This document shows positions 1 to 32,423 of a stretch of 32,423 nt of DNA, one piece after another (within the stretch, counting starts at the first letter, position 1; every line of letters starts with the position of its first letter). Source of the DNA: Gemmatimonadota bacterium (GTDB lineage: Bacteria; Gemmatimonadota; Gemmatimonadetes; Gemmatimonadales; Gemmatimonadaceae); assembly GCA_003221805.1 (NCBI GenBank), contig QHUA01000122.1, positions 1-32,423 on the forward strand, in the 5' to 3' direction. The notes under the pieces were generated by a model. It worked only from the letters and a program-made list of their open reading frames with translations. It had not been told where the DNA came from and ran no database searches. Position numbers and translations under genes: made by a program.

Positions 1-955
1 CAGAAACGCGGACGCGAACGCGCCCCTCCGGAAGAGACTCGGCGGAGATCTGGACTCTGCCATCGCGCCCGGCCAGCGCATCGATCGCGTTCTTGGTAAG
101 CGATTCGAGCGCCCACTCTAGCAATACGGCGTCGCCCTGGATGACCAGATCGCCCTGATGCGATGAGCTCACCGTCACTCGCTGAGCGAGTGTCGGCACG
201 CGGGCGCGGAAGTACACAGCCACCCGATCGACGAGCTCACCCAGATCAACCGCCTCCTGGCGCGGTGGTCGCCCGATGCGCTCGAATCTGTGCGCGACGC
301 GCTTTAGTCGCTCCAGATCAGCGTCCATGTGATCGATAGCAGCGATGGTAGTCGGCTCTGGATCGGTCTCACGCAAAAGCTCGATCCAGCCGCTGATGCT
401 GGAGAGAGGCGTTCCGAGCTGGTGCGCGGATTCGCGCGCCATGCCCGCCCAGATTTGTTCGCGATCAGCGCGCCCGCGAGTGCGCAGAGCGTAGGCACCG
501 GCGAGCAATACCATCCCAATGAGAATCGATTGTAGCACCGGAATCAGGATCAACCCGCGCACCAGCGGCGTGTTGCCAAAGTGGACCGTTCCCATTCCCG
601 GCTCGACGATGGGAAGGTTCTGTCGATCCAGCTCGAGCATGTAGTTGCGCATCTGCTTCGACCGCATGTCGGCGGTGAATGGCAGATTTGCAGTGTCCGT
701 GGGATTCCCGGCATCGTCGGCAAGGATCATCGGCACTCCCGACTCTCTGATGTGGCGCGAGAGATCGAGCAGTGCCGCGTTGGCGGCGTCGGGATTGGGA
801 TCGCTCAGCCCATTATAGACGCGCGCGTACATGAGTCCGACGCGCGACGCTTCCTGTCTCAGCTCGTGAACGACGCTTCGTGTGTAGATGACGTACCACA
901 CCAGCAGCGCCAGGACGCCGATCGTGATGAGCGTTACCGGAGCGAGCCGGCGCAT
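1..955 (-). CDS. Sensor histidine kinase, C-terminus cut by window edge
   Basis: Membrane-bound two-component sensor kinase, about 318 codons visible, running off the left edge. Translated from the ATG at 955: an N-terminal transmembrane helix (VTLITIGVLALLVWYVIY), an extracytoplasmic segment of about 100 residues, a second helix (LILIPVLQSILIGMVLLAG), then the dimerisation/phosphoacceptor H-box ARESAHQLGTPLSSISGW with the phosphorylated His, and the ATPase N-box ESLTKNAIDAL. The G-boxes would follow beyond position 1. I see no HAMP domain; the second helix leads almost directly to the H-box. The gene begins 3 bases after the serS stop, so it is probably the last known member of the lipoprotein-serS-kinase transcript. 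Signal and partner regulator are unknown; the nearby broken response regulator at 3303 is on the other strand and is not a proven partner. Confidence 0.88.
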   Translation of the reverse strand, partial: MRRLAPVTLITIGVLALLVWYVIYTRSVVHELRQEASRVGLMYARVYNGLSDPNPDAANAALLDLSRHIRESGVPMILADDAGNPTDTANLPFTADMRSKQMRNYMLELDRQNLPIVEPGMGTVHFGNTPLVRGLILIPVLQSILIGMVLLAGAYALRTRGRADREQIWAGMARESAHQLGTPLSSISGWIELLRETDPEPTTIAAIDHMDADLERLKRVAHRFERIGRPPRQEAVDLGELVDRVAVYFRARVPTLAQRVTVSSSHQGDLVIQGDAVLLEWALESLTKNAIDALAGRDGRVQISAESLPEGRVRVRVS

Positions 956-958
956 CGG

Positions 959-2230
959 TCAGCTCAGGCGCTCAGCGCCAAGGTACTTGCTGAGCGCAGC
1001 GGGGACGCGGACGCTGCCATCCTCCTGCTGATGGTGCTCGAGGAGCGACGCGATGATGCGGGGAAACGCGAGCCCCGAGCCGTTGAGAGTGTGAACGAAG
1101 CGAGGCTTTCCGCCTTCGGTCGGCTTGTACCTGATGTTGGCGCGGCGAGCCTGGAAGTCTGTGAAGTTGCTGCAAGAGGAGACCTCGAGCCATTTCCCGA
1201 CGCCGGGCGCGTAACTCTCCAGATCGTAGGTGTGGGCGCTGGCAAATCCGGTGTCGCCAGAGGCCAATCGAACGACGCGATAGGGTAACTCGAGCAATTG
1301 AAGAATTTTCTCGGCGTGTCCCGTGAGAAGCTCGAGCTGTTCGCCGGAAGTCTCCGGAGTCGTGTACCGAACGAGCTCGATCTTGTCGAACTCGTGCACG
1401 CGCAACAGCCCGCGAGTGTCTTTCCCTGCCGCACCCGCCTCGCGCCTGAAGCAGGCCGAATACGCGGTGAAACTCTTTGGCAAATCGCCCTCGGCGAGGA
1501 TCTCATCGCGATAAAGGTTCGTGAGCGGAACTTCCGCTGTCGGAATCAGGAACAGGTCCTCATCCTTCAGCGCATACATATCTTCTTCGAACTTGGGCAG
1601 CTGGGCCGTTCCGGTCATGCTGGTGCGATTTACCACCACCGGTACCCAGATCTCCTCGTAGCTGTGATCGCCGGTGTGCACGTCGAGCATGAGATTCATG
1701 AGCGACCGAACCAGCCGCGCTCCGAGCCCGCGAAACACGATGAATCCCGAGCCGCTGATCTTTGCGCCGCGCTCAAAATCGATGAGGCCGAGACGGGTCC
1801 CGATTTCCCAATGCGGTTGAACGCGCGCACCTTCACGCGGCGTTCCCCAGCTCCTGACGACGGAGTTGTTCTCTTCTCCGCCGGCCGGTACCTGGTCGAG
1901 CGTGATGTTGGGCAGCTCGAGGAGAATCGATGACAGCTGACTCTCTACCTTCGCAAGCTCCTGATCGAGCCGCGCGATTTCCTCACCCAGCGCGCGCGAC
2001 TGCTGCTGAAGATCATCGGCTGCTTCTCCGCCTCGCTTTCGTTGGCCAACCTGCTGACTGATTGCATTCCGAGCAGCCTTTCGCTCCTCGACGGCCTGAA
2101 TGGTCTCGCGGCGCCATTTATCGAGCTCGGCGGCGCGATCAATGGTCGAGAGCGCATCGTTTGCTCCGCGCCGACGCATGCCGGCCCGAAGTGCGTCGAT
2201 GTGCTCGCGCACCATCCTCAGGTCGTGCAC
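959..2230 (-). CDS. serS: Seryl-tRNA synthetase
   Basis: Cytoplasmic class II aminoacyl-tRNA synthetase that charges tRNA-Ser with serine. At 423 residues it has normal length. It shows the N-terminal coiled-coil arm (roughly residues 25-105, rich in K/R/E with heptad pattern), the TAEVPLTN segment, motif 2 (SACFRREAGAAGKDTRGLLR, ATP and acceptor-stem contacts), the EVSSCSNFTDFQARR serine-site segment and motif 3 (LNGSGLAFPRIIASLLEHHQ). The start is GTG: the N-terminus MHDLRMVREH aligns with the usual M-LDLK-IREN start of the family, so the internal ATG five codons later is less likely. It lies 3 bases after the lipoprotein stop and 3 bases before the kinase start. Confidence 0.97.
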   Translation of the reverse strand: MHDLRMVREHIDALRAGMRRRGANDALSTIDRAAELDKWRRETIQAVEERKAARNAISQQVGQRKRGGEAADDLQQQSRALGEEIARLDQELAKVESQLSSILLELPNITLDQVPAGGEENNSVVRSWGTPREGARVQPHWEIGTRLGLIDFERGAKISGSGFIVFRGLGARLVRSLMNLMLDVHTGDHSYEEIWVPVVVNRTSMTGTAQLPKFEEDMYALKDEDLFLIPTAEVPLTNLYRDEILAEGDLPKSFTAYSACFRREAGAAGKDTRGLLRVHEFDKIELVRYTTPETSGEQLELLTGHAEKILQLLELPYRVVRLASGDTGFASAHTYDLESYAPGVGKWLEVSSCSNFTDFQARRANIRYKPTEGGKPRFVHTLNGSGLAFPRIIASLLEHHQQEDGSVRVPAALSKYLGAERLS

Positions 2231-2233
2231 GAA

Positions 2234-2815
2234 TCAGCTCGTCGGAACGCCAGCCACGAAGGATCGGAACCCGCAGTTAGGATCGAGTCCCAGTCTTAGA
2301 TAAATCGTACGCGAAGCGAGATTGACGCTGTCGACGGCGAGCTTCGCGAAAATGTTGGGGTTGAGGGCGAACTGGCAGATGTCCCCGGAGAAATTGTGCT
2401 GAGACTGGACAACTAAAGTCGCGCCGGGGGTCAGCACGAACGACGTCGAATCAATTTGGTAGCCCGATTTCGGGGCGTCGGCGACAGAGTCGAACTGGAC
2501 CAGCAGCTTCTGCATGCCGACCGCTCTCGAGGTACCCGGCAAGCTCACTACCTGCTTGACCGGATAAACGACGGCGTCGCCGTTGGCATCGATGTCGAAG
2601 GCGACGTCGAAGCTCGCGCCACCGTCGACGCGGACCGCCTGCCTGGCGAGGACATTGATGCCGCTCGGATATGACGGCGGGGTGCCGGAGAGTGCGAAAA
2701 CGGACAGTGTGTCCACCGATGTGATCAAAGACGCGTGGAGGCTGGTTGGATCGCCACAGGCGTTCAGACCAACAACGACGAACATCGTCGCGAGCAATGC
2801 GAGACGTGCTTTCAT
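2234..2815 (-). CDS. Putative lipoprotein of unknown function
   Basis: 193 residues, not recognised as a named family. The N-terminus MKARLALLATMFVVVGLNAC is a signal peptide ending in a lipobox-like LNAC, with Cys20 as the likely lipidated residue, followed by GDPTS, so I infer export and membrane anchoring. The rest is a beta-rich, Ser/Val/Asp-rich extracytoplasmic domain without recognisable catalytic motifs. A pair of Cys residues in the second half (in GDICQFALN and LDPNCGFRS) could form a disulphide; that is inference. It is the first gene after a good promoter at 2858-2886 and is followed after 3 bases by serS, so serS may depend on this promoter. Confidence 0.75.
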   Translation of the reverse strand: MKARLALLATMFVVVGLNACGDPTSLHASLITSVDTLSVFALSGTPPSYPSGINVLARQAVRVDGGASFDVAFDIDANGDAVVYPVKQVVSLPGTSRAVGMQKLLVQFDSVADAPKSGYQIDSTSFVLTPGATLVVQSQHNFSGDICQFALNPNIFAKLAVDSVNLASRTIYLRLGLDPNCGFRSFVAGVPTS

Positions 2816-2857
2816 GCAGTAAATGAGACAGGAAAGAGACTGGAGGGGTTGCTCTCG

Positions 2858-2886
2858 ATAATACCCCGTAACTTACGACAGTTCAA
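2858..2886 (-). promoter_or_regulatory. Sigma70-type promoter for the lipoprotein-serS-kinase unit
   Basis: Reading the minus strand, TTGAAC (2881-2886) and TATTAT (2858-2863) are separated by exactly 17 bases; they match the -35 consensus at 4 of 6 and the -10 consensus at 5 of 6. A start site near 2851 would give a leader of about 35 bases before the ATG at 2815. It lies in the 132-base divergent region shared with the roadblock gene; on the plus strand I see only a weak candidate (TTGACT at 2900-2905, TACCTT at 2923-2928). Confidence 0.6.
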
Positions 2887-2947
2887 GCGATTGCCGCGCT
2901 TGACTTCACTCTTGCTGCTTCCTACCTTCGCAACTTCTCACCCACCA

Positions 2948-3301
2948 ATGCCCAACATCCGAGATTTCACCACCGCGCTCCGCCAGCGACCCGGAGTTGA
3001 CGCCGTTCTCGTGCTTGGAAAGGACGGCCTCCTCATCGAGGGTTTTGCCGCGCCGGGTCTGAACAACGAAGACCTGGCGGCAAGGGTTCCCGCACTGGTG
3101 TCTGAGGCGGAGAGTCTCGGCCGCGCGACCATTCAGGGTCCGCTGAACACAGCGATACTCGAGCACCAGAAGGGATACGCGATCGTAGCAGCACTTGCTG
3201 ACGACACCCTGCTGCTCATACTGCTTCGGCCATCGGCAGATCTGGGTGGGCTGCTGTTCGATGTACGCCGGTACCGCGGCAACATCGCCGCCCTGATCTG
3301 A
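2948..3301 (+). CDS. Roadblock/LC7 domain protein
   Basis: 117-residue single-domain protein of the roadblock/LC7 (MglB-like) type: helix, then strand VDAVLVLGKDGLLIEGFA, helix NNEDLAARVPALVSEAESLGRA, and a second sheet with the hydrophobic run TLLLILLRPSADLGGLL near the end. In bacteria such proteins commonly act as dimeric regulators of small Ras-like GTPases (MglA type), but no MglA gene is visible here, so the role is open. Start chosen at ATG 2948, where the domain begins; an upstream in-frame start at 2735 would add a low-complexity tail overlapping the divergent promoter and the lipoprotein gene. The stop is one base before the GTG of the response regulator, so the two were probably made together. 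Confidence 0.85.
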   Translation: MPNIRDFTTALRQRPGVDAVLVLGKDGLLIEGFAAPGLNNEDLAARVPALVSEAESLGRATIQGPLNTAILEHQKGYAIVAALADDTLLLILLRPSADLGGLLFDVRRYRGNIAALI

Positions 3302-3302
3302 C

Positions 3303-3663
3303 GTGACTGAGCCGGCGACGCGTCTCTGCCACATTCTGGTCGCGGACGACGAGCCGCACATCGGGCGCATCATCAAGATGAAGCTCGAGCAGGGATGATG
3401 ACCCGGTAGATCTGGTCCTGCTCGATCTGATGATGCCGAAGCTCAGTGGACTGGACGTGCTCAGACAGATTCGCGAGCAGGAGCGATTCAAATCGCTTCC
3501 CTGCATCATCCTCACCGCCGGCGGAGACGCGAAGCACGAGCGCGATGCGCTGGCCCTCGGCGCGACCCAGTTTCTCACCAAACCGTTCAGCCCGAAGAAA
3601 CTCTACGCGCTCGTCGCGCGTCTCACCGGAGCGCCTGACGAAGCGGGAATAAGCGGCGAGTGA
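3303..3663 (+). pseudogene. Response regulator receiver domain with internal deletion and frameshift
   Basis: A CheY-like receiver gene split between two frames. From GTG 3303 the first frame reads HILVADDEPHIGRIIKMKLE, the normal first strand with its acidic pair and first helix, then stops at TGA 3396-3398. The other frame continues with DDDPVDLVLLDLMMPKLSG (phosphoacceptor Asp in LLDLMMP), CIILTAGG and ATQFLTKPFSPKKL (conserved Lys) to TGA 3661-3663. Compared with ordinary receivers, the stretch for strand 2 and helix 2, about 18-20 residues, is absent; to restore frame the missing length must be 2 modulo 3. No nucleotide bypass can restore residues that are not encoded, so this copy cannot make a normal receiver unless the sequence is in error. 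It follows the roadblock gene by one base and overlaps the next gene as GTGA. Confidence 0.85.
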
Positions 3664-4700
3664 GCCGCTGGGCAGTCGTTCTCGCCGGTGGAATCGGCTC
3701 CCGGTTCTGGCCGCTTAGCACCCCATCTCGGCCCAAGCAGCTGCTTCCTCTTGTAACGGGAAAGCCGCTGCTGGTCGATGCGATGGACCGACTGGCGCCC
3801 ATCGTCGATCCGGCGCACACGCTGGTGTTGACGAATGCCAGCCTCGTCAAGCCGATCCGTGCGCTGCTGCCGCCGATCCCGCGCGAGAACATCATCGCCG
3901 AGCCTCGCCCTGCCGGTACCGCTGCCGCGCTTACATGGGCCGCGCTAACGATCGAGCGCCGCGATGGAAAGGATGCGACGATGATGTCGATCCACGCCGA
4001 TTGGGCAATCGGCGACGACGCCGAATTCCGCTCTGTACTCCTCGAGGGGGAGAAAGTCGCCCGCAAGATGCACACGCTCGTCACCGTTGGAGTTGTCCCG
4101 ACGCGGGCGGATCAGGGCTTCGGCTACATCCAACCGTCGGAGCCGAACAAGGACGGCGCCTCGTCCGTCAAACGCTTCGTTGAAAAACCCGACCGAGAGC
4201 GCGCCGAGAAGCTCCGCCAGGAAGGCTATCTCTGGAACTCAGGAATCTTCGTCTGGACCGTCGGCGATTTTCTGGCGCAGGTCAAGCAGCACGCGCGCGA
4301 ATTGAAAAGAGCGCTCGCGCTGCCGCCCGACGGCGAGGCGTCTGAGTTCTTCAATCGGATCGACGATCCGATTTCGATCGACTCGAGCGTTCTGGAGCGC
4401 AGCAAGAACGTCACAGTCCTTCCCGGGAAATTCGGCTGGGATGATATCGGGACGTGGGATGCGCTCGGCCGCGTACGCGATAAGGACGAATTCGGCAACG
4501 TGACCAGCGGCGACGTCCACCTGCTGGATGGGTGTGACAACGTCGTTCACACGGATTCCGGACGGGTTGTCATTTACGGCGTTGACAATCTGGTAGTAGT
4601 GGTGCACGATGGCCTGACGCTGGTCACGACGAGGGAGAAGGCGGCGGACCTGAAGCGGCTCATTCAGTCGCTTCCGGCGCAGGAGAAGGGTGACGCATGA
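3660..4700 (+). CDS. manC: Mannose-1-phosphate guanylyltransferase
   Basis: Makes GDP-mannose from mannose-1-phosphate and GTP for polysaccharide or glycan synthesis in the cytoplasm. The 346 residues comprise the nucleotidyltransferase domain only: the pyrophosphorylase signature GGIGSRFWPLSTPSRPKQLL at 10-29, the HAD metal/nucleotide segment at 112-114, FVEKP at 173-177, LWNSGIFVW at 191-199 and GWDDIGTW at 259-266. The C-terminal cupin isomerase domain of bifunctional ManC/AlgA enzymes (about 470 residues) is absent, so it is the short form. The GTG start at 3660 overlaps the preceding stop by four bases, and its own end overlaps the next gene as ATGA. It could act on another hexose-1-phosphate, but the FVEKP/GWDDIGTW set favours mannose. 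Confidence 0.9.
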   Translation: MSRWAVVLAGGIGSRFWPLSTPSRPKQLLPLVTGKPLLVDAMDRLAPIVDPAHTLVLTNASLVKPIRALLPPIPRENIIAEPRPAGTAAALTWAALTIERRDGKDATMMSIHADWAIGDDAEFRSVLLEGEKVARKMHTLVTVGVVPTRADQGFGYIQPSEPNKDGASSVKRFVEKPDRERAEKLRQEGYLWNSGIFVWTVGDFLAQVKQHARELKRALALPPDGEASEFFNRIDDPISIDSSVLERSKNVTVLPGKFGWDDIGTWDALGRVRDKDEFGNVTSGDVHLLDGCDNVVHTDSGRVVIYGVDNLVVVVHDGLTLVTTREKAADLKRLIQSLPAQEKGDA

Positions 4701-5899
4701 GCGCGCTCTACTTTTATGATGACGTACGCGCCAGGCAGTTCGAGCCGTTTGCGCTGACACGGCCGGCGTGCGAGCTGCGAGCCGGAACATCGCTCATACG
4801 CCGGCGATGGGAGCGGGCGACGTCACTCGACAGCGCCGGGTTCATCAGCTCGCCACACCTCGCACACTTCGAGGAAGGCAACGCTCCACCAGCGGTGCCC
4901 GCCAAAGCCGAAATCCCGGCGGGATCGGTAATCGTGAACTCGCGCTGCGTGATTCCTTTCGGACTGGAGCTCGATCGCTTCGACTTACTGATGTGCGAGG
5001 GCGCGGCGTGCGCGGTGCGACTCGCCAGATCGATACCACTCTCGCAGTTCGCCGATGGATCCGTCGACATCGGTAGCATCCAGACGAGCCTGGGCGGCCG
5101 CAAGATTCAGGGGCGCTGGATGAACGAAGTGTGGGACTACGTGGCGACCCTCACCGATCAGTTGATGGAGGACATTCCGCTCCGCGCGAAAGCGATGTCC
5201 GCGACAGCAAAGTTCAGTGCGACAACTCTGGGCGAACACGGAGTGTTCGTCGAAGAAGGCGCCGAGATTGGACCGCAGGTCGTGCTCGATGCATCGGGCG
5301 GACCCATACTGATACGACGCGGCGCGGCGATCGCTCCCTTCACGCACCTGGTCGGACCGATCGCGGTCGGGCGCGGTTCTCAGATTCTGGGAGATCGCGT
5401 TGGCACGTCATCTATCGGCGATCATTGCAAAGTGCGGGGCGAGTTCAGCAATTCGATCGTGCTCGGCCATAGCAACAAGGGCCACGCCGGCTTCGTTGGC
5501 CATTCGTACCTTGGCCGCTGGGTCAACCTCGGCGCGCTCACCGCGACGAGCAATCTCAAGAACACCTACGGCCCGGTTCAGCTTTGGACTCCGTCAGGCG
5601 TGCGCGGCACCGGCCAACAATTTCTGGGTACGATCTTCGGCGATCACGCCAAGACGGGTATCGGGACGATGCTCAGCACTGGGACGGTGGTCGGAGCCGG
5701 CGCTAACCTCTTCGGTTCGAACATGCCGCCGAAGGTGGTCCCACCCTTTGCGTGGGGCGACGGAGAACCCTACGACACCTACGACGTCACTAGATTCCTT
5801 ACGGTGGCAGAGCGCGTAATGTCGCGTCGACATGTCGAGCTGGGAGACAACACGCGAAAGCAGCTGAGCGAGGCACACAAGAAGCGTTGGAGCGTTTGA
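4697..5899 (+). CDS. GlmU-like sugar nucleotidyltransferase/acyltransferase fusion
   Basis: 400-residue protein resembling the alternative GlmU family seen in Bacteroidetes and relatives (UDP-N-acetylglucosamine diphosphorylase plus glucosamine-1-phosphate acetyltransferase). The N-terminal third has the family opening (YFYDDVRARQFEPFALTRPA, then CELRAGTSLIRRRWE) rather than the classical GXGXRXK loop of GlmU. From about residue 190 onward, hexapeptide-like turns (GEHGVFVEEGAEIGPQVVLD, IAPFTHLVGPIAVGRGSQIL, GHAGFVGHSYLGRWVNLGAL) indicate a left-handed beta helix. It starts at an ATGA overlap with manC, which places it in a nucleotide-sugar operon. The exact sugar is inferred; N-acetylglucosamine is likely but the substrate cannot be read directly. 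Confidence 0.82.
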   Translation: MSALYFYDDVRARQFEPFALTRPACELRAGTSLIRRRWERATSLDSAGFISSPHLAHFEEGNAPPAVPAKAEIPAGSVIVNSRCVIPFGLELDRFDLLMCEGAACAVRLARSIPLSQFADGSVDIGSIQTSLGGRKIQGRWMNEVWDYVATLTDQLMEDIPLRAKAMSATAKFSATTLGEHGVFVEEGAEIGPQVVLDASGGPILIRRGAAIAPFTHLVGPIAVGRGSQILGDRVGTSSIGDHCKVRGEFSNSIVLGHSNKGHAGFVGHSYLGRWVNLGALTATSNLKNTYGPVQLWTPSGVRGTGQQFLGTIFGDHAKTGIGTMLSTGTVVGAGANLFGSNMPPKVVPPFAWGDGEPYDTYDVTRFLTVAERVMSRRHVELGDNTRKQLSEAHKKRWSV

Positions 5900-6723
5900 T
5901 GAAGTTGTGGGTTCTTGGCAGCGGCAGTAGTGGAAATGCGATACTTCTGGAGACAGCGCGTTCGAGAATACTCGTCGACGCGGGTTTCTCTCCGCGCGTG
6001 CTCAAGCAACGCCTTGCTGTGGCCGGTGTCTCACCGAAATCGATCGAAGCGGTCGTCGTCACCCACGAGCACACCGACCACGCTAAGGGCGCCGCTGCAG
6101 CGGCTCGCAAGTGGGGCTGGACCATCGTCTCGACCGCGGGAACGCGGATGATGTGCCCGGACTGGGTGGAGGCCAAAACGATCCTCACGCCGCGAAAGAG
6201 CGCGGTGGTCGTTGGCGATTTTCATCTGGAGACTGTTCCGGTTTCGCACGATGCCAATGAGCCGATCGCGGTGATAGTGACCTCGATAGGTGAAGGAGCG
6301 AGGGCGGGGATCGTTTACGATCTCGGGCACGTGACGGAGACGATCTCGCGTGCGCTCGACAAGCTCGACATTCTGGTGATCGAGGCCAATCACGACGAAG
6401 GCATGCTGAGGGCTGGTCCGTATCCGCCTTCGGTACAGGCAAGAATCCGAGGGAAATTCGGACATCTGAGCAACAGCGACGCGGGGAAACTGGCGGGTGG
6501 GAGCATTCACTCGGGTCTCAACAACATCGTGCTGGCGCACCTCAGTGAAGAGAACAACACTCCACGAGTCGCGCTGAACACCGTTGGGGATTCTCTTCGG
6601 CGTGGTCGATTCAAGGGCCGCCTGACCGCGGCGTCGCAGGGCAACGTCGTAGGGCCGATCTGCGTCGGACCGCCGAGTGTGTCGACCCAATTGGCGCCCG
6701 TGCAACTGGCGCTGGGCCTGTAG
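5899..6723 (+). CDS. MBL-fold metallo-hydrolase, WalJ/YycJ-like
   Basis: Metallo-beta-lactamase-fold hydrolase of 274 residues. It opens with MKLWVLGSGSSGNAILLE, as typical for the YycJ/WalJ group, carries the two-metal motif HEHTDH at 56-61, and later metal-ligand segments VPVSHDANEP, GIVYDLGHVT and LVIEANHD, ending with LAHLSEENN. WalJ proteins are exonuclease-like MBL enzymes linked with DNA replication or cell-wall control; the exact substrate here is unknown. I chose ATG 5899 because GGAG at 5889-5892 sits six bases upstream and the family N-terminus begins there; a TTG at 5887 would add four residues. The ATG overlaps the preceding TGA by one base. The stop is one base away from the convergent peptide gene. 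Confidence 0.88.
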   Translation: MKLWVLGSGSSGNAILLETARSRILVDAGFSPRVLKQRLAVAGVSPKSIEAVVVTHEHTDHAKGAAAAARKWGWTIVSTAGTRMMCPDWVEAKTILTPRKSAVVVGDFHLETVPVSHDANEPIAVIVTSIGEGARAGIVYDLGHVTETISRALDKLDILVIEANHDEGMLRAGPYPPSVQARIRGKFGHLSNSDAGKLAGGSIHSGLNNIVLAHLSEENNTPRVALNTVGDSLRRGRFKGRLTAASQGNVVGPICVGPPSVSTQLAPVQLALGL

Positions 6724-6724
6724 C

Positions 6725-6811
6725 TCAGGGCTTCGGTCGGCGATTGCCGGCGTAGATCGCGAACGCCAGCGCCGCGACAATCAGAATTCCAAAAACCCAA
6801 TAAAAGTTCAT
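6725..6811 (-). CDS. 28-residue single-helix membrane peptide
   Basis: Short reading frame, below usual gene-calling limits, encoding MNFYWVFGILIVAALAFAIY followed by AGNRRPKP. It is one hydrophobic helix with a positively charged C-terminal tail, which predicts an inner-membrane peptide with the tail in the cytoplasm. Its ATG overlaps the TGA of the upstream 89-residue gene by four bases (ATGA), the same junction type used between real genes throughout this window, which is the best evidence that it is translated. Its stop is one base from the convergent MBL-fold gene stop. No family recognised. Confidence 0.6.
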   Translation of the reverse strand: MNFYWVFGILIVAALAFAIYAGNRRPKP

Positions 6812-7077
6812 CGGCCCTCGATATCGCGCTCGCCGGGAATTTTTCTTTCTGCCCTCCCCTCTCCTGGATGCGCCTGCGCTTCGTGAAAGCGCGCGCCTTT
6901 CAACCGTATCGCGTCGACGAACCTCTCGTACTCCGTATCCGAGAGATCGTCGGCGATTGCGGGTACCAGACCCTTTACGAGCGTAATTCGCTCGGCGAGG
7001 GTCAGCTCATTTATCGCAGTGACGAGCTTCCGCAGCCGCGGATGATTCATCCACTCCGTTTCCTTGCTTGTCGTCAT
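6808..7077 (-). CDS. Small helical protein of unknown function
   Basis: 89 residues, highly charged and predicted mostly helical (LRKLVTAINELTLAERITLV, then DDLSDTEYERFVDAIRLKGA), with a disordered Glu/Arg/Gly-rich C-terminus. No signal peptide or membrane helix; presumably cytoplasmic. Family not recognised. Start chosen at ATG 7077 because GGAGA lies seven to eight bases upstream; an in-frame TTG at 7089 overlaps that ribosome-binding site. It follows the broken Asp-box protein gene by about 30 bases and overlaps the 28-residue membrane peptide as ATGA, so the pair may work together. Confidence 0.65.
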   Translation of the reverse strand: MTTSKETEWMNHPRLRKLVTAINELTLAERITLVKGLVPAIADDLSDTEYERFVDAIRLKGARFHEAQAHPGEGRAERKIPGERDIEGR

Positions 7078-7109
7078 GACGTTCTCCAATGGGTGCGCAT
7101 GCGGAAACT

Positions 7110-10100
7110 CTATTTTCTCTCAGTGCGTAATCGGGTGCCCCTGATCTCGGTCCAGCGCCTGAGCAAGGCGTTGAGTGCTCGCTCAAGATCTGCTGCCGCT
7201 TGTGCGGCCTGAGTCGTTGGCTCGGCGTCTGCCCCCTCGACGGTGTCGAGCACACTCGCCAGCTGCTCGTTGAGCTGCACGAGACCAGCTGCGGCTCCGC
7301 CGCGCGCTCCCGTTTCGATGCCCGCCAGCGTTGAGTCAAGAGCGACAAGTGAATCTGCAACTTCCTTCGCCTTGGCGCCTTCGCGCTGGGTTCGCAGCAG
7401 TCCGCGTTGCGAACGCAGGTCACTGAGCGCGGCGAAGTCACGGCTGATGGCGTCGTTCATTCGCACGCCGATGTCGAGCTGCGACCGTAATCCGGCGTCA
7501 GTGATCCGCACCCGAGGATCCAGTCTTATTGTGAGCGGTTGCTCATAACGGCGTCCTTTCACAGTCAGTCTGACGGTATAAGTGCCTGGCAGCACCGCCG
7601 GCCCCAATGGAAAGCGCGGCGTGTCGCCGTAGATCGCCGAGATCGGGTAATCGTGCGCCAGCACTTTCGGGGGCGGGTAGTGCAGATCCCAGACAAAACG
7701 ATGCGTGCCCGTTTCTGCAGGGAGACGTTGTTGAGGGCGAATCCAATAGGTGGGAACGTTGACATCGGTTTCGATCGGCTCGACCGAATCCGCACTCGAG
7801 AAACTGCGGACGATCTTACCCGCGTGGTCGAGGATGTCGAGCAAGACAGGACGGGCTGCGTCGGCGCCAAGCCGATAGTTGATAACCGCGCCGTCGGGAG
7901 GGTTCTTCCCGGCCGGTTCCTCCGGTGGTAAGGGCGTATCGGTGTTCTTGTCGCGACGGAACCGGTAGGTGAGCTTGGGCGTGAAGAGAAAAGTCTCGGC
8001 GGCCGGCTTGGCATCGAGCTGTCGCAACGGCGACATGTCGTCGAGGATCCAGAACGAGCGGCCGTGGGTGCCGACAACGATGTCATCATCATGGATGACG
8101 AGATCCCGAATCGATGTCGCCGGCATGTTCAGGCGCAGGCTCTGCTCACCGGATCCTCGCGTACCGAGTTCACAACTTCGCCGCTCGGGATCCCATTCAC
8201 GATCTCGGTCCAGGTCTTCCCGCCGTCATGCGTTCGATAAATGTGCGGACGCAGATCGTCGAGCTTGAATCGGTTGATCGCCGCATACGCTGTCGCGTCG
8301 TCGAAGTGTGAAGCTTCCATCAACGACACTTTGCTCCACGGAGTTAGCGGAGCCGGCGTGACGTTCGTCCAGTTTTTTCCGCCATCGCGAGTGAGATTGA
8401 TCACTCCGTCGTCAGAGCCGGTCCAGATCGTATTCACGTTTCTGAACGAGGGCGCGACGGTGTAGATCACGCCGCGATTCTGCGCTTTCGACGCATCACC
8501 ATTGGTGAAAATTCCATAGCTGGCGGGGACTTCGTAGTTTTTGCGAGTGAGGTCAGGGCTGATGACGTCCCAGCTGTGTCCACCATTGGTGGTCTTGAAG
8601 AGAACGTTGCCGGCGAAATAAAGGATGTGCGGATCGACCGTCGAAAAAATGACCGGCGCGGTGCGGAGAAACCTGTACTTGCCCGAGCGGACCACTTCGG
8701 GACTGATGTTCTGCACTTCGCGTGAGCGCTGGTCGAAGCGCGAAATCTTGCCGCCGTAGATGATGTTCGGGTCCAGCGGATCGGGAGCGACGTAGCCGTA
8801 CTCTTCGACACCAACCGGATTCCACTCGCGAAAGGTGATCGCGCCGTAGTCGCCGCGGCTCATTGTTCCGATGGAGCCACTCTCCTGCTGACCGCCGTAC
8901 ACCCAATATGGAACCTGGTTGTCGGTGATCACGTGATAGAACTGCGCAGTCGGCTGATTGTACCACGAGCTCCAGGTCTTGCCGCCGTTAACGGTGATGG
9001 TCGCGCCTTGATCGGCGGCGATGAGCATGATGTCCGGGTTATCGGGGTTGATCCAAATGCGATGATAGTCGTCACCGCCGGGGGCACCTTTGATTGCGGT
9101 GAAGGTCGTTCCGCCGTCGGTCGAGCGATAAGTCGACGTGTTCGCGGAGTACATCACATCCGGATTCCGGGGGTCGACTTTCACCTCGGCGAAATCAGAA
9201 GCGCGTCCCCAGACCCGAACTTCTGAATTGGTGCGTCGCCAGGTCTCGCCGGCGTCGTCGGAGCGATAAATCCCTCCCAGCGCCGGCGCGTCGACCGTTG
9301 CGTACATGCGCCGTGGATCACTCGGCGCAATGGTGAAGCCGATTCTGCCAAGTCCCTGCGCGGCGGTGGGAAATCCGGCGCCGATCTGCCGCCAGGTCGT
9401 GCCACCGTCGACCGATTTGAAGAGTCCGCTCAACGGACCGTTCCAGGACGAGTTTTCCCAGGGCCCTTGTCGGCCGGCCCACAGCGCGGCGTAGATCGTT
9501 TGCGGGTTGGTCGGATCGAACCCTACCTGAATCGCGCCGGTGTTTTCGTCCTTGTAGAGAACTTTCTCGAACGTCTCGCCGCCGTTCGTAGAGCGATAGA
9601 CACCTCGCTCCGGGTTCGGTCCGTACGGGTGGCCGAGGACCGCGACAAATATTCTGTTCTCATCACGCGGGTCGGCGATGATGCCGCCGATTTGTTGACC
9701 GTCGCGCAGTCCGAGGTGTCGCCAGGTTTTTCCGGCATCGGTTGATTTGTACACGCCGTCGCCTGTAGCGAGATCGGGTCGCTGTATTCCTTCGCCCGTC
9801 GCGACGTACACCACGTTTGGATTTGATGGAGCGACGGCAAGATCACCAATGGAGCCCGTCGGCTGTTCGTCGAAGATTGGTGTCCACGTGTGCCCGAAAT
9901 CGGTCGTCTTCCAGACGCCGCCGTTGTTGACGCCAACGTAGAAGACGTTGGGCTGCCCGCGAACTCCGGTCGCGCCAACGGTGCGTCCCGCTCGAAACGG
10001 GCCGATCATCCGCCACTGCAGGTTCGAGTACAGTGACGCATTGCCCTGCCCCGGCAAATCGGTTGTCGCTGCGGCCACCGCAATCAGGCAGATCGGCAGG

Positions 10101-10171
10101 AGTGGACGGCGAAGGTTTTTTGCTGCGCTCAGGTGGCAACTCCCGGTGAGTGAATACGCAAGAAAATGCAA
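7110..10171 (-). pseudogene. Secreted Asp-box (BNR/sortilin-like) repeat protein, broken by internal deletion
   Basis: Large exported beta-propeller protein of the family often labelled 'glycosyl hydrolase/VPS10-like'; enzymatic activity for such proteins is unproven. The first part (10171-8129, 680 codons) has a signal-like segment LLPICLIAVAAAT, then at least ten Asp boxes (STDAGKTW, STNGGETF, SVDGGTTW, SDDAGETW, STDGGTTF, TVNGGKTW, TTNGGHSW, TRDGGKNW, THDGGKTW and one TTDFGHTW). It runs to VREDPVSR and then stops out of frame. The second part (8126-7110) resumes at LNMPATSIRDLVIH with GTHGRSFWILDD and a C-terminal beta/helical region. The join lacks about 22-25 residues (one Asp-box blade edge); to restore frame the missing length must be 1 modulo 3. 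Together the parts reach the roughly 1,040 residues usual for the family. Start is TTG 10171 with AGAGGG upstream and an in-frame TAA further up. Confidence 0.87.
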
Positions 10172-10279
10172 TGGCCCTCTTACCCGGGCCAGTCACAGCA
10201 GAGCCGGATTCAGTGGAACGGCATTTGAATAATCATGTGTATGCCCGAACACCAATAATGACTCGAATAAACCCTATAA

Positions 10280-10918
10280 ATGACGATATCTCGTAAGACT
10301 TTAGTAGCGCTGACATTTCTAATGGCGGGACTCGTTTCACTGCCGGCTTGTGCCCAGATCGAGCTGCCGCGAACGGCGCCCACGGCTGGAAGGGATAGCG
10401 GGAAGCCTGAGCCGGGCGCGCTGGTCAGAAATGCGCCGCTCGAACTTCGCGCAGATCTCCGCGCGCGCATCCTCACCGCCAGCCAGGGCGGCTCCACCCT
10501 CCGAACGTATTCGATCGCGATCGGGCAGCCCAAGTACCCGACGCCACCGGGGATTTACATGATCAGGAAAATCGTGTGGAATCCGAGTTGGAAGCCGCCA
10601 CCGGGCTCAGATTGGGCGAAGGGAAAAACCGAGAAAGGCCCCGGCGATCCCGGAAACCCGATGAAAGTCGTAAAGATCTTCTTCAAGGAGCCCGACTACT
10701 ACATCCACGGCACCGACGACGTCGAAAGCCTGGGCGGCGCGGAATCGCACGGGTGTTTGAGAATGGATCCCGGCGAAGTAGCCGATCTCGCGAAAATGGT
10801 CATGGAGCACGGCGGCCAGCCACGCGGCGAGAACTGGTTCTGGCGTGTCATCCACTTCCGGCGTCAGGAACAAGTCGTTTATATCGACGAACCCGTTTCG
10901 CTGGTAATTTCCGACTGA
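10280..10918 (+). CDS. L,D-transpeptidase (YkuD domain)
   Basis: Periplasmic enzyme expected to form 3-3 crosslinks in peptidoglycan or attach proteins to it. 212 residues: signal peptide MTISRKTLVALTFLMAGLVS ending near LPACAQ (either cleaved after Ala25 or, less likely, lipidated at Cys24), a Pro-rich linker, then the YkuD domain with IAIGQPKYPTPPGIYMI, His143 in YIHGTDDVESLGG and the catalytic SHGCLRM at 156-162 with nucleophile Cys159. Complete active-site set. Start at ATG 10280 gives the basic n-region of the signal peptide; no clear Shine-Dalgarno precedes it and the ATG sits next to TATAAA. Single-gene unit: divergent from the Asp-box gene and closed by a strong terminator. Confidence 0.92.
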   Translation: MTISRKTLVALTFLMAGLVSLPACAQIELPRTAPTAGRDSGKPEPGALVRNAPLELRADLRARILTASQGGSTLRTYSIAIGQPKYPTPPGIYMIRKIVWNPSWKPPPGSDWAKGKTEKGPGDPGNPMKVVKIFFKEPDYYIHGTDDVESLGGAESHGCLRMDPGEVADLAKMVMEHGGQPRGENWFWRVIHFRRQEQVVYIDEPVSLVISD

Positions 10919-10933
10919 CTTCCTGTCAGAGAA

Positions 10934-10965
10934 GGGCGACAGAATTCCGTCGCCCGTTTTTTTTT
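10934..10965 (+). terminator. Rho-independent terminator after the L,D-transpeptidase gene
   Basis: Perfect 7-base stem GGGCGAC (10934-10940) and GTCGCCC (10949-10955) with an 8-base loop, followed by G and nine T on the plus strand. It starts 16 bases past the stop. The minus strand lacks a T run, so it should act only on rightward transcription. Confidence 0.9.
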
Positions 10966-10967
10966 CT

Positions 10968-10982
10968 GGCTCCGCTAGCTAG
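10968..10982. repeat. Short CTAG-rich segment, possible degenerate copy of the 16389 palindrome
   Basis: The bases GGCTCCGCTAGCTAG resemble the GGCTCCCGGCTGCTAGC part of the repeat after groEL. CTAG occurs twice in nine bases and is uncommon elsewhere in the window. It overlaps the last codons and TAG stop of the membrane protein gene. Weak on its own. Confidence 0.3.
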
Positions 10983-11403
10983 TCCGGTGCGCGCGCCTCG
11001 ATGCGATGGATCCAGCCAAGCCACCGGCGATGACCTTCAGCGCCGACGCCAGCAGGTACATAGGCGGAACTCCCTGATGCCCCGCGAGGGAGCCGGTCAC
11101 AGAAAGCACGATCGCCGCGATCGCCACTACGATTCCATGCGCGACAAATCGGGTTGCGAGACGACCCATTAACAAATGCGCAAAGAGATAGACGTAGAGA
11201 GTGCCACCGATCACGCCCAGCAGCGCGCCCACCCGTTCCGCAAACGCGATGTAGTCCGCGTCCGACAGACCTCGCGCAAACGCGTACTTATACAAGAGAA
11301 CTATGGCGACGATGGTAAAGATCGTCGCGATTTCAGCAAGCAATCCGTAGCCGATCGCGCGTAGCCAGCGATCCTTGGGGGCCGTGATGTCCGGTGTTGT
11401 CAT
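10975..11403 (-). CDS. Four-helix integral membrane protein, unknown function
   Basis: 142 residues with four hydrophobic helices: IGYGLLAEIATIFTIVAIVL, VGALLGVIGGTLYVYLFAHL, FVAHGIVVAIAAIVLSVTG and MYLLASALKVIAGGLAGSI, basic residues at the loops and a SRRAHRTS tail. No catalytic motif and no family recognised; it could be a small transporter-like or scaffold protein. Its ATG is 3 bases past the stop of the DUF2911 gene, so they are probably co-transcribed. The last codons and the TAG stop fall in a CTAG-rich patch. Confidence 0.75.
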   Translation of the reverse strand: MTTPDITAPKDRWLRAIGYGLLAEIATIFTIVAIVLLYKYAFARGLSDADYIAFAERVGALLGVIGGTLYVYLFAHLLMGRLATRFVAHGIVVAIAAIVLSVTGSLAGHQGVPPMYLLASALKVIAGGLAGSIASRRAHRTS

Positions 11404-11406
11404 CGC

Positions 11407-12591
11407 TCATTTCACTGTGAAAGGAACACTGTATTGACGGTCGTCCCAGGTAAAGCTCAGAAGACCACCACTCGCCTGCGGTGTCACTCCGATCACGAAC
11501 TGCTCGACGGATGGAGATACTTGCTTCCCCAACAGATCGACGCGGGCAAAATCCTTGTCAGCGTGATAGTCGGTTCCCCACTGACCCGTCTCGCTGTTGA
11601 AGATCAACTTCGCGCCCGTCGGAGTGGGCACTGTCCACAGGGTGTATTTCCCCGCCGGCACAACTGTCGATCCAAAAACGAGATCCTTATCGGTGGTGAA
11701 CATGGTTGCCGCGTTGGCGCCGGTCCGCCAGACCTGATTCCAGGGAACGATGTTGCCGAAGATCACCCGGCCGCGCTTCAACGGTCGGCTATAGGCCACA
11801 ACGAGGTTGGCACCGCCGATCGTCGCCCTGGCAGTGTCGGGTGGGGACATCTGCCCCATTGTTCCCCCGCGCGCGGTTTCGATCGCCGCCCAAGACTTAA
11901 CGATGTTGTCGAAATCCATGCTGCTGACACGCTGCGCGACGGTCTTCACCGTCGTCGCACTGGCGTCGATGCCCAGGATGCGACCGCGCGAATCCACGCT
12001 GGCGACTTCCGTCCAGCCAGGGAAGAACGTGCTGGTAAACGCCACCGAGTCGGCGCCACGCCGGCGCAGAATGATCGCCGGCGCTGGTCCGGCGCCAGCG
12101 GCGATGAGAGCGTACGACGCGCTATCACGTCCGAGTTTCGCAGCTGACAACAGCTGCTCGTAAATCCCGTATGACGTAGGCTCGACGCCGATCATCGGAG
12201 CAGGGGCACCGTGATAGGTTTTCCTCCCACTAGACGCGGTGTCGACTTGTCCGTTGCGCTGGACCTCGACGACGGCGAGCGTGTCCCCGAATCTCGATAC
12301 GGTCCTTAGCACGGGCGGCGCACTCGGATCCGTGCCCGGCCTGCGAACGGTGGTGGTGAAGGACTTGATCCGCCCCTGCGGACCGAGATCGGCTATGTAG
12401 TGAATCGTGCGGACTCTCGGGTGCCGAAGCACGAGGTCTCCCTCGAGCTTGTCACTCGAGCGGGTGTATCGCTCGATGGCAACGGTGTCAACGCCAAGTC
12501 GAGTTACGATGTAAGCCGTGGCCGGCGCCTGCGCTGTGAGCGGAGCGGCACCGAACAGGAAGACCGCGGCTGATGCGAGTTTCATCGACAT
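11407..12591 (-). CDS. Secreted DUF2911 domain protein
   Basis: About 394 residues, exported. Signal peptide MSMKLASAAVFLFGAAPLTA, then an N-terminal beta-rich region of unknown type and, in the last 150 residues, the DUF2911 domain: VAYSRPLKRGRVIFGNIVPW, NQVWRTGANAATMFTTDKDL, VPAGKYTLWTVP, WGTDYHADKDFARV. DUF2911 function is not established; the fold is beta-sandwich-like and the family is common in Bacteroidetes/Gemmatimonadota-type genomes. I placed the start at ATG 12591, where the signal peptide begins; the frame is open back to a TTG at 12675 that overlaps the metB stop, but that adds 28 residues ahead of the signal. About 80 bases separate it from metB, so it may have its own promoter or be a trailing member of the methionine operon. 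Confidence 0.8.
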   Translation of the reverse strand: MSMKLASAAVFLFGAAPLTAQAPATAYIVTRLGVDTVAIERYTRSSDKLEGDLVLRHPRVRTIHYIADLGPQGRIKSFTTTVRRPGTDPSAPPVLRTVSRFGDTLAVVEVQRNGQVDTASSGRKTYHGAPAPMIGVEPTSYGIYEQLLSAAKLGRDSASYALIAAGAGPAPAIILRRRGADSVAFTSTFFPGWTEVASVDSRGRILGIDASATTVKTVAQRVSSMDFDNIVKSWAAIETARGGTMGQMSPPDTARATIGGANLVVAYSRPLKRGRVIFGNIVPWNQVWRTGANAATMFTTDKDLVFGSTVVPAGKYTLWTVPTPTGAKLIFNSETGQWGTDYHADKDFARVDLLGKQVSPSVEQFVIGVTPQASGGLLSFTWDDRQYSVPFTVK

Positions 12592-12671
12592 GAGAGCACC
12601 ATGCTGCGAAAGCGTGAGGGTTTGGAGGCCAGCGATAGATACTGCACCGCCGCACTCACGCTCGCAACGCC

Positions 12672-13874
12672 TCAAATGCCTGCGCCGATCTCCTCTGGCT
12701 CCGGGTCTGCCAACTCATCGGAGCGCGCGACGACCGCGTCGAGCGCCGAGGTGAGATCAGCGATGAGATCGTCTCCGTCCTCGATCCCCACCGACAGCCG
12801 CAGCAGCGAATCAGCGATGCCGGCCGTACGGCGCGCCTCCTCATCCATCGACGCGTGAGTCATCGTCGCCGGGTGCGCAACCAGGCTCTCAACCCCGCCC
12901 AGCGATTCCGCCAATGTGAAACACTGGAGGTTGTTGACGAATCGCTCCACACCAGCGAGCCCGCCTTCGACCTCGAAGCTCACCATGGCGCCGAAATCGC
13001 CCTGCTGTCTCGCCGCGACCGCGTGCCCGGGGTGGAACGCCAAACCGGGATAATAGACACGCTTCACACCGGAGTGAGCGCACAGCGTGTCGACCACCCG
13101 ACGCGCGTTCTCACAGTGAACGCGCATGCGCGCGTGCAACGTTCGCACTCCACGCAGAGTGAGGAAGCTGTCGAACGGGGCGCCGGTGATGCCAAGGCAG
13201 TTCGCCCACCACGCCAGCTCCTCGGCGAGGCTCGGGTCCGCAGCGATCACCGCCCCGCCGACGACATCGCTGTGCCCGTTGAGATACTTGGTGGTCGAAT
13301 GGACGACAAGATCGGCACCGAATTCGATCGGCCGTTGCAGCGCTGGTGAGAGAAAGGTGTTGTCGACACACACTATTGAGCCGACATCGTGACCGGCGGC
13401 GACGACAGAGGAGAGATCGGTTATCCGCAGCACCGGATTACTCGGCGTCTCGATCAAGAGGAGCTTCGGCCGGCGTGCGTTAATTAATTCGGCTGCGTTC
13501 TCAGCAGTGAGATCGGCGAACACTACATCGAAATGCCCACGGGCTGCCAGTGAGCGGAGGAGGCGATGCGTTCCTCCGTAACAGTCGTGCGCGGCAAGGA
13601 TCAAGTCCCCCGGACGCACAAGCTGTAACACCAACGCCACCGCAGACATCCCGGTGCTCGTCACCACTCCGCCTTCCCCGCCCTCCAGCTCGGCGAGCGC
13701 ATTGGCGAGATATTCTCGCGTCGGGTTGCCGGTCCGGGTATAATCGTAGAGGCGCTTCTTGCCGAACCCATCGAACGCAAATGTCGAAGACAGATGGGCG
13801 ATTCCCGCGCGTACGGCGCACGTCGCCGGCTTCCTCGAAGCTCGAGCGGGTTGCTGTGGCCGCTTATCCGTCAT
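12672..13874 (-). CDS. metB: Cystathionine gamma-synthase-type PLP enzyme with apparent in-frame gap
   Basis: PLP enzyme of the Cys/Met metabolism family; with metX upstream it should convert O-acyl-homoserine and cysteine to cystathionine (or with sulphide to homocysteine). PLP lysine is Lys197 in VVHSTTKYLNGHSDVVGG; DNTFLSPALQ holds the ring-stacking Asp171, DYTRTGNPTR the phosphate-binding Tyr/Arg from the partner subunit, and SLGGVESL the C-terminal carboxylate site. Length is 400. Oddity: the N-terminus reads AVRAGIAHLSSTFAF, where E. coli MetB has 13 more residues, including GCVVPPI, between the Gly-Leu/Ile and HLSST. Thus about 36-39 bases seem missing in frame near 13796-13803. The enzyme may be impaired if the gap is real. 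Starts at an ATGA overlap with metX. Confidence 0.88.
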   Translation of the reverse strand: MTDKRPQQPARASRKPATCAVRAGIAHLSSTFAFDGFGKKRLYDYTRTGNPTREYLANALAELEGGEGGVVTSTGMSAVALVLQLVRPGDLILAAHDCYGGTHRLLRSLAARGHFDVVFADLTAENAAELINARRPKLLLIETPSNPVLRITDLSSVVAAGHDVGSIVCVDNTFLSPALQRPIEFGADLVVHSTTKYLNGHSDVVGGAVIAADPSLAEELAWWANCLGITGAPFDSFLTLRGVRTLHARMRVHCENARRVVDTLCAHSGVKRVYYPGLAFHPGHAVAARQQGDFGAMVSFEVEGGLAGVERFVNNLQCFTLAESLGGVESLVAHPATMTHASMDEEARRTAGIADSLLRLSVGIEDGDDLIADLTSALDAVVARSDELADPEPEEIGAGI

Positions 13875-14815
13875 GACCAGACCCTCCGTTCCACCTGCAG
13901 CAGCTCATTAATGAACGGAGCCACGCGCGGCCAGTCGCCGAGAAACGCATCGTGACCAAACGAGGAGTCGAGCTCGACGAGCTGGCTCGGTCCGCCGAGG
14001 CGACTGGCCAGCTCCCGCGATTGCGCAATCGGCACCAGGCGGTCACTGCTGACGGCGATGATCGTGGTCGGCGTAGTGATCTCCTCGGGTCGGACCTTGT
14101 GCAGATCGAGTGAGAGCGACAACGAGTTGTATCTCTCGGACGTCCACTTATCCGCGAACCGCTCGCCCTGGGCTCTCAGGTAGCTACCAATTCGATCCTC
14201 GGTTGCTTGTATGTCATTCCCATCATCCTCGGCTAGCCGCTCCTCGAAATAGCGCGGCGTTAGATAGCTGGTCATCGCGATGCCGCGGGCGATGGCAAGT
14301 CCATCGCGCTCGCGACCCACGGCTGTGCCCAGTTCAACCACGCGCCGCTGCAGATGACGGAGGGCGGTCGCCATTGGGTCACTCTCATGGGCTGCGCCGA
14401 TCACAATCAGCCGATCGGCGCGCGCGGGAAAGGCAGCGCCGAAAGCCAGGGCGACCATTCCGCCGTAGGAGGCGCCAACGACGGCCTGCAAGCGGTCGAT
14501 GCCCAATTCGTCAAGAGCCCTCGCCAGACCACGTGCCTGATCCTCGGTCGTAACGGGAAGACTTCCCTTCACGTGCGTGAGATAGTCGACGGAGATGACG
14601 CGAAACTTGTTGGTATCGATCGCGCGACCTTCACCGACGACTTCCTCCCACCAACCCTGTCGCGGATCAGACGCCGATGATGTCACGTGTTTCGAAGCGG
14701 AGATGCCGCCGAGGACGGCGACGACGGGCGCGCCGGGGGCGCCGGTGATTTCGTAGCACGCAGCAGAACCATCGACCAGCGGCTCACACTCGCGCAGCAG
14801 TGCCAGGGCGGTCAT
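13871..14815 (-). CDS. metX: Homoserine O-acyltransferase (MetX type)
   Basis: Alpha/beta-hydrolase-fold enzyme that activates homoserine with an acetyl or succinyl group as the first committed step to methionine. 314 residues: oxyanion/early segment VVAVLGGISASKHV, GWWEEVVGEGRAIDT, nucleophile elbow GASYGGM at 114-120 (Ser116), lid region, then Asp in AVSSDRLVP and His in FGHDAFLGDW. Slightly shorter than classical MetX (about 370); it resembles the compact group found in Xanthomonadales-type operons, so acetyl versus succinyl donor cannot be decided. Start is ATG 14815, overlapping the hom stop as ATGA; the frame is open further upstream but that reads through hom. Confidence 0.9.
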   Translation of the reverse strand: MTALALLRECEPLVDGSAACYEITGAPGAPVVAVLGGISASKHVTSSASDPRQGWWEEVVGEGRAIDTNKFRVISVDYLTHVKGSLPVTTEDQARGLARALDELGIDRLQAVVGASYGGMVALAFGAAFPARADRLIVIGAAHESDPMATALRHLQRRVVELGTAVGRERDGLAIARGIAMTSYLTPRYFEERLAEDDGNDIQATEDRIGSYLRAQGERFADKWTSERYNSLSLSLDLHKVRPEEITTPTTIIAVSSDRLVPIAQSRELASRLGGPSQLVELDSSFGHDAFLGDWPRVAPFINELLQVERRVWS

Positions 14816-16197
14816 TGGAGCTCCTCCCCGCGGTCCGAGATTTCGTACCGCGCGACGAAGGGCGTGGCGTTTAGCGCTTTGAGTTCGCCGAGTAGCAGTT
14901 TGGTGCTTTCCCAGCTCGCTGGCTCGGTGACAAGAAACGGGTAGTCCCGGCCAAGCTGCCGATCCCGAATTGGTAGATTCACCGCCGCGGCCCGCGCATT
15001 CAGAGTCGCCGCGTCGACTCTCGCACCTATTAGCCAGCAATGGTCACGGTCGTCGCGAGCCGAGATGAATTGAAGCGCTTCTGCCCCACGATCGTTTGGC
15101 GGCGCGGAAACGCGGACGAGATCGCTCAATAGCGCGGCCGCTGTTGGCTCTCCACCAGCGCCCGGGCCCGACACGCTGAGTGGTGATGTCCAGCCAAGAT
15201 CGACTTCAACGCGATTGTCTTCGAGCGTGGTGCGGGCAAACGCAGTGGATTCGGAGACGATTACGGGCTCGACGGCAGCGACGACGCGATTCTCGTCCAG
15301 CCGCGTACACTCGGCGATGAGCCGCAGCCGACCTCCGCGCGAGACAGCGATTCGCGTGAGTTGCTCGAGACCGGGCACCAGAGAAATCCGTCGCAGCTGG
15401 AGCGCGGACGGCCGGATTCCGAAAGCGATCCAGGCAATGATCGAGAGCTTCGCCGCCGCATCGCGTCCGTCGAAATCCCGCGTGAAGTCGGCTTCTGCAA
15501 GGCCGCGAGCGCACGCCGACTCGAGTGCTGATTCAAGCTTTGCTCCGCGCTCGAGGTGGGTGATTACGAAATTCGATGTCCCGTTCAGAATTCCGCGCAC
15601 CGACCGCGGCGCCGAGGCGCCAACGAGGTCACGCAGCGTGGATATGACGGGTGCGCTGCCACCGACGGCGGCGCCGAAGTCCAGTCCGGTGCGATGCAGA
15701 TTGGCGAGCTCATCGAGACTCTCGCCGTGGGCAGCAATCAGCTCCTTGTTGGCGGTGATCAGCTTGCTGCCACGTCGTAGTGCGCTGATGGCAATGGTGC
15801 GTGCCGGCTCCTCGCCGCCAACTGCCTCGATGACAACGTCGGCGTCGTGCGCGAGAAAGAACTCCAGATCGTTGGTAAAGACCCGCGAATCGATTGGCAC
15901 GCGCCGGTCTCGCGTCGTGTCTCGGACCAGAACGCTGGTGATGGCGAAGCGAACTCCGAAACGCGAAGCAATCGCCGCAGCAGAGTTGTGGAGTAATCGC
16001 ACGAGCCCACTGCCGACGACACCGCACCCGGCAAGTGCGATGCGAATGGTTCGCTGCGGCTTTGCCGTGGCGGAACCAAATTGCGGGACTGTGTCAGTGA
16101 ACCTCGAAGCCTTGCGATTGATTCCGATACTCGCCGCCGGGAGGGGAAATCGAACCTCGGGCGAGCTTGGTACCTCGAGCTGCTGCAGGGGAGTCAT
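14812..16197 (-). CDS. hom: Homoserine dehydrogenase
   Basis: Reduces aspartate semialdehyde to homoserine, the branch-point precursor of methionine and threonine. 461 residues: an unusual 48-residue N-terminal extension without recognised domain, then the NAD(P) loop IALAGCGVVGSG (53-64), VIEAVGGEEPART, ITANKELIAAHG, the substrate segment ILNGTSNFV and the catalytic DFDGRDAAAKL with Asp and Lys, followed by an ACT-like C-terminal region with SGPGAGGEPTAAALLSDLV. The start ATG 16197 has GAGG at 16204-16207, six bases upstream. First gene of hom-metX-metB; the leader contains a SAM-II-like aptamer and a strong hairpin, so methionine status (SAM) is the likely control. Confidence 0.93.
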   Translation of the reverse strand: MTPLQQLEVPSSPEVRFPLPAASIGINRKASRFTDTVPQFGSATAKPQRTIRIALAGCGVVGSGLVRLLHNSAAAIASRFGVRFAITSVLVRDTTRDRRVPIDSRVFTNDLEFFLAHDADVVIEAVGGEEPARTIAISALRRGSKLITANKELIAAHGESLDELANLHRTGLDFGAAVGGSAPVISTLRDLVGASAPRSVRGILNGTSNFVITHLERGAKLESALESACARGLAEADFTRDFDGRDAAAKLSIIAWIAFGIRPSALQLRRISLVPGLEQLTRIAVSRGGRLRLIAECTRLDENRVVAAVEPVIVSESTAFARTTLEDNRVEVDLGWTSPLSVSGPGAGGEPTAAALLSDLVRVSAPPNDRGAEALQFISARDDRDHCWLIGARVDAATLNARAAAVNLPIRDRQLGRDYPFLVTEPASWESTKLLLGELKALNATPFVARYEISDRGEELQ

Positions 16198-16232
16198 GTG
16201 GATCCTCGGTGAAAGACTCCGCGCACAAAGCA

Positions 16233-16264
16233 GAACGCCCGGGGCTGTGAGGCCGCGGGCGTTC
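16233..16264 (-). promoter_or_regulatory. Leader hairpin between SAM-II aptamer and hom, probable expression platform
   Basis: Perfect 9-base stem: GAACGCCCG (16233-16241) and CGGGCGTTC (16256-16264), with a possible inner GGC/GCC stem past a mismatch. On the minus (sense) strand it starts within a few bases of the aptamer tail and is followed by TGCTTTGTG, only a poor T tract. It may be a weak terminator or a structure that affects access to the GAGG site 26 bases further on. On the plus strand a five-T run follows, but no plus-strand gene would use it. Confidence 0.6.
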
Positions 16265-16267
16265 CTC

Positions 16268-16318
16268 GCTTTTTAGCATTTATTTAACGTGGCTGCAATA
16301 CGCGGCAAATGACCACAG
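16268..16318 (-). ncRNA. SAM-II-type S-adenosylmethionine riboswitch aptamer
   Basis: Sense (minus) strand shows all parts of the SAM-II pseudoknot. P1: TGTGGT (16312-16317) pairs with GCCACG (16288-16293). The loop begins CATTT (16307-16311) and contains GTATTGCA, as in known SAM-II RNAs. CATTT pairs with AAATG (16277-16281) downstream of P1, giving the H-type pseudoknot, and is followed at once by the hallmark tail GCTAAAAAG. The spacing between elements matches the crystallised metagenomic SAM-II RNA as I recall it. It lies about 70 bases upstream of hom, first gene of hom-metX-metB, the expected type of target. SAM binding should lower expression. A covariance-model search was not possible here. 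Confidence 0.85.
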
Positions 16319-16388
16319 GTATTTCGATTGTCTGGTGATGATATCTGCAGCCAAAATTACGCTCCCCGCCTTTCAGCTGTGGCTCCCG

Positions 16389-16414
16389 GCTGCTAGCCGC
16401 TAGCGCCTAGCTGC
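16389..16414. repeat. CTAG-rich near-perfect palindrome downstream of groEL
   Basis: A 26-base segment just past the groEL stop that equals its own reverse complement at 22 of 26 positions and contains three CTAGC units. CTAG is a rare tetranucleotide in most bacteria, so three in 20 bases is notable. It is flanked by GGCTCCCGGC (16381-16390). It could be a transcript 3'-end structure for groES-groEL, or a member of an interspersed palindromic repeat family. No T run follows on the minus strand. Confidence 0.55.
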
Positions 16415-16416
16415 TC

Positions 16417-18069
<1,653 letters not shown>

Positions 18070-18080
18070 TTAGGTAATGG

Positions 18081-18389
18081 TTAGTTCACGACCGCGAGCA
18101 CATCGGACTCGCGAAGGATCAACAACTGTTCGGTGTCAATGGTGACTTCGGTACCGCTGTACTTCCCGTAGAGAACCTTGTCCCCGACCTTGAGCTCCAT
18201 CGGGACGCGGACATTCTTCTCATAGCGTCCGGGGCCGACAGCGATGATCTCGCCCTGCTGCGGCTTTTCCTTGGCGGTGTCGGGAATAAAGAGACCGCCG
18301 CGCATCTGCTCCGTGTCCTCGAGCGCCCTGACGACGACGCGATCGGAGAGGGGAGCGACCTTGGTGCTGGTTTGTGTTTTTGTGGCCAT
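18081..18389 (-). CDS. groS: Co-chaperonin GroES (HSP10)
   Basis: Lid of the GroEL chamber. 102 residues: [20 protein letters not shown], then [20 protein letters not shown] (mobile loop and first strands), [19 protein letters not shown] and [13 protein letters not shown] at the end, all typical. It has a short N-terminal extension ([11 protein letters not shown]) before the canonical start. First gene of groS-groL; preceded by a CIRCE element and a sigma70-like promoter. A weak AAAGGG lies about 11 bases before the ATG. Confidence 0.98.
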
Positions 18390-18440
18390 AGTTGGCTGCC
18401 CTTTGCTGGAATGAGTGGCTTTGGGTAGGAGGCTCTGCTG

Positions 18441-18467
18441 TTAGCACTCGACCTTAGTGAGTGCTAA
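18441..18467 (-). promoter_or_regulatory. CIRCE operator (HrcA binding site)
   Basis: Perfect inverted repeat TTAGCACTC (18441-18449), nine-base spacer, GAGTGCTAA (18459-18467), identical to the CIRCE consensus. It sits about 52 bases upstream of the groS ATG and just downstream of the promoter, so HrcA would repress groS-groL until heat shock. hrcA itself is not in the window. Confidence 0.97.
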
Positions 18468-18473
18468 GCCGCT

Positions 18474-18502
18474 AAGTTAATGGCTCTCTGGCCGAGGGTC
18501 AA
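18474..18502 (-). promoter_or_regulatory. Probable sigma70-type promoter of groS-groL
   Basis: On the minus strand TTGACC (18497-18502) and TAACTT (18474-18479) lie 17 bases apart. The -35 is good, the -10 is poor (3 of 6). The predicted start falls in the CIRCE repeat, the usual arrangement for HrcA control. Confidence 0.5.
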
Positions 18503-18538
18503 CCCGGAAACACCCCGCCGTAACCAATCCGTTACCAG

Positions 18539-19312
18539 TCAGCGAGTTAGAAGCTCGTAGCCCAGGCGGATGCCCTTTAGCGTCAGAAAGGAGTCGACCA
18601 ATTCCAGTTCGGCCGAGTGGGGTCGGATCGTCTCGGCCATGCCACCCGTGGCAATCACCAGAGGCTTGGCCTTTCCGGGCCATTCCTTTTTGATTCGGCG
18701 GACGATTCCATCGATCGAGTCCACGGCGCCATACAGCACGCCAGCTCTGATGCATTCGTCGGTTCGACGCGATATCACTCGCTTTGGGGGAACGATGTCG
18801 GTGGCGGGTAGTTGTGCGGTGCGTCGAAAAAGGGTGTCGGCCGATATCATAATACCGGGCTGAATGACGCCGCCGAGGAAAGTGCCGTCGCCAGTTATGC
18901 AGTCGTAGGTCGTAGCCGTTCCCATGTCGACGACGATTGCGTCGCGCTTGTGTATGCGGCTCGCTGCAAGCGTGTTTGCAATCCGGTCTGCGCCGACGGT
19001 GAATGGTTCCTCGACATCCAACTTGATCGGCAGCTTTGCGTGCGCGTCAATCATTATCGGCTTCGCACCGAACGACGTCTCGCAGGCCTCCGCGAGCATC
19101 GGAGTTATCGCCGGGACGACGGAGCAGATCGCTGACCCTTCGGCTCCTCCCGGTGTCGCCACATCTGCTCCCACTATCGAGCGTATGAGCAGCGCCAGCT
19201 CGTCGGCGGTGCGGGGCGCGGCGGTGGTGAGACGCCAATGGGCGGTTAGCTCCGCGCCTTCGAAGATGCCGATGGTGATTTCGGAATTGCCGACATCAAA
19301 CACAACAATCAC
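18539..19312 (-). CDS. coaX: Type III pantothenate kinase
   Basis: Phosphorylates pantothenate, the first step of coenzyme A synthesis; type III enzymes resist CoA feedback. 257 residues from GTG 19312: phosphate loop DVGNSEITIG at 6-15, GADRIAN at 107-113, VDMGTATTYD at 128-137, GGVIQPG at 147-153 and ATGGMAETI near the end. Full-length for the family. The frame is open further upstream, but the GTG start overlaps the birA stop by four bases (GTGA), gives the canonical MIVVFDVGN N-terminus and avoids a long overlap with birA. Last gene of the coupled chain; about 150 bases to groS. Confidence 0.95.
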   Translation of the reverse strand: MIVVFDVGNSEITIGIFEGAELTAHWRLTTAAPRTADELALLIRSIVGADVATPGGAEGSAICSVVPAITPMLAEACETSFGAKPIMIDAHAKLPIKLDVEEPFTVGADRIANTLAASRIHKRDAIVVDMGTATTYDCITGDGTFLGGVIQPGIMISADTLFRRTAQLPATDIVPPKRVISRRTDECIRAGVLYGAVDSIDGIVRRIKKEWPGKAKPLVIATGGMAETIRPHSAELELVDSFLTLKGIRLGYELLTR

Positions 19313-20016
19313 GGCAATTCCTCGAGCACGAGCGATCCAGAACGAAACGGGGTAACCGAGTCTGCTAGGGCGACGAGGAGCTCGCCCGCTGCCGAAATTC
19401 CGGCCACTCTGCCTAGCGCCGGTTGGACGCAGGTCCTGCCACGGGCGAGATCCCGGGCGTTGAATTCCTCCAATTCTTCTGGTCGCAAGGAACCGCGAGC
19501 TTGGGCAGCAGCGCGAATACCGGGTATCAGCTCGCCAAGCACGTCGAGTCGGTCGGTTCCGGGCTCCAATCCGGCGGCCGACTCCACGTTGTCGGGCGCT
19601 TGAACGTTCACCCCCAGGCCTATCGCGACCCATTCGGCTGTCGACTCCCGCCAGCGGGCTTCGACGAGGATGCCGGCGAGTTTCCCCTGGTCGACGTAGA
19701 GATCGTTTGGCCACTTGAGGCGAATCGGCTCCGACGCAAACCGGTCGAGGGCTTCGGCGGCAACCAGTCCTACACGCAAAGAAAGCACCCCGAGTCCGGA
19801 GGTGTCTTTCGGTCGCTCGATCAAAGTCAACCACAATCCGGCGCCAGCAGATGATTGCCAGCTTCGACCTTCTCGCCCCCTCCCCGCGGTCTGCTCGTTT
19901 GCAATTACCAGCGTGCCGGACGGCGCTCCCTGACTGGCGAGGCGATGCGCGACGTCGAGAGTGGAAGTTGTCGTTTCGAGCAGCTCGACTCGTGGGAGGT
20001 CGAGCACCCGCTCCAT
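19309..20016 (-). CDS. birA: Biotin--[acetyl-CoA-carboxylase] ligase
   Basis: Attaches biotin to biotin carboxyl carrier protein. 235 residues with TTSTLDVA at 16-23, the biotinyl-AMP loop QTAGRGREGRSW at 42-53, KWPNDLY at 101-107, KLAGILVE at 112-119 (catalytic Lys) and IGLGVNV at 132-138, then a C-terminal SH3-like domain. It lacks the N-terminal helix-turn-helix of E. coli BirA, so it is the monofunctional ligase and not a repressor. Start ATG 20016 lies 34 bases after the uppP stop, one of the few gaps in this chain; its end overlaps coaX as GTGA. Confidence 0.95.
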   Translation of the reverse strand: MERVLDLPRVELLETTTSTLDVAHRLASQGAPSGTLVIANEQTAGRGREGRSWQSSAGAGLWLTLIERPKDTSGLGVLSLRVGLVAAEALDRFASEPIRLKWPNDLYVDQGKLAGILVEARWRESTAEWVAIGLGVNVQAPDNVESAAGLEPGTDRLDVLGELIPGIRAAAQARGSLRPEELEEFNARDLARGRTCVQPALGRVAGISAAGELLVALADSVTPFRSGSLVLEELP

Positions 20017-20050
20017 CTGCTCTCGCGTCGCGCCGTCGAAGCAGACACCC

Positions 20051-20854
20051 TTATCCGCGCGCGTAGATCACCGCCAGGACAGCAATGCCAAGTACCACGC
20101 GATAAAGGGCGAAAATTCCGTAGCTGTGTCTGCTGACGTACCGCATCAAAATCGAGATGGCGAGCCATCCACTAACCGCTGATGCGACGACACCGGAAAT
20201 CAGCTCGTTTGTAATCCCTCCCTCGTGCAGTGCTTTCGGGCCCTCGAGAACTACTGCCGCCGCGATGATCGGCATGCTCATCAGGAAGCTGAATTCGGCT
20301 GCGCTTTCACGATCGAAGCGGAGACCACGCGCGGTGGTGATCGTCGATCCGGATCGCGAGACGCCGGGAATAAGCGCAATCACCTGCGACAATCCGACGA
20401 GAAGCGAGTCGATCCAGCGCATTTCGCCGAGGATTCTTCGCTGGTCTACGAGCTTGTCGACCAGCCAGAGAACGATTCCCATCGCAATGAGGGCGATGGC
20501 AATGATTTGTGGACTGCGGAACGCGGATTCCGCCCTGCTCTGCAACAGGTAACCGCCGATCGCGCCCGGAATCGTGGCGATTATCAGGTAGACAACCTTC
20601 CGCTTTTCCGGAGTCTCGATCCGTCCGCTGGTAATTATTCCAAACGCAGCCTTGATCAGCGCCAGCCATTCCATGCGGAAGTACCAGAGAACGGCGAGGA
20701 GCGTTCCAAAATGCAGAGCCACGTCGAACGCGAGTCCGGGATCCTCCCAACCCAGAAGCCAGGGTGCGAGCGTGAGATGCGCCGAGCTGCTGATGGGGAG
20801 GAATTCGGACAGGCCCTGAAGGATGCCGAGTACCGTTGCCTGAAGTGGTGTCAT
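20051..20854 (-). CDS. uppP: Undecaprenyl-diphosphatase (BacA family)
   Basis: Integral membrane enzyme that recycles undecaprenyl pyrophosphate to the phosphate lipid carrier for peptidoglycan and other glycans; overproduction is known to give bacitracin resistance. 267 residues, about eight hydrophobic segments, with EFLPISSSAH at 17-26 (catalytic Glu region) and PGVSRSGSTIT at 163-173 (catalytic Arg). Full length. Starts at an ATGA overlap with the bshA stop. Confidence 0.96.
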   Translation of the reverse strand: MTPLQATVLGILQGLSEFLPISSSAHLTLAPWLLGWEDPGLAFDVALHFGTLLAVLWYFRMEWLALIKAAFGIITSGRIETPEKRKVVYLIIATIPGAIGGYLLQSRAESAFRSPQIIAIALIAMGIVLWLVDKLVDQRRILGEMRWIDSLLVGLSQVIALIPGVSRSGSTITTARGLRFDRESAAEFSFLMSMPIIAAAVVLEGPKALHEGGITNELISGVVASAVSGWLAISILMRYVSRHSYGIFALYRVVLGIAVLAVIYARG

Positions 20855-21990
20855 GTTTTGCTGGCGGGAAGTGAAGTGCGGTAGAGTGCCTCGTATTTGC
20901 TGACGATTGCGTCTTGCGCGAACCGCTCACGCGCGTCGGAAGATGCGAGCTTGCTCATTTCGGTCCAGCGCCTGCGGTCGCTAAGAATCGCTAAAGAAGC
21001 GGCGGACATCCCCGGTACGTCGCCGATTCCGCACAGAAATCCCGTTTCGCCGTCCCGGATGACCTCAGGAAGTCCACCGGCGTTGGTTCCCACCACCGGC
21101 ACGCCTGAAGCGAGCGCCTCCAGCGCACTCAAACCGAACGATTCGCTCTGGCTCGGGAGAAGGAAAAGATCCGCAGCCGCGAGCAAGGGCGCGATTTGAT
21201 CGAGTTTGCCGAGGAACGAAACAGAGTCTTCGACGCCGAGCATTCGCGCTTCCTCCTCGGCTGCCGGGCGATCCGGCCCGTCACCGATCATCACCAGCAC
21301 ACTCGGCAGCTCGCGATTCACCTCGGCGTAGACCCTTACGACATCGCGCACCCGCTTTACCGTTCGGAAGTTGGAAACGTGCATCAGAATCGGCTTGGTG
21401 GCGCCGAACTCGTTTTTCAGGAGCGGTGGGTATTTGTCGCGGTCGTAAACCTTGGGGTCGATGAAATTGTGGATGACTTCTATCTCGGGACCCTCGCAGC
21501 CGAACGCGCGACAAGTCTCCTCACGCAAATACTGCGAGACGGCCGTTATGCGGTCGGATTTTTCGATCGAGAATTTGGTAATCGGATAAAACGATGGGTC
21601 CTGTCCGACGATGGTGATGTCGGTTCCGTGCAGGGTGGTGACGAGGTGCACGTCCTGTCCCGCTTCACGCAACATTTCGCGCGCGATCCAGGCGCTGGCC
21701 GCGTGTGGAATCGCGTAATGACAATGGAGAAGCTCGAGACCGTGTGTTAGCACGACCTCGTGCATGCGCACCGCAAGGGCGAGGTCGTAGGGCGGGAATT
21801 CAAAAAGGGGATAACGCCCGACGTCAACTTCGTGGAAAAAAATCCGGGGTAGAAACGCCGGAAGCCTGAAGGGCTGGCGATACGTGATGAAGTGGACTTC
21901 GTGCCCACGCTCGGCGAGGGCAATGCCCAATTCGGTGGCCACGGCGCCGGAGCCACCGTACGTCGGGTAACAGGTGATGCCAATCTTCAC
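20851..21990 (-). CDS. bshA: N-acetyl-alpha-D-glucosaminyl L-malate synthase, bacillithiol pathway
   Basis: GT4 glycosyltransferase that joins GlcNAc from UDP-GlcNAc to L-malate, step one of bacillithiol synthesis. 379 residues, close to the B. subtilis BshA (377) and collinear with it: KIGITCYPTYGGSG at 2-15, PFRLPAFLPRIFFHEVDV, FPPYDLALA, HCHYAIPHAASA, TLHGTDIT at 119-126, IHNFIDPKVY, HVSNFRTVKRVRDVVRV, and the donor-site SQSESFGLSALEALASGVPV. I chose GTG 21990: it overlaps the miaA stop as GTGA, has GGGAGAG a few bases upstream and gives the family N-terminus; an ATG at 22008 is the alternative. BshB and BshC are not in the window, so bacillithiol production is inference. Confidence 0.93.
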   Translation of the reverse strand: MKIGITCYPTYGGSGAVATELGIALAERGHEVHFITYRQPFRLPAFLPRIFFHEVDVGRYPLFEFPPYDLALAVRMHEVVLTHGLELLHCHYAIPHAASAWIAREMLREAGQDVHLVTTLHGTDITIVGQDPSFYPITKFSIEKSDRITAVSQYLREETCRAFGCEGPEIEVIHNFIDPKVYDRDKYPPLLKNEFGATKPILMHVSNFRTVKRVRDVVRVYAEVNRELPSVLVMIGDGPDRPAAEEEARMLGVEDSVSFLGKLDQIAPLLAAADLFLLPSQSESFGLSALEALASGVPVVGTNAGGLPEVIRDGETGFLCGIGDVPGMSAASLAILSDRRRWTEMSKLASSDARERFAQDAIVSKYEALYRTSLPASKT

Positions 21991-22910
21991 TCGGCTCTCT
22001 CCCACCACTCTCGCACCATCGCACGAGAACGAGAGTCTTCAGGATTTACGTGTTTCACCGCTGACTGAGGCAGCTGATGTCGAAACCAGGTACGCTGTCG
22101 CTTCGCGTACTGTCGTGTCTCAATAATGACCCGCTGTCTTGCGGTTGACAAATCACAACGGCCTTCGACGTGATCACGCACGGCCTGGTATCCACTCGCT
22201 TTCCACGCGGGTGCGTCAACAGGCACTTTGTCAATCAGATCGCGAACCTCCTCAGCCCAACCGGTGTTTAGCATCGCAGCTACGCGATTTTCAATCCGCG
22301 ACGCCAGAGACGGGCCGGGATCGACGACGAGATAAGCCGGCTGAGAGGTGGTTTCGAGTGATGACGTCGCTTTGTGCGCTGCGTGCAGGTCGCTGATGCG
22401 AGATCCTGTAAGAATTGCTGTCTCGATGGCCCGCACCAGTTGCGCGCGCCCGAGGTGCGCACGTGATGGATCGAGGCTACGACACCAATCGCGCAGCACC
22501 TGCAGAGATTTGTTCTCCAGCTCATTCTCCAGCTGCGCACGCTGCACCGGATCAATTTCAGGTGCGTGGAACAGGGGCTCCACGAACGCTTTGATATAAA
22601 GCCCGGTACCGCCAACGATAACTGGCGTTTTATCGATCTCCGCCGCGGACTCGATCCATTCCTCGGCCTCCATTGCCCAGCGCGCTGCCGAGTATCGCTG
22701 CTCCGGCTCGACGACATCGACGCCGTAGTGCGTCGCCCGGGCGCATTCCTCTCGCGTCGGCTTGGCGGTGCCAATGTTGAAATAGCAGTAGATCTGACGC
22801 GAATCTGCGCTGACAATTGCCGCGTTCCCCTCCGCTGCCAGCTCCAGCGCGATCGACGACTTTCCCGCCGCCGTCGGCCCGCAGATTATGCGCAGCTTAT
22901 CGCCGGCCAA
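21987..22910 (-). CDS. miaA: tRNA dimethylallyltransferase
   Basis: Adds a dimethylallyl group to A37 of tRNAs reading UNN codons. 307 residues: P-loop GPTAAGKS at 11-18, SADSRQIYCYFNIGTAKPT (34-52, with Asp/Ser and the substrate Thr), VVEPEQRYSAARWA, VGGTGLYIKA, VRAIET and the C-terminal TRQYAKRQRTWFR. The start is TTG 22910, overlapping the mutL stop by 14 bases; no strong Shine-Dalgarno. mutL-miaA adjacency is a widespread conserved arrangement. The stop overlaps bshA. Confidence 0.95.
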   Translation of the reverse strand: MAGDKLRIICGPTAAGKSSIALELAAEGNAAIVSADSRQIYCYFNIGTAKPTREECARATHYGVDVVEPEQRYSAARWAMEAEEWIESAAEIDKTPVIVGGTGLYIKAFVEPLFHAPEIDPVQRAQLENELENKSLQVLRDWCRSLDPSRAHLGRAQLVRAIETAILTGSRISDLHAAHKATSSLETTSQPAYLVVDPGPSLASRIENRVAAMLNTGWAEEVRDLIDKVPVDAPAWKASGYQAVRDHVEGRCDLSTARQRVIIETRQYAKRQRTWFRHQLPQSAVKHVNPEDSRSRAMVREWWERAE

Positions 22911-24654
22911 AGCGGCGCTCGACCTCGTCCCAGGTTAGGTGAATGATCGTGGAGCGACCGTGGACGTCGTGCGCCGGGAGGGTCGTATCGCGGAGCGCGG
23001 CAAACAGGGATCGCATCTCACCCTGTGACAGCTCTTCCCCGGCTTTGATCGCCGCTTTGCAGGCAACGGTCGCGGCGAGGCGCTCGTGTTTGGCGGCGAC
23101 GCCAGCAACGCGATCGCCCGTAAGCGCATCAAGTGTCTCGCGCAGACAGCGCTCAGCATCGAATCGCGGATGCGGCATCGGCACCGTGTTGACGATTAAA
23201 GTGTGGCCACCAAAACCCTCGACCTCATAGCCGAGGCGTGTCAGATACTCACGATGCGCATCAAAGGCCTCGCCCTCGGCCGGGCCGAGATGAAGGGTGA
23301 GCGGCAGCAGCAGTCGCTGTGCGGGAGCGGCCCCGCTCTCCAGCGTGCGCATGAATTGCTCGTAGAGAATGCGCTCGTGGGCGGAGTGTTGATCGATGAG
23401 AACGATCCCATCTTCGTGCTCGAACGCAATGTAGGTGCGGCGCAGCTGAAATAACGGCGGAATGATTTCGGGCGGCGCTTCTTCCACACCGGTGGAGACG
23501 CCCGCCGAATAATCCTCATGCGCGTCGGGGTCCGTGCCGGCGCCGTTTGAAAACAGCGGAGAACCCGCCCCCGGTTGCGGCCGAAGAATCTCCGCATCAA
23601 CGCTCGCGACGACATTAACCGGTCGGAAGCTGAAACTCGAGCCGCGAAATCCAAGCGCGGCAGCGCTGTCGAAGGTGCCCAGCGCCCGCCTTACAGTCGT
23701 CTCGACAGCGCGTTCAACGGACCAGCGATCGCGAAAACGAACTTCTGCCTTCGCCGGATGCACGTTCACGTCGACCATGTCGGCGGGCAGCGTGATGTTC
23801 AGGAAGAACGACGGACGAACTCCCGCCACAATCGTCGACCGATAGGCTGCCTCGACGGCGCGCGCGATTCCCGCATCGCGCACCGCGCGTCCGTTGATCG
23901 ACAGGAATGCGCGACGTGTCGATGTGCCCACGTCTCCCGGCCGTTGGACGAGGCCACTGGTGTGAATTACACCTGCGACTTCGTCCACATCCAACAGGTC
24001 TTCCGCGTAGCGCCCTCCCCACATCGCCCCCAGTCGAGAGCGGACGCTCGCCACCGGCGGCAGAATCAGTGCGCTGCGGCCGTCGTGCGACAAGTGGATG
24101 CGTATCGAGGGCTGCGTGAGCGCGAGCGCGGTGAGCGATTCGACCGCACCCCGCCATTCGGACCGCGCGCTGCGGAGGAACTTGAGACGCGCGGGAATGT
24201 TGTAGAAGAGCTGACCGACAGTGACCGTGGTCCCACGGCGGCGGGCAATGCGCTGAGGGGAGGAGACTTTTCCGCCGGCAGCTTTCGTCGACGTGCCCTC
24301 GCCGTCAGCCGCCGCCGTCTCGAGCTCGAAGATCGACACCGATGCAATCGCCGGGAGAGCCTCTCCGCGAAACCCGAACGTAGAAACGCCGACGAGGTCC
24401 GACGCCTTTGTGATTTTCGACGTGCCGTGTCGCGCCAGCGCCAACGGAACATCCTCCGCTGTCATCCCTGAGCCGTCATCGCTCACGCGAATCAGCTTCC
24501 GGCCGCCGTCCTCGAGCGCGATCTCGATAGTTGTGGCGCCGGCGTCGATGGAGTTCTCGACCAGCTCTTTGACGACAGACGACGGCCGCTCGACGACCTC
24601 ACCGGCGGCAATCTGGTCTGCGACGGCGGGAGGAAGGATGGAAATCACCGACAT
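22897..24654 (-). CDS. mutL: DNA mismatch repair protein MutL
   Basis: Mismatch-repair ATPase and likely nicking endonuclease. 585 residues from ATG 24654: GHKL motifs ELVENSIDAG (30-39, catalytic Glu), DDGSGM (59-64), FGFRGEAL (93-100) and NVHPAKAEVRF (297-307), a Ser/Ala/Pro-rich linker (about 335-400), then the C-terminal domain. There the endonuclease signature reads DQHSAHERILYE (421-432), matching DQHA(X)2E(X)4E except Ala to Ser, and ACKAAIKAGEEL follows. The last endonuclease motif, normally CPHGRP, appears degenerate as DVHGRS. In-frame TTG 24666 would add four residues (MDIT); the family starts with I-x-x-LP, so the ATG is preferred. Gap to the preceding gene is about 13 bases. Confidence 0.96.
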   Translation of the reverse strand: MSVISILPPAVADQIAAGEVVERPSSVVKELVENSIDAGATTIEIALEDGGRKLIRVSDDGSGMTAEDVPLALARHGTSKITKASDLVGVSTFGFRGEALPAIASVSIFELETAAADGEGTSTKAAGGKVSSPQRIARRRGTTVTVGQLFYNIPARLKFLRSARSEWRGAVESLTALALTQPSIRIHLSHDGRSALILPPVASVRSRLGAMWGGRYAEDLLDVDEVAGVIHTSGLVQRPGDVGTSTRRAFLSINGRAVRDAGIARAVEAAYRSTIVAGVRPSFFLNITLPADMVDVNVHPAKAEVRFRDRWSVERAVETTVRRALGTFDSAAALGFRGSSFSFRPVNVVASVDAEILRPQPGAGSPLFSNGAGTDPDAHEDYSAGVSTGVEEAPPEIIPPLFQLRRTYIAFEHEDGIVLIDQHSAHERILYEQFMRTLESGAAPAQRLLLPLTLHLGPAEGEAFDAHREYLTRLGYEVEGFGGHTLIVNTVPMPHPRFDAERCLRETLDALTGDRVAGVAAKHERLAATVACKAAIKAGEELSQGEMRSLFAALRDTTLPAHDVHGRSTIIHLTWDEVERRFGRR

Positions 24655-24667
24655 GGTGATATCCAAA

Positions 24668-26302
24668 CTACCAATCCTTACCCCTCGGTGGAGTGGGGAC
24701 GTTCTTCTTTTGTCGCTTGCCTTGCACGTCGGTCTCTTGGTCTTCGGCAGCGTTCAGAACCGCTTCTGCCTGCTGCGGCGTCATCCCAGGAACCGGTTTC
24801 GGGGCCTGCGACCGATTGGGGCTTTGGGCGGGCGCAGGACTTGGCGTGTTGCTCTTTCCGCCGCCTCCTCCACCGCCACCACCGCCTCCACCTCCACCAC
24901 CGCCTCCTTTCTTCTGACGCAGAGCCAACTCGTAGTTCCAGCGCGCGTCGGAATCGGCGACAGCAACTTCCAGAATCTGCTTGTACCTATACAACGCGCT
25001 GTCGAGCGGGGCGTCGGCTGAATCCTTCGCCCGCCGGCCCTGCACGAGATAATCGAGGCCGAGATTGAATCGCGAATGGTGACGGGCCTCGGCGTCTTTA
25101 GAGTCGACGACTTTCGTGAGTGGCTCGATCGCAGGCTTCAACGAGTCGCGAAGAAGCAGAGTTGTTCCCGCGTTGTACAATGCGATACCGGGCTTGTCCC
25201 GCTCGAGCCTTCTGCACGAAGTCGTCGTCAGCAGCAGCATCGTCGCGGTGGTCGCCGCGGCCGCAAATGCCCGTCTCCGCCTGCGTTTGGTCTGCAGGAA
25301 GGTATCAACGCCAAGAAAGAGAAGCGCGGCCAGAACGAACCACTGGAATTGCACGCCGAGGTTCTCCCCGGAGACGAGAGTACGCGGATTCGCGTGGAGT
25401 GTATTCAGAGCGACCCGGATCCGCCCCGCCTTGTTTGGCGTGCGCGCATCGACGAAGGTCCCCTTCGCTTCGTCGGCGATGGATTTGAGCAGCGCCGGGT
25501 CATAATGAGTCACCACGATGTTGCCGTTCTGGTCGCGCTTCTGCGTCACGACACGATTCTCGATGACTGGGATCGTCGACCCTTCTGTCGTTCCGAAACC
25601 GACGGTGATGACTGTGTACCCCATCTCGCGCGCACGCCGAGCCTCTGATAAAACCTCGTCAGGGTTGTCGAAACCTTCGCCGTCGCTCATGAGAATTATT
25701 GCTTTGTCGCCCTGCGATTTGCTGAGCGAGAGGAGATTCGTCGCCTGGCGCAGGGCGCTGGCAAGCGAGCTGCCTCCCTGCCCAACTATGGTCGGATCCA
25801 GATTCTGCAGAAACAGGTCGAGCGCGCTGTTGTCGATCGTAAGCGGCGTCAGTATATAGCTGCGGCCCGCAAAGGCGAGCAGAGCGAATCGGTCTCCAGG
25901 GGACAAGTCTCTCAGTCGATCGATCTCCTGCTTCATCGCCAGAAGCCTGCTCGGCTTCTCGTCCGTTGCCAGCATCGAAAGCGATGCATCGAGCGCGAGC
26001 ACCACATCCACGCCCTGTTGCTTGACGACGTTTTGTTCGACGCCCCACCGCGGGCCGGCGATGGCAACCCCGAGAAGAAGTGTCGCGAGACCGGCGCGTA
26101 GAATCGCTGACCAGGTGCGCTGCTGCGTAACTGATGGTGCGAGCCGCGCAATCATCGATTCCGTTCCGAGTCGGGCGAGGCGCTCGCGCCGCGCACGCAA
26201 TCCCCAGCGAACGAGCCACCCCGTTACAAGTGGCAGCATAATCGCCAGCGCCAGCGCCCACGGCCACTGGATGTAGCGGAGGTACGACGTGATGATGGTC
26301 AT
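24668..26302 (-). CDS. BatB-like VWA membrane protein fused to TPR/Gly-rich (BatC-like) tail
   Basis: 544 residues in the inner membrane. N-terminal helix WPWALALAIMLPLVTGWLV, a second at LRAGLATLLLGVAIAG, then a von Willebrand A domain with metal-binding DASLS at 105-109 and IILMSDGEG; a helix near 315-335 (WFVLAALLFLGVDTFL) and another hydrophobic run with TSCRR. The C-terminal half has TPR-like helices (PGIALYNAGTTLLLRDSLKP, RHHSRFNLGLDYLVQGRRA, DARWNYELALRQKK), a run of 17 Gly, then a Pro/Gln-rich basic end. In Bacteroides-type operons BatB and BatC are separate genes; here they are one. Role in the Bat/MoxR system is linked to stress or envelope functions but is not settled. Overlaps batA as ATGA. 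Confidence 0.9.
   Translation of the reverse strand: MTIITSYLRYIQWPWALALAIMLPLVTGWLVRWGLRARRERLARLGTESMIARLAPSVTQQRTWSAILRAGLATLLLGVAIAGPRWGVEQNVVKQQGVDVVLALDASLSMLATDEKPSRLLAMKQEIDRLRDLSPGDRFALLAFAGRSYILTPLTIDNSALDLFLQNLDPTIVGQGGSSLASALRQATNLLSLSKSQGDKAIILMSDGEGFDNPDEVLSEARRAREMGYTVITVGFGTTEGSTIPVIENRVVTQKRDQNGNIVVTHYDPALLKSIADEAKGTFVDARTPNKAGRIRVALNTLHANPRTLVSGENLGVQFQWFVLAALLFLGVDTFLQTKRRRRRAFAAAATTATMLLLTTTSCRRLERDKPGIALYNAGTTLLLRDSLKPAIEPLTKVVDSKDAEARHHSRFNLGLDYLVQGRRAKDSADAPLDSALYRYKQILEVAVADSDARWNYELALRQKKGGGGGGGGGGGGGGGGGKSNTPSPAPAQSPNRSQAPKPVPGMTPQQAEAVLNAAEDQETDVQGKRQKKNVPTPPRGKDW
24857..24907 (-). repeat. GGN-codon microsatellite encoding 17 glycines
   Basis: Seventeen consecutive Gly codons (GGA, GGC, GGT mixed) in the BatB/C fusion. 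Mixed third bases should limit slippage. On the opposite strand it reads as a poly-Pro run, which produces spurious open frames. Confidence 0.95.
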
Positions 26303-27294
26303 GGGAGGGGCGCCTTCCAGGCCACGACTGACAGCTCGGCGAATAGCGCCAGCAGTCCCAGGATCAGGGGCCAGCGATAAAGCTCGCTGTATTGCACAAC
26401 CGTCGCCGAATGAACGGGAGCGCGCTCCATCTGATCGATGTAGGCGTAGATGGTCTTCAGAGCGGCGGCGTCGCGGGCGCGGAAGTATCTGCCGCCGGTC
26501 ATGCGCGCTATGTTGGTCAACAGTGCTTCGTCGATCTCGACCGGCTGATACTCGTAGCGCAGCCCACCGGCCGCATTTCTTCCAACCGGCACAGGTGCCA
26601 TTCCAATGCTGCCGACTCCAATCCCGTAAATCTTGATGCCGTACGCTTCGGCAGCCTTGGCCGCCGCGAGCGGCTCGATCGATCCACGGTTGTTGACACC
26701 GTCGGTGAGGAGAATGATCACCTTCGACTTGCCTGGCGCGTCACGAAGACGGTTGGCTGCCGTCGCGATCGCGTTGCCGATCGCCGTTCCATCCTCCAGC
26801 TGCCCCGCCTGAAGATTCGAGACCGCCTGCTGGACCACTGCGTAATCAGTGGTCAGCGGTACCTGGGTCAGCGCTTCGCCGGCGAATGCGACGACACCGA
26901 TCCGGTCGGAAGTGCGCCGGGCGATGAACTGCTTCACCGTCGCCTTGGCAACTTCAATCCGGTTGTTCGGACGGAAATCGAGGGCCAGCATCGAGCTGGA
27001 CAAATCGATCGCCAAAACGATGTTGATTCCTTCGCTCGTCTGAGTTTCAGTATGTGCTCCCGACCGCGGGCGAGAGAGTGCAAGGACGAGAAACGCGAGC
27101 GCGAGATTTCTGAGCGTGAATATCGCCGGCGGTACCCAGCCGCCGACGCGCGGACCTGCGGCCAGGGCCGGCGTCCGCGAAAACACGATCGCGTCCTTTC
27201 TGCGAAGACGTCGCCACAGCCACCACGCTGGAAGCAGGAGCAGAAGCCAGAGCGCCTCCGGCGTGAAGAGCTCGAACAGGCCGAAGACCTTCAC
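26299..27294 (-). CDS. BatA-like VWA membrane protein
   Basis: 331 residues. N-terminal hairpin of two helices (ALWLLLLLPAWWLWRRL and FTLRNLALAFLVLALSRP), a VWA domain with complete metal site DLSSS at 97-101, the Thr in PLTTDY, IILLTDGVNN, and a C-terminal helix (WPLILGLLALFAELSVV). BatA and BatB are related VWA partners encoded side by side with a MoxR ATPase, a DUF58 protein and a BatD-type protein; the set is thought to form a membrane complex whose metal-dependent adhesion domains are controlled by MoxR. GTG start at 27294 overlaps the upstream stop as GTGA. Confidence 0.93.
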   Translation of the reverse strand: MKVFGLFELFTPEALWLLLLLPAWWLWRRLRRKDAIVFSRTPALAAGPRVGGWVPPAIFTLRNLALAFLVLALSRPRSGAHTETQTSEGINIVLAIDLSSSMLALDFRPNNRIEVAKATVKQFIARRTSDRIGVVAFAGEALTQVPLTTDYAVVQQAVSNLQAGQLEDGTAIGNAIATAANRLRDAPGKSKVIILLTDGVNNRGSIEPLAAAKAAEAYGIKIYGIGVGSIGMAPVPVGRNAAGGLRYEYQPVEIDEALLTNIARMTGGRYFRARDAAALKTIYAYIDQMERAPVHSATVVQYSELYRWPLILGLLALFAELSVVAWKAPLP

Positions 27295-28244
27295 GCTGCT
27301 CTCCCCTTGGCCGCCGCCTGCCGTTTTGCCGGCTCGGATTCCGGATTCACCCGGGCCTCGACGTTATCGACTATCGCCCGCAACTGAGCGCCCGCCTCAC
27401 GGGCTTCCTGCTGCGCAGCATCCGCGCGCGCGAACTTCACCATGTCGGCGCGATCGAGCAATCGCGGCAGCTCGGCTTCCACACCTTCGCGCGGCTGCAT
27501 TGTTCGCAGCAGCTCGCGCGTCGTGTCGGACCGACGCACTCCAGGAACGCGCGCCGCCAGATATTCACGCGTGACATCCACCATCGCTGCGAAGTACTCC
27601 TCGGGTTCTCCCGTCTCGAGGAGCCGACGCGCTTCGATTCTGGCGAACTCCTGCTGCGCGCGCACATAGGGATCGACCGGCGGCTTGGGTCTGTTGCGGT
27701 ATCGTCTCCACGCCCACCACGCGAGCGCGATTGCGATCAGAGCCGCCAACAGCGCCAGCCAGCGCAGCCAGTTGAAAACCGGAAGAACGATGAGCGGCCT
27801 CGCCGGCCTCGGCACTCTTAGCGACGTGTCTGCCGGAAGCACCGATTTGACGAATACCGATGCACCGCCTAACGGTGGCCTCCGCTCCTGCCCCTCGAAT
27901 GTGACGCGAACATCGGGGAACCTGAGTGGTTGGGTGCCAATGTCCCAGGCGACCAGATGGTAGAGCGCGACTGCAGTGTCGCCGAGCATGGTGACGATTT
28001 TTTCGCCGCGGAGTTCGATGGGTCGAACGCCGTTTTGAGTCGCTGTGTCTGGCCCGGAAGGAAACTCGAAGCGCACACCTTTCGGGGCGACGACCTTGAT
28101 GAAGAGACTGAACGGCTGGCCGATCAGCACGGTGTCTGGGCTGACGCGAAATCCCATTTGCACCGGTAGCTCGTTCGTCGGCGTCGACGCGGCCTGTGGG
28201 CGTACCGCCTGCATCAGCAGTAGCAGAAAACCGAGGAACGTCAC
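27291..28244 (-). CDS. BatD-like membrane protein with single central helix
   Basis: 317 residues. Signal-like N-terminus MTFLGFLLLLMQAVRPQAAS, an extracytoplasmic beta-sandwich domain (FRVSPDTVLIGQPFSLFIKV, FRVSP/YHLVAWDIG segments), a central transmembrane helix (LRWLALLAALIAIALAWWAW) and a cytoplasmic basic helical domain (RAQQEFARIEARRLLE, EEYFAAMVDVTREYLAARVP, GVRRSDTTRELLRTM). This architecture matches the small BatD/DUF4381-type members of MoxR clusters. No enzyme motif. Overlaps both neighbours by four bases. Confidence 0.82.
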   Translation of the reverse strand: MTFLGFLLLLMQAVRPQAASTPTNELPVQMGFRVSPDTVLIGQPFSLFIKVVAPKGVRFEFPSGPDTATQNGVRPIELRGEKIVTMLGDTAVALYHLVAWDIGTQPLRFPDVRVTFEGQERRPPLGGASVFVKSVLPADTSLRVPRPARPLIVLPVFNWLRWLALLAALIAIALAWWAWRRYRNRPKPPVDPYVRAQQEFARIEARRLLETGEPEEYFAAMVDVTREYLAARVPGVRRSDTTRELLRTMQPREGVEAELPRLLDRADMVKFARADAAQQEAREAGAQLRAIVDNVEARVNPESEPAKRQAAAKGRAA

Positions 28245-29191
28245 CGGCGTAGGCGCGTCTCGCGCGTCCGGAAAAAGCGGAGCAGCGGCTCGACGACGCC
28301 GCCTTCGGTGCGGACGGGGATCTCGTCGATCGCCAGGCGACGCAGCAAATGCTTGCGCTCCTCGCGCTCCTTCATCACTCGATCGGTGTAAGCGGTGCGA
28401 ACAACCGGACTGCTGGTATCGACCTCGAAGGTCTCGCCGGTTTCCGGATCTATCAGGCGAGCGATGCCAATGTTGGGCAGATCGCGCTCACTCGGATCCT
28501 CCACCGTCACCGCGACGACGTCGTGTCGCTGGGCCAGCAGCTTCAGCGGGTGCGATATATCCTCTTCCAGGAAATCCGATACGATGAAGACGATGGCGTG
28601 CTCGTTGAGCATGCGCGCGACGTAATCGATCGCGCGCACCATGTCGGTGCCTCTCCCAACCGGCTCAAACGCCAGCAGATCGCGAATGATGCGCAGCACG
28701 TGACGGCGGCCTTTGCGCGGCGGAACGACGTGCTCGATCCGGTCCGTGAAGAGAAGAACTCCGACACGATCGTTGTTGCGGACCGCCGACATCGCCAGCA
28801 CGGCGGCCAGCTCGCTGGCCAGCTCGCTCTTGAACCTTCTCACCGTACCGAAGCGCTCGGAACCGGAAAGATCGACCACCAGCATCACCGTCAGCTCGCG
28901 CTCCTCGATGTAGCGCTTCACGAACGGACGGCTCATGCGCGCAGTGACGTTCCAATCGATCGAGCGGACTTCGTCGCCTGGCTGGTATTCCCGCACCTCG
29001 GAGAACTCCATGCCCTGTCCCTTGAAGACCGAGCGGTACTCTCCGGTGAAAACTGAATTGACGAGCCCTCGCGTACGCAGCTCGATCAGTTTTACCTGGC
29101 GCAGGATTTCCGGCGGCACGCCCATCGGCTTCTCGGGCGTGCGCCTGGGAGCCTCCTTGCGGCGGCGGCGCGAGCGGAAGATGCCGATCAC
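28241..29191 (-). CDS. DUF58 domain protein
   Basis: 316 residues, no membrane helix. Carries the DUF58 signature at about 60-85 (FSEVREYQPGDEVRSIDWN) and a VWA-like fold with DLSGS at 107-111, IVFIVSDFLEED and a basic N-terminus (FRSRRRRKEAPRR). DUF58 proteins nearly always accompany MoxR ATPases and are presumed adaptor or substrate-binding partners; biochemical role is not known. Starts four bases inside the moxR end. Confidence 0.93.
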   Translation of the reverse strand: MIGIFRSRRRRKEAPRRTPEKPMGVPPEILRQVKLIELRTRGLVNSVFTGEYRSVFKGQGMEFSEVREYQPGDEVRSIDWNVTARMSRPFVKRYIEERELTVMLVVDLSGSERFGTVRRFKSELASELAAVLAMSAVRNNDRVGVLLFTDRIEHVVPPRKGRRHVLRIIRDLLAFEPVGRGTDMVRAIDYVARMLNEHAIVFIVSDFLEEDISHPLKLLAQRHDVVAVTVEDPSERDLPNIGIARLIDPETGETFEVDTSSPVVRTAYTDRVMKEREERKHLLRRLAIDEIPVRTEGGVVEPLLRFFRTRETRLRR

Positions 29192-30162
29192 GGAACTGGA
29201 ATAGCCTCCAGAATTCGCCCGACGATCTCGTCGCTGGTCACCTCTTCGGCTTCCGCTTCGTAGGTGCGCAACACACGGTGCCGCAGCACGTCGGGGGCAA
29301 TCGCTTTAACATCGTCGGGAGTGACGAATGCGCGTCCGCGCAGAAACGCGTGAGCGCGCGAGCCCTGGGCAAGCGCCAGAGTCGCGCGCGGGCTGGCACC
29401 GAATTCGATCAACGGTTTGAGCTCAGCGAGACCAGCCTGATCCGGATTGCGCGTGGCGTGAACGATCTCGACGATGTAGTCGACCACGCGCTCATCGATG
29501 TACAGCTCGGCGATGTGACGACGCGTCTCCAGAATCTGCGTTGGCGACGCGACGCGATCGACGGGAATGGGCTCACCGCTCGCCATTCGTCGCAAGACTT
29601 CCTTTTCCTCGTCGCGCGATGGATAACCGATGTGCAGCTTCAGCATGAAGCGATCGACTTGCGCTTCCGGAAGTGGGTATGTGCCTTCCTGTTCGATCGG
29701 GTTCTGCGTTGCCAGAACGAGGAAGGGCTCCTCGAGGATGTGCGTGGTCCCGCCGATGGTAACCTGTTTCTCCTGCATCGCCTCGAGGAGCGCCGCCTGG
29801 ACTTTGGCCGGCGCGCGATTGATCTCGTCGGCGAGGATGATGTTGGCGAAGATTGGTCCTTTCTTCACCGAGAATCTTCCATTCGACTGGTCGTAGATCT
29901 GGGTGCCAACGACGTCAGCAGGCAACAAATCCGGGGTAAATTGGATGCGGCTGAATGACGTATTGATCGTCTCGGCCATCGTTCGGACGGTCAGCGTTTT
30001 TGCCAGACCCGGAACGCCCTCAAGCAACACGTGCCCGCCGGTGAGCAAGCTTATCATCAAGCGCTCGACCATGTAATCCTTACCGACGATGCGTCGGCCT
30101 ACCTGATGAACAACCTCATGGATGATGGATGCATCAGCGGCTGTAACGGTTTGTGCGCTCAC
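29188..30162 (-). CDS. MoxR-family AAA+ ATPase
   Basis: 324-residue chaperone-like ATPase: Walker A GVPGLAKT at 49-56, Walker B ILADEIN at 109-115, LLEAMQEKQVTIGG pre-sensor insert, sensor 1 LATQNPIEQEGTYPLPEAQV, then sensor 2 region ASPRATLALAQGSRAHAFL and lid. It likely works with the downstream DUF58 and Bat proteins on cell-envelope or metal-loading targets. The start is GTG 30162 with AGAGGA about seven bases upstream. It overlaps the end of the pseudouridine synthase gene by 29 bases, the longest overlap of the chain. Confidence 0.95.
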   Translation of the reverse strand: MSAQTVTAADASIIHEVVHQVGRRIVGKDYMVERLMISLLTGGHVLLEGVPGLAKTLTVRTMAETINTSFSRIQFTPDLLPADVVGTQIYDQSNGRFSVKKGPIFANIILADEINRAPAKVQAALLEAMQEKQVTIGGTTHILEEPFLVLATQNPIEQEGTYPLPEAQVDRFMLKLHIGYPSRDEEKEVLRRMASGEPIPVDRVASPTQILETRRHIAELYIDERVVDYIVEIVHATRNPDQAGLAELKPLIEFGASPRATLALAQGSRAHAFLRGRAFVTPDDVKAIAPDVLRHRVLRTYEAEAEEVTSDEIVGRILEAIPVP

Positions 30163-30916
30163 GTCTTGGTCCTCTGGTGGTGTTCTTTCTCTTGCCGCCG
30201 CTCTTCGTGAGCGCGGTGATGATCTCCGCTTCCCGTGCCGTCAGATTTCGCGTCTTCCCCGGTGCCAGCGACCCAAGTTTTACCGGCCCGAATTGAGTTC
30301 TCACCAGTCGCTCGACTCGAAGATTCAGCGCTTCACACAACCTTCGTACTTCTCTCGTCCTTCCTTCAGCGATAGTTATTTCGATCTCCCAGAGTCCCCG
30401 GCCAATTCGTCGCGGCTGAAATTCACCGGGCACCACGATGCCGTCTTCCAGCTCTACACCCTTCATCGCCGCTCGTGCCGCCTCAGCGCCGTCCCCGCGT
30501 ACTGTTGCGAGGTAGGTGCGCTCAATCTCGCCGCTCGGATGTGTCAATTTGTGCGCCGCTTCACCGTCGTTGGTCAGGAGAAGCACGCCCTCTGTCATGT
30601 AATCGAGCCTGCCGACATAGGTCATCCCGGGACTGTCGTCGATTATGTCGAACACCGTGCGCCGCCCGGCGGGGTCGGAACGAGTGGTCAGGACACCCGT
30701 CGGTTTGTTGAGTACGATCCATCGCGCTGTTGCCGGCGGGCCTACGCGTTTGCCGTCAACGAGAATCTCGTCGTGCTCCGGATCGACCGTCTGGCCAATG
30801 ACGGCGACCCGGCCGTTGATCCGCACCCGTCCGGCGGCGACCAGATCGTCAGCCGCGCGGCGAGACGCAAATCCGGCGCGCGCGATCGCGCGCTGAATGC
30901 GCATCGATTCGGGCAT
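30134..30916 (-). CDS. 23S rRNA pseudouridine synthase, RluB/RsuA type
   Basis: Isomerises uridine to pseudouridine in rRNA. 260 residues: N-terminal S4 RNA-binding domain (RIQRAIARAGFASRRAADDL, GRVRINGRVAVIG), then VLNKPTGVLTT, catalytic Asp105 in GRLDYMTEGVLLLTNDG, and the EGRTREVRRLCEALNLRVER motif, ending in a basic tail (GGKRKNTTRGPRRERTNR) that may add RNA contacts. ATG 30916 overlaps the scpB stop as TGATG; a TTG one codon earlier or the ATG at 30901 (MRIQRA, the usual family start) are alternatives. RluB is most likely given scpA-scpB context, but RluE/RluF cannot be excluded. Confidence 0.9.
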   Translation of the reverse strand: MPESMRIQRAIARAGFASRRAADDLVAAGRVRINGRVAVIGQTVDPEHDEILVDGKRVGPPATARWIVLNKPTGVLTTRSDPAGRRTVFDIIDDSPGMTYVGRLDYMTEGVLLLTNDGEAAHKLTHPSGEIERTYLATVRGDGAEAARAAMKGVELEDGIVVPGEFQPRRIGRGLWEIEITIAEGRTREVRRLCEALNLRVERLVRTQFGPVKLGSLAPGKTRNLTAREAEIITALTKSGGKRKNTTRGPRRERTNRYSR

Positions 30917-31521
30917 CAATCTGCCCGAGGGGGCGCCTCGCCGTTTCCCCGGGTTGGTGCGGCAGCGACGGCAGGCATCGCCTGACGCGGCGCGCGCAGC
31001 GCGATCGCCAGCTCGTCAGAGCGGGGCAGCTCTTCGAGATGTCGTAGCGCGAATTGTTCGAGGAAGGAGGGGGTAGTGCCGTACAGCAACGGACGGCCCA
31101 GGCCTTCGCCGCGGCCGGTGACGTCGATCAGCCCGCGCTCGAGCAATGATTTGAGGATGGCGCCCGCACCAACTCCTCTGATCTCCTCGATTTCTGCTCT
31201 GCCGATCGGCTGCCGATAGGCTATAATCGCCAGCGTCTCCAACGCCGCCGCCGAAAGACGTTGCGGCCGCGCGGCGAGCTGCGCCCTTTCGATTGCTTCC
31301 GTGTATTCGGGTCGCGTGAGGATCTGCCAGCCTCCGGCAACCTCTACCAGCTCGACCCCGTGACCGTCGTTCTCATAATGGTCGCGCAGCTCTTCGAGCG
31401 CAGATTCAAGTGTGTTCTCGCCATCTTCAGCGTGCGCCGCCATCACGCGCAACGCCTCCGCCGGAACCGGAATGGCGCTCGCAAAGAGCGCGGCTTCAAG
31501 CAGCTTCGCTAGAGGAGTCAC
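30916..31521 (-). CDS. scpB: Segregation and condensation protein B
   Basis: Winged-helix partner of ScpA that forms the bacterial SMC condensin complex. 201 residues: first winged helix with LLEAALFASAIPVPAEALR, WQILTRPEYTEAIERAQ, then LSAAALETLAIIAYRQPIGR, AEIEEIRGVGAGAILKSLLE and LGRPLLYGTTPSFLEQF, all typical, with a disordered Ala/Pro tail. The GTG start at 31521 overlaps the scpA end by 26 bases. The scpA-scpB-rluB order is widely conserved. Confidence 0.94.
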   Translation of the reverse strand: MTPLAKLLEAALFASAIPVPAEALRVMAAHAEDGENTLESALEELRDHYENDGHGVELVEVAGGWQILTRPEYTEAIERAQLAARPQRLSAAALETLAIIAYRQPIGRAEIEEIRGVGAGAILKSLLERGLIDVTGRGEGLGRPLLYGTTPSFLEQFALRHLEELPRSDELAIALRAPRQAMPAVAAAPTRGNGEAPPRAD

Positions 31522-32205
31522 GGGTTATTTCGAAGGCGGCGAAGGCGCGTGGCTGCGCCAACCGAAGCTCACCCTGCTTGGCGAGCTCCAGCAATGCGAG
31601 CAGCAGCGAAAGGACCTCCCACGGCTCGGCCTTCCGCGGCAGAATGTCTTTCCACTGCGCGCGCGCCCGAATCGCCAACAGTGCGCGCACGATTCCAATC
31701 GCGCCGTCGACGTCGAGCGCGCGCGGAACGACGTCGTGCACCTGCGGCTTCCGCGCCAGACGCAGCACGCGGTCGACGGCAGAAAGCAGCTCCGGCAGAG
31801 AGATCGTCAGTGGACCGGAGACGGGCATCTGCACCGCCGCCTGTGTGTACGCCCGTGCAAATCTGGATCGCCGATCCTCGGCGCGTCGCTCGAGTACGTC
31901 GACGACTTCCCTCACCTGCTGATACTCCAGAAGTCGTCGCACCAGCTCGGCGCGCGGATCCTCCCAGACGTCTTCGCCCTCTCGTCGGCTGCTTCGTCGA
32001 GCTTCAGCGAAGAAATCCGTGAGAGAAACTGCTCGGCAATTCGAGCGATAGGAATGTCGTAGATGTCGATCTGCTCGTCGCGAATCAGAGTCAGCAGCAG
32101 ATCCAGCGGACCCGAGTACTCGGCGAGCTCGACGACGAAGACCTCGGACGCTGCCGAGTCAGCAACGGCCGTCGAGCTCGAATGCGTCAACGTCACATCG
32201 TCCAT
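31496..32205 (-). pseudogene. scpA: Segregation and condensation protein A with internal deletion and frameshift
   Basis: Kleisin subunit of the SMC complex. The first frame from ATG 32205 reads the N-terminal SMC-contact domain (FVVELAEYSGPLDLLLTLIR, DEQIDIYDIPIARIAEQFL, SRISSLKLDEAAD) and then goes off frame. The second frame resumes EGEDVWEDPRAELVRRLLEY and continues through LLALLELAKQGELRLAQ to the C-terminal winged helix and stop at 31496. Between AAD and EGED the conserved segment of about 17-20 residues, usually like YLVMAATLLRIKSRMLLP, is missing; the length lost must be 1 modulo 3. ScpA is expected to be important for chromosome segregation, so a real loss would be surprising next to an intact scpB. 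Start overlaps the site-2 protease end by 13 bases. Confidence 0.9.
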
Positions 32206-32423
32206 GGACTGGGCAGGATATAAGGGAAGACAGCCCGCGTTGCGAGTTTACTGAGCAGAAAAACTGGTGCAAACCAGAAATCGAGTACCGGCGCTCCGAA
32301 GCCGATGAGCAGGAAAAGTATCAGCAAGCCCCGTGCGCCGAGTCGCTGGTAATTGAGCGCCCACGCCGGCGGCAGGATGTACTTGAAAACGTGCGACCCA
32401 TCCAGTGGCGGAATCGGAATCAG
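32193..32423 (-). CDS. Site-2 protease family (M50) membrane protein, C-terminal part
   Basis: The last 76 codons of a membrane protein running in from the right edge. It begins at IPIPPLDGSHVFKYILPP, the second catalytic motif (NPxxDG-like, Asp zinc ligand) of compact site-2 proteases of the bacterial FtsH/rhomboid-independent M50 group, then the helix LLILFLLIGFGAPVLDFWFA and PVFLLSKLATRAVF. The first HExxH motif lies outside. Ends at a TGA that overlaps the scpA start by 13 bases. In many genomes such a gene precedes scpA. Confidence 0.88.
   Translation of the reverse strand: MIPIPPLDGSHVFKYILPPAWALNYQRLGARGLLILFLLIGFGAPVLDFWFAPVFLLSKLATRAVFPYILPSPWTM

Follow-up and report, generated by a model that had tools for sequence, protein, structure and literature searches.

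A SAM-II element ahead of hom-metX-metB in Gemmatimonadota, a phylum in which this riboswitch class is unexpectedly common

Which signal controls the methionine genes hom, metX and metB in a member of the phylum Gemmatimonadota, and by what means? The question is raised by the window, by which we denote the whole stretch of 32,423 nucleotides that was analysed. An earlier note had read the leader of hom as a SAM-II riboswitch, placed ahead of three coupled methionine genes in a host that did not look alphaproteobacterial. The host indeed belongs to the Gemmatimonadota, and the coupling of the genes was borne out, as hom, metX and metB all score above curated cut-offs (Table 1; the NCBIfam score of metX was taken on a longer open reading frame containing the gene) and are joined by ATGA overlaps at 14812–14815 (hom/metX) and 13871–13874 (metX/metB). 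According to Pfam, the hom product carries an NAD-binding and a catalytic domain and no ACT domain at E ≤ 0.001, and NCBIfam places metX in the succinyl type. Upstream of the switch, groES and groEL are encoded on the same strand. Downstream, metB is followed by a gene for a DUF2911 protein (11407–12591), which keeps its place in the sister genomes G011 and G016.

Assignment of the element to the SAM-II class is safe. When the whole window was searched with cmscan and Rfam 15, RF00521 (SAM-II, SAM_alpha) was the sole match at gathering threshold, covering the full length of the model (positions 1–79) with an E-value of 2e-5, and no other of the 4227 families, the other SAM classes included, exceeded its gathering cut-off. 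The Infernal comparison proposed in the earlier note is thus significant, and its reading of the hom leader is confirmed. RF00521 is also matched independently, with E-values from 2e-7 to 5e-7, by the corresponding leaders of five sisters (G005, G010, G011, G014 and G016), and a search of 14 named control genomes returned zero matches. All aptamer parts that had been named beforehand, i.e. P1, the CATTT/AAATG pseudoknot, the loop and the tail, were found in the sequence, and the span originally marked (16233–16318) takes in the aptamer plus the hairpin after it. P1 closes the loop with six pairs, four of them Watson-Crick and two G-U, and the pseudoknot P2 runs from the loop to the 3' tail, with the last G of its 3' strand doubling as the G of the conserved GCUAAA. 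Both this tail and the conserved UUGC loop bases are present; the aptamer loop contains GTATTGCA, and GCTAAAAAG is found at 16269–16277. Judging from its family membership, the element would be expected to bind SAM.

Table 1. Positions of the switch, its predicted parts and the neighbouring genes in the window.
Feature	Position	Strand	Basis or remark
SAM-II (SAM_alpha) aptamer, RF00521	16254–16326	minus	cmscan 38.5 bits, cut-off 36
P1 5' strand, UGUGGU	16312–16317	minus	Rfam alignment; partner 16288–16293
P1 3' strand, GCCACG	16288–16293	minus	Rfam alignment; partner 16312–16317
Pseudoknot P2 5' strand, CAUUUG (DNA CATTTG)	16306–16311	minus	sequence; six-pair helix with 16277–16282
Pseudoknot P2 3' strand, UAAAUG (DNA TAAATG)	16277–16282	minus	sequence
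P2b 5' strand, CGC	16302–16304	minus	covarying outer pair in relatives; partner GCG 16267–16269
P2b 3' strand, GCG	16267–16269	minus	covarying outer pair in relatives; partner 16302–16304
GCCGCG in aptamer loop, proposed antiterminator 5' strand	16301–16306	minus	complementary to 16252–16257
CGCGGC in 5' side of hairpin, proposed antiterminator 3' strand	16252–16257	minus	complementary to 16301–16306
Attenuator (terminator-like) hairpin	16232–16265	minus	10-pair outer stem GGAACGCCCG/CGGGCGUUCU and 3-pair inner stem
GAGG, likely hom ribosome-binding site	16204–16207	minus	sequence; 6 bases before ATG 16197
TATCAT where the sisters have their −10 box	16338–16343	minus	no −35 box 17 bases upstream
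hom, homoserine dehydrogenase, 461 aa	14812–16197	minus	NF004976 258.6 bits, cut-off 205; start codon ATG 16197
metX, homoserine O-acyltransferase, 314 aa	13871–14815	minus	NF006449 324.6 bits, cut-off 296
metB, cystathionine gamma-synthase, 400 aa	12672–13874	minus	TIGR02080 534.6 bits, cut-off 504.55
groEL, upstream neighbour of the switch	16417–18057	minus	TIGR02348 874.9 bits, cut-off 582.1

Conservation was followed through 61 genomes, that of the window and 60 relatives, which hold 94 SAM-II matches, or 91 after three partial ones (G008:C6, G052:C41 and G060:C231) were dropped. The alignment took in 81 of the 85 distinct aptamer cores and omitted four for which the pattern had picked up too much sequence. 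UUGC and GCUAA are invariant across the 81 aligned relatives, an invariance that is partly built in because the alignment set was picked by a pattern requiring similar letters. With the given structure, 84.4 % of the cells are paired compared to 81.6 (sd 0.4) in shuffles, and the covariation score amounts to 0.120 compared to 0.083, values that none of 500 shuffles reached; the number of pairs with double changes, five, is ordinary (241 of 500 shuffles reach it). The covariation that the earlier note had asked for was found only in part: the outer pairs of P2 and P2b covary, P1 hardly does. In P1, 99.8 % of the cells are paired, three of the six pairs never vary and a two-sided change occurs in one sequence only, so this nearly invariant stem yields little covariation.

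P2 is paired in 64.5 % of the cells, and its covariation is weak by alignment because MAFFT misplaces a one-base gap; P2 was therefore tallied directly from strand pairs. Of 49 distinct strand pairs with a G at the outer P2 position, 37 have a C before GCUAA; of 13 with a C at this position, 12 are without that C and, like the window, can use the G of GCUAA as a partner (Fisher p = 6e-5, uncorrected for relatedness). The P2 helix length in own pairs, 3.66, does not go beyond that of swapped pairs (mean 3.58, highest of 200 swaps 3.78). Most variable is the outer P2b pair, which among the 75 sequences with letters is G-C in 31, C-G in 22, A-U in 7, G-U in 3 and unpaired in 12. Could the element in the window nevertheless be a degenerate or non-functional SAM-II relic, with a low score, a first P2 pair lost in the sisters and a decayed promoter? 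Its score only 2.5 bits above the cut-off, an A opposite the G at the outer P2 pair in the sisters G005, G011 and G014, and the missing −35 box would fit such a decay. Aptamer core, hairpin and gene order, however, are kept in sisters whose hom is only 62.7–63.4 % identical, and the window itself has the full six-pair P2, which makes a relic very improbable.

The hairpin after the aptamer is unusually stable, as the stretch 16222–16268 folds with −25.5 kcal/mol (z −3.27) and none of 200 shuffles is as low. Its tail, GCUUUGUG, is poor in U, and a terminator pattern scan of the minus strand of the window found no terminator. Scored as a hairpin with a T-rich tail it obtains 36.5, which 1 of 1000 shuffles reaches, and scores of at least 30 were found in 70 of the 91 leaders compared to 66 of 910 dinucleotide shuffles and 9 of 486 coding windows. 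This stricter scoring was used because a loose terminator rule, which detects a hairpin in 89 of the 91 leaders and none in two, also found hairpins in many shuffles. As a check set served the first 60 matches listed from the phylum draw in genomes outside the 61-genome set, of which one (L214) was unparsable; scores of at least 30 were reached in 46 of the remaining 59, a set that leans to high scores because it was taken from the first matches listed.

The U-poor tail and the negative pattern scan would also suit a SAM-II switch acting on translation or via Rho, in which bound SAM would keep the ribosome out or lay the leader open, the hairpin being no more than a spacer or a weak terminator that works constitutively. 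In Sinorhizobium meliloti, the metA SAM-II switch is predicted to act on translation, and the metA terminator strongly lowers expression in both media (PMC9373788). For the window we consider this mode improbable, as the likely hom ribosome-binding site lies outside the hairpin and about 60 bases beyond the aptamer, and the leaders carry a hairpin with a T-rich tail directly behind the aptamer, a feature seen far less often in shuffles or coding windows.

Starting from the observed family match, aptamer parts, hairpin, gene order and sister conservation, we favour with a probability of roughly 0.8 the reading that the element is an OFF switch of hom-metX-metB working by transcription attenuation, whereby SAM binding, direction of control, termination and antiterminator are predicted features. 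With SAM bound, P1, P2 and P2b would form and occupy the aptamer loop, so that the hairpin could fold and RNA polymerase would stop. Without SAM, the GCCGCG of the loop, possibly together with the P1 5' strand, would pair with the emerging 5' side of the hairpin and delay it, allowing the polymerase to continue into the three genes, which would be translated in a coupled fashion. Plentiful SAM would accordingly lower their expression.

Folding of growing transcripts is consistent with such an antiterminator. The proposed pairing is part of the minimum-energy fold of the window transcripts ending at 16243 or 16240, two of the 15 lengths tried; the same folds also pair the P1 5' strand with 16245–16250, and the terminator appears once the transcript reaches 16236. 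Loop pairing was likewise seen at some lengths in G011 and G030, and at no length tried in G005. Across 90 leaders (the unparsable G037:C17 was set aside), those with a GCCGCx loop have a fitting base opposite x in 27 of 31 cases (C-G 16, G-C 10, G-U 1), and none of 20000 within-group swaps, which ignore relatedness, pairs as well. Both x = G and x = C are found within the genus of the window and also within the single genome G019. Taken alone, the check set does not confirm the pairing: a fitting base stands opposite x in 7 of 10 leaders, a result that is equalled by 2292 of 20000 swaps and is not significant. Leaders with other loops showed no such pairing (17424 and 11931 of 20000 swaps as good), and an antiterminator common to all leaders was accordingly rejected.

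A further peculiarity of the window concerns the gap after groEL. In G010, G011, G014 and G016, in which groEL also lies upstream of the switch, this gap contains an inverted repeat with a T run followed by TTGAC-N17-TATTAT; G005, whose contig begins too near the switch to show the upstream gene, has the promoter-like sequence TTGACC-N17-TACTAT. In the window (16310–16417) the T run is absent and GGGAGC-N17-TATCAT stands where the sisters have their promoter. A promoter pattern scan of the window found no promoter, and its best −35/−10 match is 8 of 12, reached by 252 of 1820 shuffles, compared to 9–10 in these sisters. In this one draft assembly groESL read-through may possibly feed the switch, because both the T run of the groEL terminator and the −35 box of hom are missing. 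We put forward only tentatively the wider proposal that the switch is an intercistronic attenuator in a groES-groEL-hom-metX-metB unit and that, across the Gemmatimonadota, SAM-II is the SAM riboswitch ordinarily used. If it is true, chaperonin transcripts would run into the SAM-II element, and SAM would decide on their continuation into the methionine genes.

The earlier note had also suggested that the switch controls the threonine branch point, which is doubtful. The genome of the window encodes another homoserine dehydrogenase, part of a fusion with an aspartokinase that bears ACT domains (C62, L060), and a switch governing all threonine supply was rejected on this ground. As far as the sequence was read, G005, G011 and G014 show hom, metX and the beginning of metB or more, whereas G010 and G016 keep the switch, metX and metB while hom is missing from the site. 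The metX product of G016 opens with about 19 residues resembling the start of Hom, which suggests that hom may have been lost there by an in-frame deletion. Since an ACT-bearing aspartokinase-homoserine dehydrogenase is encoded elsewhere and two sisters are without hom at the site, the hom behind the switch looks to be an enzyme of the methionine side, on which threonine need not depend. SAM would thereby control the first committed homoserine step, next to a separate enzyme of the threonine type. Used as a lone query, the Hom protein of the window found no relative in the contig scan, and an alignment of seven such proteins took its place.

As a lone example, the switch of the window is otherwise ordinary; the frequency of its class in the phylum is not. 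At E ≤ 0.001, SAM-II was detected in 58 of the 61 genomes, 53 of which score above the cut-off, and the genome of the window has two elements, one before hom and the other before metH. In a draw of 395 Gemmatimonadota genomes, 262 have a match and 221 exceed the cut-off, a count that is if anything low because fewer candidates per genome were scored than in the other samples. In the sample from the class of Roseomonas (Alphaproteobacteria), 66 of 142 genomes have a match (56 over the cut-off), in the phylum sample of an Acidobacteria record 19 of 149 (11) and in that of a Bacteroidota record 8 of 148 (3). Thus the class named after Alphaproteobacteria is, in the samples searched, more frequent in Gemmatimonadota. 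SAM-I (RF00162) was matched in 4 of the 61 genomes, two over the cut-off, and had no match at E ≤ 0.001 in the genome of the window. One draft genome, G048, with a listed contamination of 2 %, has both SAM-II (46.9 bits, C215:707–780) and SAM-I (59.1 bits, C279:1529–1625) over the cut-off; Barrick and Breaker 2007 reported that no species with both classes was found (PMC2258182). The many diverged sequences offer material for comparing expression platforms, and outline a likely regulon of sulphur amino acids in a phylum of which few members have been cultured.

The first genes downstream of the 91 hits are mostly methionine genes, namely metH (48), metX (8), hom (7) and metY-like (3), next to threonine-synthase-like genes (7), panB (5), ATP-grasp genes (5), three single others and five unassigned. 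The 59 leaders of the check set gave metH 39, panB 3, threonine-synthase-like 3, metX 2, metY-like 2, hom 1, aminotransferase 1 and 8 unassigned. In two Gemmatimonadota loci (L119 and L129), SAM-II is followed by a metB/metY-like gene, metX and hom.

Several other arrangements were observed. At eight loci (L198–L205, in G055, G058, G039, G047, G034, G037, G054 and G056), a threonine-synthase-like gene lies downstream of SAM-II, either first or after panB, together with a gene whose 91-aa, ThiS-like product ends in GG, with a ThiF/MoeZ-like gene, or with both. In five genomes, i.e. G001, G019, G026, G027 and G053 (L112, L003, L071/L207, L109 and L103), SAM-II precedes a RimK-like ATP-grasp gene, which in four of the five stretches (G001, G026, G027 and G053) is followed by a gene with a product like MRYGYWLPVFGGWLRN, which would resemble flavin-dependent sulphonate monooxygenases. 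On G019:C13 (L003), two SAM-II elements stand back to back about 210 bases apart (14227–14302 minus, 14510–14583 plus) at the divergent genes panB and ATP-grasp.

Similar systems have been described for some of these arrangements. The threonine-synthase-like loci resemble the O-phosphohomoserine route of Streptomyces with MetM and the sulfur carrier MetO (cited in PMC12172450), here under SAM-II. A SAM-II element ahead of hom, taken by itself, is neither new nor unusual, since hom-metXC under SAM_alpha has been reported for Hyphomonadaceae (Leyn et al. 2014, PMC4239095); as in the window, the element precedes hom, metX and a gene for a Cys/Met PLP enzyme within one operon, a likeness by description. 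The Hyphomonadaceae differ in being Alphaproteobacteria, in that the operon of Oceanicaulis is also under SahR, and in the third gene, metC there as opposed to a scored metB in the window. With the metA element of Corbino et al. 2005 (PMC1273637) the window shares the covariance model, P1, P2, the conserved tail and the methionine genes, and with many members described there the terminator between P2 and the first gene, in the window a terminator-like hairpin. Attenuation by a terminator after the aptamer is likewise predicted for the S. meliloti metZ switch (PMC9373788), which differs from the window in gene, phylum and hairpin sequence. Among the literature matches listed, from a search with most subscription journals and the Rfam species list outside it, no description of SAM-II in Gemmatimonadota was found. 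The range named by Barrick and Breaker 2007 comprises alpha- and gammaproteobacteria and Bacteroidetes (PMC2258182), whereas the host of the window belongs to the Gemmatimonadota; the switch class itself is known, and what is new here is the host lineage and the frequency of SAM-II within it.
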